DNA of 64,000 bases from a virus. Position numbers and translations under genes: made by a program. The stretch lies in IMG/VR virus record IMGVR_UViG_3300024999_000066, positions 25,920 through 89,919 of that record. One strand, given 5' to 3'. Of this stretch, positions 1 to 64,000 are shown one piece after another. The first letter of the stretch is position 1; each line of letters opens with the position of its first letter. A model generated the notes under the pieces. That model searched no databases. It was not told the DNA's origin and saw nothing but the letters and a program-made list of their open reading frames with translations.

Positions 1-68
1 AACTATTGACAAACGGACTTGCGATAGTTTACTCTTCACTTATAAATTTAATTAAGAGGAAATATAAT

Positions 69-275
69 GTGAAATGCAGATGCTGCAATATTGAGATGCT
101 TTGGCGTGAATTCAGGATGCTGCAAGATGATGGGTCTGAAGAAGACATGTGTTCCAGTTGCCTGAACATCGTCTATTATCCAGAATATTGTGAGCCTCCA
201 CATTACGCTTTTTCCGATATAACTGAGATGGCTGTTCCTTTCATTGTAACTCCACCAAAGAAAGTTGAATATTAG
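69..275 (+). CDS. Small zinc-ribbon-like protein
   Basis: A 68-residue protein with clustered cysteines, CRCC near the N-terminus and CSSC about 25 residues later, which looks like a small zinc-binding fold. The frame is open to the left edge, but GTG at 69 is the best start because AAGAGGA lies 8 nt upstream. An upstream in-frame TTG at position 6 has no ribosome site. Function is unknown. The gene precedes the tRNA promoter and may be the last gene of an operon that begins outside the window. Confidence 0.65.
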   Translation: MKCRCCNIEMLWREFRMLQDDGSEEDMCSSCLNIVYYPEYCEPPHYAFSDITEMAVPFIVTPPKKVEY

Positions 276-276
276 C

Positions 277-305
277 TTGACAACGTTATATTATTACTTT
301 AATAT
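277..305 (+). promoter_or_regulatory. Sigma70-type promoter upstream of tRNA-Gly
   Basis: TTGACA at 277-282, a 17-nt spacer and TAATAT at 300-305 give a near-consensus host promoter ending 37 nt before the tRNA. It could transcribe tRNA-Gly together with the structured region and gene that follow. Confidence 0.75.
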
Positions 306-342
306 ATTATGACCGTGGGTTAACGGTAATTTTATATATCTA

Positions 343-417
343 GCGGATATAACTCAGAGGCAGAGTGTCAGCCTTCCAAGCTGTTCGTCGGGATTTCGAA
401 ATTCCCTATCCGCTCCA
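343..417 (+). tRNA. tRNA-Gly (anticodon UCC)
   Basis: A complete cloverleaf. The acceptor GCGGATA pairs fully with TATCCGC, the D-arm is normal, and the anticodon loop CTTCCAA (373-379) places UCC at 375-377. The T-arm has loop TTCGAAA, followed by discriminator U and an encoded CCA ending at 417. U73 is typical of bacterial tRNA-Gly. It lies directly downstream of the promoter at 277-305. UCC reads GGA/GGG, a common phage tRNA choice for supplementing host decoding. Confidence 0.93.
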
Positions 418-419
418 GT

Positions 420-755
420 TTCACCCCAACACGAAGAATCAATTCTAGAAAGTTGGGTTTCTCCCGCTGGCTCATCTCTCCTTCCAGCACTTAAGCGTGT
501 AGAGTTTCTCCTCCTTTATTGCGCTATTGACCTTGAGCAACTTGTTAACTGCCTCTCCTCAGAATAACGAGTTACACCAACAGGGTCATTTCTAAATAAT
601 CTTGTAACTCTTCAGTTATAATGCCAGTAAGCTGGTCAGGATTATTTAGAAAGTATTATTTCTCATGTGTTCTAATAGCTTAATTCAGGTCGCTCCTGAT
701 TGGAAGAGCAAGCATATGAGGCTAGTGTAAGTTCGAATCTTACTTAGTTCACAGC
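420..755 (+). ncRNA. Candidate structured RNA with tRNA-like 3' part
   Basis: No gene lies in this 370-nt gap, but it is rich in perfect inverted repeats. CCCAAC (425-430) pairs with GTTGGG (452-457) around an inner AGAAT/ATTCT. GCTGG pairs with CCAGC (466-488). A 13-bp perfect stem, 589-601 with 640-652, encloses two hairpins: GTAACT/AGTTAT with loop CTTC, and CCAG/CTGG with loop TAAG. Downstream lie a tRNA-like D-arm (GCTC 692-695 / GAGC 706-709) and a canonical T-arm (GTAAG TTCGAAT CTTAC, 727-743). No complementary 5' acceptor strand and no normal anticodon stem can be found, so it is not an ordinary tRNA. It may be a degenerate tRNA cluster or one large RNA. The first hairpin could instead be a weak terminator for tRNA-Gly. 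Confidence 0.5.
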
Positions 756-786
756 AGAAATATTATTTATAAATAGGTAAACACAA

Positions 787-1203
787 ATGGCTGGTCCAAC
801 TAAAGACAAGCAAACAGCAGCACAGAAAGCTCATCGTTTTGATGGCGAGAAAAGCAATCGTAACACTAAGGGCAATTCCAAGGTTCGTATCAATAAATCA
901 AAATTGCGTGTTCTTGCAGAGAAGCTGCTTGAGCGTCAAGATATTGCATTAGAGTTGGTCGATAAGAGTCTTGCCGGAAAAGAAACTAATCCAGAAAGTA
1001 CTGCCAGTGCTAAATGGGTGCTCAACTCAATCGTCAGTGTGATCAAAGCAGCCTCTGCTGAAGAGCTTGGATCGTTCAATGCTCGTCTCAAAGGTAAGCG
1101 TGATGATGAACCTGAAGAACAAACTCCTGCGGAAATCAGCAAAGAATTGAAGCCACGTCTTAGTCTGGTCTACGTTGACCCAGAGGACCAAGACGACGAA
1201 TGA
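787..1203 (+). CDS. Candidate terminase small subunit
   Basis: A 138-residue, highly charged protein with a basic N-terminus, a helical centre and a very acidic tail (PEEQ, PEDQDDE). No catalytic motif is visible. A role as small terminase subunit (DNA recognition, regulation of the large subunit) is suggested by size, helical character and position in the packaging-gene neighbourhood 3 kb before terL, not by a diagnostic motif. The start is ATG after GTAAACACAA, with only a weak ribosome site. It lies between two structured non-coding stretches and could be co-transcribed with them from the promoter at 277. Confidence 0.5.
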   Translation: MAGPTKDKQTAAQKAHRFDGEKSNRNTKGNSKVRINKSKLRVLAEKLLERQDIALELVDKSLAGKETNPESTASAKWVLNSIVSVIKAASAEELGSFNARLKGKRDDEPEEQTPAEISKELKPRLSLVYVDPEDQDDE

Positions 1204-1273
1204 TGTAACCCATAAGTCACATATACTAAACATTATCTTCTAAATGTTATATTTAGTGGACAATATATGGGAA

Positions 1274-1302
1274 TTATACTAGATTATTTGAATTACTATA
1301 AT
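1274..1302 (+). promoter_or_regulatory. Possible promoter before structured RNA
   Basis: A perfect TATAAT at 1297-1302 with a poor -35 (TTATAC, 1274-1279) at 17-nt spacing, just before an AT repeat and the hairpin-rich region. Weak prediction. Confidence 0.3.
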
Positions 1303-1339
1303 CGGTCTATAGTCGTCTATAATTATATATATATATATA

Positions 1340-1800
1340 AAAGAATTTACAGGGCACAGCGGAGAATCTAAGACGCTGATCCGGCAAGATTGGAAGGCTT
1401 GTTCCTTTGTTAAGCTGACGAAGGATAACGGTGCATAATTCCCAGTGGGCATGTTGGTATGGAATGACCTTAAAATGGTCTGAGTTGGTTCGACTCCAAC
1501 CCCCTTGGGTGAAGATGAAGTGAGTACATCCCCTGTAAACCTAACTAAGCTTCGGCCTAGTATCTTCAAGTAAGTCCTAGTTCCTTGAAGAAAGCTTACT
1601 AAACCAACTAGTAAGTGTAATACCATTTCATGAAGAACAATACTTTCAACGTTTGTTGAAACCTTAGTGGATGGTGAAATGTCTACCCGAAAGGGCGTGG
1701 AGAGACTGAGTAAATCTTGTGCTCAGAGAGTTGTCAGGTCAGGTTAAGATTGTGGACGCTGACACAAGTATTTTATAAACCATATTAGAAGTGTGGTTGT
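1340..1800 (+). ncRNA. Candidate large structured non-coding RNA
   Basis: A 635-nt gene-free gap whose last 460 nt form hairpin after hairpin. Pairings include CAGCG/CGCTG (1357-1378), GACC/GGTC (1466-1480), a canonical T-arm GTTGG TTCGACT CCAAC (1484-1500), and CTAaGC(UUCG)GCcTAG (1545-1560). Further on are CTTCAAG/CTTGAAG (1564-1590), CTTACTA/TAGTAAG (1595-1615), TTTCAAC/GTTGAAA (1644-1661) and GTCT/AGAC enclosing CCC(GAAA)GGG (1681-1706). The series ends with CTGAG/CTCAG (1706-1726), GTCAG/CTGAC (1733-1763) and AACCATA/TGTGGTT (1778-1798). UUCG and GNRA tetraloops and the T-loop are hallmarks of folded RNA. The T-arm has only a truncated tRNA-like context (no variable loop, mismatched acceptor). 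Class unknown; large ornate phage RNAs (GOLLD, ROOL) that occur near tRNA genes are the first comparison. Confidence 0.6.
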
Positions 1801-1807
1801 GATAAAG

Positions 1808-1836
1808 CATTCCAAACAACAAATATTAAAGGAATG
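1808..1836 (+). promoter_or_regulatory. RBS-overlapping hairpin before the structural gene
   Basis: CATTCC (1808-1813) pairs with GGAATG (1831-1836). The latter overlaps the AAGGA ribosome-binding site of the gene starting at 1839, so folding would partly hide the site. Confidence 0.4.
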
Positions 1837-1838
1837 TA

Positions 1839-2681
1839 ATGAGTGTATACAAGCTACAAACTACAAGTTGGATTAACTTATCTACCTTATCTTCAATTGA
1901 TATAACACTCAGCAGCGTAAAAGTTACAAATCTTAGTAGTGGTACTATATATGTAACAAGATCAGCAACTATTCCAGAACCTTCGTTTGTAGGTAATCAA
2001 GTCTTCCCAAAAGAGACTAGCTCTATTACCAAGGACACACTTCAAACTTGGATTAGGGCGCCATACCTTGGTGCTATTGACGTTGAGCCTCTGCTTTCCA
2101 ATTCCATAGAACCATTTACATCGGTAGACCTACCCTCTGATGTGTGGACATCGGTGAGAGAGGGTTATAGACGGCTTAGGGTTGATTCAGCACAGACAGG
2201 ATTCTTTGAGGGAAGGGAGTTTCGCACTTTTAAGGAGCTTAGCATTTCCTCTGGTGCAACTTTGGTGATGAGAATCACAGTCCCTGTAAATACGATCCTA
2301 CAGAATGTTAGGCTTTCCTTAGATGCGGGGTCTATCAAACTGCGTACTGTAGTTGGTGGGACTCCAACGGGGGTGTTTGGTGAAACTCTGCCAACCATCT
2401 CTAAAAATACAATGACCGGTGGAGTATTTCCTGCACCACCTATTCCGTTGTATGTTGCTCAGAACACAATTATGTCTGGTGCAACAGCTTTAACAGGCGG
2501 GGTTGACATTGACGTCATCCGCATTGTTGTAGCTAACGCAAGCGGTCAAGCACAGTCAGTGGGTGCAGCGGTAGATGATTCTCGTGGTGTGGGCCCAGGA
2601 ACTTACTATTGGATTTTCAATAACTTTGGTTCAGGGACTGCTACAGGTGTGTTCTCAAGTTTTTGGGAAGAGCGTCCTTAA
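1839..2681 (+). CDS. Virion structural protein (fibre/decoration-like)
   Basis: A 280-residue beta-rich protein. The central block (RVDSAQTGFFEGREF, then a stretch ending GGTPTGVFGETLP) and the C-terminal GVGPGTYYW...ATGVFS...EERP pattern occur, as I recall, in many phage virion proteins annotated only as structural. A surface fibre, decoration or neck role is plausible but not shown. No signal peptide or membrane segment. It sits alone between the structured RNA and a promoter at 2753. AAGGA precedes the ATG and is partly inside a hairpin. Confidence 0.55.
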   Translation: MSVYKLQTTSWINLSTLSSIDITLSSVKVTNLSSGTIYVTRSATIPEPSFVGNQVFPKETSSITKDTLQTWIRAPYLGAIDVEPLLSNSIEPFTSVDLPSDVWTSVREGYRRLRVDSAQTGFFEGREFRTFKELSISSGATLVMRITVPVNTILQNVRLSLDAGSIKLRTVVGGTPTGVFGETLPTISKNTMTGGVFPAPPIPLYVAQNTIMSGATALTGGVDIDVIRIVVANASGQAQSVGAAVDDSRGVGPGTYYWIFNNFGSGTATGVFSSFWEERP

Positions 2682-2752
2682 GTAATTCTGAGAGGCTATT
2701 AAAGGATTAGTAGCTTCATATTGAAATTATTTTAAGTTTATTTTGTAAATAC

Positions 2753-2782
2753 TTGACAGAATGACTTTCAGTTTGATATAGT
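2753..2782 (+). promoter_or_regulatory. Sigma70-type promoter
   Basis: TTGACA (2753-2758), an 18-nt spacer and TATAGT (2777-2782), located 35 nt before the GTG start at 2818. The TATAGT -10 matches that of the promoter at 63141. Confidence 0.65.
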
Positions 2783-2817
2783 TCATCCTCAAGTTTAAGA
2801 ACTAAGGAGAATTTATT

Positions 2818-3180
2818 GTGAATGAATATAAAGTACTAGTTACAGGTAATGATAGCATTGGCTACAGCTTCATGAAAAATGTGATTGAGCTGGCCAGTAT
2901 GGGCGCTACTCTTGAAGAAGGCAAGGTGCCTACAATGCGCTTCCCTTTCTCAGCTTGGATGTATCTCCAGACTGATGAGCTTATGGAAAGTAAACCAGGG
3001 TTTCAGTTCCAGATTATGCAAGAGAACTTTACTAAAGAGCAACTTGATGATATGGATTGGTCAGAATTCAAAGCTGTAGTAAAGAAAAAGTATGGCATCA
3101 CAGGTCGTGATCGTACACTTCTTACCAATCAGTATTTGAAAGCAAGTGGTCAAGTAGAATCTTCCAAGGAAGAAAAATAA
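2818..3180 (+). CDS. Unknown protein, packaging region
   Basis: A 120-residue soluble protein that I do not recognise. It starts at GTG with AAGGAG nine bases upstream; an ATG four bases later is out of frame. The C-terminal half is lysine-rich and ends SSKEEK. It has its own promoter and precedes terL, so it might act early in assembly or regulation, but nothing in the sequence shows which. Confidence 0.6.
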   Translation: MNEYKVLVTGNDSIGYSFMKNVIELASMGATLEEGKVPTMRFPFSAWMYLQTDELMESKPGFQFQIMQENFTKEQLDDMDWSEFKAVVKKKYGITGRDRTLLTNQYLKASGQVESSKEEK

Positions 3181-3204
3181 CAAGTTGTGTAAACGGCCTC
3201 TGTT

Positions 3205-3296
3205 ATAAAAGAATTCGGTGAACTGTAATACCAAACATGAGGCTGTCTTGACGGCTGGTGAGGTGAGGCACCGTTTTACTTTGAGAATTAATTGTT
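3205..3296 (+). other. Group I intron 5'-core remnant
   Basis: TTCGGTGAAC (3214-3223) followed by TAATACC (3226-3232) matches the P4-P5 signature of phage group I introns. It aligns with TTCGGTGGAC...AATACC of the intact terL intron at 5619-5648. No P7 pair (GACTAT...ATAGTC) or P9 follows, and no open exon reads into it. The simplest reading is a broken intron whose endonuclease gene survives next to it. Confidence 0.45.
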
Positions 3297-4262
3297 TTGA
3301 ATTACCAGAAAATTTATAATGCTTTAGTTGAGAAAGCTAAAGTACGAGGTCTTGATAAAAAGAAACACGATGGTTACTTTGAAATTCATCATATCCTTCC
3401 AAAGTGTTTGGGCGGTAGTGACGACAAAGAAAACTTGGTAATGTTTACTGCAAGAGAGCATTATGTCTCTCACCTACTCCTCTGGAAAATGAATCCCGGA
3501 CACGTTGGTCTGTTTACTGCTGCTTTCTTTATGAGTAAGAAGAGATTATTTAAGTTTAGCTCAAAACTTTACGAAGTTTTAAAGTTAGAGCAAGCCAAAC
3601 AACTAGCTGAATTCAACTCTACGAACTCTGGGTTTAATAGTCCTGTATTTAAAGATTTGACTGGTGAGGTTAGGGGTAGGCTAACTGTAGTATCTTTTGA
3701 AGATTGGATTTTTCAGAAAAGTGGTACTAGAACATCTACTTGGAATTGTCTTTGTGATTGTGGAAACTCCTTAACATTAGCGGCAAAATTTCTAACTAAA
3801 AAGAGTGGAACACGCTCCTGCGGCTGCGCTCGAGTGGAAAAGATGAAAGCTCATACCGGCGAAAATAATCCATTTTACGGCAAGAAACACTCACCTGAAA
3901 CTCTTGAAATACTAAGAGAAAAGGGTAAAGGGAAAGGTGGTTGGAATAAAGGTTTAGTTCGCACTGAAGAGCATAAACGTAAAGTTTCAGAAGGTTTGAA
4001 AGCAAGAAACCGCCCCGCATGGGAAGCTGGAACAGTCATGAATAAAGATGAGCAACTAACTAAATGGTTGATGGCTGACTATTATTACGAATTATATCTT
4101 ACTAATACCACACTAACTTCTGCAAAGTTCACCACTCTGTATAATCGGCTACATAACGATAATTTGCCAGCAAGAGCTTTTACTGCAATGCACAGAGAAT
4201 TTGTTAAAGGTTGGATTCCTTTAGAAGATGAGAGGTGGGTGAAGTTTTCTAAGGGATTCTAA
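3297..4262 (+). CDS. HNH homing endonuclease with NUMOD3 repeats
   Basis: A 321-residue protein. The N-terminal HNH nuclease has HHILP at residues 31-35, GGSDDKENL, and REH...H around 53-59. A middle zinc-like module carries CLCDCG and later SCGC. NUMOD3-type DNA-binding motifs follow (NNPFYGKKHSPET, then GGWNKGLVRTEEHKRKVSEG). Such enzymes cut intron- or gene-free alleles to spread their own gene. The start is TTG with a weak ribosome site, and the stop is immediately followed by the terL ATG. The upstream intron-core remnant suggests it was once intron-encoded. It may now act as a free-standing partner of the ORF-less intron in terL. Confidence 0.85.
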   Translation: MNYQKIYNALVEKAKVRGLDKKKHDGYFEIHHILPKCLGGSDDKENLVMFTAREHYVSHLLLWKMNPGHVGLFTAAFFMSKKRLFKFSSKLYEVLKLEQAKQLAEFNSTNSGFNSPVFKDLTGEVRGRLTVVSFEDWIFQKSGTRTSTWNCLCDCGNSLTLAAKFLTKKSGTRSCGCARVEKMKAHTGENNPFYGKKHSPETLEILREKGKGKGGWNKGLVRTEEHKRKVSEGLKARNRPAWEAGTVMNKDEQLTKWLMADYYYELYLTNTTLTSAKFTTLYNRLHNDNLPARAFTAMHREFVKGWIPLEDERWVKFSKGF

Positions 4263-5585
4263 ATGACAGAACAAAAGAAACTTCCGGGGCCGTGTTCATT
4301 ACGTCAAAGTATGTATATCGCCTCGGAGGCTGACGTAACCTTATTTGGTGGCGCAGCCGCGAGCGGAAAAAGTGAAATCGGCGTTATTGACTTCCTGAAG
4401 TATACAGACATTCCCAATTTCATTGGTGTAATGACACGTCGCACAACACCCCAGCTTAATGGTCCGGGTGGGTTGCTAACTAAATGTAAGCGTGTATTTA
4501 GTCAAGCATATAAACCAGATGAATATACTTGGCGAGCAAAAGATGGTAAGTTCGTGTTCCATGCCAGTGGTGCTGAAATTTATCTCAAGCACTTTGAGAA
4601 TGATGCAGCAGATGTGAACTGGCAAGGTTCTGAAGCGAATCTTTTCTATATCGATGAGGGAACCCAATATACGATGTATATGATACAATATATCATGTCT
4701 CGTATGCGTAATCCTTCATGCCCGTCAATCAAACCTCACCTCAAAATCACCTGCAATCCAGATGCCGATCACGGCCTCAGAAAGTGGGTAGAGCCCTACT
4801 TGCAAGAAGATGGTACTCCTGACCGTTCAAAAGACGGGATGTTGAGATACTTTTCTTTCATGGATGGTGACTTTGTTTGGGCTGACACTAAAGAACAACT
4901 CCTAGCTGAATACGGTGTAAGAGAGCAAGATGCTCTGTCTTTTACCTTTATTAGTGCTAACGTTTATGACAACAAAATTGTAGAAGAAGTTAACCCTAAG
5001 TATGTTGCTTGGCTTAAAGGTCTTCGCGGAACTGAACGTAAACGGCTCCTAGAAGGGAATTGGTTCGTTCGCGAAAGTGCAGCAGGATTCATGAAAAAAG
5101 AATTCTGTAGTAAGGTTAATTTGTTTGATAAAGAGATTGTGTCTTATTGTCGTGCGTGGGATATAGCAGGTTCGATTCCATCGGAAGCACTACCAAATCC
5201 CGACTGGACTGCTGGTGTTCTTATTGCTAAGACAAAACAAGGCAGATATATAGTAGTTGATGTAGTTAGATTTCGTGCAAGGTTTGGCGAAGTTATGGCT
5301 AAGATTATTGAAACTGCCAAGTCTGACCCTGAAGGCACACAAATCATTATCCCACAAGAACCCGGACAAGCTGGTAAAGCCGCTGGGCAGATGATGATTA
5401 AAGAACTTCTATCTGATGGATTTTACGCAAGAATGCGTCCATCTAATAAGTCCAAGATAATCAGGTTTCAGCCCTTCGCAGCAGCAGCAGAAGCTGGTCT
5501 TGTTGACTACGTTGAGGCTGATTGGAATGATACATATTTCGACGAGTTGGAAAGTTTTGACGGAAGTCGTAAGAATAAAGACGAT
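4263..5585 (+). CDS. terL: Terminase large subunit, exon 1
   Basis: The packaging motor and headful nuclease; exon 1 encodes 441 of 482 residues. The ATPase domain has Walker A GGAAASGKS (29-37) and Walker B LFYIDE (127-132). The C-terminal RNase H-like nuclease carries RAWDIAGS and IIPQEPG. Exon 1 ends at KDD. Without splicing the frame would run into intron sequence and stop at 5711, losing the conserved VDATSDSF segment. The ATG directly follows the endonuclease stop codon. It works with the portal encoded immediately downstream and a small terminase subunit, possibly the product of 787-1203. Confidence 0.93.
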
Positions 5586-5842
5586 TTATTAATCTTGGTC
5601 GTCTATAAACCCATTGAATTCGGTGGACCTCTCGTAAGAGACAATACCGAGCGAAGCCTAGTGATAGGAACGTGTAACGACTATCGAAAGCGCACAGTAA
5701 TGTGGAAGTGAGTAGAGTAGGGTCAAGTGACCCGAAGCGGTGGGCAAACAAAACTGTTTGAAGATATAGTCTCCTCTGTACAGTGATGTGCAGCAGTCGT
5801 ATACGACTGGATAAGATATAACGAATCTTATTTAAGATGATG
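5586..5842 (+). ncRNA. Group I self-splicing intron in terL (ORF-less)
   Basis: A 257-nt intron. P1 pairs exon AGACGAT (5579-5585) with guide GTCGTCT (5598-5604), giving the required U-G pair at the 5' splice site. P10 pairs CTTG (5594-5597) with exon-2 CAAG (5843-5846). P4 is CGGT (5621-5624) with ACCG (5646-5649). P5 is TCTC-GTAA-GAGA (5630-5641). P7 is GACTAT (5679-5684) with ATAGTC (5766-5771) inside the classic AACGACTA and AAGATATAGTC boxes. A P9-like CAGTCG/CGACTG hairpin lies at 5794-5809, and the intron ends in G5842. Joining the exons restores KDD-QVDATSDSF, the conserved terminase nuclease end. The layout resembles the T4 td-type subgroup. Confidence 0.93.
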
Positions 5843-5968
5843 CAAGTTGATGCTACAAGCGATTCTTTCATAACTTTAGCTCAAAGACAAGTTATTCCAA
5901 ACTTCTCATCCGGCCTACTCTCCGCAAATTTAACTCAATCTAACCCCTTCCTTAATGCAGGAGCTTAA
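5843..5968 (+). CDS. terL: Terminase large subunit, exon 2
   Basis: The last 41 residues of TerL, beginning QVDATSDSF and ending at TAA 5966-5968. This segment holds the conserved Asp-containing C-terminal nuclease motif, so splicing should be needed for active terminase. It has no start codon of its own. The portal ATG follows the stop codon directly. Confidence 0.9.
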   Translation, partial: QVDATSDSFITLAQRQVIPNFSSGLLSANLTQSNPFLNAGA

Positions 5969-7459
5969 ATGGCTGACGAAGCAGAAATCTCCCTAGAGGT
6001 AGGGGAAAATGATATTCCAGCACTTGCTCTTGGTGAGGCTGGTTATAATGGCCTAAAAGTTTTGGGCGGCGAAATCTTAGAAGAATGCTCACACGAACTA
6101 CGCTGGCCTCAAGCAATTAATACATTTAAACGTATGGAAAAAGATGGTGCTATTGCCCCAGCTCTTGCATATGTTGAGATGATGATTTCTCGTGTGGACT
6201 GGACAGTAAAGATTCCAGAAGGCTATGAAGAAGAGTTGAAAGATAAAGCCATATTCATGCGTCAGTGTATGAATGATATGGAACATGACTTCAAGTCCTT
6301 TATCAAACAAGCTGTTAGCTTTAATCGTTACGGTTTCGCCCCTGTAGAAAAAATATATAGGATGCGTTATCGTGATAAAGGCTCTCAATACAACGACGGT
6401 TTGATTGCTCCAAAGAAACTTGTATTGCGCTCTCAGGATACTATTGATAGTTGGGTGTTTAAGAATAAAGGCCGTGACCTTGCTGGACTTAATCAGCGTA
6501 TTAATATCCCAAGTAACAGAGCTGAAAATCCTTACCAATCCCTTACCGAGCTTACTGAGGATGGTGTAAAGTTCATCCCTCGTAAAAAATTCATGTTGTT
6601 TCGTAATACCGGAAGCAAAAACAACCCTGAAGGGCAATCTCCTTTGGTTGGTTGCTGGACAGCTTGGAAATATAAGACTGCCTATCAAGAATCGGAAGCT
6701 ATCTCTGTAGCTCAAGATTCGAACGGCTTTAAAGTTCTTTATCTCCCTCCACAGTACATGACTGAAAATGCTACTGCTGAAGATAAGGCAGTATTCGAAC
6801 ATTACAAAACTGTAATCAAGAATATGCACCAAGCTAAAGAGTCTGGTTTGATTCTTCCTCTTATTCTGGATGAGTCTGGGAAGAAGATGTTTGAGTTTGA
6901 TATTATGTCTGTAACTGGACAAAAATCTTATGATACAAACCTTATTATCCAACGCTATACAGCAGAGATTCTGACTGCATTGTTTGCAGACTTCTTAACA
7001 CTGGGTAGTAACGGCTCAGGCAGCTTCTCCCTTGCTGAAAGTAAGATCAGTGTTGTGGAAATGGCTATTCAATCCAAACTTGACGAAATTAAAACTCAGC
7101 TTAATTTTGACCTTGCTAAACAGATATTTTCGCTAAACGGCTGGTCAACAGACGTAATGCCAGAATGGACTTATGGTGAGATTGGTAAAGTTAGTCTTGA
7201 TGAAATTTCTAAGTTCATTCAACGAACCGCCGCCGTCGGCCTAATCCCGAAAGCACCAAAAGTGGTTAACTGGATTATGGATCAAGCTAACATCCCTTAT
7301 AAAGTCGATGAAGACTTGAGTGTTGAAGAGTTGTCTAAACAATTGACACCGGAAACATCTAACAGTGGGGCCGGGATGACTGAAGGAATGCCTAACGGTA
7401 CAGGAAGCTCAAACGGTTCTTCCGGGGATAGCTCAACATCTAACACGGAGAACACCTAG
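5969..7459 (+). CDS. Portal protein
   Basis: A 496-residue protein of DUF935-like portal type, with a helix-rich core, an aromatic NRYGFAPVEKIY segment and an acidic, Ser/Gly/Asn-rich disordered C-terminus (NGTGSSNGSSGDSS). A dodecameric portal at the capsid vertex anchors terminase and is the DNA channel and neck platform. Its place between terL and the protease-scaffold gene is diagnostic. ATG directly follows the terL stop, with GGAG just upstream. Its TAG overlaps the next GTG start by one base. Confidence 0.9.
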   Translation: MADEAEISLEVGENDIPALALGEAGYNGLKVLGGEILEECSHELRWPQAINTFKRMEKDGAIAPALAYVEMMISRVDWTVKIPEGYEEELKDKAIFMRQCMNDMEHDFKSFIKQAVSFNRYGFAPVEKIYRMRYRDKGSQYNDGLIAPKKLVLRSQDTIDSWVFKNKGRDLAGLNQRINIPSNRAENPYQSLTELTEDGVKFIPRKKFMLFRNTGSKNNPEGQSPLVGCWTAWKYKTAYQESEAISVAQDSNGFKVLYLPPQYMTENATAEDKAVFEHYKTVIKNMHQAKESGLILPLILDESGKKMFEFDIMSVTGQKSYDTNLIIQRYTAEILTALFADFLTLGSNGSGSFSLAESKISVVEMAIQSKLDEIKTQLNFDLAKQIFSLNGWSTDVMPEWTYGEIGKVSLDEISKFIQRTAAVGLIPKAPKVVNWIMDQANIPYKVDEDLSVEELSKQLTPETSNSGAGMTEGMPNGTGSSNGSSGDSSTSNTENT

Positions 7460-8823
7460 TGTCTCATCAACTACTCAGACTGAAAGAAAAGATTTGTAAT
7501 ACTCCTCACTTGATGCACCCAGCATCGTTTGAAATTGTTATTCAATATCTTAACGAACGAAACAGCGAAGACTTCAAACTGGACACAGCAGTTGAAGATA
7601 ATCGTGAAAGTAACTCCCGATATTCTTTTAACAAAGATATCGGAGTCGCTGTTCTCAATATCGACGGACCACTTAGCTACAAACCAGTCACTATGATGGG
7701 TTTTGATTGTGGTGGTGCATCTTACCAGCAGATTAAAGAAGACTTTACCTACCTTGTAGACAGTGGTGCAAAGACTATTGCACTTAGTGTTTCTAGTGGT
7801 GGCGGTGAAGCCTTCCAGATGATGCCAACTGCCAATTACATGCGCAAATTGGCTACTGAAAACGACGTTCGTATCATCACCTATGTAGATGGTCTGTCCG
7901 CTTCAGCAGCCTATGGTTTGTCTGTAATTGCCGATGAATTGATCATGGCTCCAAGCTCAGAAGTTGGTAGTGTTGGTGTTCTGGTTCGTTTGATGAATGA
8001 TTCCAAAGCACTTGAGAAAGAAGGCTACGAACGTACCTTTATCTCTGCTGGCGATGACAAGATTCCATTTGACGCTGACGGTAGTTTCCGTAAGGAGTTC
8101 TTGGAAGATATTCAAGGTAAAGTTGACACACTTTACGAAGAGTTTACTGGGTTTGTTGCAGAACATCGCAACTTGTCAGTAGAAGCAGTGAAGTCCACAC
8201 AGGCGCGTACCTTCTTGCCAAAAGAAGCTATTGAGCTTGGACTAGCTGACCGTGTTATGACTCTTGAAGAGTTTTACACACATTTGGCTGATACAGCTCA
8301 AAAACAAGAAGGTGGTATGTTAAAAACCAAACTGTTTGCCCAACTTAATAAAACCGAGGAAACTCTAGAAATGACTCAACTTGCCGAACTGCAAGAACAA
8401 CTTCAGGGCGCTCAATTGAGTGTTTCTGATCTTACCTCTAAATTCGAAGCTGCTTCTTTGCTGCTTGCTGAAAAAGAAACCCTGTTGTCTGCTGCACTCC
8501 AAGAAGCTGCACAGATGAAAGAAGCTGTAGCCTCTGCTGAAGCTGCTGCTGTAGCCGTTAAAATGTCCAGTCGTAAGACTGCCCTTGCTGCTGTTATGTC
8601 TGCTGACAAAGTAGAGGCTGTATCCGCTTCTCTTTCCAGCCTTGACGACTCGGCATTCGAAACTGTTCTGAGTGGTTTTGCTGCACAGAAACAAGCTCTT
8701 GAAGCATCCGATATGTTTACAGAACTTGGCGACCAAGGTACAGAAGTAGTTCCTGAAGCTAAGGCTTCTAAGTCTAAAGATGTTACCGAAGACCTTATCA
8801 AACAAAAACTAGGTTTGAAATAA
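7459..8823 (+). CDS. Head maturation protease and scaffold fusion
   Basis: A 454-residue protein. Residues about 50-270 are an S49 (SppA/ClpP-fold) protease: VLNIDGPLSY, a glycine oxyanion segment SSGGGEA, the nucleophile context VDGLSASAAYG, and ARTFLPKEA...GLAD. The remaining 170 residues are Ala/Glu/Lys-rich coiled coil, as in lambda C-Nu3 type scaffolds. The protease would cleave scaffold and head proteins during maturation. It starts at GTG overlapping the portal stop, with GGAGAA upstream. In-frame ATGs at 8317 and 8371, both behind Shine-Dalgarno-like sequence, could yield free scaffold. Confidence 0.9.
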   Translation: MSHQLLRLKEKICNTPHLMHPASFEIVIQYLNERNSEDFKLDTAVEDNRESNSRYSFNKDIGVAVLNIDGPLSYKPVTMMGFDCGGASYQQIKEDFTYLVDSGAKTIALSVSSGGGEAFQMMPTANYMRKLATENDVRIITYVDGLSASAAYGLSVIADELIMAPSSEVGSVGVLVRLMNDSKALEKEGYERTFISAGDDKIPFDADGSFRKEFLEDIQGKVDTLYEEFTGFVAEHRNLSVEAVKSTQARTFLPKEAIELGLADRVMTLEEFYTHLADTAQKQEGGMLKTKLFAQLNKTEETLEMTQLAELQEQLQGAQLSVSDLTSKFEAASLLLAEKETLLSAALQEAAQMKEAVASAEAAAVAVKMSSRKTALAAVMSADKVEAVSASLSSLDDSAFETVLSGFAAQKQALEASDMFTELGDQGTEVVPEAKASKSKDVTEDLIKQKLGLK

Positions 8824-8862
8824 TTAGCCTTAGCTAATCTCTCTATTTTAAAGGAATCAAAT

Positions 8863-9327
8863 ATGCCTTTCGTTGCTGAAACTTTCACCCAACGCCTCTC
8901 TGATCTTGTTGTGCATGAGATGGACCCATCGGTTGGTTATAGCCGCCGTGACCTGAACATCACCCCTATTACCCCAGCCATCCGTTTGGGTACTGTTGTT
9001 TATCGTGCTAAATCTGCTGACCTGACTGCTGCTTGGACCGTACTGGCCTCGGCGACTCCTCTAGTTCTGACCAATGAATTTGCCGTTGTTTACGGTGATC
9101 ATTACTCCTTCAACCCTTCGTTTGTTCCTCGTGCAATTGCAGCCAATCAATATAACGCTGTTGGCTTTGTTGGTACTTCGGGTGCTCTGCAACTGAAAGA
9201 ATACTACATCAAACAAGTTGCTAAGTCTACCGCTGCCACTGGTGGTGCTGATCTGACTGATGCTCAAGTTGAAACCCTGAAGGGTCTGCTTGAACAACAA
9301 GGCATCCAAGTACTTAAAACAGTTTAA
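8863..9327 (+). CDS. Head decoration protein (lambda gpD-like)
   Basis: A 154-residue protein immediately before the major capsid gene, the usual place of trimeric decoration proteins that lock the expanded shell. The N-terminal part (SRRDLNITPITPAIRLGTVVY) and the mid segment NEFAVVYGDHY match the style of this family, with a helical C-terminal addition. AAGGAATCAAAT precedes the ATG. Codons favour C-ending synonyms as in the capsid gene, consistent with high expression. Confidence 0.8.
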   Translation: MPFVAETFTQRLSDLVVHEMDPSVGYSRRDLNITPITPAIRLGTVVYRAKSADLTAAWTVLASATPLVLTNEFAVVYGDHYSFNPSFVPRAIAANQYNAVGFVGTSGALQLKEYYIKQVAKSTAATGGADLTDAQVETLKGLLEQQGIQVLKTV

Positions 9328-9372
9328 GCGACTGTTTAAACAAATTCTATAAGCTAAGGAATCATAAATAAT

Positions 9373-10440
9373 ATGGCTATTGTACTAGATCGTCAGAACC
9401 TCGGTAAAGTTGTTGACCGTACCGACTCGCTGATTGTTATCCCCAACACCGTTGGTATCACCAATGCACTGGGTCTGTTTGAAGATGTATACTCCGCCCA
9501 GAAGACTATCGAGATTACTCGTAGTACCCGTAAATCCCATCTGCTGGAAGATCGTAACTGGGATGAGCGTAACCAAACCATCGCTGGTCGTGAACAAGAC
9601 AGCCTGTTGCTGAAAATCCCTCACTTCCCATTGGATGATGCAATCACTCCAAACGATGTTGACGGTATTGTACAAGCTGGTTCTCTGGCAGAGTTTGCTG
9701 AACTGGAAACTGTTGCGTCGGTTCGTGCTGACAAGATGATTGACGTTCGTGAAGCTCATGCACTGACCAAAGAAGCTGCTCGTATGCAGTTGATTACCAC
9801 TGGTACTGTGTATGCACCTCGTGCCACTGTAGTTACCAACTTCTACACTGAGTTTGGTGTTACTCGTATTGAGATTGTTACCGATCTGTCCTCGGCTACT
9901 GATCCTCGTGCAGACTTCAACGATGCCAAGAAAGCTACCCGTAACGCACTGCGTGATGGTCAAGCTGGCACTGTTCGTTCTTTCGTTGTTCTGTGCTCTG
10001 ACTCGTACTACAACGCTGTTCAACAGAATGCTTACGTCACTGACGCATTCAAGTATGTAGACCAAGGTCAAGCTACCCGTATCCTGTTGGGTGCTGGTGG
10101 TGTGGATGTACCGGGTCTAGATGCTCGCTTTGAAATGATGAGCGTGTTTGGTATGACCTTCATCAATGCTGGCGCTGCTGGCTATGAGAATGCTGCTGGT
10201 ACTTTCGTACCGTTCATTCCAGAAGGTGATGCTTACATGATGCCTGTTGGTGTCCGTAACTTCCTGAAAACCTACTACGCTCCGGCTAACCGTTTTGGTA
10301 GCATCAACCGTCGTGCTCAGGGCAGCTATTTCTTCGAATACCTGAACGAGAAAGATGATCAGATCGAAATTATGACTGAACAGAACTTCTTGAACGCGTG
10401 CTTGAATCCAGAAGCTATCGTGCGTCTGTCGTTGACCTAA
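9373..10440 (+). CDS. Major capsid protein
   Basis: A 355-residue shell protein of the lambda gpE-like (HK97-fold) type. The N-terminal arm is followed by TIAGREQDSLLLKIPHF, a long central helix region (ASVRADKMIDVREAHALTKEAAR), and the late block YMMPVGVRNFLKTYYAPA typical of this family. Codon use is the most biased in the window, as expected of the most abundant virion protein. It sits after the decoration gene and is followed by a GGGGAC/GTCCCC hairpin that may stabilise or trim the mRNA. Confidence 0.92.
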   Translation: MAIVLDRQNLGKVVDRTDSLIVIPNTVGITNALGLFEDVYSAQKTIEITRSTRKSHLLEDRNWDERNQTIAGREQDSLLLKIPHFPLDDAITPNDVDGIVQAGSLAEFAELETVASVRADKMIDVREAHALTKEAARMQLITTGTVYAPRATVVTNFYTEFGVTRIEIVTDLSSATDPRADFNDAKKATRNALRDGQAGTVRSFVVLCSDSYYNAVQQNAYVTDAFKYVDQGQATRILLGAGGVDVPGLDARFEMMSVFGMTFINAGAAGYENAAGTFVPFIPEGDAYMMPVGVRNFLKTYYAPANRFGSINRRAQGSYFFEYLNEKDDQIEIMTEQNFLNACLNPEAIVRLSLT

Positions 10441-10455
10441 GAATCAAATGGAGAT

Positions 10456-10472
10456 GGGGACATTACGTCCCC
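10456..10472 (+). terminator. Hairpin after capsid gene
   Basis: A perfect GGGGAC-ATTAC-GTCCCC stem followed by TCCCCTTATT rather than a T-run. Probably an mRNA-stabilising or partial attenuation hairpin, not a strong terminator. Confidence 0.4.
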
Positions 10473-10498
10473 TCCCCTTATTGACGGAGTAAAAGAAT

Positions 10499-10726
10499 AT
10501 GGCTGTAACAACTAAAAATGGTTGGATCTTTGGCCTGCAAGAACTTGAGGCAAGTGTAGCTTCTGGTGCTGCTGTTCCTGTTGCAACTGAAACCACTAAT
10601 GGTACTGTAAAGGCTGCTAACTTTGTAGCCGTGCCAGCAAGTTTTGCTGATTTGGCTGCTGTTAAAACCTATTTGGATGCACTTCAAGCATCTATGGTAG
10701 CCGCCGGTCAAATGTCCGAATCGTAA
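10499..10726 (+). CDS. Small head fibre/decoration-like protein
   Basis: A 75-residue protein. Its C-terminal pattern (TTNGTVKAANFV, then FADLAAVKTYLDALQASMVAAGQM) resembles the trimerising end of phage head-fibre proteins, where a short coiled helix ends in AAGLM-like sequence. It lies between the capsid and connector genes. The function call rests on this resemblance and on position. Confidence 0.5.
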   Translation: MAVTTKNGWIFGLQELEASVASGAAVPVATETTNGTVKAANFVAVPASFADLAAVKTYLDALQASMVAAGQMSES

Positions 10727-10732
10727 TACTCT

Positions 10733-10749
10733 GGGCAGCTTGTCTGCCC
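10733..10749 (+). terminator. Hairpin between head genes
   Basis: GGGCAG-CTTGT-CTGCCC, a perfect 6-bp stem followed by TCCTTT, which also contains the start of the next ribosome site. Likely an mRNA processing or stability element. Confidence 0.4.
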
Positions 10750-10766
10750 TCCTTTAAGGAGAGGCT

Positions 10767-11201
10767 ATGGCTCTTACCCCAGTAGAACAAGTTAGACTGC
10801 TTATTGGTGATGTACCAAACAGTCCATTTTATCAACTCTTTACGGATGAAGAGTTACAAGCATTCTTAGACATGACTAATCAAAATGTCTTCGCCGCTGC
10901 TCGTTTAGCTGCCATTGCTGCATCTTTCCAACTTGCTGGCTGGAGTACAAGAGAGAGGACCGGTGATATTGAAGTCTGGTCTAGTCTGTCCACTCAGTAC
11001 CTTAAAGCTCTTGATTATCTTATTAGTAATCCAGGAACTCTGATTCCCTCCGGGCTTATGCCTTGGTCTGCTAATAGTTGCCCAAGTAAGCTGATGAATA
11101 TTGAAGTTTGTGATGGTGATAATTGCAAGGAAGCGGCTTGTTGTGAGACTGGTTGTGCATGCAATGACTGTCACGCTGCTGGTGAGACATTTGTCTATTA
11201 A
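10767..11201 (+). CDS. Head-tail connector with Cys-rich tail
   Basis: A 144-residue protein. The first 100 residues (VEQVRLLIGD, DEELQAFL, helical) fit the gp6/gp15-like adaptor that binds under the portal. The last 40 residues are unusual, with nine cysteines in patterns such as CPSK...CDGDNCKEAACCETGCACNDC. That tail could bind metal or form disulfides in the virion. ATG follows AAGGAGAGGCT. Next in line are the stopper and tail-completion genes. Confidence 0.75.
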   Translation: MALTPVEQVRLLIGDVPNSPFYQLFTDEELQAFLDMTNQNVFAAARLAAIAASFQLAGWSTRERTGDIEVWSSLSTQYLKALDYLISNPGTLIPSGLMPWSANSCPSKLMNIEVCDGDNCKEAACCETGCACNDCHAAGETFVY

Positions 11202-11210
11202 GGAGTTGAA

Positions 11211-11579
11211 ATGCTAAAACCTCAATTCCTTTTAACAAATAAGATTCCTCTCACTATTTATCGTAGGTCATTAGGTGAATATGTAGACGGTGAATGGGTT
11301 GAAGGACAGACCGTTGAAGTTCCTGTTCAAGTGAATATCCAACCTCTGAAACCTCATGAAATTCTCCAGCTACCTGAATCAGAACGTACACGGGTTTGGT
11401 GGAAACTGTATTCTGCTGATGTACTTCGTACAGCCAAGGAAGGTTCTCATGATGCTGATGAATTTATTTGGAAGGGTGATCGCTACAAGATCATGAAACT
11501 AGATGATTGGCAAAATGGTATGCAAATTTTGGAACATTCAAAGGCATACGCAACAAGAATAGAACTAACCCCAAATTAA
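11211..11579 (+). CDS. Head closure / stopper protein
   Basis: A 122-residue protein that is mostly beta (LTIYRRSLGEYVDGEWVEGQTVEVPVQ split across two strands), followed by a Q-P-L-K-P segment, as in small beta-barrel head-closure proteins. Position between adaptor and tail-completion protein supports the role. AAGGAGTTGAA precedes the ATG. Confidence 0.6.
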   Translation: MLKPQFLLTNKIPLTIYRRSLGEYVDGEWVEGQTVEVPVQVNIQPLKPHEILQLPESERTRVWWKLYSADVLRTAKEGSHDADEFIWKGDRYKIMKLDDWQNGMQILEHSKAYATRIELTPN

Positions 11580-11592
11580 AGGATAAATAAAC

Positions 11593-12075
11593 ATGTCTTT
11601 TAAATTGAAGGTTGATAAGTCTGGTTGGAACAAGATGAAGAAGGAACTTCTAAAAGGTTCATTACTAGAAGTTCAAGTTGGTATTGTTGAACCTACAAAC
11701 TACGGACCTGACAACGATAACCTCTCTGTTGCTCAAGTCTGGCAATGGCAAGAGGAAGGCGTCCCAGCCCAAAATATCCCCACTCGTCCAGCTATCCGTG
11801 TTGGTTTTATGGCCCCTATCAAGAAAGGCGCATACGATAAGATGTTTGTTGAGAGTATGCAAAGAATTGCTGAGGGAAAAAGCACCTTCAAGGAAGAATA
11901 CACGAAGATTGGGATGAAAGCTAAAACCGACTTAAAACAAGCTGTAGCTGATTGGGATACTCCTCCAAACGCTCCATATACAGTGGCTGAGAAAGGATTC
12001 AATAATCCTCTGATTGATAGTGGACTTCTCTATGAGTCTATTGATTTTAAAGTAGACAAGAAAGGAAGTAGTTGA
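11593..12075 (+). CDS. Tail completion protein (HK97 gp10 / Mu gpG-like)
   Basis: A 160-residue protein. Basic N-terminal helix, a QWQEEG motif, then IPTRPAIRVGF, the characteristic P-x-R-P-F/A-hR signature of neck/tail-completion proteins of this superfamily, then PPNAPYTVAEKGFNNPLIDSG. It should join the tail tube to the head connector. Its TGA overlaps the next ATG. Confidence 0.75.
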   Translation: MSFKLKVDKSGWNKMKKELLKGSLLEVQVGIVEPTNYGPDNDNLSVAQVWQWQEEGVPAQNIPTRPAIRVGFMAPIKKGAYDKMFVESMQRIAEGKSTFKEEYTKIGMKAKTDLKQAVADWDTPPNAPYTVAEKGFNNPLIDSGLLYESIDFKVDKKGSS

Positions 12076-12614
12076 TGCCAATCTACACTGATGTCAGACA
12101 AGCTATCCGCAAAGGTGCTCTAGCAGCATTATCAGAATATCCTACCACTCCTGTGATTTTTAGCCACACGAACGGTACAGAACCTGCTGAAAGCTATGTT
12201 GTGATTAATATTCTGAATGTTGTTCAGCAAGGCCATCACAGCACATCAACTTTAGTAAATGATAACGGAACCCTAACCTTTCAGGTTGCATATGAAGTTA
12301 TGGCTCAATTGAGTTTTATTGGAAGCTTGAGTGGAGATATGTCACAAAGCTTTAATAACAATATCAATAACAACCCCCTTACAAGGTTGGAGTTGAGTAG
12401 AAATAAACTAGCTTTTATGAGGAAAAGCCAGATACGTAGGGCACCTCAGAAGCGAGATACACAGTGGGTTGAATATCACAACATGGATGTGACGTTTAGT
12501 TATGTTGTGACCACTGATCAACTTATAGATTCAATTGAAGGCGTAGTCATTGCTGATGAGACTTCAGATATTCCAGTAATTATAAAAATTCCAGAAAGTA
12601 TTATTTACCCGTAG
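12075..12614 (+). CDS. Neck/tail terminator-like protein
   Basis: A 179-residue protein located where tail terminators lie, before the sheath gene. ESYVVINILNVVQQGHHS and the later VEYHNMDVTFSYVVTTDQ are the alternating strands expected of the alpha/beta tail-terminator fold. A polyasparagine stretch (NNNINNNP) sits mid-protein. ATG at 12075 overlaps the previous stop; an adjacent TTG at 12072 is possible. Confidence 0.6.
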   Translation: MPIYTDVRQAIRKGALAALSEYPTTPVIFSHTNGTEPAESYVVINILNVVQQGHHSTSTLVNDNGTLTFQVAYEVMAQLSFIGSLSGDMSQSFNNNINNNPLTRLELSRNKLAFMRKSQIRRAPQKRDTQWVEYHNMDVTFSYVVTTDQLIDSIEGVVIADETSDIPVIIKIPESIIYP

Positions 12615-12647
12615 CAATCGCTACATAATTAAGGATCATAATAAAAT

Positions 12648-13931
12648 ATGAGTGATTTAGATGATGTAGTAAGGGTAGTAATTACCGATCAAACTACTGC
12701 TATCGCTACGGCTTCGTTTGCAATCCCAATGGTACTTGCAACGTTCACCAACTTCTCTGAGCGTGCTCGCACTTACTTGAACATTACTGAGGTAGGTGCA
12801 GATTTTCCAACTACTAGTAATGTCTATAAAATGGCTGCCAAAGCTTTTGGGCAAGACTCTGTAATTGGTGCACCAATCCCTTCGTTGGTTGTAGGTCGTC
12901 GTCAAGTAGACAGTGTTGTATTCACCCCTACTGTTGCTGATAGCACTGCGTACACTGTCACCCTTAATGGCACTCCATACACTTTTACTTCCGGTGTCGG
13001 TGCTACAGCAACCACTATTGTTACTGGACTCAAAGCCGCTATTGGCAGTCCTGCTGGTATTACTGTTGGTGGTACGACTACTTTGACGTTGGCTGCAACT
13101 ACTCCCGGTGCTGCTTGGAGTGTAGTTCCTTCTTCGAATTTGGTTGGTGTAAACACTGCCACTGAAACTTGGCCAGATGCTCTGTTGGCAGTTGATGCTG
13201 ATAATGACGTCTGGTATGAATTGCTTGCTGAAACCCAAGTTGTTGCTGAGCAAGAAGCTCTGGCTGACACTATCCAAGCAATGGACAAGATTTATGGTCT
13301 GTCATCTGCTGATGCAGTGGCTCCAACAACTGGTATTACTGACATTGGTTATAAGCTGAATGCTAAGTCTGCTGGTCGTACTTTCGGTGTTTACTCTGCA
13401 ACTTCCGCAACTGAATTCCCTGAAGCAGCTTGGTCAGGCAGCCAACTGGCTGTTACTCCCGGCTCCAATGACTGGGATTTTAAACGTGCTGCCGGGGTTA
13501 CTCGCAGTATCCTTAGCTCGACTCAGATTGTAAACTTGCGCGCTAAATCATGGAACTTTTTCCGCCGCAAAGGCGGGGTTGATGTATTCCAAGACGGCAA
13601 CATGTTTGATGGGAAGCCAATCGATATCCAAATCTCGAAGGATTGGTTAAAGGCCCGACTTCAGGAGGGTATTTATTTCCGTATTATCAACAGTCTCAAG
13701 ATTCCAATGACTGACCCCGGCCTCCTAATCGTAGAAAATGAAATCCGCTCTGTTCTATCTTTGGCTGAAAGCAATGGCATGATTGATTCTGGGTGGACCG
13801 TTCAGACGCCGCCAGTGCTTTCAATTAGTCCTACACTTCGCGCCCAACGGGCTGCTGGCGTATTTGTGATCCAAGCACGTCTTGCCGGTGCGATCCGCAG
13901 CGTCGATATAAATTTTTACTTAAGTGTATGA
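12648..13931 (+). CDS. Tail sheath protein (DUF3383-type)
   Basis: A 427-residue contractile sheath subunit, which makes this phage a myovirus. The N-terminus (DVVRVVITDQTTAIATASF), an RKGGVDVFQDG segment and the C-terminal hook IRSVDINFYLSV fit DUF3383 sheath proteins. Residues about 87-155 form an Ig-like insertion (YTVTLNGTPYTFTSG...TIVTGLKAAI) that recurs in the baseplate J-like protein at 22724. The stop is followed by the hairpin controlling the next gene, a GIY-YIG homing endonuclease inserted between sheath and tube. Confidence 0.88.
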   Translation: MSDLDDVVRVVITDQTTAIATASFAIPMVLATFTNFSERARTYLNITEVGADFPTTSNVYKMAAKAFGQDSVIGAPIPSLVVGRRQVDSVVFTPTVADSTAYTVTLNGTPYTFTSGVGATATTIVTGLKAAIGSPAGITVGGTTTLTLAATTPGAAWSVVPSSNLVGVNTATETWPDALLAVDADNDVWYELLAETQVVAEQEALADTIQAMDKIYGLSSADAVAPTTGITDIGYKLNAKSAGRTFGVYSATSATEFPEAAWSGSQLAVTPGSNDWDFKRAAGVTRSILSSTQIVNLRAKSWNFFRRKGGVDVFQDGNMFDGKPIDIQISKDWLKARLQEGIYFRIINSLKIPMTDPGLLIVENEIRSVLSLAESNGMIDSGWTVQTPPVLSISPTLRAQRAAGVFVIQARLAGAIRSVDINFYLSV

Positions 13932-13939
13932 CGACTTGC

Positions 13940-13999
13940 ATTAAAACCCCTTACGTGATAAATTATATATTCGTTGATTTATTTTGGAGGGGTTTTAAT
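13940..13999 (+). promoter_or_regulatory. Hairpin sequestering RBS and start of the GIY-YIG gene
   Basis: ATTAAAACCCC (13940-13950) is perfectly complementary to GGGGTTTTAAT (13989-13999), 11 bp with a 38-nt loop. The 3' arm contains the GGGG of the Shine-Dalgarno GGAGGGG (13986-13992) and the AT of the start codon. In long transcripts coming through the sheath gene the endonuclease should therefore be poorly translated, as known for T4 I-TevI. Confidence 0.75.
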
Positions 14000-14864
14000 G
14001 CGTAAGTTTTATCTGTACAAGATTACCAATAAGGTAAACCAAAAGATTTACATTGGTATGACATGCCGGCCAGAAACTAGATTTAAAGAGCACTGTAGCC
14101 AACACTCAACATGCACAAAACTTCGAAACTCTATTCAAAAACATGGAGTTGTTAATTTTCAATACGAAGTTTTGTGCATTGGCTCAGAGAAATATATTCT
14201 AGATCTAGAAGAAAAAGCAATTATTGCATATAATTCTATTACTGATGGATATAACTTAGTTCTAGGTAACCCTAAGACTGGCGCCATACTTTTATCTGAG
14301 GAAATGAAAGCAAAAATCTCAGTAGGGTTAAATAAGTATCACGCAGAGAATATTGCTTGGAATAGCGGGATCATTATTGGCCGAAGAAAAGAATATGATC
14401 CGCACTATGTTTCTGGCTTCTGGTTCCCACACTTGGAAGATGCTTGTTTTTCTTTAAATTTGAATATTACTCAACTACATAAATGGCGAAGAGATGGAAC
14501 TCTTGGAGATGTACAACGTCTCCGTAAAGATTCTGTCCAAGTGCCTTGCTATGTTGCGGGATTCTGGTTTGATACCTTAACCAGAGCTTCTCATGTACTA
14601 GATAAGAAACCTTCTACGCTTAATAAAAGAATCAGGGAAGGTTCTGTTGAACAAAAAGAAAAACAGAAAGGTCAAGTTGGAGAAGACGCCCATATGTTCG
14701 GAAGAACAGGTTCTGCCCATCCAAGATCTAAGTCTGTAGAAATTAATGGTGTTGTCTATGGCTCTATTTTAGAGGCAGCTAGAAATACTGAATTTACTAA
14801 GAAGATGATTAATACCCGTCTTAAGAATAATACACCCGGTTTTAGCTGGGCAACACAGGAATAA
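13998..14864 (+). CDS. GIY-YIG homing endonuclease
   Basis: A 288-residue protein. N-terminal GIY-YIG nuclease: YLYKITN...KIYIGMT, R26 in CRPETRFKEH, and E/N residues in the first 90. DNA-binding repeats follow: two copies of a GFWF-type module (SGFWFPHLEDACFSLN and AGFWFDTLTRASHVL) with HTH character, then a C-terminal IENR1-like HTH (GVVYGSILEAARNTEF...NTPGFSW). The start at 13998 is fixed by the strong GGAGGGG site. It is a free-standing mobile gene between sheath and tube genes, with no intron signals around it. Confidence 0.9.
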   Translation: MRKFYLYKITNKVNQKIYIGMTCRPETRFKEHCSQHSTCTKLRNSIQKHGVVNFQYEVLCIGSEKYILDLEEKAIIAYNSITDGYNLVLGNPKTGAILLSEEMKAKISVGLNKYHAENIAWNSGIIIGRRKEYDPHYVSGFWFPHLEDACFSLNLNITQLHKWRRDGTLGDVQRLRKDSVQVPCYVAGFWFDTLTRASHVLDKKPSTLNKRIREGSVEQKEKQKGQVGEDAHMFGRTGSAHPRSKSVEINGVVYGSILEAARNTEFTKKMINTRLKNNTPGFSWATQE

Positions 14865-14870
14865 ATACTA

Positions 14871-15404
14871 ATGGCCTCAAACTTTATCGGTAATTACAGC
14901 CCTGACGATTTCACGATTGTTATTTCGAAAGGTGATTTTGTACACACTGTCAGCGGTTTTGCAGACGGCACTTTCGTCTCAATGAATAGGCTCGTACCCT
15001 CGTCCACCCCTTATCAGGGCGTGGGTACTTCTAACTCGTTTGGTCGTGTGAAACGTAAAGTAACTGGTATGACTGTTGATGTAACTTTGCATCAATATTC
15101 ACCGTCAAACACTGTTCTTCAACAACTTCAGATTGCTGATGCACAGACTACAGATAACACTTGGGTATTCTCAGTAACCATCAAAGATTTGAGTGGTCAG
15201 ACTGTAGTATCTTCTAATAGTGCTATCATTGCAGCGCCTCCCGCCGTAGAGTTCAGTTCAGAAACATCCACACGTGACTGGCAAATCTACCTGTTTGGTA
15301 GTGACTTGTTTGTTGGCGGTAACATCCCTCTGGCCCCGGCTGAAGTAGCCGCTGTTGAAGCTGCCGGTGGTACTGTTGAAGCTCGCTGGCGGTTGAATCC
15401 TTAA
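14871..15404 (+). CDS. Tail tube-like protein 1
   Basis: A 177-residue member of the DUF3277-like tube family. Signature YSPDDFTIVI...GFADGTFVSMNR, then GRVKRKVTGMTVDVTLHQYSPSN and IKDLSGQTVVSSNSA. Two further homologues follow in tandem. It has a longer C-terminal tail (PAEVAAVEAAGG) than they do. It may be the major tube or a specialised ring. Confidence 0.8.
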   Translation: MASNFIGNYSPDDFTIVISKGDFVHTVSGFADGTFVSMNRLVPSSTPYQGVGTSNSFGRVKRKVTGMTVDVTLHQYSPSNTVLQQLQIADAQTTDNTWVFSVTIKDLSGQTVVSSNSAIIAAPPAVEFSSETSTRDWQIYLFGSDLFVGGNIPLAPAEVAAVEAAGGTVEARWRLNP

Positions 15405-15412
15405 TGCCTAAT

Positions 15413-15430
15413 AGGGGCTGAAAGGCCCCT
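15413..15430 (+). terminator. Hairpin between tube paralogs
   Basis: AGGGGC-TGAAAG-GCCCCT, perfect 6-bp stem, followed by TGTACTT. Likely an mRNA stability or processing hairpin that could set unequal levels of the tube paralogs. Confidence 0.4.
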
Positions 15431-15448
15431 TGTACTTAAGGAGTAATA

Positions 15449-15946
15449 ATGGACTTAGCAAATTATTCACCAGAAGATGTTAATTGTTTAGCTTTTGGCA
15501 TACCCCTAAATGGTTTTGCTGATGGAACATTTATCACTATTAGTAAAGATAAAGTTCCCTACGGTGCAACAGAAACAGCAGATGGACAAGTGGCTAGGTT
15601 GTATACCAACAGCCAAACCTATACAATCTCCTTGACTTTCCACCGTGGCTCGACGTCAAATGATATTTTGACAAAGTTGTGGCAACTGGATGAGCTTAGT
15701 CAGGCCGGGAAATTTCCCATTTTTATTAAGGACTTATCAGGCACCGATCTTTTCTTCTCGACTAACACTTGGATTGAAGGTGTCCCTAATATGGTTCAGA
15801 GTACAAATTTTGACACTCGTACTTGGGTTTTGAAATCTTCACAAGCTGTGATCAATATTGGCAGCAACCAAGACGCTAGTGGAATTCTCCAAGACCTTGT
15901 TAATTTGGCAACCGGCGCTGCTTCTATTATTGAAGGGGTGCTATAA
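15449..15946 (+). CDS. Tail tube-like protein 2
   Basis: A 165-residue second paralog: YSPEDVNCLAFGIPLNGFADGTFITISKDK (shown in part), then TYTISLTFHRGSTSNDIL and FIKDLSGTDLFFSTN. The fold pattern is the same as its neighbours. Its TAA overlaps the next ATG by one base, so synthesis of paralog 3 is translationally coupled. Confidence 0.78.
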   Translation: MDLANYSPEDVNCLAFGIPLNGFADGTFITISKDKVPYGATETADGQVARLYTNSQTYTISLTFHRGSTSNDILTKLWQLDELSQAGKFPIFIKDLSGTDLFFSTNTWIEGVPNMVQSTNFDTRTWVLKSSQAVINIGSNQDASGILQDLVNLATGAASIIEGVL

Positions 15947-16443
15947 TGTCAAATAACTTTACAGTCCAAACGTATAATCCCAAGGATGTGATACTTACGA
16001 TTGGCGGGTATCAACTAACTGGCTGGCAATCTGTCACGATTTCACGGACAGTTAAGGGATTCACTGTAATTAGGGGTATTCGTGGAAAAAACACACGGGT
16101 CAAGAATGTAGACACTTCTGCAACTTTGACAATATCCCTTCTACAAACTGCTCAAGGTAATGATGTACTTTCGTATATCCACGAACTGGATCTTGAAGAA
16201 GGTACGGCTCGAATTCCCCTAATGCTTAAAGATAGGTCTGGTCGGAGTGTGTTTTCCTCCAACGAAGCTTTTATTACAGGCTACCCTACGGCAACATTCT
16301 CCGGGCAGTTTGAATACCGCAATTGGGAATTCTTTGTGCAGAGCACGGACACTTATACTGTGGGAGGAAATGCCAAGCCCGCAACTGACCTACTTGATAG
16401 GGCACTCAGCGAAGCTGGTAATTTCATTGACAGTATTTTCTAA
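15946..16443 (+). CDS. Tail tube-like protein 3
   Basis: A 165-residue third paralog: YNPKDVILTIGGYQLTGWQS, then ATLTISLLQTAQGNDVL and MLKDRSGRSVFSSNEA. In other phages of this layout, extra tube-like rings start or cap the tube. Which of the three forms the bulk tube cannot be told from sequence alone. Confidence 0.78.
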   Translation: MSNNFTVQTYNPKDVILTIGGYQLTGWQSVTISRTVKGFTVIRGIRGKNTRVKNVDTSATLTISLLQTAQGNDVLSYIHELDLEEGTARIPLMLKDRSGRSVFSSNEAFITGYPTATFSGQFEYRNWEFFVQSTDTYTVGGNAKPATDLLDRALSEAGNFIDSIF

Positions 16444-16466
16444 TTTAATTTTCTGAGATAAAATAA

Positions 16467-16790
16467 ATGGCAGCCCCACAATTTCAAGTTTTAGAACAAA
16501 CAACTATTACAGTTGATGACGTAGACTATTTGGTTAGTGCTATGCCTGCAACCAAAGGCCTGATGTTTATTGAAAAGCATCAAGCAGCTATTGATGAAGG
16601 TAAGGCTGATCTTAGCCAAATGAAACAAATTATTTGTAACTATGTCTCCAAAGATAATATGCAAATTACTGAAAAGTCTTTTGACATCACTTTTGCACGT
16701 CGTTATGCACATTTGAATAAGCTTTACAAGGAAGTGTTGAACTTTAACTTTGAAGAGCTTTTTCAGGCACCCGATACAGAAGAAGTCTGA
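16467..16790 (+). CDS. Tail assembly chaperone (short, gpG-like)
   Basis: A 107-residue acidic protein in the invariant position before the tape-measure gene. The family acts with a frameshifted longer form to coat the tape measure during tail assembly. The -1 frame is open from 16754 through this gene's end and on to 17047, giving the long form. The sequence GAG-CTT-TTT-CAG at 16755-16766 is the best slip site I can see. Confidence 0.75.
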   Translation: MAAPQFQVLEQTTITVDDVDYLVSAMPATKGLMFIEKHQAAIDEGKADLSQMKQIICNYVSKDNMQITEKSFDITFARRYAHLNKLYKEVLNFNFEELFQAPDTEEV

Positions 16791-17047
16791 CTCACAGCGA
16801 GTCACATGTATCGGGTAAAACCCCCCCTACTAAATTAGAAAAAGAAATTGATTCAACATTCTCTCAGTCGTGGAGTATATATAGGATTGCCATGCATGAG
16901 AAGGGCAGTCTTGAATTAGCTGCTGAAATGGAGTGGAAATATTCTACAAGACAAATGCTAAAGCTGCTTGAATTGCTGGATGTCTACGATGCTTTAAATC
17001 AACAAGCTATTAATAAAGCCAAGGCTGAAAAGAACAAACCTAAGTGA
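16754..17047 (+). CDS. Tail chaperone frameshift extension (gpGT-like)
   Basis: An open -1 frame without a ribosome site or early start codon, encoding about 94 residues with helical charged sequence (KLEKEIDSTF, GSLELAAEMEW, LKLLELLDVYDALNQ) and ending at TGA 17045-17047. A slip on CTT-TTT at 16758-16763 would give a fusion of about 193 residues. Extension length, position before the tape measure and lack of an independent start all fit a programmed -1 frameshift. A 7-C run at 16821-16827 lies downstream of the short-form stop, so it cannot be the slip site. Confidence 0.65.
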   Translation, partial: RAFSGTRYRRSLTHSESHVSGKTPPTKLEKEIDSTFSQSWSIYRIAMHEKGSLELAAEMEWKYSTRQMLKLLELLDVYDALNQQAINKAKAEKNKPK

Positions 17048-17061
17048 CGGAGTAATGAACA

Positions 17062-18882
17062 TTGCAGATTAGTAAATACTTCGCCTCAATGGGTATAGAG
17101 GTTGATAAATCCTCAGTCAAGAAAGTTGATAAAACTCTTGATCATATTGAAAATAGGCTCAAGAAATTAGGTACTTTTGCGAATAAGCCTATTGTTCTAA
17201 GTATCGGTAATTTTGATGTAGACCAAAGAAAACTTAATATTGCATTAGGTAATGCTTTGGATATGGCAAGTAATCGCCTTGTCTTTGACATTAGTCGATT
17301 TAATGTAAATCAAGCAGCTCTCAATCGAGATGTGGCAGCAGCGATGCTCAGAGCATCTGTCGCAAATCCTCTTAATGTTAATACTCGGGGAGCTGGTGGT
17401 TCGAGGGTCAGGGAGTCCGCTGCTGCGGGTGCTGTGGCAGGTAGCGTTGGTGGTCTTAGGGGCATGCCTAATCTCTTCGGACCAGCTCTTGCATTGGGTT
17501 TGGGTGGATATGGCCTGGGGGCTCTTAACAGACGTAACCAAGAAGTAGTGAGTGCCCAACTTCAATCCACAGCAGTGGTACAACAGGCAGGCGGTACAGC
17601 CCAACAGGGTAGTGATTCCTTTCAATACTTAAGATCGGAAGCAAACCGCGTAGGTTTCAATTTCCTCGATGCATCAGGAGATTATAACAAACTTATCTCA
17701 GGTCTCACTGGCTCGGGTATTGGACTTGGTCAAAGCCAAAAAGTATTCTCAGGTTTTGCCGAATTAGCTCGTGTAAACAAGCTTGACAAAACAACTCAAA
17801 ACAGACTTTTCCGTGCCCTGTCCCAAGTGGCAGGTAAAGGTAAGTTGATGAGTGAAGAACTCACCGGGCAAATTGCAGAAGCATTGCCCGGAGGAACAGC
17901 TCTGTTTGCTCAAGCTTACCAACAGCAAATTGGTGGGAACAAAACTGGTGCAGAAGCTATCCAACAGCTTCTTGATGATATGAAAAAGGGCAAGGTTAAG
18001 AGTAGTATCTTGACGTATGCAGGAGCTGCCGCTTCTCAACGTGCAAATCAAGGTGGTGCACTAGATGCAGCATCTACAGCCTCTCAAGCCGAACAAGCTC
18101 GTTATCAAAACTCCGTAAATGATATGGCCGTACTGGCTTCTGGATCCGGGGTTGAAGAGGGTTTTGCTCGTATCTTTCGTACTCTTAACGCTGGCTTGAG
18201 TGAAAGTGGTAGTCTAGTGAAAGGTCTGTCAGAAGGCTTCAACGAGGCCACTAAATGGGCTGATGACTTGCTTCTGTTCCCGCAATCCTTTATACGTGCC
18301 TTGGAAGGTAAAGACAGTGTTGTAGCGGATTGGTTAGGGGTTGATAAGACTTCTCAGCTAGTACAGGATTGGGCTGCCATTAAGCAAATCTTTACTGATA
18401 TCTCAATGATTAAGTTTGACTTCCTACCAACACTGGAAGCTACTTCTCGTGAAATTGCTGCTATTATGGGAGCTATAGCCGAATTCCAGCGGTGGAAGAG
18501 TGGTCAATTTCCTACTGAGATATCCACCGACACTAGCTCTGTTGCAGCAACAATTGGCTCTGCCACTAATAACTTCATGGTTAATGTTGGTAAAGCACGT
18601 GAACGTGGTAGGGCTGTCTATGAAGATCCAAGTTCCCCATATTATCAGGATGCTGCTGGGTATGACGACCAACAGGCTGAAATGGCTAAGGCTGCTGCTG
18701 AAGATAAGGCAATGGGTATTGTCAACAACAGTAACGAGATAAACATTGAAGTGAATGTAGATGGGTCAACCTTACAGGGTATGGATGCTAGTGCTCAAGC
18801 TCAAGCTATTGGTGAAGCTGTTGCAAATATGTTTGTTCAGTCGTTTGATCAAGTGAATGTTCAATTCCCAGTGAAACAATAA
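17062..18882 (+). CDS. Tape measure protein
   Basis: A 606-residue, helix-rich protein that sets tail length. The N-terminus forms a coiled coil, then a glycine-rich hydrophobic stretch (GLRGMPNLFGPALALGLGG) that could be membrane-active on DNA delivery. The conserved tape-measure segment ARVNKLDKTTQNRLFRALSQ and the KGKLMSEELTGQIAEALPGG block follow. At about 1.5 angstrom per residue, 606 residues imply a tail near 90 nm, short for a myovirus. The start is TTG after GGAG; an upstream in-frame stop at 17056 rules out earlier starts. Confidence 0.9.
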   Translation: MQISKYFASMGIEVDKSSVKKVDKTLDHIENRLKKLGTFANKPIVLSIGNFDVDQRKLNIALGNALDMASNRLVFDISRFNVNQAALNRDVAAAMLRASVANPLNVNTRGAGGSRVRESAAAGAVAGSVGGLRGMPNLFGPALALGLGGYGLGALNRRNQEVVSAQLQSTAVVQQAGGTAQQGSDSFQYLRSEANRVGFNFLDASGDYNKLISGLTGSGIGLGQSQKVFSGFAELARVNKLDKTTQNRLFRALSQVAGKGKLMSEELTGQIAEALPGGTALFAQAYQQQIGGNKTGAEAIQQLLDDMKKGKVKSSILTYAGAAASQRANQGGALDAASTASQAEQARYQNSVNDMAVLASGSGVEEGFARIFRTLNAGLSESGSLVKGLSEGFNEATKWADDLLLFPQSFIRALEGKDSVVADWLGVDKTSQLVQDWAAIKQIFTDISMIKFDFLPTLEATSREIAAIMGAIAEFQRWKSGQFPTEISTDTSSVAATIGSATNNFMVNVGKARERGRAVYEDPSSPYYQDAAGYDDQQAEMAKAAAEDKAMGIVNNSNEINIEVNVDGSTLQGMDASAQAQAIGEAVANMFVQSFDQVNVQFPVKQ

Positions 18883-18892
18883 GGAGTCACCT

Positions 18893-19678
18893 ATGAGTTT
18901 GGCAATCGGATGGGGTGACTCCTCTATTCAAGAGGGAGGCTTCATCTACTGTGATGCGGTTCAAATTTACACTCAGAACTATTCAGGTAGTGTGACAAAG
19001 CACCCCGTGGACCAAGGCGGGAACATCACGGACCATTTCGTTCGTAACAATCCCGTGTTTACGGTGGGTGCTGTAATCACAGGCGTGGATATTTCTACAG
19101 GAACTTATCTAATCCAAGACTTGGATGGTAATTCTCCCTACAACAGTAATGAAGCCCCTACCGCTGTTAGTGTGAACTCTACGGATCAAAGTGTTCTTAA
19201 GAAATTCATTCCGGATAGCATTGGTCAGTTTCTTTCTGACAGTACTCCGGAAGTTGTTGTGGACAGTAGACGTACCGATCTTATAGAGCAGATTAGACAA
19301 GCCTTGATTGATCTAACAGCTGGTGTTATCTTTAACGAGAAGACTGGTCAATTCGATCCTAGTATTCAGCTTGTTCGTTTGTTTGAATACGATAATACAC
19401 TGCTTCGAAAAGTAATCAACAATCTTGTGATGACTAAAATTACTTTTAAAGAAGACGCTAACACCGGATACGGTCTATACTGTGATATTACTTTTGAGCA
19501 AGTTACTTTTGCTTTCTTGAAGAAAACTGTTATTCCGAAAGATGTGCAAGATTCTCTTAAGAAAAAAGCTGCACCCAAAGCATCAAAGGGTAAACAGGAC
19601 AGCACACCACAAGATGTGGGAACTGGTAATTCCCCTAAAGATACTGACCCACTAAGGCAGGCTAGAGAAAATGGGTGA
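18893..19678 (+). CDS. Dit-like baseplate protein
   Basis: A 261-residue protein. FIYCDAVQIYTQNYSGSVTKHP and NPVFTVGAVITGVDISTGTYL are the beta-rich N-terminal pattern of Dit-like tail proteins of contractile phages. The C-terminus is Lys/Pro/Ser-rich and probably disordered. It follows the tape measure, where the hub ring that starts tube assembly is encoded. It overlaps the next gene by 8 bp. Confidence 0.7.
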   Translation: MSLAIGWGDSSIQEGGFIYCDAVQIYTQNYSGSVTKHPVDQGGNITDHFVRNNPVFTVGAVITGVDISTGTYLIQDLDGNSPYNSNEAPTAVSVNSTDQSVLKKFIPDSIGQFLSDSTPEVVVDSRRTDLIEQIRQALIDLTAGVIFNEKTGQFDPSIQLVRLFEYDNTLLRKVINNLVMTKITFKEDANTGYGLYCDITFEQVTFAFLKKTVIPKDVQDSLKKKAAPKASKGKQDSTPQDVGTGNSPKDTDPLRQARENG

Positions 19679-20006
19679 AAAATATGTAGTAATGCCTTTA
19701 TTCCCAGATGCCTTCTACACATATACGATTGCTCTTCAAGGGGATTCGTATATCTTTGAGTTCATATACAATGAAAGAGCTAAGCTTTATTTCATAAATT
19801 TGTATGATGCTGACTCAAACCCTATTGTTATGGGCGAGGCTTTAGTTCCGAATTATCCAATCTTTTTAGATTATGCTCTATTTCCATTGACAGGATTTAT
19901 TTGGATGGAAGAAAAAGCTGATATAATTAGTGAACCTTACCAAGTTTATCCTGATTCAATTGATCAATATTATAATCTTTTCTATATCTACACAGAGGAA
20001 GACTAA
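19671..20006 (+). CDS. Small baseplate protein (DUF6983-like)
   Basis: A 111-residue acidic beta protein with two strand pairs (YTYTIALQGDSYIFEFIYNE, KLYFINLYDADSNPIVMG). I match it to the small baseplate component found between Dit-like and hub genes in many myoviruses. Its last base overlaps the hub ATG. Confidence 0.6.
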   Translation: MGEKYVVMPLFPDAFYTYTIALQGDSYIFEFIYNERAKLYFINLYDADSNPIVMGEALVPNYPIFLDYALFPLTGFIWMEEKADIISEPYQVYPDSIDQYYNLFYIYTEED

Positions 20007-20908
20007 TGGACTTAATCCAGAGAAACCGCCAGTATAGGTTAGTGATTGGTGACTATAACTCTGGTGAAGCCTTAGAAATTACTGATCTTCAAGTTCAGTT
20101 CGATATTAGTAAAAGCACAGATAATAAAAAGAAAACTAATTCTGCTTCTATTGAAATCACCAACCTATCCCTTGAGCATATTCGCTTACTTGACACAGAC
20201 TATCCCGCAGCGGTCTTTGAGGCAGGCTACCTTGACACTGGAGGACCTAAGCGTCTTTTTTCAGGTCAAGTTACACATGTGTCTACTAGAAAGTCTGGGA
20301 CAGACAGAGTTACGCAGCTTCAACTTGGTGATGGATACACAGAATTAAATCATCAGATACTTTCTGAATTAGTCGCACCGGGCCAAACTGTTAAGGATGT
20401 TGCTGAAGCTATTCGTAAGAATCTTCCGGGTGTTTCTCGTGGAGTTTACAATGGCACCAATCTCAATAATGAGATTATTTATGGTTATCCTTTGATGGGT
20501 ACTCCAAAAGAAATGTTGGATGAGCTTGCCGAGAAATATTCTCTAGATACTCAGATCGATGATGGTGTGCTTTATGTTCACAACAATGACCGTGCCGCCA
20601 CTGAGAACTTCAATCAAGCCTATGTTATCTCTAAATATACAGGCTTGATTGAAACTCCTTATAGAGTTTCTGGTGATCGCCGTAGATCAAAAAAGGACAA
20701 AGCTAAAAAGCCAGGAATTCAGATGAAGATCCTTCTTAATCCAGATATCAAAGCTGGAGATATTATATATCTAGAAGATACTCTCATCACGGGTTGGCTT
20801 AAGGTGGAGTCTCTCAGACATTCGGGTGGCTGGCGTTCATCAGGCTGGTATACAGAAATAAAAGCATCTAGCTTAGAAAAAGTAATTCAATCTGGAGGTG
20901 GTCAATGA
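20006..20908 (+). CDS. Baseplate hub protein (gp27 / gpP-like)
   Basis: A 300-residue hub. N-terminal beta-barrel (YRLVIGDYNSGEALEITDLQVQF shown in part), then TVKDVAEAIRKNLPGV (helical), LDTQIDDGVLYVHN and a C-terminal barrel. The trimer would link tube to spike. It precedes the spike gene with a 4-bp ATGA overlap, fitting hub-spike partners. Confidence 0.8.
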   Translation: MDLIQRNRQYRLVIGDYNSGEALEITDLQVQFDISKSTDNKKKTNSASIEITNLSLEHIRLLDTDYPAAVFEAGYLDTGGPKRLFSGQVTHVSTRKSGTDRVTQLQLGDGYTELNHQILSELVAPGQTVKDVAEAIRKNLPGVSRGVYNGTNLNNEIIYGYPLMGTPKEMLDELAEKYSLDTQIDDGVLYVHNNDRAATENFNQAYVISKYTGLIETPYRVSGDRRRSKKDKAKKPGIQMKILLNPDIKAGDIIYLEDTLITGWLKVESLRHSGGWRSSGWYTEIKASSLEKVIQSGGGQ

Positions 20909-21693
20909 GTTCTGAAGCTGTTGCTGCAATCCAGAGTACAATGACTAGCGCTTTTGATAGTTTAATGAACAACAAATATACCGTAATCCCGTGTATTGTT
21001 GTGGCTGTTAGGGATGGGCTTAATGGTCAGATGGTTGATATACAACCCACCATTAATCAGAAAGAGCAAGATGGGACTGTTAAAGAGCGTGCCGTAATTC
21101 CGGGGGTGCCCGTCTCTTTCCAAGTTTCTAAGAAAGCTGGCTTCACATTTCCTATTGAGGTAGGCGACACTGGAACTGCCATGTTCTCTATGAGAAATAT
21201 GGATGGTTGGAAATCTGGTAACGGCAGACCTTCTAGTCCAATGAACTTTGCCAAGATGGATAAAAGTGATGCTATCTTTCTTCCGGGAATCCAACCACCA
21301 GGAGTGGCTGTGAATAATCCAGCCAAACATGTGCTCACACATGATACTAAGGATACTGTTTTATTCGCCAACTTAGGTGGTGTCGAAGCTGAGGTAAGGT
21401 TACGGGTAGATGGCAGTATTGGTATCACCACAAGTAACATGCCGATTATTATTGAAGGTTCTGATGTAACAATTAATGCAGCTACTAGCTTATCTTTGAA
21501 TACCCCAAGTTTGACTGTTGATGCAGACACTACTCTGTGGCTAGGTGATATAACTTATCAGAGTAATATCACTCATGTAGGTAGCTACTCCCATACCGGT
21601 AACTACATTGGTGTTGGTGTGCAGACTTTCAACGGCGTTATTTTCAGTACACACCGCCATGCGCCAGCCGTCATCCCACCAACTAATCCATAA
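20905..21693 (+). CDS. Baseplate central spike (gpV / gp138-N-like)
   Basis: A 262-residue protein. OB-fold N-terminus (VVAVRDGLNGQMVDIQPTIN, then GVPVSFQV and FPIEVGDTGTAMFS), followed by a beta-helical stretch with repeating polar-hydrophobic strands (IIIEGSDVTINAATSLSLN). A His-rich apex TFNGVIFSTHRHAPAV would bind a metal ion at the tip. It is the membrane-piercing needle of the contractile tail. Confidence 0.85.
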   Translation: MSSEAVAAIQSTMTSAFDSLMNNKYTVIPCIVVAVRDGLNGQMVDIQPTINQKEQDGTVKERAVIPGVPVSFQVSKKAGFTFPIEVGDTGTAMFSMRNMDGWKSGNGRPSSPMNFAKMDKSDAIFLPGIQPPGVAVNNPAKHVLTHDTKDTVLFANLGGVEAEVRLRVDGSIGITTSNMPIIIEGSDVTINAATSLSLNTPSLTVDADTTLWLGDITYQSNITHVGSYSHTGNYIGVGVQTFNGVIFSTHRHAPAVIPPTNP

Positions 21694-21703
21694 GGAGATT
21701 GAT

Positions 21704-22078
21704 TTGGATTTCAAGCTCAGTCCCGATAGTTGGGATATCATTTGGCATAATGGTCCGCTGAGAAAAGAGGAAACCACTCAGCCACTAACAGAGACTGTAG
21801 GTCAGCGACTAAAGATCCGTTTATTGACTTTCTATTCCGAATGGTTCATTAATACAGTGTACGGCGTCCCGTACTTCGAACGCCTGTTGGGCCAGAAGCA
21901 AACTTCAAAAGCAGCGGCTGATTTGATTTTTCAAAGTCAGATTCTTGCTGAGGAGGGTGTTAAGGAGATTGTTAGTTTTGATTCTACTTTTATCAACCGT
22001 CAATATTCTCTGGTATTCACAGTTAAAGTTGTTACCGGTGCCATAACAGCACCGATAGTAATTCAACCTTTAAACTGA
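21704..22078 (+). CDS. Baseplate wedge protein (gp25-like)
   Basis: A 124-residue protein. VGQRLKIRLLTFYSEWFINTVYG is the gp25/W signature (shown in part), followed by FIKINRQYSLVF-like strands. The TTG start at 21704 is chosen because GGAG lies 8 nt upstream; the frame is open further up but only through the spike gene. It nucleates the sheath on the baseplate. Its last 16 bp overlap the antisense endonuclease gene. Confidence 0.85.
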   Translation: MDFKLSPDSWDIIWHNGPLRKEETTQPLTETVGQRLKIRLLTFYSEWFINTVYGVPYFERLLGQKQTSKAAADLIFQSQILAEEGVKEIVSFDSTFINRQYSLVFTVKVVTGAITAPIVIQPLN

Positions 22079-22641
22079 ATACCATGTCGCGGAGAATAGT
22101 TTAATTCAAGTTCCCACCTCTTCCGTATACAGCAAGCTTCAAAGAAGTCAGGGTTCGAAGTAACCCTGTTCTGTTTCTCTAATACGCCAATTTGGATAAT
22201 CCAACGACGCTTATTGTTGTCCCAAGAAATCCCACTAACCCCTGTTTTATTATCTGATCTTTTCTTGGTGTTTCTGGAATTTACAAACCCAGCACAAGGC
22301 CTAAGATTAGAGATTGAATTGTTTAGAGGGTTTCCGTCGTAGTGATCAATTTCTGGCGGACAAGAGTCATTATGAAATAAAGCATAAATTACGCGATGCT
22401 CACTAAAACTTAACTTTCTACCGAAATTCACATGTGAAATGGTTAGTACCCTATAAAACATTCCTTTTGTGAGTTTCAAGCTTCCCGTAGGTTTACTTGC
22501 ATACTTAGTGGTCCAGCATTTGTGAGCCCTTAGACTTCCAAAATGGTGGGTTGGCCTTTGATCTTTCCACTTGACATGCCCTGTGTCGAAATTAACTTCA
22601 TAGGAGTCTGAAAGTATCTTTAAATCTAGGTGAATTGTCAT
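22063..22641 (-). CDS. HNH-AP2 homing endonuclease (antisense insert)
   Basis: A 192-residue protein. The HNH core EHRVIYAL...PPEIDHYDGNPLNNSISNLR is followed by an AP2 DNA-binding domain (KTGVSGISWDNNKRRW and ...FFEACCIRKRWELEL). It is the only minus-strand gene in the 28-kb late module, wedged between the gp25-like and J-like baseplate genes. A likely promoter lies at 22671-22698, and AAGGAAATATT precedes the ATG. Opposite orientation keeps it out of late transcripts. Confidence 0.9.
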   Translation of the reverse strand: MTIHLDLKILSDSYEVNFDTGHVKWKDQRPTHHFGSLRAHKCWTTKYASKPTGSLKLTKGMFYRVLTISHVNFGRKLSFSEHRVIYALFHNDSCPPEIDHYDGNPLNNSISNLRPCAGFVNSRNTKKRSDNKTGVSGISWDNNKRRWIIQIGVLEKQNRVTSNPDFFEACCIRKRWELELNYSPRHGIQFKG

Positions 22642-22670
22642 AATATTTCCTTGTTTTTAAATGAGTAGAT

Positions 22671-22698
22671 ATTCTAGCAGATAGATACTTGTTTGTAA
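22671..22698 (-). promoter_or_regulatory. Putative promoter of antisense endonuclease
   Basis: Reading leftward: TTACAA (22698-22693), a 16-nt spacer, TAGAAT (22676-22671). It points at the endonuclease ATG 30 nt away and is its only plausible source of transcription. Confidence 0.45.
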
Positions 22699-22723
22699 AA
22701 TAAATAATTTTAAGGATTCCAAC

Positions 22724-24175
22724 ATGGCAGGCGTAACTGACGCTGGATTTATCATTAAACGCTTAGCTGATATCTTAGCCGATGATCGTGCTTTAGCAGT
22801 ACAACTCTTTCAAGATTTGGTAGTTCCGGGTGATACCGTTGACGTATCAGATTCTTCCGCCCTAGGCCGACTCATCTCCCTAGCAGCTCCCTCTGAAGCT
22901 GACCTATGGGAAGCTGCTCAAGAAGTATATGCAGCCTTTGACCCAAACTCAGCAACAGGCATTGCTCTTGATAATCTTGTAGCATACGCTGGCATCACTC
23001 GTAAAGAACAAACCTTCACCACATCCTCTATTCTTGTTGCTGGTGATACTAACACACTAATTCCTGTAGGACAGACTGTAAGTAGCTCTACAACTGGCGA
23101 ACAATTTACCACAGTTAGTGCCATTTCTCTGTCCCCAAGCAGCGCTAGTGGTATCACCGTCTCTGTGGTCACTCTACAGAATAGCACAGCTTACACTATT
23201 AGTTATGCCAATACAACTAGCACAAACACCATCACATTTACATCTGATGCAAGTGCCAATGTTGCTGAAATCATAAATGGATTGCAAGCTGTCATCGTAA
23301 GTGCCCACCCCACACTGACCAGTTCTGTGGTTGGGACAGGGGCCAGTTCTACGCTTGTTATTGATCGTAACGATGTCTTCCAAACTGTAAACTTCACTAC
23401 ATCCGTCAATCTTGGTATCATTAAAGTAAGGACAGTTGGGGAAGTAGTTGCGGTGGTTGCCGGTCCTATGGATCAACCCGCAAATACAATTGATACCATT
23501 CTTACGCCAATGCTTGGTTGGGACAGCGTAATCAACCCAATTGCTGCAAGTTCTGGGGAGGATCGCGAAACAGATGAACAACTTCGTCTAAGGTTTCGCA
23601 ATGGTAAGTTTGATAGGGCAACCAATTCTCTTGACTCCATCTACTCTGCCTTGATTAATCTAGATGGTGTGACTGAAGTAACTATTTATGAGAATGATAC
23701 AAGTCTTCCAGATGCTAATGGTGTTCCGGGGCATAGTTTCCTACCTATTATTTCTGGTGGATTGAGCACAGAGATTGCTAATGCTATTTGGGAAAACAAA
23801 CCAATTGGTATCTTGAGCTACGGCAACACCACAGTAAGCATCAATGATCAACAAGGCTTCCCACACGCAATCAGTTTCTCTCGTCCAAACCCTGTAGTTA
23901 TCTATATCACCATGGATATTACAACGGATGTGGACTTCCCAGCCAATGGTCAAGATCAAATTCGTTCTGCCTTGATTGAATATTTTGCTGAGAACTTTGG
24001 CACAGGTGATGATGTTATTTATAGTCGTCTTTATACCCCAATTAACAGTATTCCTGGGCATCAAGTTAATAGTTTGACTGTAGGAACTTCTCCTAGTCCC
24101 GTTGGTGAGTCAAACGTTGTAATCGCTTTTGATCAGATTGCTAGCTTAAATAGCCTCAATATAATTATCACTTAA
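22724..24175 (+). CDS. Baseplate wedge protein (gpJ / gp6-like)
   Basis: A 483-residue protein. The N-terminus has the gpJ-like block SATGIALDNLVAYAGITRK. Residues about 150-225 carry an Ig-like insertion (YTISYANTTSTNTITFTSD...IINGLQAVI) resembling that in the sheath. The hallmark GEDRETDEQLRLRFRNG, GVTEVTIYEND and ISGGLSTEIANAIWENKPIG segments follow (shown in part). It forms the wedge dimer that closes the baseplate. Confidence 0.88.
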   Translation: MAGVTDAGFIIKRLADILADDRALAVQLFQDLVVPGDTVDVSDSSALGRLISLAAPSEADLWEAAQEVYAAFDPNSATGIALDNLVAYAGITRKEQTFTTSSILVAGDTNTLIPVGQTVSSSTTGEQFTTVSAISLSPSSASGITVSVVTLQNSTAYTISYANTTSTNTITFTSDASANVAEIINGLQAVIVSAHPTLTSSVVGTGASSTLVIDRNDVFQTVNFTTSVNLGIIKVRTVGEVVAVVAGPMDQPANTIDTILTPMLGWDSVINPIAASSGEDRETDEQLRLRFRNGKFDRATNSLDSIYSALINLDGVTEVTIYENDTSLPDANGVPGHSFLPIISGGLSTEIANAIWENKPIGILSYGNTTVSINDQQGFPHAISFSRPNPVVIYITMDITTDVDFPANGQDQIRSALIEYFAENFGTGDDVIYSRLYTPINSIPGHQVNSLTVGTSPSPVGESNVVIAFDQIASLNSLNIIIT

Positions 24176-24185
24176 GGGGTAGTTT

Positions 24186-25010
24186 ATGTCTGAAATTATT
24201 CCTTTTGAAATTCAGCAGTATTTAGATGTCGCACGCTCTCGTGTAACTCAGCAATTTATGCTTGATGCTGACGGATCAGGCCCGGTCGTGTTTGATTCTT
24301 ATCTCCAACTACTTCTTGGTGGAAAGATTGAACTTCAAGAAGTATTCAGACAACTAATGCAAGAACGTTCAATAGACACCGCTGCTGGTGCTCAGCTAGA
24401 CATCATTGGCGAGATTGTTGGACAGCCCAGGGAGTTGATTGACACAGCCCTTCTTACCTATTTTGCTTATTTAGGTTATCCAGATGCTCAGTCCTACGGA
24501 GATTTAGGTATTTCAGGGGTTGGAGGGTCTTATAGGGGGTTGAATGATCCTTTAGCGGGTAATACAACGCTTAGTGATGAGCAATACAGACTCTTTATTA
24601 AAGCTAAAATCATCAAAAATAACACCAGTGTTACACCCCCTCAATTCGTTGAGTTCATGCAGTTTGTTTTCGGAATCGAAGCAAGTATTGTTGTGGCTGA
24701 AGGTAATGCCGAATTTACCGTAATGCTTGGTCGCGCATTGTCATCCTTTGAAAAAGTTCTTTTAAATTATGTTTCATATTCATCGGGTTATCCGTCCAGA
24801 TTTGTTCCAAAACCTATTGGTGTAAGGATCAATTTTGGAGAGTTTGACATTAACAACTACTTCGGGTTTCAGGGCGCCCCTGGTGCCAAAGGGTACGGGG
24901 ATTTGACAACAATTGCAACTGAGGGTGGTTATGGAGATTCTTACGGGATGCTTTACGGTGGCCCTGATTCAATTGTAGTGGGCGGTGGTAAATATGCCTC
25001 CTTGTTGTAA
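24186..25010 (+). CDS. Baseplate/tail protein (DUF2612-like)
   Basis: A 274-residue protein. RSIDTAAGAQLDIIGEIVGQPR and DEQYRLFIKAKIIKNNT (shown in part) are typical of DUF2612/tail protein I analogues, which connect wedges to fibres. The C-terminus is Gly/Tyr-rich. It follows the J-like gene exactly as in other contractile phages. Confidence 0.75.
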   Translation: MSEIIPFEIQQYLDVARSRVTQQFMLDADGSGPVVFDSYLQLLLGGKIELQEVFRQLMQERSIDTAAGAQLDIIGEIVGQPRELIDTALLTYFAYLGYPDAQSYGDLGISGVGGSYRGLNDPLAGNTTLSDEQYRLFIKAKIIKNNTSVTPPQFVEFMQFVFGIEASIVVAEGNAEFTVMLGRALSSFEKVLLNYVSYSSGYPSRFVPKPIGVRINFGEFDINNYFGFQGAPGAKGYGDLTTIATEGGYGDSYGMLYGGPDSIVVGGGKYASLL

Positions 25011-25033
25011 CACAAATTTTAAGGAATATTATT

Positions 25034-26065
25034 TTGGCTGAGATCAATAAACCCGACTATTCTCAAATATGGGCTTCGGGGGGAGCAATCGTAGCTCCTA
25101 GTGATGTAAAAATTCAAACAGGTTGGACTGCTGAAGTTCCTCCTTTTCAGTGGGAAAATTGGTCCCAAAATAGGCAAGACCAAGCCATTACCCACATTCT
25201 TCAGAAAGGCATCAGCGTTTGGTCTGCAACTGGAGAATATTATTTTACAAGCGCTGGAGAAAGATCCTATGTACAAGGAAGTGATGGTAATATATATGTA
25301 GCAGTTGCAGATAGTGTTAATCAAAATCCTGTTACAGATATAACTGACACCTATTGGAAATTAGCATTTGCCACCACCAATTTAGCTACCACAACTACAG
25401 CTGGTATTGTTCAGTTAGCTACCACAGCCAACATGACAACAGGTACTTCGAACACCCTTATTCCCCCAGTTTCTGCCATCTCGGCTCAGCTACCTTTTCG
25501 TGGCTTCCAAGCATACACGTCGCCCGGTTCTTTCACATGGACCGTCCCGTCTGGTGTTACCAGATGTTGGGTGGAAGTTATAGGTGCGGGCGGCAGCGGT
25601 GCTTTTTATGCATTAGCCACTGGCCCAAGTGGGGGTGGGGGTGGTGGAGTGGCCAAGAAACTTGTAGACCTTACAGGGGTCACTTCTGTGGCTGTAGTTG
25701 TCGGCTCAGGGGGCGCTTCACAAACTACGTTGGGTAATAACGGTACAGCAGGGGGTAACAGCTCCTTCGGCGCTTTCTGCTCAGCAACAGGTGGTGGTGC
25801 TGGCCAGATTAGTGGCAGTGCCTCCTCTTCAGGGGTTGGTACTGGTGGTGATATCAACTACGGTATCGGTCAGGGTAGTCCCGCGCTAATGCTACCACCA
25901 GTAGCAAGCCCTGTTATGGGTGGTGGTGCAGGTGGTGGTGGCGAAAGTACGTTCGCTGCTTCGGGTGGTGCAAACCCAACTCAGGCTGGCATGGGCGGCG
26001 GCGGCAGGGTATCTGGTTCAGGATCAATCTCCGGCGCGGCGGGTGCTGTGCGTATCTGGTATTAA
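25034..26065 (+). CDS. Tail fibre with glycine-rich tip
   Basis: A 343-residue protein. The N-terminal part (MAEINKPDYSQIWASGG, then WENWSQNRQDQAITHILQKG) is the attachment domain common to fibres of such phages. A repeat-like TTTTAGIVQLATTANMTTGT segment follows. From about residue 165 an adhesin of the glycine-rich type begins (FTWTVPSGVTRCWVEVIGAGG), with six or more Gly-rich loops like T4-type gp38 receptor tips. It probably recognises a surface receptor. The start is TTG after AAGGAATATTA. Confidence 0.85.
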   Translation: MAEINKPDYSQIWASGGAIVAPSDVKIQTGWTAEVPPFQWENWSQNRQDQAITHILQKGISVWSATGEYYFTSAGERSYVQGSDGNIYVAVADSVNQNPVTDITDTYWKLAFATTNLATTTTAGIVQLATTANMTTGTSNTLIPPVSAISAQLPFRGFQAYTSPGSFTWTVPSGVTRCWVEVIGAGGSGAFYALATGPSGGGGGGVAKKLVDLTGVTSVAVVVGSGGASQTTLGNNGTAGGNSSFGAFCSATGGGAGQISGSASSSGVGTGGDINYGIGQGSPALMLPPVASPVMGGGAGGGGESTFAASGGANPTQAGMGGGGRVSGSGSISGAAGAVRIWY

Positions 26066-26102
26066 CAATAAAATATATCTAACATCAATATGAGTGAATA
26101 CT

Positions 26103-28052
26103 ATGGTACAGAAAGTCTCCCCATTTCTTGAAGGGAAATACGGTTGGAGTTTAGGAGAATCTAACTGGAATTTGGGCATGGACGAAAACTTAGTAAAGTT
26201 TTCGTATATGTTCAATAGGAACATTGATGGGGTGGTTTCTAGCCTCCCGGCCCCGGTTAACGGGGAGGCATATTTCCTGACAACAGACAATAGATTGTAT
26301 TTTGCTGTTGATGGAATATTTTACAGCTCCCCTACCCCAAAATGGTTCACTGTTTACATTAAAAGCACTGGCCAAGCTTTCCAGTTTAATGGCACGACAT
26401 TAGTAGAAAGTGATATCTTAAATCAGGCGAATGACTACACAGACGTACTTCGCGCAGATGTTTTAAACTCAGCCGACCCTTTGAAGGGTGCGACCATCGT
26501 TGGCTATGATGGCACTAACGTAGCCGCCCACCTTGATTCTATAAATTTTAGTTTGTCTGCTCTTGCAATTGCTACAAATACTACCCAAGGTGCAGGTCTG
26601 ATTGGGTATAGAGGAAGAACTGTACACGATAGGCTGGACGACTACCTTGATGCCGCAGACTATGGCGTTGTAGGCGACGGCGTAACAGATGATTGGGCTG
26701 CAATTAACGCATTTTTAGACCTGGCCTATGCTCAAAATAAGGTGGCAAAGTTCCCTGGCTGGATGGTTTGTGCCCACTCACAGAAACTTGAGCTTTACCG
26801 GGGTAATAACTTTGCGATTGTTGGGGATGGATTCCCTACACTAAAATACACGGGTATTATTGCTGATGTTGCGGTATCTATAGACCGTGGACCGATGGGT
26901 GGTGCGTATGGAATAGTTTTCCGAGATTTTAATATTGAAGGAAACTTTGTTTGTACCGATGCATTTTATAACCGAGCCATTAGTCACTCTGATATAAGCA
27001 ACATTAGAGCATGGGGTGGTACAGCTTGTCTTTACAGAGTCGTAAGTGGTGTATGTAATAACTATACTAATTTACGACTAACCAGTGTAGGTGGCAGAGT
27101 AGGGGCGCCAACAGGGACTCCAGCTGAAGGTATTCGGTTAGAAAGTCGAAGCGCTGGGGACTATTTGGCTTGGTGTACATTTGCCAACTTGATTGTAGAA
27201 AATGTACTGAACACAGGTATCCGTGCTTTAGATGCAACAGGAAACCTTTTCACAAGCGGCACCTCGGAGGGTAACGGTCGAGGGTTGTTGTTTGAGGAGC
27301 CTTGCAGAAACAACACTGTTATTAACATGGACTTTGAAGCTAATGGCGCGGCAGGCGACATTGTTGTAAATGGTCATTGTAACAGTTTTCACAATCCACA
27401 GTGTATCTCTAGTGGTTCTTCAGTCAATATCTCTGTCCAAGTTTCAAAGGGAGCTACTTTCTTTGGTGGGTACTTACGGGCAGCGAATCTACAATCTGCC
27501 TCCTCAGATACAACTTTCATCGGGTGTGAATTCTCTGATAACGGTGCGTTAGGTATTACTGGGACAGGCTCTCACAGACGAATAGGTTGTTATAAAACAG
27601 ACAACGCAGGAAATATCACCTCTCGTTATGTAGACATTCTAGGGGCATTTGGTAGCTTCACACCTAGTCTGGTGGGGTCTACAACCCCCGGAGTGAATAC
27701 ATATAGTGTAAGAACGGGGAGGTATGAGGTTATAGCGGGTCGGTGTTTCTTTGAAATAACTATTGTGTTAACTGCTAAGGATGCTGCAATGGCAGGTATT
27801 GCCACAATTTCTGGGCTCCCTGTTGCTTCTTCTAATATAGCTAACTTAGCAGCTTCCGGTCAAGTGGGGACTTTTGGTAACATTGCATCGCCTGGCGCCG
27901 GATATACTGGACTGGGTTGGCGAATAGATCCTAACAGTACAAGTATGTTGTTGATTACATCTGGTTTCGGTAATGCTACAGCTACTGTCAGCTCAACCTC
28001 AATTGGGGCCACGAGCACACTTAATATTTCTGGCAGCTATCCAATTGCTTAA
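26103..28052 (+). CDS. Tailspike with pectate-lyase-like beta-helix
   Basis: A 649-residue protein. N-terminal DUF2793-like attachment segment (NGEAYFLTTDNRLYFAVDG), then DRLDDYLDAADYGVVGDGVTDDWAAIN (shown in part), the canonical entry into a right-handed beta-helix. Repeated NFxIxG-like coils and a compact C-terminal beta domain follow. It may degrade or bind a surface polysaccharide; a catalytic site cannot be assigned by eye. The start is uncertain: ATG 26103 or GTG 26094, both with weak ribosome sites. Confidence 0.82.
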   Translation: MVQKVSPFLEGKYGWSLGESNWNLGMDENLVKFSYMFNRNIDGVVSSLPAPVNGEAYFLTTDNRLYFAVDGIFYSSPTPKWFTVYIKSTGQAFQFNGTTLVESDILNQANDYTDVLRADVLNSADPLKGATIVGYDGTNVAAHLDSINFSLSALAIATNTTQGAGLIGYRGRTVHDRLDDYLDAADYGVVGDGVTDDWAAINAFLDLAYAQNKVAKFPGWMVCAHSQKLELYRGNNFAIVGDGFPTLKYTGIIADVAVSIDRGPMGGAYGIVFRDFNIEGNFVCTDAFYNRAISHSDISNIRAWGGTACLYRVVSGVCNNYTNLRLTSVGGRVGAPTGTPAEGIRLESRSAGDYLAWCTFANLIVENVLNTGIRALDATGNLFTSGTSEGNGRGLLFEEPCRNNTVINMDFEANGAAGDIVVNGHCNSFHNPQCISSGSSVNISVQVSKGATFFGGYLRAANLQSASSDTTFIGCEFSDNGALGITGTGSHRRIGCYKTDNAGNITSRYVDILGAFGSFTPSLVGSTTPGVNTYSVRTGRYEVIAGRCFFEITIVLTAKDAAMAGIATISGLPVASSNIANLAASGQVGTFGNIASPGAGYTGLGWRIDPNSTSMLLITSGFGNATATVSSTSIGATSTLNISGSYPIA

Positions 28053-28140
28053 CTTTTACTCTTTCTTATAGGGGTAAGTAACTGTCCCGGTAGGGTGTGG
28101 TAAACATAAACACCTCCACACTAATTATGAGGCGCTGATA

Positions 28141-28680
28141 TTGAAAATCAACACACAAATTGCCAAGAAACTTGCAGCCTATGGTGCTGCCATAGTTTTA
28201 GCTGGTGCTGGGACTGTCTCATACTACGAAGGTAAAGAGAACAAGGCTTATCTCGACCCTGTTGGAATTATCACAATTTGTTATGGCTCCACTAAGAATG
28301 TAAAGCTTGGCGATTACAAGACAGATGACCAATGCTACGAAAGTCTTGCAGAAGACTTAGTAGCACATGACAAGATCCTGATGTCTGTAGTTAAAGTTCC
28401 TATGACAGACTATCAACATGCTGCATTCTTGTCATTCATTTATAACGTTGGTCCCGGTAAGAAGGGGGTGAAAGATGGATTTGTTCACCTCAAGAAGACA
28501 GGTAAACCTTCAACAATGTTACGCAAACTCAATGCTGGTGATTATGAAGGGGCTTGTAATGAGTTTCTGAATTGGATGCAGAAAGGACAAGGGATGTCCG
28601 GTATTGAGAAACGTAGGCGAGATGAAATGGCTATGTGCAAAGGAGAATATGATGAAGCTAAAAAAGCCAAAGTTGATTGA
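28141..28680 (+). CDS. SAR endolysin (GH24 lysozyme)
   Basis: A 179-residue protein. Residues about 10-28 are a weakly hydrophobic Ala/Gly-rich segment (LAAYGAAIVLAGAGTVSYY) typical of signal-anchor-release. The GH24 triad follows: E in YYEGKENKAYLDP, D in LDP and T in ITICYG. It hydrolyses peptidoglycan once released from the membrane by the holin. The start is TTG behind GAGGCG. Holin and spanins follow with overlaps. Confidence 0.88.
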   Translation: MKINTQIAKKLAAYGAAIVLAGAGTVSYYEGKENKAYLDPVGIITICYGSTKNVKLGDYKTDDQCYESLAEDLVAHDKILMSVVKVPMTDYQHAAFLSFIYNVGPGKKGVKDGFVHLKKTGKPSTMLRKLNAGDYEGACNEFLNWMQKGQGMSGIEKRRRDEMAMCKGEYDEAKKAKVD

Positions 28681-28900
28681 TGATTGGAAAAAACAACTAA
28701 AGTCATATTCCGCACTCAGTTTATTTGCCAATGTCCTCATAGCTCTGGCATACGGCCTGTCTCTAGCATTTGGAATGGGGCTTGTTTACATGAGCCCTTT
28801 CTACATTGTTCTTGTAATGGGTGGTGTAGCGAGTCTAGGTTTTCTAGGTCGATTCATCAAACAAGTGGAAGATGACGAGGATGAGGATAATGTTCAATAG
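28652..28900 (+). CDS. Holin-like membrane protein
   Basis: An 82-residue protein. Basic N-terminus (MKLKKPKLIDDWKKQ), two hydrophobic helices (about residues 22-42 and 46-66), and a very acidic tail EDDEDEDN. Size, topology and place between endolysin and spanins argue for the holin or pinholin that triggers SAR-endolysin release. The start at 28652 is set by AAAGGAG; an adjacent ATG lies at 28649. It overlaps the endolysin 3' end. Confidence 0.75.
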   Translation: MKLKKPKLIDDWKKQLKSYSALSLFANVLIALAYGLSLAFGMGLVYMSPFYIVLVMGGVASLGFLGRFIKQVEDDEDEDNVQ

Positions 28901-29321
28901 CTGGATGTTCTACCTCATCCTTGGTTTGTCTGCAAGTACAGCAGCTTTAGGCTATCTTTCTCTATCTCTACACGATGATAAAGTGGTGGCTGTGGAAGCA
29001 CTCAAGCAATCACAGGAAGCAGTTGCGGGGTATCAAAACGCCCTTAACTTGAAGTATTTATCTTGTCAGATTGATGAGGCTTCAACTGTACAATTAGAAG
29101 CTGATAAGAAAGGCCTTCAAACCCAGATAGAAATTATATCTGACAACATTGAGAAGCTAAGAAATTCCAAGCCTCAAGCTAAACAAGAGAACGTTAAGAA
29201 TGAAAATCTTAAACCTAATGTCCTGCCTGATGATGGGTTGCTTAGTCCTAACATTGTCCGGCTGCTTCGGGAGGGGTACTGTGCCACCTACCCAACAGAC
29301 AGTGAATGTCTTCCCAAGTGA
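28890..29321 (+). CDS. Inner-membrane spanin (Rz-like)
   Basis: A 143-residue protein with one N-terminal transmembrane helix (WMFYLILGLSASTAALGYL) and a long periplasmic coiled coil, the i-spanin architecture. The outer-membrane partner is encoded in an overlapping frame at 29200. The start may be ATG 28890, 28881 or 28872; 28890 has GAGGAT upstream. Confidence 0.82.
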   Translation: MFNSWMFYLILGLSASTAALGYLSLSLHDDKVVAVEALKQSQEAVAGYQNALNLKYLSCQIDEASTVQLEADKKGLQTQIEIISDNIEKLRNSKPQAKQENVKNENLKPNVLPDDGLLSPNIVRLLREGYCATYPTDSECLPK

Positions 29322-29490
29322 TTCACTTTTGATCAATCCCTGCAAAGCAAAACCTGCTGGTGAAAGTTTGATTGATCTAGCCAAAGCTCAAAACAGCAAC
29401 GTTGGTTGTATTGGGTTGTGGGAAAAGCAAATGGAAGCTATACGTAAGAACAAGCAGCAGCAAATGGAGCTTTACAAGAATGCAAAATGA
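29200..29490 (+). CDS. Outer-membrane spanin lipoprotein (Rz1-like)
   Basis: A 96-residue protein. The signal peptide ends in lipobox LTLSGC (Cys at residue 22), followed by a Pro/Thr-rich stretch. Its first 120 nt overlap the Rz-like gene in another frame, the classical nested spanin arrangement. The o-spanin pairs with the i-spanin to fuse inner and outer membranes at lysis, which implies a Gram-negative host. Confidence 0.85.
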   Translation: MKILNLMSCLMMGCLVLTLSGCFGRGTVPPTQQTVNVFPSDSLLINPCKAKPAGESLIDLAKAQNSNVGCIGLWEKQMEAIRKNKQQQMELYKNAK

Positions 29491-29785
29491 TGCCAACAAC
29501 CGGATGAACAATCTATTTGAAAGATCAGCTCTTGCACTTCTGGGTGTCCTTTTTACCATTCTTTTCACAGCCTCCCAATACCAACGAGCTGACTTTAAAG
29601 CCTTGGAAGAAAAAGTATTGGTCATGCAGATGAATAAGGTTAACAAAGAAGACCTTAAGGACGTAGAGAATCGTCTTAACATTAAGATGGATGCATTGGC
29701 CATCAACATGAGCCAAGAAGTTAGGAACACACGGGCAGATATTATCGACCGTATTGACATGGTGTTTGGTAAAGTTAAAAAATGA
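29480..29785 (+). CDS. Membrane-anchored coiled-coil protein A
   Basis: A 101-residue protein with one transmembrane helix (about residues 15-33, ALALLGVLFTILFT) followed by a heptad-rich region (ALEEKVLVMQMNKVNKEDL). No lysis motif is recognised. It overlaps the Rz1-like stop and is followed by a similar protein, so both may be extra lysis-cassette or superinfection-exclusion factors. Confidence 0.65.
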   Translation: MQNDANNRMNNLFERSALALLGVLFTILFTASQYQRADFKALEEKVLVMQMNKVNKEDLKDVENRLNIKMDALAINMSQEVRNTRADIIDRIDMVFGKVKK

Positions 29786-29797
29786 CGGGGGTCATTA

Positions 29798-30139
29798 ATG
29801 ATATGGGTGATCATACGAAGGGTTGCAGACTTACTTACTTTGGTCTTGCTTATTATAATGATCTCCATTGTAATGACAAACAACAAAAGTGTTGAAGATG
29901 TTGGTAACTTTGAACTAAAGCTTGATAACCTAAAACAAGATATGATCACTGTAATTGGTAAGAACGTTGACTATATGGACAGACGTTTAAACGGTTATGC
30001 TGAAACTCAAGATAGGTATCAAGTAAGTACAGATCAACGAGTGTATGTGTTGGAGCAAAGAGTGCTTCAACTACAGAATGATAAGAAGACTAATCAGAAA
30101 ATCATTAACAATAATTTAAATACTCTCACAACGAATTAA
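29798..30139 (+). CDS. Membrane-anchored coiled-coil protein B
   Basis: A 113-residue protein with an N-terminal transmembrane helix (LLTLVLLIIMISIVM) and a C-terminal coiled coil (RVYVLEQRVLQLQNDK). Architecture matches the preceding gene without obvious identity. It is the last gene of the late module, 62 nt before the terminator. Confidence 0.65.
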   Translation: MIWVIIRRVADLLTLVLLIIMISIVMTNNKSVEDVGNFELKLDNLKQDMITVIGKNVDYMDRRLNGYAETQDRYQVSTDQRVYVLEQRVLQLQNDKKTNQKIINNNLNTLTTN

Positions 30140-30201
30140 AGCTAAGAACAAGAAGTCTCCTAAGACACATTAAGGATCGCCATATCCTTTCTCAGAACTT
30201 C

Positions 30202-30235
30202 GCCCCGCGTCCGAAAGGATAGCGGGGCTTCTTTT
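30202..30235 (+). terminator. Rho-independent terminator ending the late module
   Basis: GCCCCGC (30202-30208) and GCGGGGC (30222-30228), a 7-bp GC-only stem followed by TTCTTTT. It separates plus-strand late transcription from the converging minus-strand replication module. The minus-strand side lacks a T-run, so it is one-directional. Confidence 0.85.
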
Positions 30236-30249
30236 CGTCTGTAATAAAG

Positions 30250-30423
30250 TTACTCAGTGGTTTTTACAGCAGCTTCAAATTTAAACTTATCAACCCGGTT
30301 ATCTATAGAAGTATTTTCAACAACTACTTCTTTCTCCTTCTTGTGAATGTAATACTGTCCAATAGCAACAACCATTAACATACACATGAGGATGGCAGCA
30401 ACATCGATTAGAGGGTTTTTCAT
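30250..30423 (-). CDS. Small membrane protein
   Basis: A 57-residue protein: one N-terminal hydrophobic helix (AAILMCMLMVVAIGQYY) and a charged cytoplasmic or periplasmic tail. AAGGAGAAACAATT precedes the ATG. It is the last gene of the minus-strand module. Function unknown. Confidence 0.65.
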   Translation of the reverse strand: MKNPLIDVAAILMCMLMVVAIGQYYIHKKEKEVVVENTSIDNRVDKFKFEAAVKTTE

Positions 30424-30440
30424 AATTGTTTCTCCTTATT

Positions 30441-31079
30441 CTAGTCCCAGAAAGAAAATAACTTACGTTGGATAATCTTACAAACCAAGTCAAGATCATT
30501 TTGTTTAACACTTTCTCGCATTTTATAGAAGTTTTTACAGTTGATGTTAGGTAGTGTATTTGGCTTCTGATAGAAACCCCCGCCCATGAAATCTCCCTCT
30601 TTACGCTTCCAGCCTTGCACATCATTCGTATAATTATCTTCACGAATACGTTTTAGAAGTGTTGACACGATTAGCAGCTCCTTGGCTGTCTTCTCAGATT
30701 TCATAGCCATACCGTGATTCTTGTGGCACTCAGACATATCTTTTGTAGCAGCTTCCATGAACAAAAGCAAGCCTGAATAATCCCAACAACGATATTGACG
30801 AAGAGCTTTGTGGAAGATGTATAGGTTCCTAAAGTATTTCCAAATATCGGCTACTTTAATTGCTGTGTAAACATCTGGAATAAAGTATACAACATCTTGA
30901 GCAATGTTGAATCCCTTAGTTGTGATCCAATTAACTACAGGAGCTTTCTGCTTACACTCCTTGCGATGTTCAGCCCAGCCTTCCCATGTCAATGAACATG
31001 GATTCTTAAGGCCTGCTTTAGTTCGTATCCACTTAGCTAAAGGGCTTAGGGACCAATATGAGTATCTACGTTTGTACAT
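30441..31079 (-). CDS. Unknown 212-residue protein
   Basis: A basic, aromatic-rich protein (many Trp, Tyr, Lys, Cys) with a FSGR-free, mostly helical character and several hydrophobic stretches (VVYFIPDVYTAIKVADIW). I do not recognise a family. GGAGAGAAATAA precedes the ATG. It lies just downstream of the terminator that follows nrdA, so it may be expressed from read-through or a separate promoter. Confidence 0.6.
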   Translation of the reverse strand: MYKRRYSYWSLSPLAKWIRTKAGLKNPCSLTWEGWAEHRKECKQKAPVVNWITTKGFNIAQDVVYFIPDVYTAIKVADIWKYFRNLYIFHKALRQYRCWDYSGLLLFMEAATKDMSECHKNHGMAMKSEKTAKELLIVSTLLKRIREDNYTNDVQGWKRKEGDFMGGGFYQKPNTLPNINCKNFYKMRESVKQNDLDLVCKIIQRKLFSFWD

Positions 31080-31100
31080 TTATTTCTCTCCAAAAGAAAA

Positions 31101-31124
31101 GGACCAGAGCTTTCGCCTTGGTCC
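31101..31124 (-). terminator. Rho-independent terminator after nrdA
   Basis: On the minus strand GGACCA...TGGTCC forms a stem and is followed by TTTTCTTTT. It lies 42 nt beyond the nrdA stop and overlaps the 5' leader of the next gene. Confidence 0.7.
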
Positions 31125-31165
31125 TTAGTTTAGGCTTCTTTCAAAGCTGTGTCAAATTTTATTTT

Positions 31166-32854
31166 CTACTGACAAGCTAGACACTCGTCCTTGCTGGCTT
31201 GCACACCAGCCATGCTGTATACGTAATACAATCCGAGAATATCTGGATTCAAGAAAGCTTCCTTATGCACCTCATTGATGTAAGCTTCGTCTTCACCAGC
31301 AGCGAAGAACAAATTCAACGATTGCCACTGATCCATAAACTTCCCACGAGCAGCAGCTAGGCGGATGATTGTATGTTGATTGATTTCAAAAGCTGTGCGG
31401 AACACAAGTTTCTCTTCTTCAGTCAACCAATCAACGTGTTGTACACTCCCCATCTTGTCACGAACATCTTCTACGTGAGCTTTTGTGAATACTCCCTTCT
31501 CTTTCATCAATTTCAAAAGATAGGGATTAACTCGGTCAACTTCACCACCAGCACTCTTCTGGGTGTACACCATTGCGGTGTCTGGGTTAATCCCTTCACT
31601 AACACCACCCATGATAAGGGCTGTTGACTTAGTTGGTGCAATAGCAATCAAGTGTGTATTAGCTCGGCCATACCCCTTCATCCACTTAGGCTCACCCCAT
31701 ACACTTGCAAGCCACTCAGAAGCCTTAATTGCTTCATCTTGAATGTACTTGGCAATTTTGTTGTTTACCATATGTGCATCAAAGCTTTCAAATGCAATCA
31801 TATTCTTTTGCATGTATGAATGCAGCCCACATTGCCCAAGCCCCAACGCTCTGGAGTTCTTAGTAAATGCTACAGCTTTCTCAAGACCGGGAATATTCTT
31901 AGCCCGCTCAATGAACTCTTGGCATACAGCATCAAGAAATACAATTGCCGTGTTTACAGCGTCAGTACCATACCACTCATCAAAAAGCTCTACGTTCATC
32001 GATGCCAGTACACAAGTATAAGTAAAGTCCTTGCTTGAGTGGAGCATAATTTCGTTACACAACTGTGGAGCTTTAACATCTAAGTTCTGATCCACATACC
32101 ACTGTGGACGTTTACGCTCTGCTTTTTGAGGGAAGAAGAAATATCCTTTCCCCGTCACCATCTTAGTCTTAAGAGCTTTACCATAACGCTTCACTGCATC
32201 TTCATCACCAGATTTCAGACGTTCAATGAACTCATCAGAGATATTCCAGCCGATGTTATTACCATCGGGATGTTGCTCTAGATAAGTACAAACTTCATTG
32301 AAATCACCATGATCAATAGGCAAATAACCAGCCCAAGAACCACGTCGAGCCGTACCCTGAGCAACGTACTCCATGTCACGTTGAAACCCCTCAATGACCT
32401 GCATAACCCCGGTAGAAGTACCACCTACGCTAATCGATTCACCACGAGCACGGACATCACCAAGATAACCCGCCGTACCAAATCCCATCTTAGTCAGCAT
32501 TGCAGTTTCATGCTTTGCTTTGTAGATGCCATCAATACTATCAGGGATGTAACTACCCGCACAACTGATAGTATTGATGCGATTAGTTCCTGTATTAGCC
32601 AAGATCGGAGTACTAGGACTCAGCCAACCTTTCCACATAATATCAAAGAACTTCTCTTTCCAATCAGACGGATCAGGAGTATGTGCAGCCAACGTAGCAG
32701 CAATACGCTGATATTGTTCTTTTGGATTAGCTGCTTGATACAGATATTTATTCTTAAACAACTGCCAAGAGCCAGTAGACCAGTGAGCAGGCATCAAACC
32801 ATCTTCTTGCAACTTCTTACGTTCTTCACTCAATACACGATAACTGTTTGTCAC
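31166..32854 (-). CDS. nrdA: Ribonucleotide reductase class I, large subunit
   Basis: A 562-residue protein that reduces ribonucleotides to deoxyribonucleotides for phage DNA synthesis. Visible catalytic elements are the first active-site Cys in ISCAGSYIP, the thiyl motif QLCNEI, the partner Cys in YTCVLAS, the radical-path tyrosines LYYVY, and the C-terminal redox pair ECLACQ. It is shorter than the 761-residue E. coli enzyme and lacks an ATP-cone, so overall dATP inhibition is not expected. QLC replaces the usual NLC. GTG start with AAGGGG upstream. An endonuclease gene separates it from nrdB. Confidence 0.92.
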   Translation of the reverse strand: MTNSYRVLSEERKKLQEDGLMPAHWSTGSWQLFKNKYLYQAANPKEQYQRIAATLAAHTPDPSDWKEKFFDIMWKGWLSPSTPILANTGTNRINTISCAGSYIPDSIDGIYKAKHETAMLTKMGFGTAGYLGDVRARGESISVGGTSTGVMQVIEGFQRDMEYVAQGTARRGSWAGYLPIDHGDFNEVCTYLEQHPDGNNIGWNISDEFIERLKSGDEDAVKRYGKALKTKMVTGKGYFFFPQKAERKRPQWYVDQNLDVKAPQLCNEIMLHSSKDFTYTCVLASMNVELFDEWYGTDAVNTAIVFLDAVCQEFIERAKNIPGLEKAVAFTKNSRALGLGQCGLHSYMQKNMIAFESFDAHMVNNKIAKYIQDEAIKASEWLASVWGEPKWMKGYGRANTHLIAIAPTKSTALIMGGVSEGINPDTAMVYTQKSAGGEVDRVNPYLLKLMKEKGVFTKAHVEDVRDKMGSVQHVDWLTEEEKLVFRTAFEINQHTIIRLAAARGKFMDQWQSLNLFFAAGEDEAYINEVHKEAFLNPDILGLYYVYSMAGVQASKDECLACQ

Positions 32855-32864
32855 TTAATTCCCC

Positions 32865-33422
32865 TTAAATATATTTTCCGGTCCAACCTTTATAAGATTT
32901 CATCGAACCTCTACAGACGGTTGCCATATTGCCACGGTTTAGGTTGTGTAGCTTACAAAACTCACTTAGGTTCAAGCCTGTATATATTTCTCCACTTGGG
33001 CTTGTAACTTCAAAGTTTTTACTAACCTTAACTGATTGGGCTAATGTACTTGGATGTGTTTCTTTGTTTTTACTCCGGTGTTTTTCAGCCATGGCATCTC
33101 TTCCTCCATTTTCTTTCCACTCCAATATATTCTGATCCCTTGAAACAAATCTACAGTTATCTACGGAGTAGTTACCTATATCACCATAGCGAGCGAGCTG
33201 GTAACTCTGCATACTAGTTCCTATCTGTGATGGACTGGACAAGCCAGCCTCGACAGCCAGAATAACGTACTCTTCAAACGAAAGGAGACAAAGAAGCTCA
33301 CGCCTCCCTGCGTGATAAATCAATCTCTGCCACTTTTTACGCCAAATATTCACGTCTTGTGGGTTTAGATTTATAGAGCTTAGAAAACCCTTCCTTTGCT
33401 CTGTTAGTGGTATCTTTCTCAT
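32865..33422 (-). CDS. Homing-endonuclease-like protein between nrdA and nrdB
   Basis: A 185-residue protein. The N-terminal half ends in the GYxxxNxR-like segment ARYGDIGNYSVDNCRFVSRDQN, a degenerate HNH-type signature seen in phage homing enzymes. The C-terminus has an HTH of NUMOD/IENR kind (LNLSEFCKLHNLNRGNMATVC, shown in part, then KGWTGKYI). It starts directly after the nrdB stop. Insertion between nrdA and nrdB parallels mobE-type genes of T4-like phages. Confidence 0.75.
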   Translation of the reverse strand: MRKIPLTEQRKGFLSSINLNPQDVNIWRKKWQRLIYHAGRRELLCLLSFEEYVILAVEAGLSSPSQIGTSMQSYQLARYGDIGNYSVDNCRFVSRDQNILEWKENGGRDAMAEKHRSKNKETHPSTLAQSVKVSKNFEVTSPSGEIYTGLNLSEFCKLHNLNRGNMATVCRGSMKSYKGWTGKYI

Positions 33423-34406
33423 TTAAAATTTAAAACCCTCTGAGTCCCAATCGCGAGTATACTGGTTACCTTGACTATTGAAAAAGTCGATCTGACTGTA
33501 GCCATTAATACCGGCATAGAACCAAACTGCCACAGGATTGTAATCTACTTTATAAAGATTCTCATATCCAAGATTACGAAGGCACAGGTTAATACGACTC
33601 TGTGCAAAGTACTCTAGCTGTGTATCAGTAATCCCCTCAATACGTCCCTTCTCAAAGATCTTCTTGATAATTGCTTTCTCGTGTTCCATCACGGTTTCAG
33701 CAGCAAGATAAATATCTTTCTTCAGTTCATCTTCAAAAGCTTGGCCAATGTAGCCAACTTCTTTCTTTTCTTTAAGAAGTGTACGGAACAACCAAGCTGC
33801 CGCTTCGGAGTGAAGATTCTCGTCACGAGCAGAGAAGTTAATACCACTCACCACATTCAACAGCTTATTCTTACCTTGGCTCTGGAAGTGCTTCAAGAAA
33901 GCAAAACTAGAGTAAAGAATTGCACCTTCACCGAATGTGAAACAACCAAGAGCACGAAGATCATCTTTACTTGCCAAAGTATCTTCTAAGAAAGCAACTC
34001 GTGCAGTTAGGTCTTCGTCTTCCAAGTACTGGTTATAGAACTCATCTGTTGCAAGTCCAAGTTCTTCATTCAGTGTACTATAAAACTTTTGGTGAACTGC
34101 AAGTTCCATTGCCCCAAACATTGCAGCCATTGGTTGAATGTCAGCAGGACGTGGAAATTTCTTCATTACAAAGTTAATCCAAAACTCATTCCCGATGATA
34201 GCTTCATACTTGGAAAACAGTTTCAGTGTTGTGATTGTTCCATGACTTTCAGATTCAGTCATGTTTACCAGAATATCTTGTTTATCTTTGTGAACTTTTA
34301 CTTCGAAGTGAGGCCAGAACACAGAAGCTTGTTGATCAGTAAACTCACAAGCTTCTGGATAATCTACAGTGAACTCCGTCTTAGGCGTTTGGATACGAGT
34401 TAGCAT
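33423..34406 (-). CDS. nrdB: Ribonucleotide reductase class Ia, small subunit
   Basis: A 327-residue di-iron radical protein. Metal ligands and radical Tyr are visible: D in PADIQPM, the E-x-x-H-x-x-x-Y motif ELAVHQKFY (radical Tyr), E in FTFGEG, and E and H in RDENLHSE. The C-terminal Phe-containing tail would dock on NrdA. The gene is complete, with the endonuclease gene immediately following its stop codon. Confidence 0.93.
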   Translation of the reverse strand: MLTRIQTPKTEFTVDYPEACEFTDQQASVFWPHFEVKVHKDKQDILVNMTESESHGTITTLKLFSKYEAIIGNEFWINFVMKKFPRPADIQPMAAMFGAMELAVHQKFYSTLNEELGLATDEFYNQYLEDEDLTARVAFLEDTLASKDDLRALGCFTFGEGAILYSSFAFLKHFQSQGKNKLLNVVSGINFSARDENLHSEAAAWLFRTLLKEKKEVGYIGQAFEDELKKDIYLAAETVMEHEKAIIKKIFEKGRIEGITDTQLEYFAQSRINLCLRNLGYENLYKVDYNPVAVWFYAGINGYSQIDFFNSQGNQYTRDWDSEGFKF

Positions 34407-34415
34407 TACCTCTCC

Positions 34416-34778
34416 TTATTTATTTGCATGCCGTTCTAGTTGATCAAGGATCATACCAGTATTATTACTTTGCTTACCCATTGTCTTAAGATCGATCCTA
34501 AGATCCAAACTACAGTCTTCAACAATCGCATCCCAAGACGCAGCGCCAGACTTTAGCCATTCATCAGAGCGTTCATGCCCTTGGTACATCAAGCAGTCTA
34601 CAACATTACCACGAAGATTACGATGCTTACAAACTACTTCATCAACCCCCATTGAAACATCTAAACCATTATCAAAAAGAAACTTATTAATTGCTGCCTT
34701 ATTATCTTCACCGAATGCTTGAGCAAACCCTTCACAGAGAAGGAGGTCTGACAAACTCAAATTAAAACCTACAGCCAT
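34416..34778 (-). CDS. Unknown protein in nucleotide-metabolism operon
   Basis: A 120-residue protein rich in Leu and Asp, without a motif I recognise. ATG at 34778 lies 2 nt past the preceding stop. It sits between nrdB and thyX, so a role in or near nucleotide metabolism is possible by context only. Confidence 0.6.
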   Translation of the reverse strand: MAVGFNLSLSDLLLCEGFAQAFGEDNKAAINKFLFDNGLDVSMGVDEVVCKHRNLRGNVVDCLMYQGHERSDEWLKSGAASWDAIVEDCSLDLRIDLKTMGKQSNNTGMILDQLERHANK

Positions 34779-34779
34779 A

Positions 34780-34977
34780 CTACACCCCACTCATGAATTT
34801 ATTAAAAGCTGCTTTAGGACTCAACCCACTCTCGTACAAGAACACCCACTCACTCAATGTCTCAAGAATCCTTACATGAGCCACTCTATGCTGAACTCCT
34901 TCTCGGATTGCCATCAAAGATGCTACTTCTAGGATAAAGAATTCGATAGGATTTTCTTCTGAATTGTTAAAGCTCAT
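34780..34977 (-). CDS. Small unknown protein
   Basis: A 65-residue helical protein (FFILEVASLMAIREGVQHR), no recognised family. It is tightly packed between thyX (3-nt gap) and the next gene. Confidence 0.6.
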   Translation of the reverse strand: MSFNNSEENPIEFFILEVASLMAIREGVQHRVAHVRILETLSEWVFLYESGLSPKAAFNKFMSGV

Positions 34978-34980
34978 ACA

Positions 34981-35658
34981 TTACTCCTTAAAAGTGAGCG
35001 CAGCCCAACTCACTGGGAAAATTCGTTCTGCTTCTTTACCAACCAACTCAGCAACTACTTGTACTTCTTTCTGTGCATTTGTATCAGTTCGCTTATTGTA
35101 GAAGTTAGCGAAGCTTACCAGATTCCCGGTCCAAATCCAATTAACAATTGCACCTTGTGGAAGAATAAATCGGCATTGTTCCGGGCATACACCATCAGAC
35201 AACATTCGGTTATACAAAGCAACTGAAGCTTTAGTTTGAATTGTATACTGCTCTAGCCAATACTCTGAATCTTTGTGTTTCTCTCCACTACCTTGTTTGA
35301 TACTCCCCTCCGGCTTAGACCGAAAGAATTCAGGAACAAAAATCTCTGGAGTTGTAGAGATATACCGACGACTCTCTTCGTTCTCAACCATTCCCACTTT
35401 ATGTTTAAAGCATTGTGTACGAATTGGGACAGGTGCTGCAATACGGAACTTCAAAGCTGTATGGGCGAATGGTGTCCAGTGGTCATGTTTTGCAAGATAG
35501 TTGATAAGTTTGGTGTCAGCATCAGAGAGTTTCATATGATCTTCATAAGTGCTCCCCCACTCATATTCACTTTCCTTGCTGAAGGAAACTCTTGCGGCGT
35601 TGACTACAGCAAGGTCGTCACCCATACGATCTAGCAATTCTACTTTAATCTGTGACAT
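34981..35658 (-). CDS. thyX: Flavin-dependent thymidylate synthase
   Basis: A 225-residue enzyme converting dUMP to dTMP with FAD, NADPH and methylene-tetrahydrofolate. DHWTPFAHTALKFRIAAPV leads into the ThyX signature, here QCFKHKVG...NEESRRY, in which the usual R-H-R is K-H-K. FILPQGAIVNWIWTGNLVSFANF continues the fold (shown in part). The start at 35658 is set by GGAGGAAAAGA. It accompanies dUTPase and NrdAB in making dTTP. Confidence 0.9.
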   Translation of the reverse strand: MSQIKVELLDRMGDDLAVVNAARVSFSKESEYEWGSTYEDHMKLSDADTKLINYLAKHDHWTPFAHTALKFRIAAPVPIRTQCFKHKVGMVENEESRRYISTTPEIFVPEFFRSKPEGSIKQGSGEKHKDSEYWLEQYTIQTKASVALYNRMLSDGVCPEQCRFILPQGAIVNWIWTGNLVSFANFYNKRTDTNAQKEVQVVAELVGKEAERIFPVSWAALTFKE

Positions 35659-35821
35659 TCTTTTCCTCCTCCAAAATTGCTTTACATTCTTCCCACGAGC
35701 CCGGTAGTTCAGGATAGAACTCCCACGCGTGTCCTGTGTCAACCAAACGATGATAATACTCTTTAGTTTTTACGTCAAGCTTCCAATTCATTGTAGGAAG
35801 TTTTTCATCTGCGTAGATCAT
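35645..35821 (-). CDS. Small acidic protein between dut and thyX
   Basis: A 58-residue protein, beginning MIYADEKLP and ending LEEEKNVTD, Trp-rich, no recognised domain. Its ATG overlaps the dUTPase TGA as ATGA and its end overlaps the thyX start by 14 bp. Tight coupling on both sides makes it a real gene. Confidence 0.7.
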   Translation of the reverse strand: MIYADEKLPTMNWKLDVKTKEYYHRLVDTGHAWEFYPELPGSWEECKAILEEEKNVTD

Positions 35822-36249
35822 TTGCCGCTACTCCCAAAACCTTTCTCACCACGAATAGTCTCACTCAAACTATACACTTCCTGAAACATAACTTTCTGAT
35901 AAGGAATTACCATCCCTTGTGCAATTCGATCACCAGCATTAACTTCAAGTCCCCAACCTTGTTTATCACAAGACAACTTGACTTTAAGCTCTCCACGGTA
36001 ATCTGAATCAATTACACCAACACAATTACTTAGACGTACATCATTCTTGAATCCGTGACCACTACGACTAAAGATTAGCATTACATGGTCTTCTGGGATT
36101 TCAAATGCAAGACCAGTGGAATAAGTGTGTGGTGCATTGTAGTCTGTATCACCATTCAGCATTGTGTAGATATCAAAACAACCACTTCCATCTGTTGCGT
36201 AGGTTGGAAGCTTAGCGGCTTCGTACAGACGTTTTACTTTGACTTTCAA
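35818..36249 (-). CDS. dut: dUTP diphosphatase
   Basis: A 143-residue trimeric dUTPase that hydrolyses dUTP to dUMP, preventing uracil incorporation and supplying ThyX. All five motifs are present: ATDGSGCFDIY, SRSGHG, NCVGVIDSDYRGEL, GDRIAQ, and RGEKGFGSSGK at the C-terminus. TTG start with AAGGAGTAAATT upstream. Confidence 0.95.
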   Translation of the reverse strand: MKVKVKRLYEAAKLPTYATDGSGCFDIYTMLNGDTDYNAPHTYSTGLAFEIPEDHVMLIFSRSGHGFKNDVRLSNCVGVIDSDYRGELKVKLSCDKQGWGLEVNAGDRIAQGMVIPYQKVMFQEVYSLSETIRGEKGFGSSGK

Positions 36250-36252
36250 AAT

Positions 36253-36432
36253 TTACTCCTTAATCAAGCTTTTAATAATATCACGAGTTCGTTCAAACAT
36301 GAACTCTTCAATTTCCAATTCTTCTTGTTCATTCAGATCCAAACTCCAAGCTGTTTTATCTCGGGAAATGTCTAGTTGTTCTTCAAGAAAGTCAACTAGC
36401 AAATATAATTCATCTTGATCATATTTAATCAT
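36253..36432 (-). CDS. Small acidic helical protein
   Basis: A 59-residue protein with a very acidic middle (NEQEELEIEEF), predicted helical. It overlaps the upstream gene's stop by 8 bp and leads into dut. Unknown function. Confidence 0.65.
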   Translation of the reverse strand: MIKYDQDELYLLVDFLEEQLDISRDKTAWSLDLNEQEELEIEEFMFERTRDIIKSLIKE

Positions 36433-36649
36433 AAATAGTTTCTCCTGCCAACTTGTTATTAAAATGACGCCTTACAACATAACCCCTACCCAGACTCCAC
36501 ACTGTACAAAGAATAGTTGTAGAGGTAGCAATCCCAACAGGAGTTGTAAAGAACATCAAACAACCCATTGTAATTAACCAACTTCCTACCATGCCTATTG
36601 TAGTGTTTGTGCAGGTTTCAATCAAGGATTGTTTCTTAGTTTGTTTCAT
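36425..36649 (-). CDS. DUF7220-like small membrane protein
   Basis: A 74-residue protein. KKQSLIETCTNTTIGMVGSW is the typical N-terminus of a widespread small phage membrane protein family (two hydrophobic helices, basic tail). Role unknown. Confidence 0.65.
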   Translation of the reverse strand: MKQTKKQSLIETCTNTTIGMVGSWLITMGCLMFFTTPVGIATSTTILCTVWSLGRGYVVRRHFNNKLAGETIYD

Positions 36650-37191
36650 TTAATTTTACCAGTAAGAACCAATTCAAGTTCAGCTAAGATATTAAATGCT
36701 GTGTGGGCTAAGTGGACAATGTTACTCTCTTCATCAGTCCTGTCAATAGCTGCCACACCTTCAGCCTTCTGAATGAATCCTTTTACACGGTGACGACTAG
36801 CAGCGGCCGAGAATTCAGTTTCAGCGTTAGGAAGATTCTTAAAATCATTTGGCTGATAACCTTTAGCAGTCTCTGCCCAAGTCATTACCTTTGCAATCTC
36901 TAGAATAGCATTAGGGAATCCTTCATCAAACAGCTGCATCTTTACTTTACCAACTTTACGTTCTTCTAGTACAGGGCGTGCAATAGAAGATTCCTCGACC
37001 AATTCTACATGATCCGCACTAACCCAAACTGATTGACCGTAACGAGGAAAATCTTTTTCTGTTACATATGCATCTTCTTTGGGTAAATACATTTCAACCA
37101 CAAACTCTTCTTTAGCTTGATACCAAGTGTCTGAGCGTTCATGATCGTGATCTGCCAAAACTTTAATTGTTTGACCTTTAACGTAAGTCAT
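36646..37191 (-). CDS. dATP/dGTP diphosphohydrolase-like (DUF5664)
   Basis: A 181-residue protein. Residues 1-75 look like a small beta domain (KGQTIKVLADHD, SVWVSADHVELVEE). Residues 85-181 match DUF5664: FPNAILEIAKVMTWAETAKGY, ASRHRVKGFIQKAEG, DEESNIVHLAHTAFNILAELEL (shown in part). That domain is known fused to or acting as dATP/dGTP pyrophosphohydrolase, which would shape the dNTP pool. N-terminal role unknown. Confidence 0.7.
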   Translation of the reverse strand: MTYVKGQTIKVLADHDHERSDTWYQAKEEFVVEMYLPKEDAYVTEKDFPRYGQSVWVSADHVELVEESSIARPVLEERKVGKVKMQLFDEGFPNAILEIAKVMTWAETAKGYQPNDFKNLPNAETEFSAAASRHRVKGFIQKAEGVAAIDRTDEESNIVHLAHTAFNILAELELVLTGKIK

Positions 37192-37327
37192 CTTTCTCTC
37201 CTTTCAATCGTTTAATCTGCTCAAGCATATCCGCTTGCTGTTGTTTTAGAGTATGAACTTCTCGGCTAAGATTGTCAACAGTTAATTCTAATATTTCAAC
37301 AGTGCGAATCAATTTGTAATTCTCGAT
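37178..37327 (-). CDS. Small coiled-coil ORF with unclear start
   Basis: Up to 49 residues of regular heptads (VEILELTVDNLSREVHTLKQ), ending 14 bp inside the next gene. No ATG exists. AAGGAGAACTAAA precedes an ATC codon at 37327; the only conventional option is TTG at 37312, without a ribosome site. The homing-endonuclease gene stops just upstream, so the original start may have been lost or replaced by the insertion. Confidence 0.5.
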   Translation of the reverse strand: MENYKLIRTVEILELTVDNLSREVHTLKQQQADMLEQIKRLKGEKDDLR

Positions 37328-37338
37328 TTTAGTTCTCC

Positions 37339-37965
37339 TTAATAAACTAAGAAACTTGTAGTTATATTTCCAGCGTTACTATCTAGCCTAAGAGCTTCAG
37401 CTTTTCTCCTTAACGCATCAACTACAAAAGGTTTTACGTGCTCTTCTTTAGAATAGTCATACGCTGCCTCCAATATGATTTCTACTTTTTCTTGCTGCCA
37501 AACTTTATGAGCTTCTTGTGGTGTGTAGAATGAACCAAGACACTTTCTCACACCTTTATAGTTGATTTCAGAAACATACCGTCTAACTCTGTCGTCTTTA
37601 TACACAACACCTAATGGACACTCTTGTTTTCTTGCCTGAGTGTGCAGTAAAGAGTTTAGCCAATCAGGCACCATTACACAAGCATCTTTTGAATATTCCT
37701 TATTGTTAGGGACGAGAATATCCTTGTCAACTTGAGCACCCATGAAGAACTCACAATCATACCAAGACTTATAGTCGCTGAAGCTCCACCAATCTTCTCT
37801 TGTCGTACATTCTTTGTAGGTTGGTCTAGATATATGGGTAGATGCATCATAACACCTACGCAGCATGGAAAACCAATTTGCGTAAGACTTTATAATTTTA
37901 TTATCTTCCTTGACCTTACCAGACCAATCATTTACACCTACACCATATACTAGCTTATTTCTCAT
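37339..37965 (-). CDS. Homing-endonuclease-family protein (DKD type)
   Basis: A 208-residue protein. WFSMLRRCYD, TREDWWSFSDYKSWYD, VDKDILVPNNKEYSKDACVMVPDWLN and a C-terminal AP2-like strand (YVSEINYKGVRKCLGSF...EAHKVWQQEKVE). The same blocks occur in the protein at 44063. They resemble phage HNH/AP2-class homing enzymes without a classic HNH triad. It is inserted between the DnaQ-like gene and a coiled-coil gene. Confidence 0.7.
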   Translation of the reverse strand: MRNKLVYGVGVNDWSGKVKEDNKIIKSYANWFSMLRRCYDASTHISRPTYKECTTREDWWSFSDYKSWYDCEFFMGAQVDKDILVPNNKEYSKDACVMVPDWLNSLLHTQARKQECPLGVVYKDDRVRRYVSEINYKGVRKCLGSFYTPQEAHKVWQQEKVEIILEAAYDYSKEEHVKPFVVDALRRKAEALRLDSNAGNITTSFLVY

Positions 37966-37967
37966 AG

Positions 37968-38894
37968 TTACCCTGTAATATTAGAAAGCAAAGAATCTCT
38001 CTTTTCTTTTGGCAAGAGATTCACTCGGCTCCTGCGTTGAACACCAGTGTTTTTATTCCGATACCGCTTATATTTACCTACGTTAGAGTAATGGAAACCA
38101 TCTTCTTCCCACACAGACATATCTAGAATTTCATCTACATATACGTCAAAGTTAGGGAGTGTATTATCCCAGCTACTAAGAATGTCGTAGAGTTCTTCTA
38201 GAGAAAGAACATCATTAACATTGTAGAGCTTCATTTCAGCCCAAGCTTCTGGATTGTTTTTCATACACTCTGCCCAAAGCAGATGACCAGCAAACTTACC
38301 ATGCTCAAGTTTCTTGTAACGTGTGCAGAGCTTGTCAGTCATATACTGTAACTTGTTACTAGTGAAACCAAATTGAGCTTTAGCAATGTTTAATGTATCA
38401 ATCTGCCGGAATGTACTTGGCTTAGGATAACCATTAAGTACCAGACGGGCATTGATTTTCTTCACATCAAATCGCTTACTATTCTGACCAACAATAATAT
38501 CAGCTTCGTTCATCAACTTCCACAAATTACCGAGAAGTTTACTATCATCTTCAAAGTCTTCTGAGCCTTGTAAGTCTTCATAGATGATTTGTTCTGAGCC
38601 TTTCCATTTAGCACAATAGCTTAGGATGCTCCAATCTTCTTGAATCTGATTAAGTCCTACGTTCTGATCCCACAATGCCCACACTTGAGCAAGGATAGGT
38701 TTCAGCTCAATATCGATAAAGAGGATCTTTGGTCCAGTTGTATCAATTGTGCAAGTTTTCTTACTGTCAAACATAGACTTAAAGAAGTCATTTACGTGCG
38801 TCTTACTTTTACCAATAATATTAGCAATCGCTCGACCACTAAATCCTTTGTCTCGTAGACTCAAAGCTTCCTTGTGCCATTCTTTACTAATCAA
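37968..38894 (-). CDS. DnaQ-like 3'-5' exonuclease with HTH
   Basis: A 308-residue protein. An N-terminal helix-turn-helix (SLRDKGFSGRAIANIIGKS) precedes an RNase H-fold exonuclease: FIDIELKP (Asp-x-Glu), VGQNSKRFDVKKIN (ExoII) and YNVNDVLSLEELYDI (ExoIII Asp). A proofreading or DNA/RNA-processing role beside the replication genes is likely; the polymerase has its own exonuclease domain. TTG start overlapping the previous stop. Confidence 0.8.
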   Translation of the reverse strand: MISKEWHKEALSLRDKGFSGRAIANIIGKSKTHVNDFFKSMFDSKKTCTIDTTGPKILFIDIELKPILAQVWALWDQNVGLNQIQEDWSILSYCAKWKGSEQIIYEDLQGSEDFEDDSKLLGNLWKLMNEADIIVGQNSKRFDVKKINARLVLNGYPKPSTFRQIDTLNIAKAQFGFTSNKLQYMTDKLCTRYKKLEHGKFAGHLLWAECMKNNPEAWAEMKLYNVNDVLSLEELYDILSSWDNTLPNFDVYVDEILDMSVWEEDGFHYSNVGKYKRYRNKNTGVQRRSRVNLLPKEKRDSLLSNITG

Positions 38895-39097
38895 TCCAAT
38901 TCCCCTTTAAGTTTTAATACCAATTCATAGAGTTGGTTATTGATTGTTAATACAGTATCAAGCGTCTCTTGCTTCTGATATACGCTGAACGAATGAAAGT
39001 CTCGGCTGATGATTTCATTCCTACCTCGCCAGAAGTCTAGCTTAGAGATAATCGGTATAGTTGCCTTTTCTGGAAATAAGTCTATAACACTTCCCAT
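38891..39097 (-). CDS. Small unknown protein
   Basis: A 68-residue protein with a C-terminal helix (TLDTVLTINNQLYELVLKLKG). ATG at 39097 follows GGGTGTATAGAT; a GTG at 39124 is an alternative. It overlaps the exonuclease start by 4 bp. Confidence 0.55.
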   Translation of the reverse strand: MGSVIDLFPEKATIPIISKLDFWRGRNEIISRDFHSFSVYQKQETLDTVLTINNQLYELVLKLKGELD

Positions 39098-39188
39098 ATC
39101 TATACACCCAATTGTGAACACCACACATTGAAATAAATGCTAAACTGAACAAACTCACACCAGAAAATTGCTGTCCAATAATCTTTAA

Positions 39189-39380
39189 TCACTTGTATGT
39201 CTCCGTAAATTCTTCATCTGTTGGGATAGTTCCTGAGATAACTACGTCACCAATAATATTTACAGTGTTATCTTTCATTGCAAGTTGAAGTAGCTTGTCT
39301 ACAGATGCTTGAAGTACAGCAATTTGAATGCTGAGTTCCGTATAGGCAGCACTGTTCACTTTCAATTTTTTGTCAGTCAT
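39189..39380 (-). CDS. Small unknown protein
   Basis: A 63-residue protein: Lys-rich start, a helix (YTELSIQIAVLQASVDKLLQ) and an acidic end. ATG overlaps the preceding TGA. No family recognised. Confidence 0.6.
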   Translation of the reverse strand: MTDKKLKVNSAAYTELSIQIAVLQASVDKLLQLAMKDNTVNIIGDVVISGTIPTDEEFTETYK

Positions 39381-39534
39381 TTTTATTACTCACTTTGAAT
39401 GTGTAAGTATCGAGAGGGAAATCCATAAGAACACCCTCTATGCGGAAAATCTGATCTTGTAGGGAAACTTCTTCTACATTAATAAATGTAAAGACTAACT
39501 TACCTGTCTCTTTGTTATGAATATCAACTTCCAC
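39373..39534 (-). CDS. Small unknown beta-rich protein
   Basis: A 53-residue protein starting at GTG behind a strong GAGGAGA site, with alternating strands (KLVFTFINVEEVSL, YTFKVSNKN). It overlaps the genes on both sides by 8-11 bp, which supports its being real. Confidence 0.65.
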   Translation of the reverse strand: MEVDIHNKETGKLVFTFINVEEVSLQDQIFRIEGVLMDFPLDTYTFKVSNKND

Positions 39535-40117
39535 TGTCTTTCTCCTCAATTAAACACTGTCTTACAGCATTTCTTCGTGCCTGTGGATTCTTAGCAACCT
39601 TTACTCCTCGATCACCAAGCCATTTATCAATCTGTGCAGCTTTCATCTTACAAATCTGAATTACTTCACGTTCGATCTTAGCATCATCAAAAGAGATGTT
39701 CAAGGACTCACTCAATGTTTTTGTACGATGGCAACCTTCTTTGCACAGCACTTGCAGACCATCAAAATTAACCATCAAAATATTATTGAAGTAGTTAGGA
39801 AAGTCTTCAACCTTTGTGAAGCTACTTCCTCCTACATGTACGTGGTCAATTTCTACGTCAGAAAGCTTGAACAAACCTTCACAAATCTCGCACCTTACCA
39901 ACCACTTGGTTCTAGTGCTATCGTCCATATCAGGTATGGTTTTGCTATACAAATAGGCCAATTTAACGTCTGATTTCATCCAAGCCTGTCTGATAGCAGA
40001 TCGTACAACAGAGACAACATGCTTCTCTTGTGGTGAACCGTCTTCGTTGAGCTTCTTCATGAACTCTTTTAGTTTGTCTTCACGCTTCTTGATATCTAGA
40101 GTTGATGGGACTGTCAT
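39524..40117 (-). CDS. HNH endonuclease beside 5'-3' exonuclease
   Basis: A 197-residue protein. Zinc and HNH residues read CEICEG...VEIDHVHVGG...NFDGLQVLCKEGCHRTKT, an EndoVII/HNH-like metal nuclease. Unlike the mobile genes nearby it overlaps the exonuclease gene by 4 bp and lacks NUMOD/AP2 modules. It may thus be a core replication/recombination nuclease rather than a homing enzyme. Confidence 0.75.
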   Translation of the reverse strand: MTVPSTLDIKKREDKLKEFMKKLNEDGSPQEKHVVSVVRSAIRQAWMKSDVKLAYLYSKTIPDMDDSTRTKWLVRCEICEGLFKLSDVEIDHVHVGGSSFTKVEDFPNYFNNILMVNFDGLQVLCKEGCHRTKTLSESLNISFDDAKIEREVIQICKMKAAQIDKWLGDRGVKVAKNPQARRNAVRQCLIEEKDSGS

Positions 40118-41109
40118 TCAATGCCCATCCGTTCCAAAACATCATAAGCGCTAACTTCATCACCTTCAAACCTCAACATTCTAGCCATCTGAAGTTGTTC
40201 GTTCAAGACATATTTCCAGTCAATCTCAAACTCATCTCCTTTCCAACCTGTCACTACTTTAGGTTCTGGATACAAAGTTTTAAAGATTTCAGCAGCTTTA
40301 ACCCAAGACTCTTTATCATTGGTGCAATCTTTCAAAGCCTCGTAAGCTGTTACCTCGCCCCAGTAAACATCAGAGAAGGCGTGAGCTTTATAGTTGTCAG
40401 AATCGTCTTGTCCACATACCTGCCACATTAGATGGAGACGCCCTTCTCCACGTACTTTACCCTTAGAATCTCGCCACAAAGAGCCGAACTTATCGCAGTT
40501 TACAATGCCACGCTCAGGACTATTTACATTGAAGACGTTGACAGGGCATCCCCAGAAATCTTTATCTTCGCAAAGGATAAAGTGGTCTGGTTTCTTGTAA
40601 GCTTCCATCACACATTTGTCGTCATTCTCAATGTGTGTAACTACTTCAGCTTTAAACTTCTTGGTAAGGTATTCGGACACTTCATCAAGTAAAAGCGCTT
40701 TGATTGTGTTATCGCGATTCCCTTTGTATTTGAGCAATGTACTCTTCTGTACTCGGAAACTTTCACCTTTACCAATAAAAGCTTTATAACCTGTTGCACC
40801 AGAAGCTTCAATTGCTCGTTCAACCATAAGCTTTGCTGAGTGTAGCACATTTTCAATCGGCTGAGCTACTTGAATGTCTTCATAAGTAAAGTGCTCTGGA
40901 AGTGCAATCTTTTCAGGTTCACGACCTTCGTTTACGTCGGCTAACCAACCACCAGCCTTTTTCTTATGATGCCCGTAAAACTCAGTGCGTGTTTTAAAAG
41001 ATTTCTGCCAACCAGTTTCTTTATGTTTAACTAGGACTGAACGATCTTCACCAACACTTGCAACTCCATGCTTGAACATGTCTAAATCTATGACTGCAAT
41101 TTTACTCAT
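40114..41109 (-). CDS. 5'-3' exonuclease (T7 gp6 / FEN-like)
   Basis: A 331-residue PIN-fold nuclease. AVIDLDMF at the N-terminus, KYKGNRD arch region, IENDDKCVM and EDKDFW metal sites, and GQDDSDNYKA, the conserved G-x-D-x-x-D clamp. It degrades 5' ends and RNA primers during replication and recombination. ATG at 41109 overlaps the preceding stop; upstream in-frame codons lie inside the neighbouring gene. Confidence 0.87.
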   Translation of the reverse strand: MSKIAVIDLDMFKHGVASVGEDRSVLVKHKETGWQKSFKTRTEFYGHHKKKAGGWLADVNEGREPEKIALPEHFTYEDIQVAQPIENVLHSAKLMVERAIEASGATGYKAFIGKGESFRVQKSTLLKYKGNRDNTIKALLLDEVSEYLTKKFKAEVVTHIENDDKCVMEAYKKPDHFILCEDKDFWGCPVNVFNVNSPERGIVNCDKFGSLWRDSKGKVRGEGRLHLMWQVCGQDDSDNYKAHAFSDVYWGEVTAYEALKDCTNDKESWVKAAEIFKTLYPEPKVVTGWKGDEFEIDWKYVLNEQLQMARMLRFEGDEVSAYDVLERMGIE

Positions 41110-41311
41110 CTTCATATTCCCACAGATCAAAGATATCCTTAATTTGAGGATCATCATAATAATCTGATTCACAAAGATTATCCCAATCTTGACACTCAAG
41201 AGCTTCATTGACATCAACGAGAATAGTCTTGAATTGTTTGTCACTTACTTTAGCTTCACGAAGAGCTTCAACTAGTGTGTCAAAGATTTGTGTTCCACCA
41301 CCCCAGCCCAT
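41102..41311 (-). CDS. Small acidic protein
   Basis: A 69-residue protein beginning MGWGGGTQIF and ending in a strongly acidic tail (DDPQIKDIFDLWEYEDE). AGGAG precedes the ATG. The overlap ATGAGTAA couples it to the exonuclease. Unknown role. Confidence 0.7.
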   Translation of the reverse strand: MGWGGGTQIFDTLVEALREAKVSDKQFKTILVDVNEALECQDWDNLCESDYYDDPQIKDIFDLWEYEDE

Positions 41312-41334
41312 AATATTTCTCCTCTTATAGAGAA

Positions 41335-41348
41335 GGGGCTTTCGCCCC
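41335..41348 (-). terminator. Stable intercistronic hairpin
   Basis: On the minus strand GGGGC-GAAA-GCCCC, a GNRA-capped 5-bp stem followed by TTCTCT. Weak terminator or mRNA-stability element. Confidence 0.45.
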
Positions 41349-41356
41349 ATTCAAAT

Positions 41357-41614
41357 TCAATCATTATACTGAGTAAGTTCTTCATACTTCTTGAACACAG
41401 CATTTGCAGCATCTTTCTTTTCCTCAAAATCGCGTTTAGCTTCAAACTTAGCGGCTGCTGCAATGAGTTTGATTACTTCGGCAGTAAGACCTTGAGGACA
41501 ATCATCTTCATTATACTTACTGTCTGCTTTGAGCTGTCGGATGTCTTCAGCCAACACAAGTTTCTGAGATTCCAAGTCTGCCAGTCGGTCGAACAACTCT
41601 TTTTCGCTAATCAT
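41357..41614 (-). CDS. Coiled-coil protein (GapR/DUF2312-like resemblance)
   Basis: An 85-residue protein: LADLESQKLVLAEDIRQLKADSK followed by AEVIKLIAAAAKFEA (shown in part). The LE..K..LAEDI..LK pattern recalls the DNA-binding GapR (DUF2312) family, but key residues cannot be verified by eye. AGGAG precedes the ATG. Confidence 0.55.
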   Translation of the reverse strand: MISEKELFDRLADLESQKLVLAEDIRQLKADSKYNEDDCPQGLTAEVIKLIAAAAKFEAKRDFEEKKDAANAVFKKYEELTQYND

Positions 41615-41624
41615 TTTATTCTCC

Positions 41625-41759
41625 TTATCGTGTCAGTCGTTGAATTGCAGAACTCAGTACATTAATCAAATCAGCTTGCTCTTTAGCGATAGCTGAATCG
41701 AGTGCTGCATAGAGTTTGCTCAGTGTTTGTGCTTCTGTGTTACGAGCTTCTACAGTCAT
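41625..41759 (-). CDS. Small helical protein
   Basis: A 44-residue, almost wholly helical protein (EAQTLSKLYAALDSAIAKEQ). Its ATG overlaps the TGA of the HNH gene, so it may be read by coupled translation. Unknown role. Confidence 0.6.
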   Translation of the reverse strand: MTVEARNTEAQTLSKLYAALDSAIAKEQADLINVLSSAIQRLTR

Positions 41760-42289
41760 ATTACATTCTCCATTTCATTTAGTTTGTCGGGATCACGTCC
41801 CAGTTCATTCAAGCGTTTGTGTTCTTTACCATGACAACTTGTACAAAGCCAAATAACATCAAGCCAATGTTCAGGTAAGTAAGACCAGTGATGGCCTTGG
41901 ATTTTCTTTTCAGAAGTTCCACAGTGTTCACAGATAGGTGGTCTAAACAGCCTTCCATCTCTTAAAGCATTTGATACAGCATATTGCGCTTTTCGTTTGT
42001 GTTGATTATTAAGTCTCCACTTTTCTTTATGAGCTAAGATACTAGACCTAAATTCTTCATCTGAATTATAAAGTTCCTTAACCCTAGCAGCGCATTTTAG
42101 TGCCCGCTCTTCTGAGTTAAATCTGTTTCGATCAAATTCATCGTAATACTCTTTTTTGTCAAACCTGTTATCACGAACATCTTTCTTATTGCACTCTTTG
42201 CACTTATTTACAGTGCCGTCTGGCATTTGAGGGTGCTTATAGAACTCAGTTAACTCCTTCTCAATACCACATTTAAAACACTTCTTCAT
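41756..42289 (-). CDS. HNH homing endonuclease with zinc finger
   Basis: A 177-residue protein. N-terminal CFKCG...CKECN zinc knuckle (residues about 3-40), basic middle, and a C-terminal HNH with CEHCG...IQGHHWSYLPEH...LCTSCHGKEH. Inserted between the SSB gene and a small gene. ATG 42289 is favoured by CAAAGG upstream; GTG at 42328 is possible. Confidence 0.85.
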   Translation of the reverse strand: MKKCFKCGIEKELTEFYKHPQMPDGTVNKCKECNKKDVRDNRFDKKEYYDEFDRNRFNSEERALKCAARVKELYNSDEEFRSSILAHKEKWRLNNQHKRKAQYAVSNALRDGRLFRPPICEHCGTSEKKIQGHHWSYLPEHWLDVIWLCTSCHGKEHKRLNELGRDPDKLNEMENVI

Positions 42290-42331
42290 AAAAGTTAGCC
42301 TTTGAAAATGGACTTCCTTGTCCAACACATC

Positions 42332-43057
42332 TTAGATGATCATAAGCAACCGATCACTGATGCGCATAAAGGGCAGATCTTGTTCGAAAGAAGTGTCCAC
42401 ATCTTCAACTACTGGGGCAGCTTTAGCCTTTGGTGCTGGAGCTTCTTGCTCCTCTGCTTTAGGCTCAGCTTTCTTCACCTTGTAGCTGCCCAGAATATCA
42501 TCAACAACTTCATCTGAAGAAGTCTTACCTTCATATGCAACGTGTTCAATCACTTGCACAGTGTCAATGGTAACAGTAAGCTGACCTTCAACGTTTTTAT
42601 ATCCGAAGAGCTTAAGAGTACAGATGCTCCCATTGCCAATGTTGTCAGTGAAAGCATTACCATCTTTATCAATGACATTCACTGTCATCTTATTGCCTTT
42701 CTTGCTGAACTCAGGCTTGGCTACAGTGAACCCGTGCATACCAGCAACAACATCGTAGTTTACTTTCCCTTCTTCAACCTGCGAAGACAGGGGAAACTTG
42801 ATGCGTCTCGGCGCCTTAGAAGTTTTGGTAACACCAACCTCAGCAAAACTCTTGTTCAACATAACTTCATCAATCAATTTGTCCTTAGTCTCTTCACTTA
42901 CAAAGGATTGAAGACTGAACTCTTTATCTGTTGATTGGTATTTGGTACGAACATCATGTACCGATGCATAGAACACAGGTGTGTTCAAGATGTAGACGTT
43001 GAAAGTTTCCAAAGTACCGGACTTAGGGAGTTGCTTTACAATTACGCTAGTAGTCAT
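42332..43057 (-). CDS. Single-stranded DNA-binding protein (gp2.5-like)
   Basis: A 241-residue protein. OB-fold-like beta-rich body (PRRIKFPLSSQ, NKMTVNVIDKDG, SICTLKLFGYKNVEGQLTVTIDTVQVIE in part), a Lys/Glu/Ala linker, then the acidic tail EDVDTSFEQDLPF, which in SSBs binds polymerase and helicase. Here eleven more residues (MRISDRLLMII) follow the DLPF. The HNH gene starts right after, so the extension may be an insertion scar. Confidence 0.78.
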   Translation of the reverse strand: MTTSVIVKQLPKSGTLETFNVYILNTPVFYASVHDVRTKYQSTDKEFSLQSFVSEETKDKLIDEVMLNKSFAEVGVTKTSKAPRRIKFPLSSQVEEGKVNYDVVAGMHGFTVAKPEFSKKGNKMTVNVIDKDGNAFTDNIGNGSICTLKLFGYKNVEGQLTVTIDTVQVIEHVAYEGKTSSDEVVDDILGSYKVKKAEPKAEEQEAPAPKAKAAPVVEDVDTSFEQDLPFMRISDRLLMII

Positions 43058-43124
43058 TTAATTTTCTCTATTAAGTTGTGTATATTATTTAGTTCACATT
43101 ACGTTGAGTATTTTAAGACTCGTT

Positions 43125-43418
43125 TTATTTAGCAATCTTATCCGCTTTGTTAGCCGAGATATTCTTACCAAATTCTTTTGCAGTTTTCTCAAACTGTTGA
43201 TAGGTATTTACAGTGAGAGCCAACGAATGATCATCACTAATACCAGCAGCTTGGAAAGCTTTGTATATTTTAATTTTGTTAGTAACAGTACGGTCAATTA
43301 CAAAATCTGTAATTTCATTGTATTCAGCCTCATAAGCTTTCAGACCATCAATCACTTTACGTGCAACTGGTTGGAATTGTGGCAGCAGATCGATGTATTG
43401 CATAATTTCCTGAATCAT
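43125..43418 (-). CDS. Unknown helical protein
   Basis: A 97-residue protein, mostly helical, Lys/Ala-rich C-terminus (GKNISANKADKIAK). AAGGAGATAAA precedes the ATG. No family recognised; lies upstream of SSB in the replication operon. Confidence 0.6.
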   Translation of the reverse strand: MIQEIMQYIDLLPQFQPVARKVIDGLKAYEAEYNEITDFVIDRTVTNKIKIYKAFQAAGISDDHSLALTVNTYQQFEKTAKEFGKNISANKADKIAK

Positions 43419-43436
43419 TTTATCTCCTTAATTAAA

Positions 43437-43646
43437 TTACTTCTTATCCAGATATGCAATGGTAATTGCAATCAACCCAACAACGGCTGCAATAGCTAGT
43501 ACTACAGCAATTGGCAACCAAAATGGACTCAACACCCAAAGCCAACTCCAAGTTGCTACAGTTCCAATCTCAGCCAACTTAAGTGTTACAAAGATCAGAC
43601 CTAGAATACCGAAGATTGGGAAACTTACAGATTTAGTTTTACTCAA
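43437..43646 (-). CDS. Two-helix membrane protein
   Basis: A 69-residue protein resembling the small phage 'transmembrane Fragile-X-F' family: FGILGLIFVTLKLAEIG, WSWLWVLSPFWLP, then AVVLAIAAVVGLIAITI. Role unknown. Confidence 0.65.
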   Translation of the reverse strand: MSKTKSVSFPIFGILGLIFVTLKLAEIGTVATWSWLWVLSPFWLPIAVVLAIAAVVGLIAITIAYLDKK

Positions 43647-43900
43647 TGTTTTGTCTCCTTTGCTTTCTTTTTCACGTCAATGAAGGGTTTAGCTGGCTCA
43701 GAGTTACCGAAGATATCACTTCCTTCAGGATCTGTAAACAATCCTTCACCACCAAGATTAAATCCTTTGACAGCATTAGTCAGACGTTCAACCTTAATAT
43801 CTTCCCAAGCGAAGAAGTCACTCGCATCCGTGAAAGTGTACTCAGTTTCGTAGCTTACTTCACCAACTTTTTCTTTGCTGTTTACTTTGATGCTGCCCAT
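43643..43900 (-). CDS. Unknown acidic protein
   Basis: An 85-residue protein with aromatic/acidic mid part (DASDFFAWEDIKVERL) and a Lys-rich tail. It overlaps the membrane-protein start by 4 bp. No family recognised. Confidence 0.6.
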   Translation of the reverse strand: MGSIKVNSKEKVGEVSYETEYTFTDASDFFAWEDIKVERLTNAVKGFNLGGEGLFTDPEGSDIFGNSEPAKPFIDVKKKAKETKH

Positions 43901-43901
43901 A

Positions 43902-44066
43902 TCAACGTACTACTTTAGATTTAACAAACTGTACAATCTGAAATTGATTACCAGAGTTATAGCTTTCAAACTCACGCTTAATTTCTCGTGCAGCTTCGCG
44001 TGTAGTGGTTGCTTCAAGAGTCAGACCAGTTGCTTTCTCGATTACTGCGTAGATTGCATTTTTCAT
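43902..44066 (-). CDS. Small unknown protein
   Basis: A 54-residue protein (starts MKNAIYAVIEKATG, ends VKSKVVR). ATGA overlap with the stop of the endonuclease gene upstream. Looks like a small alpha/beta protein with a dsRBD-like KNAIYAV start, but no family is assigned. Confidence 0.6.
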   Translation of the reverse strand: MKNAIYAVIEKATGLTLEATTTREAAREIKREFESYNSGNQFQIVQFVKSKVVR

Positions 44067-44701
44067 TTTGATTCCTCATAATTTTGATATTTATTTACTA
44101 AAGCTTTTGTTACTCGTTCATCATTTATCTTCTCTGCCCACAATAGGGCAAACTCTAACTTCCTTCCTCTCCAAGCATTGTGAGCCTCCTCAGCTGTGTC
44201 AAAATATCCTAAATACTCTACTTCACCATCAAAAGGGTTACAAACTTTACTCATAAATCTACCACTTGTTGTTGGGTAGGCACCTTTTGGTAGTTCTGAA
44301 TTCTTACCTTTTCTTTGAAAATCTATCAAAAACTTATTTAATTCTTGTGGGATAAAAATACAAGTCTCTGGTGAGTATATCTTATTTTCTCCTGAAAGCA
44401 AATCTTTATCTAACTGCTTCCCTTCCCAATCTTGTGTCTCCATCCAACACTTGAATTTAGAAAAGTATATCCAATCGGAAAATAAATCAACATTTTCATA
44501 GGTCGGATATTTATTTATCCACTCTGGACTAAATCTATAAATTAATTTAGTCCACACTAAATGGAATGGACAATGCCAAATTTGTCGTTGCCTTTGTTTA
44601 CCATTGGTATCGATATATTTTTCAGTCTTGGAAGTGACATAATCTGCATCATTTATTCCTAGACCATATGTCATACCTCTACTCTTACTCATACCTCTCA
44701 T
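44063..44701 (-). CDS. Homing-endonuclease-family protein (DKD type)
   Basis: A 212-residue paralog of the protein at 37339: YGLGINDADYV, KQLDKDLLSGENKIYSPETCIFIPQELN and a C-terminal AP2-like region (LGYFDTAEEAHNAWRGRK). Shared D-K-D-(I/L)-L and K-x-Y-S-x-(D/E)-x-C motifs mark the family. Inserted directly downstream of the DNA polymerase gene. Confidence 0.7.
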   Translation of the reverse strand: MRGMSKSRGMTYGLGINDADYVTSKTEKYIDTNGKQRQRQIWHCPFHLVWTKLIYRFSPEWINKYPTYENVDLFSDWIYFSKFKCWMETQDWEGKQLDKDLLSGENKIYSPETCIFIPQELNKFLIDFQRKGKNSELPKGAYPTTSGRFMSKVCNPFDGEVEYLGYFDTAEEAHNAWRGRKLEFALLWAEKINDERVTKALVNKYQNYEESK

Positions 44702-44771
44702 TTATTCATCCTGCATTTATTTTTCATACATCAATTTTGACACGATTTTATCAACCTGTAAAGCAGTATTT

Positions 44772-46958
44772 TCAATTTTCTTCGACTGCCGTAACTCGTT
44801 CACAATTCTTACCTTGTTTATCAGTTACATCCTCCGACACTGCTTCAATTAGTTTAGCTGCCTGATCAATGTAATATTTATAGTCAACTCCCCATGAGAA
44901 GTCATTAATGTTGTTGCATGTCTTTACATTCCAATCTGTGTCAATACCTAACCGTCGAACATCGCCACCTTCAACCAGTGGGGGCATAAGTTTAATCAGC
45001 TTACCACCACCTTCCTTTGCCGGATAATAGCGACAAATGTTTTGTTGGGGTACATCTTCTTCATCAACCACTAAAACCAAGCTACTACTACGAGGCACCT
45101 TCGTTCTCAACATAAAGTCAAACTTGTTTTCATGCAGGCGAATGAACTCTTCAAAGTCCGTTCCATCAATCAGGTGAGCCTTTACAGCCATAGGAATTAC
45201 CATCGCTGAATGGTTCTTGTGCCAACCAAGTTTATCGAAATCCATAAACTCATAGGCTCCTTTCAGTTTAATCTTACCTGACTCAGTAACGCTTATGTAA
45301 TTATTTACGTCTCGGATGAACATTTGGTTATAAGTATCACCTTCCATCTCAAGCTTGGTAAGCTCTTCCCACCATTTCACCCACTTATCAGCTTCTTCAA
45401 ATTGTTCAACGTCAACAATGTATTCAAAACCATCCGTGTTACACATGATAATCCGAGCATTACAATTATCAATCAGCTTTTCCATAAGCATGCACAAGGA
45501 CAACTGACCACCAATAGTAATTGCCATTGTATAAGCCGGATCAAGCAAGGGACTGAACTCGTTGTTACTATCCCCGTACACCCCGTTGAGTGCCAATTTC
45601 AGTGCTGCGTTAGCCGCTGACCCTTTTGGTTGTTGTGTACGCTGTTCGTATAAATCAGCGTACACCTTACAGAAGGTCTTACCCAAATGCTCTGGATAAA
45701 TCTGGTTAGCGATTGCCATGTTTGGGTAATAACTTTTAACGTCAAGCGTTCGAATCTTTCGCTTCTCAGTGCTACGGATTGTCCCTTGTGTTGCCCCATG
45801 AATACCACCTACGCCATAATCATAACGAAAGCCGTTAATCATAACGTTCAATGTTTCAGCTACATTCCAACACCAATAATAGCTTTTGGCTCCCTTTGGT
45901 GACTTAAGTTCCTTCTCTTCAATCCAGCCCATTGGTTGTTCTTTACGCTTCTCAGCAATAACTTCCTCAGATGGAACGTATCGTTTATTCTTTTTATCTA
46001 CAGGATCAGACAGTTTCTTTTTCTTGACAACCATTTCAGCATACTTGGCTACATCTCCAAGCTGATGCTCCATCAAATCACTGAACACACCTTTAGTCTC
46101 AGTGATAACTTGATCCTGAAACCATTTGTGTACAGCTTGAAATTCTGCCCGATCAAACTTAATATACGGAAACAAGCAATCCTTAATTACAATCTTGTCA
46201 CGTTTGGTCTGCCGTACTTCCTTACCATATTCAGTTTTCATGTAACAACTACCCGGAGCTTCCTTCTCCAATGTACGAATGAACAACTCTTTACCAATCT
46301 TGGTATCATTAAAGTTTGTGCAATCAAAGCCAAATTGTGTAGTCAGATCAGCGCGAAGCTTCAGATTCTCATAAGAATACCAATAGAACTTCAGCGTTTC
46401 ACTAACGTCGTGTTTGTTGTATTTGATTAAGACATCTTTCTGATTATCATCCAGCACAGTACCAACAGGATAAGGAAGATCCTCAATATTGGTGGAACGC
46501 ATATTGTATTCAAGCATTTTCAAAGATGTAGAACGTGCTTTGTTATCAAAGTGATGAACCTTGAACAAATCAACCTGCGGAATGACCACATCTTTCTCTT
46601 TGATTGCTGAGCCAAACTTGTTTTCTTTGCTTGAATTAATAAGCTTCATCGCAACATCATAAAGCTCTTTCGCTGTTACTTTTACTTTCTTATCAGTCCC
46701 ATGAACCTTGCGGGCTTTCTGTAAGATGTGGTGGATAACCGGATAGTCAAAGTTATTGTTATTGAATCCTACAAAACGATGACCGGCAGATTTCACCTTG
46801 CGAAAGAAGTCAAGGAGTTCTTCTACTTCATTTTTACGATCACTGATTTCAAATGCTCGCATACCCTTACCGTTCGAATAAACTGCTGCGAACGTGAAGG
46901 TGTTCGGGAAAGTTTCAATGTCAAAAACCCAATCCCCCTCAAAGAATTTCTTTTCCAA
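44772..46958 (-). CDS. Family B DNA polymerase
   Basis: A 728-residue replicative polymerase. Exonuclease motifs: VFDIETFPN (ExoI), FVGFNNNNFDYP (ExoII), YNKHDVSETLKFY (ExoIII). Polymerase motifs: TLDVKSYYPNMA (A), KLALNGVYG (B), CNTDGFEY (C; the usual DTDS is NTDG but the second Asp is kept). GVGGIHGAT, common in phage B polymerases, is also present. TTG start with AGGAG upstream. Helicase-primase lies just upstream in the operon. Confidence 0.93.
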   Translation of the reverse strand: MEKKFFEGDWVFDIETFPNTFTFAAVYSNGKGMRAFEISDRKNEVEELLDFFRKVKSAGHRFVGFNNNNFDYPVIHHILQKARKVHGTDKKVKVTAKELYDVAMKLINSSKENKFGSAIKEKDVVIPQVDLFKVHHFDNKARSTSLKMLEYNMRSTNIEDLPYPVGTVLDDNQKDVLIKYNKHDVSETLKFYWYSYENLKLRADLTTQFGFDCTNFNDTKIGKELFIRTLEKEAPGSCYMKTEYGKEVRQTKRDKIVIKDCLFPYIKFDRAEFQAVHKWFQDQVITETKGVFSDLMEHQLGDVAKYAEMVVKKKKLSDPVDKKNKRYVPSEEVIAEKRKEQPMGWIEEKELKSPKGAKSYYWCWNVAETLNVMINGFRYDYGVGGIHGATQGTIRSTEKRKIRTLDVKSYYPNMAIANQIYPEHLGKTFCKVYADLYEQRTQQPKGSAANAALKLALNGVYGDSNNEFSPLLDPAYTMAITIGGQLSLCMLMEKLIDNCNARIIMCNTDGFEYIVDVEQFEEADKWVKWWEELTKLEMEGDTYNQMFIRDVNNYISVTESGKIKLKGAYEFMDFDKLGWHKNHSAMVIPMAVKAHLIDGTDFEEFIRLHENKFDFMLRTKVPRSSSLVLVVDEEDVPQQNICRYYPAKEGGGKLIKLMPPLVEGGDVRRLGIDTDWNVKTCNNINDFSWGVDYKYYIDQAAKLIEAVSEDVTDKQGKNCERVTAVEEN

Positions 46959-47003
46959 TGCAAAATCTCCTAAATTGAACGTAGGATTTTACGCCTCCTT
47001 TAA

Positions 47004-48755
47004 TCAAAAGTCAACCATGTGTGCAGGAACTTCTAGTGCTTCCACAGAAGGTGGTTCATCAAGGAACTCTTCTACATATGGGTCAGACGTTGCAAACATA
47101 TGTGTTGTAGCTCCATCATAACGCAACCATCCAGCATCACCAGTGTTACCAGTACGACGACACTTAACCAATTGCAGTTTAGTGGCTGACTTTTTAATCG
47201 GACAAGGGTTCATCTTATCACGGCTGATCAGGATAGTATTGAACGCAATTTGATTCAAAGAACTGGAACCCATTAATTGGTATTCCGTAACTGCGTGTGG
47301 GTTTTCCTCAGAAGGCTTACGCATGTGTGAGATTGCCACCACACAAGTATCTGTCTCCTTTGCAAATTTGAGTAATGTATCCATGAACTCAATGATTGCA
47401 CCGTTATCACTACTGTTCACACCAGCTTGAACTGGATCGATAACAATTACATCACAGTTCTCAGCCTTGGCGAGATAGTTGAGCTTATCAAAAATCTCTG
47501 CTGTGGAAATACTACCTTGGTGGTCAACATACACGAATTGATCTTTCTTTGCAAGGTTCTCAAAGAATCGATTCTTCAGCGCTTCAATGTCTACGTTCTC
47601 ACGATTGACAGTCCGTAAGTTCATACCAGCATCAAGCGACAACAAGTCACGTACAACCTCACGCTTTGTGCCTTCCAGATACATTGCACCAACTTTGAAT
47701 GTTGTGTTCTCGATCAATGAATATACGACGTTATTAACGATAGAGGACTTCCCGATACTTGTCAACGCACCAATGATTGTAATTTCACCCTTCTCCATAC
47801 CACCATTCATCATCTCATTAAGATGTGCCCACGATGCAGGGAAAGGAATCTTTACGTTATTGTCTTCACTTTCAAAGTCATCCCACATTTGACTCAAGTG
47901 AAGCACATCAACACGGCTAAAAGGAGTAGCTTTCCAGAAGAGTTGTTTAAGCTCTGCTGATCGACCTGTTTTAACCATGTCAGAGGCATCTTTAACGCCT
48001 TGTGGAAGCTTTGCAATGAACGCCTTACCCGGAGTTAGTAGGCGAGCAGCTTCTTCTACATACTTCTGTGCCGATTCGTCTTGATCAAACGATAGAATGA
48101 CCTTAGAAAAACTGTTGATATATTCAAAGTTAGCCTTGAACTGTTTGATGATACTACCATCACCACAAGTCACACTAACAACAGGTGTCCAGTATTCTAC
48201 ACCGTCTTTCTTTGAGTAAAGTGCTTGGGCAAATGCCAATGCATCTTCTTCTCCAGTTGTTATGACAAGGTACTTCTGACCAGCTTCAAAGACAGATTGA
48301 CCAAACAGTTCATTAGTTGCCTTTGTGCTACCAATCCCAACAAAGTCTTTAGGATTCAAACGTTTCTTAAATCCTACAACCTTACCATCAGATGTTGAAG
48401 GATAGTAACGAGCAACAACATCAAAATTGTTCTCTACTTCTGTATGTACACCATACTTAGTGCTTACTGGTTGACCAATACCACGTTCCTTCCAACCACG
48501 GAATGGAATCGCTTCAATACTCGAAAAATCTACAACTTCTGTCAATTTACTTTTCCCCTCTTTGATCTTAATCCCAACTTCTTCAAGTTGAGAATGATTG
48601 AAATAATTAGTGCAGACAAAACAGAAAGCATCATTCACTTTCTCTCCATCAATTTCCTTCTGGTACACAGCCATCCCATCAGAGGATGAACACTCATCCC
48701 CAATGCAGGAAGCATGATACAGAAGCTCTCCATCCGGTCGCTCTTGTTTACTCAC
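47004..48755 (-). CDS. Bifunctional primase-helicase (T7 gp4-like)
   Basis: A 583-residue protein. N-terminal zinc-binding cysteines (SCIGDEC...FCFVC), Toprim core with ITTGEEDALA (about 165-174) and LSFDQDE (221-227), then RecA-like helicase with Walker A GALTSIGKSS (329-338), Walker B VIVIDPVQAG and a VAISHMRKP sensor. It unwinds DNA and primes lagging-strand synthesis. GTG start with GGAGATTG upstream. Confidence 0.93.
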   Translation of the reverse strand: MSKQERPDGELLYHASCIGDECSSSDGMAVYQKEIDGEKVNDAFCFVCTNYFNHSQLEEVGIKIKEGKSKLTEVVDFSSIEAIPFRGWKERGIGQPVSTKYGVHTEVENNFDVVARYYPSTSDGKVVGFKKRLNPKDFVGIGSTKATNELFGQSVFEAGQKYLVITTGEEDALAFAQALYSKKDGVEYWTPVVSVTCGDGSIIKQFKANFEYINSFSKVILSFDQDESAQKYVEEAARLLTPGKAFIAKLPQGVKDASDMVKTGRSAELKQLFWKATPFSRVDVLHLSQMWDDFESEDNNVKIPFPASWAHLNEMMNGGMEKGEITIIGALTSIGKSSIVNNVVYSLIENTTFKVGAMYLEGTKREVVRDLLSLDAGMNLRTVNRENVDIEALKNRFFENLAKKDQFVYVDHQGSISTAEIFDKLNYLAKAENCDVIVIDPVQAGVNSSDNGAIIEFMDTLLKFAKETDTCVVAISHMRKPSEENPHAVTEYQLMGSSSLNQIAFNTILISRDKMNPCPIKKSATKLQLVKCRRTGNTGDAGWLRYDGATTHMFATSDPYVEEFLDEPPSVEALEVPAHMVDF

Positions 48756-48803
48756 ACCAATCTCCTAATCAATATTCTTCGCCACAATCTTCAAGCCTGC
48801 AAG

Positions 48804-49028
48804 CTAATTCAACTCAGCTTCACACTCCGAACACCAGTCTGAACGACTACCCTCAGCATACTCAACAGCCTTGTCTAATTCATCTTTAGACACCATTCCT
48901 TGAAACAGATATTCCAGAAAGCTATCAAGATCATAGCCGTTACAAGTCAGCAATCCTGAATAGGCTAGTGACCGAAGCTCTTCACTAGAATACTTACGAT
49001 AATCTTTAGCGATATTTACCATAGCCAT
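48804..49028 (-). CDS. Small protein with CxxC end
   Basis: A 74-residue acidic protein ending DWCSECEAELN, with one more Cys mid-protein. Too few cysteines for an obvious zinc site. Its start overlaps the preceding TAA. Confidence 0.6.
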   Translation of the reverse strand: MAMVNIAKDYRKYSSEELRSLAYSGLLTCNGYDLDSFLEYLFQGMVSKDELDKAVEYAEGSRSDWCSECEAELN

Positions 49029-49147
49029 TATTTAAACACCCTATCAATAATTTCAAGATCCAGAATTACAGGCAATACGAATAACCAGCCGCTCCAACTT
49101 GACCCACAGAAATATTGCAAAGCGATGTATGAGATTACTGTGATCAT
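49028..49147 (-). CDS. Very small membrane protein
   Basis: A 39-residue protein, hydrophobic through most of its length (VISYIALQYFCG, GWLFVLPVILD). It is coupled to the next gene by a one-base stop/start overlap, supporting translation. Confidence 0.55.
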   Translation of the reverse strand: MITVISYIALQYFCGSSWSGWLFVLPVILDLEIIDRVFK

Positions 49148-49356
49148 TCCAACACTCCCAAAACAATCTCACGATTACTCTTAAGAAACCCATAAAAGTC
49201 ATCTTTATAGGCAAAAGTTAGCTCATCATAGCGTCCAAACTCAGAATAGGCAATGTCCCATAGGCTTTCCTTTAGCTCGTGTTGGAGAGCTTCTTTCTTC
49301 GTTACAAACATGGTTCCGTCAGAGGATTTGTACATAGTTACTTGCTCAATTGTCAT
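49144..49356 (-). CDS. Small unknown protein
   Basis: A 70-residue protein: MTIEQVTMYKSSDGTMFVTKKEA at the start (shown in part) is the common 'KSSDG..F.t..EA' pattern of small phage proteins with a C-terminal helical half. AAGGGGTG precedes the ATG. Confidence 0.65.
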   Translation of the reverse strand: MTIEQVTMYKSSDGTMFVTKKEALQHELKESLWDIAYSEFGRYDELTFAYKDDFYGFLKSNREIVLGVLE

Positions 49357-49586
49357 CAGTAACACCCCTTACCAAATACTGCATCAGTTTTACTCGTGAC
49401 AGCCTCTAATGCCTTAAAAGAAACGTCTTCAGGGTCACTTTGACTGGTGACGTTAACACGAACGCCATTAAAAGTAAATGATACTTGTGTGTTCAAAAGT
49501 TTAGCAATCTGTACAGCATCATCACACATTTCATAGATTGCACCACAACGCCAGCCTAGGTCAACATGTCGCCATTTGCAGTTCAT
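49356..49586 (-). CDS. Small unknown protein
   Basis: A 76-residue protein with strands FTFNGVRVNVTS and several Cys/Trp. One-base overlaps on both sides. No family recognised. Confidence 0.6.
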   Translation of the reverse strand: MNCKWRHVDLGWRCGAIYEMCDDAVQIAKLLNTQVSFTFNGVRVNVTSQSDPEDVSFKALEAVTSKTDAVFGKGCY

Positions 49587-49876
49587 TATTTCTGCCCCTT
49601 ATAAAGTGGATCAGCCAAATAAATCTCTTCTGGTGCATCAGGCCATTCTTCACGCAACGCATCGAAGTTACCTTCATTCCAGCAGCGTAGGAATTCTATA
49701 GGTTCTTCACAATAGCCTTTACCAAGCATGTAGCTGATCACTGCATTATAAGCTGTCTCTGTCTTATTCAGCTCATCCACTGCTTCTGTGTGCAAACTAA
49801 AGAACATGTCATCATCCAGCCCACCACGTTCAACAAGATTGTGGATTTCTTCTTCACTCATTTCAAGATAGCTCAT
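49586..49876 (-). CDS. Small acidic protein
   Basis: A 96-residue protein, strongly acidic and helical (MSEEEIHNLVERGGLDDDM). Coupled to its neighbours by one-base overlaps. Unknown function. Confidence 0.6.
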   Translation of the reverse strand: MSYLEMSEEEIHNLVERGGLDDDMFFSLHTEAVDELNKTETAYNAVISYMLGKGYCEEPIEFLRCWNEGNFDALREEWPDAPEEIYLADPLYKGQK

Positions 49877-50166
49877 TATTTCTTCTCCTGTAGAAAGTTA
49901 AGAATAGCTGTGTGTATTTCTTGAGCAGTCATCTTTGAAGCAAATGGATTAACTCCATTCAGCAGTAATTGTCTAGCTTTCTTCATCTCTTCTTCCAACT
50001 CCTCAATCCGAGCTTCAGCCTTCAAAGATACTTCAGCAGCGGCATGGCGTGCATCACGATGTCCTTGCCGGTACATCAAAATAGGGCTGCTACCACCCTC
50101 TTTAATAGCTTGAATCTCTTGGACCTTTTTAGTTTGAATATTCATAATATCACTGTGCAAATTCAT
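49876..50166 (-). CDS. Coiled-coil protein
   Basis: A 96-residue protein whose centre is a clear coiled coil (EARIEELEEEMKKARQ). GGAGAGA precedes the ATG. Unknown function. Confidence 0.6.
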   Translation of the reverse strand: MNLHSDIMNIQTKKVQEIQAIKEGGSSPILMYRQGHRDARHAAAEVSLKAEARIEELEEEMKKARQLLLNGVNPFASKMTAQEIHTAILNFLQEKK

Positions 50167-50252
50167 ATTCTCTCCACCCCTATATTTAAATTAATCTTGC
50201 ATACACCACATACGTGTATTTGTTTCTTCGAAATGTCAGCGACATTGAGAGG

Positions 50253-51245
50253 TTAAGAAATCCTTGTAAGAATCTCAGCTTTAGCAGCCTCCTTACCACG
50301 CTCATATGCTTCACCTTCAAAGTCACTAATAGTGAGCATCCACTGTACAATCTCCATCAGTTCTGAAATAGCTTCTGAAGGTTTTAGGTTGTGAGATTCT
50401 ACATGCCATTGAATCTCTTCGTAAACACCTTGTTTGAATGTGCCGTCACCAAATGTACTCATTTTTTGACTCCTCCAAGATTTCTTCATTTGTTTCTGTT
50501 TAAGATCGTGCCAAGGTTTCCAGCCTTTAGGTTTCTCAATTACAATACTCGGAATCTTAGCAAACTCATCATACCATGTAAAGTCACTACTTTTACCTGT
50601 CAACATTGGGTTATGATACTTACCCGCAAATGTTTCTAGTCGATTGAAGCTCAAATCAATCGTGTGTTTTTCTTTAGCCTTAATTTCAATCCCAACCAAA
50701 TGAGACAACCTATTTGCTTTGACAGAAGCATACCCTTCATCTTCAGCGCTGTCAATATAAGATTTGAAAGCCTTCTTCACCAATTCTTTGCAACTATCTG
50801 TCATCTGATAACCAAGACGACGAAAGTATTTCAAAGCCCACACCCAAGCATTATATTCACGATCAATTGTGGCATTACAGTTGGAAAATCCACCAAAGAA
50901 ACCGCGATTAGCACTAGCTGGTTGCTTACTCTTGTTGTGGCCCAATTCATGGAAATACACCAACAAATCATCGATACTTTCAGGGATTACAGAGCTAATA
51001 TGTGAACCCATGTGAGTGGATGCAGACCATTTGTCTTGAATAGGGACAAATCCAAGATTATCTTTGGTAAGACGATAAGAAATGTATTCTGCAAACGAGC
51101 GACCGGCCACAGGAATAGCCGTCTTGACAGTGCGTTTCTTTGGTTTTGCAATGGTGAAATCAGGAATAGTTGCCCAACCTGTGACCGGAATCTGGTTGTT
51201 ACCGCTGCCAATCGTGATCGTAACGTCTGATGGTGTAAAGGCCAT
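50253..51245 (-). CDS. Zincin-like metallopeptidase, first gene of the leftward operon
   Basis: A 330-residue protein with the zinc motif YFHELGHN (residues about 99-106). Aromatic and basic sequence around it (EYISYRLTKDNLGF, then NATIDREYNAWVWALKYF) resembles polyvalent/ArdC-type zincins that act in antirestriction. Residues 1-25 (PSDVTITIG...IPVTGW) instead look like the start of the phage's tail-tube proteins. The last 69 residues begin at an in-frame ATG (50462) with a strong GGAGGAG site and may also be made alone. AAGGAG precedes 51245; the promoter is at 51286-51314. Confidence 0.65.
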   Translation of the reverse strand: MAFTPSDVTITIGSGNNQIPVTGWATIPDFTIAKPKKRTVKTAIPVAGRSFAEYISYRLTKDNLGFVPIQDKWSASTHMGSHISSVIPESIDDLLVYFHELGHNKSKQPASANRGFFGGFSNCNATIDREYNAWVWALKYFRRLGYQMTDSCKELVKKAFKSYIDSAEDEGYASVKANRLSHLVGIEIKAKEKHTIDLSFNRLETFAGKYHNPMLTGKSSDFTWYDEFAKIPSIVIEKPKGWKPWHDLKQKQMKKSWRSQKMSTFGDGTFKQGVYEEIQWHVESHNLKPSEAISELMEIVQWMLTISDFEGEAYERGKEAAKAEILTRIS

Positions 51246-51285
51246 TTTGCTACTCCTTGTCGGGAATGTCTGTTTGATGGGGTCA

Positions 51286-51314
51286 AATCTACGCCCATTT
51301 CTCACCTCTGTCAA
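51286..51314 (-). promoter_or_regulatory. Leftward sigma70-type promoter
   Basis: Reading leftward: TTGACA (51314-51309), a 17-nt spacer, TAGATT (51291-51286). It drives the minus-strand replication operon, back-to-back with the rightward promoter 57 nt away. Confidence 0.75.
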
Positions 51315-51370
51315 CCCTCCTCCCAACAAAATTCTCCCCAGAATCTTTGTGAATAAATTCACATCCCCTC

Positions 51371-51398
51371 TTGACTTCACCCCTTGATCTGTTATGAT
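51371..51398 (+). promoter_or_regulatory. Rightward early sigma70-type promoter
   Basis: TTGACT (51371-51376), a 16-nt spacer, TATGAT (51393-51398), 45 nt before the first early gene. With its leftward partner it forms a divergent control region that should be read by unmodified host polymerase. Confidence 0.75.
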
Positions 51399-51442
51399 TG
51401 GCCTACATTAATTGAGGAGGGGCAGCAGAGCTGCTGGTTGTT

Positions 51443-51718
51443 ATGAATATTGAAGGTGCAAAAGTCTTGTTGAGAACTGCCTTACCATGTCCTTGGTGTG
51501 GAATCCAGCCAGTATTGCAGACTAAGCGAGTTGGTCACAGAGATGACCCAGACAGGGTTGTGTACCTTGAATGTTCTGGATGTGCTGTCTCCAAGAAAGT
51601 TTATGTGCTAGATTCCGATCAGGACAAGGCACACAAACTAGACTACCGTTATGAGACAGCAGTTGCTATTGTTTGTCTGGAAAGAGTCCTAACGGCTTGG
51701 AATATGAGGAAGAACTGA
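51443..51718 (+). CDS. Lar-like restriction alleviation protein
   Basis: A 91-residue protein with a CPWCGIQP...CSGC zinc pair, the pattern of Lar-family proteins, which in Rac prophage modulate type I restriction. As the first rightward gene it is well placed for immediate-early antirestriction. Function by family resemblance only. Confidence 0.65.
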   Translation: MNIEGAKVLLRTALPCPWCGIQPVLQTKRVGHRDDPDRVVYLECSGCAVSKKVYVLDSDQDKAHKLDYRYETAVAIVCLERVLTAWNMRKN

Positions 51719-51790
51719 ATGAAAAAGAAATTTAAAATTATTGACGCATGTTCTGGAGAGAATCTTAAGCTTGGGGAGGGGAAAGCGTGA
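51719..51790 (+). CDS. Very small peptide ORF
   Basis: A 23-residue ORF (KKKFKIIDACSGENL core) that starts directly after the preceding stop and overlaps the next ATG. Tight chaining suggests it is translated. Confidence 0.45.
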   Translation: MKKKFKIIDACSGENLKLGEGKA

Positions 51791-51906
51791 TGAACAACCA
51801 AGGGATTTTCTTCCTCGTAGGAAATTTTATGGATTATGATACGTATGTCAGGAAGCTGTCTGATGTTTGTCCGAAGTATGATGTGATTTGGGTAGGAGGA
51901 GAGTGA
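51790..51906 (+). CDS. Small unknown peptide
   Basis: A 38-residue ORF (GIFFLVGNFMDYD core), linked to both neighbours by TGATG overlaps. Unknown function. Confidence 0.5.
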   Translation: MNNQGIFFLVGNFMDYDTYVRKLSDVCPKYDVIWVGGE

Positions 51907-52013
51907 TGACTCTACAAGAATCCCTAGAAAAACTGCATCGTTGTGTTGATGATATTAAGAAAGAATTTATTAAAGCTTTTCCCATCTTACTCCTGTTGAG
52001 GAAAAAGAAATGA
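51906..52013 (+). CDS. Small unknown peptide
   Basis: A 35-residue helical, basic ORF (SLEKLHRCVDDIKKE core; ends LLLLRKKK). TGATG start and ATGA end overlaps imply coupled translation. Confidence 0.5.
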   Translation: MTLQESLEKLHRCVDDIKKEFIKAFPILLLLRKKK

Positions 52014-52183
52014 GAAACAAATACCCCGGCATATGCTACAGATGTGGACAAATGTGTGAGAAAGGGGCTGGACATTTTGAGAGATATAAGGGAAGCTTTC
52101 GTGTACAGCATGCTGAATGTGCTATTAGGTGGAGGAATATGAAGAATGAAACACGCACAGGTCTTGTGGATAGGGGCTTGTAG
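52010..52183 (+). CDS. Small zinc-finger protein
   Basis: A 57-residue protein. CYRCGQMCEKGAGHFERYKG then VQHAECA (shown in part) is a treble-clef-like zinc motif (C-x2-C...H-x3-C) found in small proteins of many phages. DNA/RNA or protein contact likely, target unknown. Confidence 0.65.
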   Translation: MRNKYPGICYRCGQMCEKGAGHFERYKGSFRVQHAECAIRWRNMKNETRTGLVDRGL

Positions 52184-52256
52184 CCAGATATGTTGCACTA
52201 TCTATACGAACTATATTATCTTACTAATACAATACATATCCTAAGGAGATATATGA

Positions 52257-53630
52257 TTGACAATTAAGTTATGGAACATGAGTAGTGAAGAGAGGAAAGA
52301 AGTGATGGTGGTGTGTACTCACTTCAATATTCACTACAATAGAACAAAGAAATATGAACCTATTTATAAAGCACTTGAAGCTTCTGTTGGTGCTGGCTAC
52401 AGTAAAGAGATATGGTCTTTGATTACCAATACAGCGAGAGCTTTAAAGTATGGTGCTAAGGGTATCACAATTCCTCGCCACTTCTCCACTTACACAGCTA
52501 ATAAACAGGGTGTGAGGCCAAGAAAGATGATTTCTCTTGTTGACACGCTAGCTAATATGGGTTATCTTCTTTCGTATGTTGGCGGTGTTGTGGATTGGAA
52601 AGAGATGGATTTAATCTCAAGTCGTGTACTATTTACAGAAAAATACTTCTCTCTTTGGAAGGGTGTAGATGTATCTGATGAAAAAGAAGTGATTGATTTT
52701 GTTGAGATCAACAATCGTGAGACTAAAGAACCTAAAAGCACACGAGGTGTTAAAGGTGTTAAAGAAATCAGGCTACAGATGGAAAAATTCAATACTCTGT
52801 TGTCTGAAACACAAATTGAACACGAAGGTGTTGTATTACCTACACAGGTCTATAAACGTTCGTTCATTGACAACATTCTAACAGGTGGTCGTATGTACAA
52901 TACAGTTGGTGGTGTGCAGGTGCTGAATCAAAAAGAGAGGTCGGAATTGAAGTTAAATGGTAAAGATGTTGTGGAATTAGATTTCAAAGCTATGCACGCT
53001 TCTCTACTCTATGAACGAGAGTGGCAAGAAAATAAAGACGGTTTGGATCTGTGGATTACAACTGAATGGAATGGGGAATACAACCCTTACAATGCAGACT
53101 TGTCATTTTTAAGTGTAGATTCGCAGAAGATCGAAGAATTTAAAGTAAAATACAATATGCCTAGTTACAACCCAATTCGTAACTTGCAGAAACGAATTGT
53201 CATGGTCGGTCTGAATGCAAAATCATATCGCGATACAGTGCGAAGTGTGACCGAACACTATAAGAATGACTACGATAAACGAGATACAGAAAACGAAGGT
53301 GGTTGTGTTTATTTTGGCATTGAACCTGACTTCGACAGCAAGGGTGAGCTAGAATTCCGTGCTGGTCATTGTGTTCAAGCCGTTGCATACCATAACAGTC
53401 CGATTGCAAAGTACTTTTTCAAAGATCAGGGCGTTCATCTGCAATATCTTGACAGTGAAATCCTGTCGGATGTGATGAGTAAATTGATTATGCAAGGGGA
53501 GGTATTGCTTCCAGAACACGACTCTGTTATTGTGCTTGAAGAATTGGAAGGTGTTGCGCTACAATACATGAAAGATGCCTATCTAAAGGTGATGGGCTCA
53601 GATAAATTCTGTTACGTGGAGAAGAAATAA
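52257..53630 (+). CDS. Polymerase palm protein, TV-Pol-like
   Basis: A 457-residue protein whose C-terminal half reads like a superfamily A polymerase palm. GGRMYNTVGGVQ (210-221) and LKLNGKDVVELDFKAMHASLLY are followed by motif A Asp242 with His247. A motif-B-like helix RNLQKRIVMVGLNAKS (308-323), AYHNSPIAKYF, LDSEILSDVM (398-407) and motif C LLPEHDSVIV (His421-Asp422) complete the set. This set defines TV-Pol, a family predicted to combine primase and polymerase activity. The N-terminal 200 residues are unassigned. TTG start after AAGGAG. The phage also has a family B polymerase, so this one probably serves another task. Confidence 0.7.
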   Translation: MTIKLWNMSSEERKEVMVVCTHFNIHYNRTKKYEPIYKALEASVGAGYSKEIWSLITNTARALKYGAKGITIPRHFSTYTANKQGVRPRKMISLVDTLANMGYLLSYVGGVVDWKEMDLISSRVLFTEKYFSLWKGVDVSDEKEVIDFVEINNRETKEPKSTRGVKGVKEIRLQMEKFNTLLSETQIEHEGVVLPTQVYKRSFIDNILTGGRMYNTVGGVQVLNQKERSELKLNGKDVVELDFKAMHASLLYEREWQENKDGLDLWITTEWNGEYNPYNADLSFLSVDSQKIEEFKVKYNMPSYNPIRNLQKRIVMVGLNAKSYRDTVRSVTEHYKNDYDKRDTENEGGCVYFGIEPDFDSKGELEFRAGHCVQAVAYHNSPIAKYFFKDQGVHLQYLDSEILSDVMSKLIMQGEVLLPEHDSVIVLEELEGVALQYMKDAYLKVMGSDKFCYVEKK

Positions 53631-54127
53631 TGTTCAGCCTTATCAAGAAACTGTTCAAATCAGCACCAAAAGAAACTGTACAAGACAGGGTTGACGATAC
53701 CACTAAAACTATGGTAGGGGAGCCTGTCATCTCTTTTGTTCGGTGTCTGAAAGCTACACCAAAAAGGTTTAAGCTTAAGATCCACAGCCGATATGAGGCG
53801 GAATCTTCTGGTAAGTGGCCTGAGATTTACCCTTGGATGATTGATAAGCTTGAACTGCACACAGGATTTTGTTCACTGCTAGACAAGAAAGATGGCAGCG
53901 TGTATTATGCTATCGTTCACAGAGGTCAGTTTTACAGTGTGAAAGGTCTTAAGTTCTCCTTGAATGGTTGGGAATCTAAATACATTTGTGAGGCATTCAG
54001 GGATTGGCGTAAGCCTGTAATTATCCGAAGAGACAGAATTAACCAAGCTTACTGGGAACGTGAGCGGTTGGTTAAGGATATTGTCGAGAAGCAAGAACGG
54101 CTTAAGTTAATGGAGAAATTTGTATGA
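53630..54127 (+). CDS. Unknown basic protein
   Basis: A 165-residue, Lys/Arg-rich protein with a C-terminal coiled coil (RERLVKDIVEKQERLKLM). It overlaps the polymerase-like gene by one base, so the two may act together. No motif recognised. Confidence 0.6.
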   Translation: MFSLIKKLFKSAPKETVQDRVDDTTKTMVGEPVISFVRCLKATPKRFKLKIHSRYEAESSGKWPEIYPWMIDKLELHTGFCSLLDKKDGSVYYAIVHRGQFYSVKGLKFSLNGWESKYICEAFRDWRKPVIIRRDRINQAYWERERLVKDIVEKQERLKLMEKFV

Positions 54128-54330
54128 CACCACTACTAATCACCCTATACATCCTAAGCATTCTCCTATGCTTCACAGGAATTATCCTGTACGAACGTAA
54201 GAAAATGTACATTGACCAAGAAGCTTTGTTTGCAATTAGTTTGTCTTCAATTGTCTGGCCTCTGTGTCTAGCTGCTCTTATCATCTTTAAGGTTTATGCG
54301 TGGTTGGAGGAGGTGGTGAACAAGAAATAA
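54124..54330 (+). CDS. Two-helix membrane protein
   Basis: A 68-residue protein: LLITLYILSILLCFTGIILY and SIVWPLCLAALIIFKVYAW helices with a charged loop. ATGA overlap with the previous gene. The terminator follows 3 nt after its stop. Confidence 0.65.
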   Translation: MTPLLITLYILSILLCFTGIILYERKKMYIDQEALFAISLSSIVWPLCLAALIIFKVYAWLEEVVNKK

Positions 54331-54333
54331 CCC

Positions 54334-54370
54334 AAAGCCCTCTCAAGAAACCCTTGACTGAGGGCTTTTT
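54334..54370 (+). terminator. Rho-independent terminator
   Basis: AAAGCCCTC (54334-54342) pairs with GAGGGCTTT (54360-54368), with TCAAG/CTTGA stacked inside, followed by T54369-T54370 of a TTTTT run. Confidence 0.85.
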
Positions 54371-54415
54371 GACGCCTAAAATTCTCACATCAGCCACTCA
54401 CACAGAAGCTTTCTC

Positions 54416-54811
54416 ATGACTCGTATCAATGTTATCGCCCCATCTGAATTGCACAATAAACACCTTCTAGGTGAGCTGCATGAGATAACCCGTGTTTTTG
54501 GTCTTGTGCGTAAAGCTCAAGATAGGAAAATTAACAAATACAATTTCAAAGATAAGATTAAGCAAACATCAGCTTACACAATGGGCACAGGGCATGTCGT
54601 TTGGTTTTATGATAAGCTTGACTTCATCACTAAGAGGTATTATTCTTTGTGTAATGAAGCTGTAAGTCGTGGTTATAAAGTAAGTACTATTGACAGAGAC
54701 AGTCTGATTGAAGGAATCAACAGCTGGTGGTTTGGAGATTACATTCCTACACAAGAAGCTATTGAAATTAATCGTCAGCGTATTAATGAACGTTTGGGAG
54801 AGATGAAATGA
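54416..54811 (+). CDS. denV: T4 endonuclease V (DenV)-like pyrimidine dimer glycosylase
   Basis: A 131-residue protein aligning end to end with T4 DenV. MTRIN start (Thr2 nucleophile, Arg3), SELHNKHLLGELHEITRVFG with Glu23 and Arg26 at exactly the T4 positions (shown in part), GTGHVVWFYDKL...RY, and GDYIPTQEAI. It excises UV pyrimidine dimers and nicks the strand, protecting phage DNA in sunlight. It is the first gene after a terminator; its own ribosome site is weak. Confidence 0.9.
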   Translation: MTRINVIAPSELHNKHLLGELHEITRVFGLVRKAQDRKINKYNFKDKIKQTSAYTMGTGHVVWFYDKLDFITKRYYSLCNEAVSRGYKVSTIDRDSLIEGINSWWFGDYIPTQEAIEINRQRINERLGEMK

Positions 54812-55281
54812 CTCAGATTAAAGATGGTGACGTGTTTAAGTGGAAGTACAAAGACGATGCAGCCTATCGTGCCAAGTGTCCGAATGGAACAGCTTACTGG
54901 TGTATGGATAACCAATGCTTTGCTACAGTTCGTGATGGTGTGACATATCTCATTGACACCTATTGGGCTCACTACGGCTGTGAGTATATTGGCAACGAAG
55001 TTAAGATTATAGATGTTGAACGTGTTGATCTTGAATTCATCTGTAATCTAAACCAGATTGAATGGATTAGTGAATACTACATTCAAGACTATGACAAGGT
55101 GTACAACCTTAGTCGTCAGAGTCGTTGCTATAAACATTATGCAATTGATAAAGGTGCACAGCCTAGTAAGGAAGCTATTCTTAAGAAGATCACTGCTGAA
55201 CGGGATCAATTGGTAAGAGATGTTGATCACAGCCAATGGCGAATTAAGATGTTGAATGAACAGATTGAGGGGTTGAAATGA
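54808..55281 (+). CDS. Unknown early protein
   Basis: A 157-residue protein. N-terminal half with Cys/Trp/Tyr (RAKCPNGTAYWCMDNQCF), C-terminal coiled coil (ERDQLVRDVDHSQWRIKML). Overlaps denV by 4 bp. No family recognised. Confidence 0.6.
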   Translation: MTQIKDGDVFKWKYKDDAAYRAKCPNGTAYWCMDNQCFATVRDGVTYLIDTYWAHYGCEYIGNEVKIIDVERVDLEFICNLNQIEWISEYYIQDYDKVYNLSRQSRCYKHYAIDKGAQPSKEAILKKITAERDQLVRDVDHSQWRIKMLNEQIEGLK

Positions 55282-55481
55282 AAGACTACCTAGGCCCAAA
55301 TGAGATTCCACTGGTTGACCCTGAATTTACACGGGAAGAGCAGTGGAATAATGCTATTCGAAGGTATGGCGTAAAGAATGCTCATATCTGGTTTGGTGTA
55401 GAAGATTTGAGTGAGATGCAATTGACAAGGAATGTTTTACTTGAACGATCAGGAATCACTGTAGGGGAGAATGGAGAATGA
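55278..55481 (+). CDS. Small unknown protein
   Basis: A 67-residue acidic protein (EFTREEQWNNAIRRYG). ATGA overlap with the preceding gene. No family recognised. Confidence 0.6.
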   Translation: MKDYLGPNEIPLVDPEFTREEQWNNAIRRYGVKNAHIWFGVEDLSEMQLTRNVLLERSGITVGENGE

Positions 55482-55657
55482 ACGTACGACTTAAAACAAC
55501 ACTCACAGCCAACCAATATGCAAGTGCAATCAGTGCAGGACTTAGCCTCAGCTCAGTTTACCAAGTTGAGTATGAGAAAGTTATGGATGGGCATTTGTGC
55601 TATAAATTGGTTGGTGGGTATATCTATTTGGCAGATTATTTTGAGGAAGTGAAATGA
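55478..55657 (+). CDS. Small unknown protein
   Basis: A 59-residue protein (starts MNVRLKTTLTANQYA, ends DYFEEVK), overlapping both neighbours by 4 bp. Coding potential is supported by the chain of couplings. Confidence 0.6.
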   Translation: MNVRLKTTLTANQYASAISAGLSLSSVYQVEYEKVMDGHLCYKLVGGYIYLADYFEEVK

Positions 55658-55830
55658 AACTATTCTCGAAATGCGAAGGCACAAACTGCCCAGTATCATC
55701 CACATGTTTCAGATACACTGTGCCACCAGCCCCTAAGAATCAACCTTGGTTATGCATGATCGTAGCTTGTAAAGATTTGAATGAGAATGGGTGTAAATTT
55801 TATATTGAGAATGAGGAGAAAAGTAAATGA
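55654..55830 (+). CDS. Cys-rich small protein
   Basis: A 58-residue protein with six cysteines (KCEGTNCPVSSTCFRY, CMIVACKD, NGCKF), suggesting metal binding or a knottin-like fold. Overlaps both neighbours by 4 bp. Confidence 0.6.
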   Translation: MKLFSKCEGTNCPVSSTCFRYTVPPAPKNQPWLCMIVACKDLNENGCKFYIENEEKSK

Positions 55831-56048
55831 AAGGCACTCAGACAGAAGTTTCAACGGATTGTAGATCAGAAGAGGGTATAACTGTTGGATTAGTTGACTC
55901 TCTAATTTCTATTTGTAGGGTGTTAGCTAAGCGCAATCTTGAAGGGTTTAACGTAGGTTGGGCTCTTTGTGATTTAATCTCTGATGAGGATTTTAATACT
56001 ATCCTAGCTAAAGGTAAGTCTGTTACCATGGAGACTCAGAATGAATGA
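55827..56048 (+). CDS. Small unknown protein
   Basis: A 73-residue protein with a helical core (VDSLISICRVLAKRNLEG). Overlaps the next gene by 8 bp. No family recognised. Confidence 0.55.
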   Translation: MKGTQTEVSTDCRSEEGITVGLVDSLISICRVLAKRNLEGFNVGWALCDLISDEDFNTILAKGKSVTMETQNE

Positions 56049-56259
56049 TTACGATGTTTCCTTGGACATAGCAGCCTCGGATATACGCACAGAGCTGTCA
56101 AGAAAAATTCAAGAAGTGGTTAATAGTAATCAAGAATCTTTCATTGCACATTGGATTAAACAACACCCTGATACAGACTTCTCTACGATTAGACTGTGTC
56201 ATAGCTTTAGGGGAAATTATTACCAGTTTTGGATTGAGGAGAAAGATAATGCTTCCTAA
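56041..56259 (+). CDS. Small unknown protein
   Basis: A 72-residue acidic protein (LSRKIQEVVNSNQESFIA) with an aromatic C-terminal strand (NYYQFWIEEK). No family recognised. Confidence 0.55.
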   Translation: MNDYDVSLDIAASDIRTELSRKIQEVVNSNQESFIAHWIKQHPDTDFSTIRLCHSFRGNYYQFWIEEKDNAS

Positions 56260-56455
56260 CCTACCACTAGATGTAAATAATAAACAAATACGTGTAGGAG
56301 ACACCGTTGTCTTTGGTGCCGATAATAGTTCTTATCTTCATGTAGGAAAGGTGTACAAAATCACACCTTGTTTCGTCTGGATGAAGCTTGCTTATCCGTT
56401 TGATCACGGTAGTTTTCGTAGAGATTTTAGGCGAGTTGCCATCATTTCTCCTTGA
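56249..56455 (+). CDS. Small SH3-like protein
   Basis: A 68-residue protein: KQIRVGDTVVFG...HVGKVYKIT is a compact beta pattern of SH3/KOW type. ATG 56249 is fixed by AGGAG. Target unknown. Confidence 0.55.
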   Translation: MLPNLPLDVNNKQIRVGDTVVFGADNSSYLHVGKVYKITPCFVWMKLAYPFDHGSFRRDFRRVAIISP

Positions 56456-56480
56456 CATCCATTCCACAATCATCCACAAT
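56452..56480 (+). promoter_or_regulatory. Possible early promoter
   Basis: Consensus TTGACA (56452-56457) but a poor -10 (CACAAT, 56475-56480) at 17-nt spacing. Weak. Confidence 0.3.
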
Positions 56481-56517
56481 ACAAACACAGAAAGACAATA
56501 TTTATGAGGAGAATGTT

Positions 56518-56913
56518 ATGAAAATCACAACACGAACAGAACAAGTCATTACAGTACGTGATTGGGACACTTTGGTAGAAACCACATATGGTCGTCCCTA
56601 CAGCTTTCAGCAACAAGATGGCTGTAAAGAACGGCAACGTGTTAAGATCGCAATTCCTGATTATGCTGAAGATTATGATAACCACGAAGTTCCTGAAGAA
56701 GTAAATCACGAAGAAATGGGTGTTAGTTTCAAAGCTTGGCTTGAACGTGACCCTAAGCAACCGCTTAATTCACCTGATGAGTGGGACCGTAAGAATGGTC
56801 TTAGTATGTGGTGGGAGCGTAATTTCTATCCAGCTGTAGAAATGATTGCAAATGATCTACATGCAAAAGGGTTGATTGAAGCTGGTACATACACAATTGA
56901 TATCGATTGGTAA
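56518..56913 (+). CDS. Unknown acidic protein
   Basis: A 131-residue acidic, Trp-rich protein (ITVRDWDTLVETTYGRPYSF, WDRKNGLSMWWERNFYP). ATG 56518 after GAGGAGAATGTT. Compact single domain; no family recognised, no zinc or nucleotide motif. Confidence 0.6.
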   Translation: MKITTRTEQVITVRDWDTLVETTYGRPYSFQQQDGCKERQRVKIAIPDYAEDYDNHEVPEEVNHEEMGVSFKAWLERDPKQPLNSPDEWDRKNGLSMWWERNFYPAVEMIANDLHAKGLIEAGTYTIDIDW

Positions 56914-56925
56914 AGGAGAAAAATA

Positions 56926-57144
56926 ATGTCAGCACCAAAGAAGAAAGTCTCAGTATCCAAACGCCCATCTGCTGAACAGATTCAGGATAGCTTGAAGTGG
57001 GCAGCCTTTGTAGCAGCCAGTCAGGTTGAATGGGATGAGTTGTCAGAATCTTACAAAGACTTCTTTGAAGTGATTGGGAATACCAAATCTTCTAGTGAAG
57101 AAATTAATCAAGCTATCGTCAAAGCAATGGGAGAGAATAAATGA
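56926..57144 (+). CDS. Small unknown protein
   Basis: A 72-residue protein, basic start (KKKVSVSKRPS) then helical. AAAGGAGAAAAATA precedes the ATG; ATGA overlap with the next gene. Confidence 0.6.
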   Translation: MSAPKKKVSVSKRPSAEQIQDSLKWAAFVAASQVEWDELSESYKDFFEVIGNTKSSSEEINQAIVKAMGENK

Positions 57145-57341
57145 ATATTGATCTTGGTTATTTGGGTAAAGTAGTTCTGGAAGAAATTGAAATCCCTATC
57201 ATGCCTGTGTTCACAAGTTTTACAGTTATATTAGATGGTTACACCGAATCAGGTATTCGTGTTCATGGCGTGCTTGATAACAGAGAATCTGCATTCTATC
57301 CATGTGTCTGGCAAAATGCTATTTTGATTAAGGTGAATTGA
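57141..57341 (+). CDS. Small unknown beta-rich protein
   Basis: A 66-residue protein of alternating strands (VVLEEIEIPIMPVF, TVILDGYTESGIRVHG). No family recognised. Confidence 0.55.
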   Translation: MNIDLGYLGKVVLEEIEIPIMPVFTSFTVILDGYTESGIRVHGVLDNRESAFYPCVWQNAILIKVN

Positions 57342-57342
57342 G

Positions 57343-57576
57343 ATGAACCTACAAGAGCTTAAACAGAACATCCGAGTAGAGACAGATATGAGTGATATCT
57401 ACTCCAAGATCAAACGTTATGCACAAGGTGGTGTAAAAGAAGTTTATTTCAACCACCGTGGAAATGAAGAGGAGGATGAAATCTCTGATGTACAGGTATC
57501 GATTCTTCGTGAAGCTGGTTATACAGTTGAATGGAATCGTCCATGTCTTTGGTATGAAGTGAGTGGATGGCAATGA
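57343..57576 (+). CDS. Small unknown protein
   Basis: A 77-residue protein: MNLQELKQNIRVETDMS... and VQVSILREAGYTVEWN, a common small phage alpha/beta pattern. Ends overlapping the next start by 4 bp. Confidence 0.6.
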   Translation: MNLQELKQNIRVETDMSDIYSKIKRYAQGGVKEVYFNHRGNEEEDEISDVQVSILREAGYTVEWNRPCLWYEVSGWQ

Positions 57577-57728
57577 CTGTTAAAGAACTGAAAGAGTTCC
57601 TATAGAACCTACCAGATGATGCAGAATGCCTCTCTTACGAAAGCCACTGTACTTACACTGGTAAAATCTATTGGGAAGAGCTTACAGTAAGCTATCGCGA
57701 AGACACTAAAGAGGTTAAATTCTCATGA
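57573..57728 (+). pseudogene. Small gene interrupted by an in-frame amber codon
   Basis: Reads MTVKELKEFL, then TAG at 57603-57605, then NLPDDAECLSYES and on to TGA at 57726 (51 codons in all). The pattern MTVKEL...L..LPDDAE is common in phage early regions and runs straight through the stop. Both ends overlap neighbours as ATGA, as an intact gene would. Either a recent nonsense mutation or a read-through site. Confidence 0.6.
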
Positions 57729-57865
57729 TCACTTACACTATCAGCATCAATAACATCACACAAGGCTCCATCCAAGCCAATTCTCGCAAGGAGGCTGTTA
57801 TCCTTGCTCAAGCATTCAAGACACATTGTATGCAGAGAATTCATGTAGAAAAACCACAGAATTAG
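57725..57865 (+). CDS. Small unknown protein
   Basis: A 46-residue protein beginning MITYTISINNITQG, with a helix containing NSRKEAVILAQAF. ATGA overlap with the interrupted gene upstream. Confidence 0.5.
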   Translation: MITYTISINNITQGSIQANSRKEAVILAQAFKTHCMQRIHVEKPQN

Positions 57866-57873
57866 GTGACGTG

Positions 57874-58077
57874 ATGAACGAGTTAACTGAGTTGCTAGAA
57901 CGTCTTAGAGCATGCGAATTGGCCTATAAAACGGCTAAAACATCGCTTGATGGAAGCACCGCACTAATTACTGCTAAACAAGAGTTGAAAGAAGCACGCT
58001 TTAGTTGGCTTAAGGAATGTGAATCACATATTCTTGAGCATGTTCTTAAAGAGAATCCTGAAAATGTATACGAGTGA
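57874..58077 (+). CDS. Small helical protein
   Basis: A 67-residue protein, almost all helix (MNELTELLERLRACELAYK). TAGGTGACGTG precedes the ATG. No family recognised. Confidence 0.55.
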   Translation: MNELTELLERLRACELAYKTAKTSLDGSTALITAKQELKEARFSWLKECESHILEHVLKENPENVYE

Positions 58078-58081
58078 AGTC

Positions 58082-58246
58082 ATGTACGAATGTTGGGGTT
58101 GGATAGGGACAGATTGGGTAAGAGGATTTGAAATTGGTTTGGATGCTGAAAAACAATTGTATGTGTTCTTTGTGAATGATAATGTAAGACAAAGATATTA
58201 TTTAAAAGAGAGTGAACTAAATTATTCCAAGGAGAAACCCGAATGA
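58082..58246 (+). CDS. Small unknown protein
   Basis: A 54-residue protein (MYECWGWIGTDWVRGFE start), Trp/Tyr-rich. Start uncertain: ATG 58064 in the same frame would add six residues and overlap the previous gene. Confidence 0.5.
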   Translation: MYECWGWIGTDWVRGFEIGLDAEKQLYVFFVNDNVRQRYYLKESELNYSKEKPE

Positions 58247-58533
58247 ACGAAGAAACAGAAGAAAACAAAACCCTTATCCAAACCTACGTGTTCTTTTCAA
58301 GTGAAACACAGGAAGATAAGGCATTTTTCGTGTCTACAATCGATAGACAAAGCTCATCCATGTACGGAGGCCGGTACGCTGAAACAATCGTTTGGGAATG
58401 GGATTCTGTCGACAGAAAGCGTGGTGATATCGTACATATGGACTCGGGCATGCAAGGATCTATTCGTATTCATCAAATCGTATGTGAGGAACTATATAAA
58501 CACGGTAAAATCCTGACTGCCGAGGACGAATAA
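58243..58533 (+). CDS. Small unknown protein
   Basis: A 96-residue protein with strands around TYVFFSSETQEDKAFFVSTI. ATGA overlap at its start and end-to-start contact with the next gene. No family recognised. Confidence 0.6.
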   Translation: MNEETEENKTLIQTYVFFSSETQEDKAFFVSTIDRQSSSMYGGRYAETIVWEWDSVDRKRGDIVHMDSGMQGSIRIHQIVCEELYKHGKILTAEDE

Positions 58534-58743
58534 ATGAACGCTAAATTCTCAGAAGGAGAAGTTGTAATCCTCCAAAGTGTCCACTACCCAGAAGAGAATG
58601 GTGAGACAACTGTTATCAGTATGAGATTTAAAGAAAATCCTGTAAACACCGTAACTTTTGAAGTGATGGACAGTGGTTGGACATACACCCTTGAGGGTAA
58701 AACTGGAGATTGGCATGAGTGTGCAATTCGTAAACGGCAGTAG
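58534..58743 (+). CDS. Small SH3/KOW-like protein
   Basis: A 69-residue protein: FSEGEVVILQSVHYPEENGE followed by short strands and a DWHECAIR end, a pattern of small phage 'position-adjacent' beta proteins. No function known. Confidence 0.55.
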   Translation: MNAKFSEGEVVILQSVHYPEENGETTVISMRFKENPVNTVTFEVMDSGWTYTLEGKTGDWHECAIRKRQ

Positions 58744-58818
58744 CCTGGAACGCTTACATATGATCAGCTCATGCAAACCCTACGCTCTCCAATCTATGAA
58801 GTGAATTAGGCCATAGCC

Positions 58819-59007
58819 ATGAAATTCCTAAAAGATTTCCTTACAATTTTCTCTATTCTCTTCTGTACAATTCTCATCATTGGCTGTATGTTCATCTTGT
58901 TAAAAGCAATCTTTGGAAATGTAGCAACATTTATTTCAGCGATTGTGCTTGTGTTTATTGTTTCGATGATTTATGCTTGTGTTAGCTACATTAATAGGAA
59001 TTATTAG
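58819..59007 (+). CDS. Two-helix membrane protein
   Basis: A 62-residue hydrophobic protein with helices FLTIFSILFCTILIIGCMF and FISAIVLVFIVSMIYACV. Likely inner-membrane; function unknown. The 75 nt before it hold no convincing gene. Confidence 0.65.
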   Translation: MKFLKDFLTIFSILFCTILIIGCMFILLKAIFGNVATFISAIVLVFIVSMIYACVSYINRNY

Positions 59008-59016
59008 GAGAAGATT

Positions 59017-59244
59017 ATGGCTTTTACAATAGAAAAGATCCTTCGTGTGTTTGATGAAGAGAATGCTGTCTACCTAGAGATTCGTCAGAACCCTGACTTT
59101 CCAGAAGATGGGATTGAAATTCATACAAATAACAATAAAGATAATGAAGAGTGGTATGGTAAGATTTCTTTGCCTATCAATTCAAAAGAGCATGCAAAAG
59201 CTCTTGCAAATGCAATTCTTGAAATGGCTGAGATGATAAAATGA
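59017..59244 (+). CDS. Small unknown protein
   Basis: A 75-residue protein: IEIHTNNNKDNEEWYGKISLP (part) then helix KEHAKALANAILEMAEM. AGGAGAAGATT precedes the ATG. Confidence 0.6.
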   Translation: MAFTIEKILRVFDEENAVYLEIRQNPDFPEDGIEIHTNNNKDNEEWYGKISLPINSKEHAKALANAILEMAEMIK

Positions 59245-59495
59245 CAAACCCTCTAGAAATCCTAAAGACTCAGCTAGAGAAATCTTTGGATGAGACAAGC
59301 GAGACAGAAGATTTCAAAGAAAGTTTGCGAGATGCTATCAATGCATGCAATCTGAATAGTGTTGCTGCTTTGGAGCAGTGGCTAAATCCTTGGACTTATG
59401 GTTATACACTGATCACTGAAGAAGGCGACATACAGTATTATAACGGTGTACAATTCGTAGAAGAAAAGTGGCATGCCATCACTGGGATGTTTTAA
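59241..59495 (+). CDS. Small unknown protein
   Basis: An 84-residue protein, acidic helical first half, aromatic second half (WLNPWTYGYTLITEEGD). ATGA overlap with the preceding gene. Confidence 0.55.
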   Translation: MTNPLEILKTQLEKSLDETSETEDFKESLRDAINACNLNSVAALEQWLNPWTYGYTLITEEGDIQYYNGVQFVEEKWHAITGMF

Positions 59496-59521
59496 TAGAT
59501 AGGATAATGGGAGAGAAGGCT

Positions 59522-59707
59522 ATGAGTAGTAATAAGCCAAAAAGAGTAGTCGCAAAAATTACACGAACTGTCACGGAGTGGGCAGTTGTAGTTCTTGATA
59601 GGAACGGCTGCGTTGATGAGTTCGAAGAAACCATCGAAGAGCTTGAACATCACGAAGTCCTAGAAATTCACAGCATCAGAGACGTTAGGAGTACCCATGA
59701 CCAATAA
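59522..59707 (+). CDS. Small unknown protein
   Basis: A 61-residue protein with a basic start and a strongly acidic helix (DEFEETIEELEHHEV). ATG 59522 is preceded by GGAGAGAAGG. It overlaps the GC-richer cassette by 11 bp. Confidence 0.55.
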   Translation: MSSNKPKRVVAKITRTVTEWAVVVLDRNGCVDEFEETIEELEHHEVLEIHSIRDVRSTHDQ

Positions 59708-59861
59708 CCCAACGATTGGCACGGGCGAACCTCTGAAATTCTACGAGGCTTTCCAGTGTCCAGAGTGCGAGACCGGAACACTCAAAGAACAAGGCTACGC
59801 ATGGCACTGCGATAGCTGTTACTTCATTGCCCCAGAACAGGATGGCGACCTTGATGAATAA
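59697..59861 (+). CDS. Zinc-ribbon protein, Pseudomonas-phage type
   Basis: A 54-residue protein starting MTNNPTIGTG, with a two-Cys-pair ribbon CPEC...CDSC. The DNA is clearly richer in GC than the neighbours. 'NNPTI' starts are familiar from early-region proteins of Pseudomonas phages, so the gene points to host genus and recent acquisition. Confidence 0.65.
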   Translation: MTNNPTIGTGEPLKFYEAFQCPECETGTLKEQGYAWHCDSCYFIAPEQDGDLDE

Positions 59862-60318
59862 CCCAACTATTGACGGCGTGTCGCGGGAGTTGTCGATCCC
59901 GATCAAGATCACCGCTCAGCATGCCGAAGACCTCCTTCGGTTTTTCGACACCTGCGAGGACGATCAAGGTTACGACGTACCCAAGCCTCGTATGAAATCT
60001 CTGGCTCGCGTTGGCTTGATCCGATCGACCGGTTTTTCTCGTTACGAAATAACGGATCTCGGTTACTCAGCTGTCGAAAAGCTCTGCGAGCCAGCCGATG
60101 CGCCAGCGGTCGAGCGGCAAGAGTTGAAACCAGTGGTCAGGGTTTGTGGTGCCGGCTACGACGCCGAGCGCAATACCGTATGGATGGAAACCGGTGTTGT
60201 GGAAATGCCGATCATGCGCAAGGTTGAAGTAGGTGAAGAGTTGGTATTCATCTCAGAAGCGCAATCCACCATCGCCCGCCTCGAAGCGCGGATAGCAGAG
60301 CTGGAGAGTAAAAATTAA
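59854..60318 (+). CDS. NNPTIDGV-family early protein
   Basis: A 154-residue protein starting MNNPTIDGVSRELSIPI. A winged-helix-like part (AEDLLRFFDTCEDDQGY, KSLARVGLIRSTGFSRYEITDLG in part) precedes a coiled C-terminus ending RIAELESKN. Start and end match a large family of modular proteins in Pseudomonas phages. Codons favour G/C third positions, unlike the rest of the window. It overlaps the preceding zinc-ribbon gene by 8 bp, so the two form one cassette. Confidence 0.7.
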   Translation: MNNPTIDGVSRELSIPIKITAQHAEDLLRFFDTCEDDQGYDVPKPRMKSLARVGLIRSTGFSRYEITDLGYSAVEKLCEPADAPAVERQELKPVVRVCGAGYDAERNTVWMETGVVEMPIMRKVEVGEELVFISEAQSTIARLEARIAELESKN

Positions 60319-60351
60319 AAATAAAAGTTCAAAATAATTTTCAAATCCTCC

Positions 60352-60379
60352 TTGCAATCCGCTGCGCTTGAGATAAGCT
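60352..60379 (+). promoter_or_regulatory. Possible early promoter
   Basis: TTGCAA (60352-60357), 16-nt spacer, TAAGCT (60374-60379), 63 nt before the next ATG. Moderate match; it re-starts transcription after the GC-rich cassette. Confidence 0.45.
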
Positions 60380-60442
60380 TGTAAACAGAGGGAGACAAAT
60401 CTGCTTAACAAACGACACACAACACAACGGAGCACACATAAA

Positions 60443-60703
60443 ATGAACGCTATCACTAACAACATCAACTTAAACGTTCTGCAAATTAAGCAAGCTATCG
60501 AATCCTTTCCTCACAGTGAAGCTCGTAGCGATTGCCTGTCAGCATTGGCTCATAGCAAAGATGCTTTGGTGAGACACCTTGACCAACACCTTTGGGTGCC
60601 TGACAGCTACCAGTTTGATAACGACGAAGACAAGAAATATTACCAAGATTGTGGGCAGATTGAAGAAAAATTGGTAAGCGAATCATTGATTTATGCTGAT
60701 TGA
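60443..60703 (+). CDS. Small unknown protein
   Basis: An 86-residue acidic helical protein (QIKQAIESFPHSEARSDCL). Preceded by a 63-nt leader and promoter. No family recognised. Confidence 0.6.
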   Translation: MNAITNNINLNVLQIKQAIESFPHSEARSDCLSALAHSKDALVRHLDQHLWVPDSYQFDNDEDKKYYQDCGQIEEKLVSESLIYAD

Positions 60704-60736
60704 GAAATTATTTGAAAAATATTGTGTGATGAGGGG

Positions 60737-60765
60737 TTGACAGCCATGAGCTAATACCTTAGTAT
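60737..60765 (+). promoter_or_regulatory. Early sigma70-type promoter
   Basis: TTGACA (60737-60742), 17-nt spacer, TAGTAT (60760-60765). It drives the gene at 60891 through a 125-nt leader containing an AGAGGAC/GTCCTCT hairpin and a 10-codon reading frame (60793-60825). Confidence 0.7.
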
Positions 60766-60890
60766 TAATCACACAAGAAGAGGACAACAGACATGAGTCC
60801 TCTCCTCCGAAGTGGAAATATGTAGAGAGAAAGGGAATGCAATCGTGTGTTCCCCATCCTTAAAGCCTAAGTCCTATAGGGGTAAATATC

Positions 60891-61094
60891 ATGGCTAATC
60901 AAGTGAAAATGGTCAAAGGTGAGTTCAGTCCTATCAGCGGAAACTCTACACGGCGAGTGTTCGATGTTGCTGGGAACTTCAAAGGGTTGATCATCAAGTC
61001 AAAACAGGGGTACATGGTTCAACGTGTTGATGGGAAACATCGCATGAAAAAGACTCTGCAAGAAGCCTTTCGTAGTATCGCTAGGCAAAATTGA
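60891..61094 (+). CDS. Small basic protein
   Basis: A 67-residue basic protein (start MANQVKMVKGEFSP; helix KKTLQEAFRSIARQ). A monocistronic unit with its own promoter, long leader and terminator, unlike the coupled neighbours, which suggests separate control and high expression. Confidence 0.65.
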   Translation: MANQVKMVKGEFSPISGNSTRRVFDVAGNFKGLIIKSKQGYMVQRVDGKHRMKKTLQEAFRSIARQN

Positions 61095-61102
61095 TGTACA
61101 CC

Positions 61103-61129
61103 AAAGCCTCTCTAACCAAGAGGCTTTTT
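61103..61129 (+). terminator. Rho-independent terminator
   Basis: AAAGCCTCT (61103-61111) and AGAGGCTTT (61119-61127) with a 7-nt loop, followed by TT. Closes the monocistronic unit. Confidence 0.8.
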
Positions 61130-61163
61130 ATTTGCCTGTAAGAAAATAATTTAAGAAATGTGG

Positions 61164-61192
61164 TTGACAGGGTGTCCCCTGAGCTATAGAAT
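61164..61192 (+). promoter_or_regulatory. Early sigma70-type promoter
   Basis: TTGACA (61164-61169), 17-nt spacer, TAGAAT (61187-61192), 40 nt before the gene at 61232. Confidence 0.75.
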
Positions 61193-61231
61193 TCAAGACA
61201 TCAAAGACAAACATACACAAGGAAACACATC

Positions 61232-61408
61232 ATGACCAACTTCAAATTCTACGTTCAATCTAAGATAGGCACAGTCAAGGGTAAAGACGGTTTGAGCTAT
61301 GATACTTGGAGTTTCGATGCTAAAGATCAAGCACATGCTGATAAGAAAATGCAAGACTTGATTTGTAAAGAAGGTCTTGATCCAAGCCATGTTAAGAAGG
61401 AAGTATAA
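61232..61408 (+). CDS. Small unknown protein
   Basis: A 58-residue protein: MTNFKFYVQSKIGTV then TWSFDAKDQAHADKKMQDL. The plan (short strands, 'W.F.A.d...A..k' helix) is like the protein at 63208; both are first genes after matching promoters. AAGGAAACACATC precedes the ATG. Confidence 0.65.
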   Translation: MTNFKFYVQSKIGTVKGKDGLSYDTWSFDAKDQAHADKKMQDLICKEGLDPSHVKKEV

Positions 61409-61603
61409 ATGACACGTAGAGCAATCAAACTTGTAGGCACAGATATCATCCTAGAACTATCCAAAGTCACAGCAGTACGAACTAAACAACGTATGCTGCA
61501 CCTTGACGAATTACCAGACGGCACTTGGCGGCTAATCTACAACGGTGAGCACATTCCAGATTTCACTAAAATTGAGTGCTTTAAGATTGTGAGGGAAGAT
61601 TAA
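61409..61603 (+). CDS. Small beta-rich protein
   Basis: A 64-residue protein of short strands (TWRLIYNGEHIPD). It starts directly after the previous stop. No family recognised. Confidence 0.6.
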   Translation: MTRRAIKLVGTDIILELSKVTAVRTKQRMLHLDELPDGTWRLIYNGEHIPDFTKIECFKIVRED

Positions 61604-61887
61604 TGAGCGAACAGAAGATGATTCCATGGGATGTTGTCACTGAAATCCTTAACAAGTTTCAAGCCAATAATCCCGGACTGGCATCACAACGTGTTAATAA
61701 ATATATCAACGATGAGATTTATGAATGGTTCAATGAAAACCAAGTGCCACATCTTGGCTCCTCAGAAGAAAACCACCTGCTGAACTTGGCTGAAGAAGCC
61801 GGTGGTGGGCGTATCCATGAAAATATTGTACAAATGACTAAAGAAGATCTTGAAAGGTTTATTTACCTGTATGGTGAAGGGTATTGA
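61603..61887 (+). CDS. Small unknown helical protein
   Basis: A 94-residue acidic helical protein (WDVVTEILNKFQANNPG; EDLERFIYLYGEG). One-base overlap with the preceding gene. Confidence 0.6.
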   Translation: MSEQKMIPWDVVTEILNKFQANNPGLASQRVNKYINDEIYEWFNENQVPHLGSSEENHLLNLAEEAGGGRIHENIVQMTKEDLERFIYLYGEGY

Positions 61888-61890
61888 GGT

Positions 61891-62052
61891 ATGAAAAACT
61901 CAGAGAAGCGCAGCCAAGCTCTAGCCATCCGTTGTTACAGACTCCGTGAGCAAGGACTGTCTATGTCAGAAATTGCTGAAATGACTGGTGTTGATCGTGA
62001 AAAGGTGTATAGTCGTATTATTCTTGGAGAACGCTTGGAGAGTTTGAAATGA
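61891..62052 (+). CDS. Small helix-turn-helix protein
   Basis: A 53-residue basic protein with a resolvase-like HTH: LREQGLSMSEIAEMTGVDRE followed by KVYSRII. Likely DNA-binding, possibly a regulator of early genes. ATGA overlap with the next gene. Confidence 0.65.
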   Translation: MKNSEKRSQALAIRCYRLREQGLSMSEIAEMTGVDREKVYSRIILGERLESLK

Positions 62053-62261
62053 CACGTAAAACTATTCAAATCTGTGTGACAGGCGTTGAGAACACACAAC
62101 AAAAACAATCAGATTTTATCCTAACAGCTCTTTGCAATGATGGTACTATCTGGAATCGTTTTGGTCATCAGAGTAATTGGTTGAAGGTTGAGCCTATTCC
62201 ACAAGATCTTCGTAGAGAACCTTACCCAGATCCACCACCCACAACGGAGAGAACTAAATGA
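62049..62261 (+). CDS. Small unknown protein
   Basis: A 70-residue protein: strands (QSDFILTALCNDGTIW) then a Pro-rich end (PYPDPPPTTE). The 'ALcdDG.iW' pattern is frequent in small phage proteins. No function known. Confidence 0.6.
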   Translation: MTRKTIQICVTGVENTQQKQSDFILTALCNDGTIWNRFGHQSNWLKVEPIPQDLRREPYPDPPPTTERTK

Positions 62262-62569
62262 TTAATTGGACCCGCTGTACAGATGCTATGCCAGACACTG
62301 TAGGTGAATATCTAGTGTGTTATGAAATACTAGGTCATCAGCATATCTCGATTGCCTATATTAATGATGATGTCTTTGAGGTGTTTGATATTCAAGGAGA
62401 TCACTATGAGCTACAAGAGCCTACACATTGGTCAGAACTTAACAAACCACTTGGAGTTGTGACATGCACAAACAATATACAGTGGGAAATATACAGCAGC
62501 TACAAGAGTCCCTTAGAGAACGTGTATTTCTTAACCAATCACGACAAGTATTTGAAGAGCTTTTGCTGA
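62258..62569 (+). CDS. DUF551-like protein with run-on C-terminus
   Basis: A 103-residue protein. MINWTRCTDAMPDTVGEYLV at the start and THWSELNKPL around residue 65 fit DUF551, which normally ends there. The remaining 35 residues are read through the start of the next gene in another frame, so a lost stop or small frameshift is likely. Confidence 0.6.
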   Translation: MINWTRCTDAMPDTVGEYLVCYEILGHQHISIAYINDDVFEVFDIQGDHYELQEPTHWSELNKPLGVVTCTNNIQWEIYSSYKSPLENVYFLTNHDKYLKSFC

Positions 62570-62694
62570 CACGTTGGGAATATATTCAAGATCCAGACTT
62601 TGAAATCAATGCAGACACTGGTGAATACGAAGATGAGCTTGTCCATATGGCTTGGATAGGTTATTATTTAGCTTGGAATAAATGGAGTAAATAA
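62464..62694 (+). CDS. Small unknown protein
   Basis: A 76-residue acidic protein (DFEINADTGEYEDELVHMA). ATG preceded by GGAGTTGTGAC. It overlaps 106 bp of the upstream frame, which supports that frame being extended abnormally. Confidence 0.6.
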   Translation: MHKQYTVGNIQQLQESLRERVFLNQSRQVFEELLLTRWEYIQDPDFEINADTGEYEDELVHMAWIGYYLAWNKWSK

Positions 62695-62696
62695 AT

Positions 62697-62894
62697 ATGA
62701 ACAAAGAACAAATGGAACACCTGCAAAACCTTGTACGTGTACTAGAATCCTGTGAAGACGTGGGGTTGACATTCTCCTACGCCTCCCTCTTGATTAATAT
62801 AGAGAATGAGCAAAGCCAATACTTGGAGCATTTATCTGCGGAAAAACTTTCCGAGCTATTAAATTTTATTGATGGTTGTGGGGATATTAATTAA
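62697..62894 (+). CDS. Small unknown protein
   Basis: A 65-residue helical protein (EQMEHLQNLVRVLESCEDV). One-base overlap with the next gene. Confidence 0.6.
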   Translation: MNKEQMEHLQNLVRVLESCEDVGLTFSYASLLINIENEQSQYLEHLSAEKLSELLNFIDGCGDIN

Positions 62895-63121
62895 TGAAAG
62901 GTTGCTTTGAAAACATTGATGCTGCTGTAGACTATATCAAATATATGTCTTTTGATGAACCAAATATAAAAGTAAAACTTTACCGAGAAGCTGGCTGCTG
63001 GTACGTTAAAGGCTACGGTGGTACTGTTTGCAACGAGCCACCTGTTGGTTGGTATTGCACTAGACTTATAGGTCACGAAGGCCCATGTGCAGCTAATCCT
63101 TTACTATGCAGTTTACAGTGA
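62894..63121 (+). CDS. Small Cys-rich protein
   Basis: A 75-residue protein ending CNEPPVGWYCTRLIGHEGPC and AANP, a recurring Cys/His 'GWYCTR..GHEGPCAA' tail in phage and bacterial small proteins that probably binds zinc. Confidence 0.65.
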   Translation: MKGCFENIDAAVDYIKYMSFDEPNIKVKLYREAGCWYVKGYGGTVCNEPPVGWYCTRLIGHEGPCAANPLLCSLQ

Positions 63122-63140
63122 AATTAATCGAAAATAATCG

Positions 63141-63169
63141 TTGACAAGAGTGTTCGCAAGGCCTATAGT
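63141..63169 (+). promoter_or_regulatory. Early sigma70-type promoter
   Basis: TTGACA (63141-63146), 17-nt spacer, TATAGT (63164-63169), 39 nt before the gene at 63208. Spacing and leader resemble the promoter at 61164. Confidence 0.78.
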
Positions 63170-63207
63170 TACCTCACAGACAACGAAACACACAAAGGAA
63201 TACGGAC

Positions 63208-63363
63208 ATGACCACTTACACCATCATCGACATTCAGACCAAATCTCAAGTAGGTAAAGTCTATAACGACCGCAGCCGTGCTCGTAAACAAGCTGATCGT
63301 CTTGACCTGAAGTATGGAGCTGTACGGTACATCGTCAAACCACACTTTGCTGAAGAGGTGTAA
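63208..63363 (+). CDS. Small basic protein
   Basis: A 51-residue protein: MTTYTIIDIQTKSQVG then DRSRARKQADRLD and GAVRYIVKP. First gene of a promoter unit; AAAGGAATACGGAC precedes the ATG. The plan resembles a strand-helix-strand nucleic-acid-binding protein, unproven. Confidence 0.65.
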   Translation: MTTYTIIDIQTKSQVGKVYNDRSRARKQADRLDLKYGAVRYIVKPHFAEEV

Positions 63364-63364
63364 C

Positions 63365-63565
63365 ATGATCAAGCTCAAGTGTCACACATCTGTCGTTATG
63401 AACACTGGTGAAGTGGCCTTTAAGGCTGGGGAAGAGTATTGGTTTACCCTTAAGGCTAATGGGAACATTGAAAGGTGGACTGGTAATTCCTTACATAAGT
63501 TTATGTGTTATGGCCCTAGTAAGTGGGTGAATTATTTTGTTAAAGAATTGGAGGTGGTAGCATGA
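63365..63565 (+). CDS. Small unknown protein
   Basis: A 66-residue protein, beta-rich and aromatic (FKAGEEYWFTLKANGNIERW). One nucleotide after the previous stop; ATGA overlap with the next gene. Confidence 0.6.
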   Translation: MIKLKCHTSVVMNTGEVAFKAGEEYWFTLKANGNIERWTGNSLHKFMCYGPSKWVNYFVKELEVVA

Positions 63566-63765
63566 GTATGGTAATGTGTCGCTGCAAGAATTGCAGTAGA
63601 AATACTCTAGGAGTTAAAACAGGTCTTTCAGGTGGTGGCCATTTTGTGGGTTTGGTCTTGACGCTGCTTACCGGACTGTTGTTTGCTCCCTTGTACTTAC
63701 TGATGATCCTGTGCAGCGGCACTACAAGGTGCTCAGTGTGTGGAAGCGTTGCGAAGAAGTTGTAG
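63562..63765 (+). CDS. Zinc-ribbon membrane protein (CxxC-TM-CxxC)
   Basis: A 67-residue protein: CRCKNC near the N-terminus, a hydrophobic segment (FVGLVLTLLTGLLFAPLYLLM), then CSVCG. Two half zinc sites flanking a membrane-inserting hairpin recall the LITAF domain. Location at the membrane is likely; role unknown. Confidence 0.6.
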   Translation: MSMVMCRCKNCSRNTLGVKTGLSGGGHFVGLVLTLLTGLLFAPLYLLMILCSGTTRCSVCGSVAKKL

Positions 63766-63789
63766 AGTAAAAATCGTTGTAAAAACTAA

Positions 63790-63807
63790 AGCCCTCTTGA
63801 TTGAGGG
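63790..63807 (+). terminator. Intercistronic hairpin
   Basis: GCCCTC-TTGATT-GAGGGC, perfect 6-bp stem without a T-run on the plus strand. Possible attenuator. Confidence 0.4.
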
Positions 63808-63814
63808 CACAATC

Positions 63815-64000
63815 TATGAGGAAAGGAAAGTTGAAAAGCTATAAGAGTGTTGAGGTGGGTGGTTTGTACGAGACAAACAATTTTGGTGTGCTTGAGGTGG
63901 TGTCTATCAATAGTTCAGTTAAAGCGACCATCAGATTCGTTGAGTCTGGATATATAACAGAGGCAGAACTAGGCTCTATCCGGACAGGCCAGGTAAAGGA
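63815..64000 (+). CDS. Partial gene running off the window
   Basis: At least 62 residues: VGGLYETNNFGVLEVVSINS then VKATIRFVESGY and GSIRTGQVK (part). This beta-rich 'tn.g.l.vv.y...v.V.F..tGy....l..i..G.vkD' block is the N-terminal module of several phage HNH/AP2-type proteins, so a further endonuclease may follow. Start either ATG 63815 or TTG 63830 (behind GAGGAAAG). Confidence 0.5.

Follow-up and report, generated by a model that had tools for sequence, protein, structure and literature searches.

Only a few large structured RNAs of phages lack an assigned role; two of these, GOLLD and ROOL, have recently been reported to build RNA-only cages, a 14-mer in the case of GOLLD. Both occur near tRNA islands and form cages; the linker of GOLLD can accommodate tRNAs, and in pull-downs this RNA was bound to ribosomes (PMC12286853).

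The RNA described here lies in a 64,000-nt stretch (hereafter the window) of an 89.9 kb virus record (IMG/VR IMGVR_UViG_3300024999_000066). A sequence-only reading had proposed a large, densely folded non-coding RNA in a tRNA-like setting, either a member or a new class of GOLLD/ROOL-like RNA. The loci of related phages are referred to below by L numbers.

Identification and distribution of the RNA

The RNA extended over approximately positions 1340-1776 (+ strand), from an AAAGAA lead to an A/U-rich 3' linker. Its ends were conserved among relatives; its length (about 440 nt) exceeded the 170-300 nt found in most of them. A further hairpin (1778-1798) lay beyond the 3' limit. As the sequence-only reading had noted, no sense gene covered it: open reading frames of at least 40 aa were absent from the + strand in 1204-1838, the sole long frame over the RNA was antisense (1279-1626, 115 aa), and the frames overlapping it in relatives were short and differed in length. 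The fold of 1340-1800 contained more than nine predicted hairpins and reached -131.2 kcal/mol, compared to -118.1±6.1 kcal/mol in dinucleotide shuffles (z = -2.2), none of the 100 shuffles being as low. The energy z-score alone is modest evidence for an RNA, and the comparative evidence is decisive. Inspection of the locus revealed no clear promoter or terminator of its own.

The Rfam 15 search of positions 1200-1900 returned nothing at gathering score, and up to an E-value of 10 only a sub-threshold tRNA-Sec match on a tRNA-like insert (1441-1509; cmscan, 17.1 bits against a threshold of 47). Among 14 relatives, only tRNAs and group I introns elsewhere were found. None of the families to which the sequence-only reading had pointed (GOLLD, ROOL, HEARO, tmRNA, group I) was thus present at 1340-1800, even at an E-value of 10. 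GOLLD (RF02032, gathering score 150 bits) had no match in 1200-1900 or in the 14 relatives, and the ROOL model was unmatched in the window and relatives. No Rfam match was obtained for a HEARO/IscB guide RNA, the downstream protein belonging to PHROG 13935, and the group I intron model (RF00028) matched at 5530-5793 instead. The search method works, as the same search found GOLLD in Acinetobacter phage Herod (225 bits). With Rfam blank, the suggested membership of a GOLLD/ROOL-like family fell away and the proposal of a new class was retained. When the RNA of the window was compared with 50,697 phage records at the nucleotide level, no homologue appeared, and the open-access papers searched contained no description of it.

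A covariance model (R1) built from 16 relatives, with the window left out, recovered the window at 1541-1772 (77.4 bits; E = 2.9e-16). Overall, R1 gave 48 matches in 45 sources, window included, among them about 43 other IMG/VR phage contigs and the isolate Pseudomonas phage vB_PsaM_M1. The carriers, some 45 of which are known from R1, were related bacterial viruses of about 90 kb, normally with one copy of the RNA per genome (one in most of the 13 whole records searched with the model). A degenerate DNA pattern of hairpins A, B and C occurred in 26 IMG/VR stretches, most of them at the terminase locus and four by chance. Neither these four nor any of 24 bacterial contigs with chance matches to the pattern (0/24) was matched by R1. 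The isolates KPP10, phiPsa374, 20Sep416, Ep020, FO1a, Barba35A and Herod showed no convincing match to R1 or to a short A-B-C model (R2).

The relatives shared a common structure with compensatory changes. In alignment A2 (22 pairs, with the helix set taken from relatives), the proportion of paired cells was 95.4%, whereas shuffles gave 73.9% and slid controls no more than 45%; 90 cells were changed on both sides (26.9 in shuffles), and the covariation score was 0.724 (0.293 in shuffles). None of 500 shuffles reached the observed pairing or covariation score in the tests on A2 and A5. In A5 (27 sequences), hairpin C was 100% paired, with five of its seven pairs changing on both sides. In a separate comparison of arms, hairpin C existed in 20 versions, all paired, compared to 56% after arm swapping. 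The arms of hairpin C had been picked by loop, pairing ignored, whereas those of P0, B, D and E had been picked for pairing, so that only their diversity counts. Hairpins A, C and E covaried, and in P0 and B the two arms had changed in a complementary manner. The large, densely folded RNA that had been proposed is therefore borne out by a fold below all shuffles, its many hairpins and the covariation in relatives, and the conserved structured family is almost certainly real.

Among the observations that the sequence-only reading had named as speaking against such an RNA, a lack of covariation did not occur, covariation being strong; another, relatives that keep flanking genes but not the hairpins, was encountered in four loci that retained the terminase gene without the RNA (L068, L071, L072 and L091). 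These four records, two of them of 85-89 kb, were searched whole and harbored no copy elsewhere either. The RNA is therefore accessory, dispensable in some lineages and not essential.

Helices and conserved motifs

Although direct BLASTN conservation of the RNA was low, a common plan could be read by eye from the equivalent locus of other phages. It consisted of an optional P0 helix, hairpin A (UUCG-type), GGUAUC, hairpin B (CCUAG loop) and hairpin C (constant UGGC loop), followed by AAAUGAC, hairpin D, GUGGAGA, hairpin E, hairpin F (AGG..GUGG) and AACUAUU.

In the window, the 5' arm of P0 (UUUACAGGG, 1346-1354, +) paired perfectly with its 3' arm (CCCUGUAAA, 1531-1539, +); P0 occurred in some relatives with other sequences, in at least seven distinct perfect versions. 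It enclosed 176 nt, including a degenerate tRNA-like fold (1441-1509, +; fold z = -2.1) without CCA, which comprised an anticodon-like hairpin (1466-1480, loop UUAAAAU) and a T-arm, GUUGG-UUCGACU-CCAAC, at 1484-1500. The T-arm that the sequence-only reading had called canonical was thus confirmed, but as part of this degenerate insert in P0, outside the core. The UUCG and GNRA loops it had listed were likewise present, as cUUCGg (loop 1551-1554) and CCC-GAAA-GGG (1686-1695).

All core features were on the + strand. Hairpin A (1545-1560), with its UUCG loop, was followed by a conserved UAUC, and its helix covaried in relatives. Hairpin B (1564-1590; fold z = -3.3) carried the conserved CCUAG(U) in its loop, with seven distinct perfect stems in relatives, these being chosen for pairing. 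At the position of hairpin C (1595-1615), relatives possessed a near-constant C(UGGC)G loop on 20 distinct stems, whereas the window had a plain 7-bp hairpin and had lost the UGGC loop. R2 matched the window weakly (1539-1601; 18.8 bits, E = 3e-4), so that the window is a divergent member in the A-B-C part. A candidate kissing contact between loops B (GCC) and C (GGC) was not supported, its complementarity not being maintained in L002, L054 and L079. An extra long hairpin (1622-1681) occurred also in L079. At the position of hairpin D (1686-1695), the window had CCC-GAAA-GGG and relatives UGAC-stem-GGAAAGAC-stem. The unpaired GUGGAGAG (1697-1704) was near invariant in A2. Hairpin E (1706-1726) was a covarying helix, for which relatives supplied 21 different stems (selected by their pairing), and hairpin F (1732-1764) contained the internal motif AGG...GUGG, conserved among relatives. 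The E and F part of the window closely resembled that of L010, L054 and L057, the last two being compact members of the family.

Hairpin D was also observed as a phage-wide element, with the form UGAC, a covarying stem of 4-5 nt, GGAAAGAC and the closing stem (e.g. L042:1818-1837, L101:2005-2024, L104:1833 and 2001, L157, L199:1501-1519). Two exact 20-mers of it were present in 93 and 89 IMG/VR stretches. Among the fetched loci it had 169 distinct contexts, often near tRNAs, and none of the first 83 was in a sense reading frame. A 181-nt stretch with hairpin D from E. coli phage mEpX2 had a partial or whole match in 2519 of 5426 E. coli genomes. No Rfam family was found for hairpin D.

Genomic neighbourhood and exchange of modules for tRNAs

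The gene order was terminase-small-subunit-like gene, RNA, 280-aa gene, 120-aa gene, homing endonuclease, TerL with a group I intron, and portal. The first of these (787-1203, +; 138 aa) was the constant upstream neighbour of the RNA. Its protein had no Pfam or PHROG name, so its designation rests on its position beside the TerL/portal operon. An alignment of this protein found 40 relatives, and TerL relatives shared the locus too. The window TerL shared at most about 51% identity with that of any named phage, and its closest matches came from Pseudomonas phages, Ep020 and KPP10 among them. In nearly all members, the RNA began 1-300 nt downstream of the terminase-like gene; other genes preceded it in L010, L037 and L057. 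On the other side, the next gene (1839-2681, +; 280 aa, unknown function, PHROG 13935/4770) varied between relatives. The RNA stayed while its downstream genes changed (phrog_13935 and phrog_4770 proteins, orf2818, HNH, tRNAs), which argues against control of one particular gene.

Outside the RNA, a hairpin with a long A-rich loop (1807-1837, +; GCAUUCC...GGAAUG, also in L010, L038 and L054) hides the ribosome-binding site of the 280-aa gene, and in relatives, analogous hairpins of other sequence preceded variable tail-fibre-like genes. Another conserved element, AGCAGACGAGGCUGCC...AAAGCCUGUGUUGUCUGUCUACAGGCUAUAA, was located 3' of the RNA before variable virion genes in L002, L011, L022, L042 and L055. 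The group I intron in the TerL gene (5585-5842, +) was matched by Rfam at 75.8 bits. L001 was continuous across the site, without the intron, and other relatives had related introns within TerL or just upstream of it.

The RNA is modular, and tRNAs replaced its modules or abutted its ends in relatives, in line with the tRNA setting suggested by the sequence-only reading. In L053, a tRNA-Thr stood exactly in the place of P0, between AAAGAAUA and the core, and tRNA-like sequences were seen by eye in the same place in L050 and L043. In L022, L086 and L089, a tRNA-Met located 8-9 nt after hairpin C replaced hairpins D-F, while in L015, L017 and L021 a tRNA followed the AACUAUU-type linker at the 3' end. 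In the isolate vB_PsaM_M1 (OP714164; host Pseudomonas sp. ZM01), the RNA lay at 39352-39561 and was followed by tRNA-Pro, tRNA-Asn and tRNA-Thr. The substitution of entire tRNAs for modules suggests a way in which large structured phage RNAs may arise.

Immediately before the terminase-small-subunit gene, a hairpin enclosed another tRNA-like sequence (660-760, +; T-arm GUAAG-UUCGAAU-CUUAC); in L024 this outer stem recurred around a different sequence. Upstream of the same gene, a second conserved structured RNA (412-655, +; fold z = -4.1 for 415-780) was shared by about 15 relatives. It was made up of hairpins bearing loops of the CUCUCC type, together with a closing hairpin, UUUCUAAAUAAUC...GAUUAUUUAGAAA. 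The loops were complementary both to AGGAGA, which resembles a Shine-Dalgarno sequence, and to the GUGGAGAG motif in the main RNA.

Possible roles and relation to known RNAs

A processed RNA acting in trans is suggested by the tRNA neighbours, the A/U-rich borders, the constancy of the unpaired loops and the variability of the genes downstream. Tentatively, it may be a free-standing, scaffold-type RNA cut from a tRNA/late transcript. It would be transcribed as one unit with the tRNA/terminase region and released through cuts in its A/U-rich linkers, made by the enzymes responsible for trimming tRNAs and late transcripts. It might then act in trans as a stable scaffold in the manner of GOLLD and ROOL and, by analogy with them, through self-assembly and/or ribosome or protein binding, tRNAs and tRNA-like folds serving as exchangeable outer domains around the hairpin A-B-C core. 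Four observations speak against this reading: the four relatives without the RNA, in which it is evidently not essential; a core smaller than that of GOLLD or ROOL; the unmaintained complementarity of loops B and C; and the lack of a clear promoter or terminator belonging to the RNA.

Alternatively, the RNA may be a cis-acting element of the late operon that stabilises the terminase-small-subunit mRNA, shields an extended untranslated region against Rho, or ties expression to the virion gene that follows. Its close position behind the terminase-like gene, with no clear terminator in between, and the occurrence of hairpin D in untranslated stretches of many phages are consistent with this. However, downstream genes vary, other genes precede the RNA in three loci, modules are exactly replaced by tRNAs, and loop sequences persist on changing stems, a constancy for which a hairpin that simply stabilises an mRNA would have no need. 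A cis role is thus unlikely, although worth taking seriously. A bolder form of the scaffold reading, in which the RNA would be a third kind of phage RNA particle, modular, using intact tRNAs as interchangeable structural domains around the A-B-C core and forming multimers or docking on ribosomes late in infection, is rather unlikely.

The complementarity to the second upstream RNA would also allow base pairing in trans, with the unpaired GUGGAGAG bound to its CUCUCC loops or to mRNAs. In seven phages, 7-9 contiguous Watson-Crick pairs could be formed between the GUGGAGAG site and the same phage's second RNA. However, the excess of own partners over swapped ones was small (7.9 and 7.3 pairs), and both motifs were near invariant, so that covariation cannot be shown; such pairing is improbable. 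That the RNA is a spacer or processing signal whose sole role is to separate or mature the tRNAs of an array accords with the tRNAs that abut either end or stand in for modules, but is quite improbable, as in most members no canonical tRNA adjoins the RNA, although hairpins A-C with their invariant loops are kept. A packaging RNA working with the neighbouring terminase, like phi29 pRNA, which the RNA resembles as a structured RNA constantly beside a packaging gene, is highly improbable given the usual TerL type of the terminase, the relatives without the RNA and the absence of any pRNA match at E-values up to 10.

For the preferred reading, a processed scaffold-type RNA, GOLLD and ROOL are the closest working models. 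One more class, unrelated to these two but from the same tRNA/terminase neighbourhood, would make it possible to test whether such RNAs share a role, and the new RNA is small enough for study and present in a phage isolate.

With tRNA and tmRNA, the window RNA shares the T-arm, the anticodon-like hairpin and an acceptor-like stem at 1441-1509, besides the replacement of modules by tRNAs in relatives. It differs in having no CCA and no tag frame, ARAGORN and Rfam (RF00005 included) made no tRNA or tmRNA call at threshold, and its core hairpins A-F are not tRNA-like. ROOL is likewise a phage or prophage RNA of unknown function near tRNA islands, but is longer (659 nt for ROOL env-120) and its Rfam model gave no match. 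GOLLD is similar in being a large phage RNA encoded within or close to tRNA clusters; it, too, is modular, tRNAs may occur in its variable 5' part, and it has many hairpins with stable loops. In Herod, whose terminase is distantly related to that of the window phage, GOLLD was located within a tRNA cluster upstream of TerL (L104:2991-3359, unannotated in the record), so the neighbourhood of the new RNA can hold GOLLD in a distant relative. However, many GOLLD RNAs exceed 800 nt, compared to 170-440 nt here, no sequence or covariance-model match links the two, and the new RNA has its own constant motifs (GGUAUC, CCUAG, C(UGGC)G, GUGGAGA and AGG..GUGG). With a core smaller than that of either, it belongs to neither GOLLD nor ROOL and constitutes a new family among the large structured phage RNAs near tRNA genes, unusual in that whole tRNAs replace its modules.
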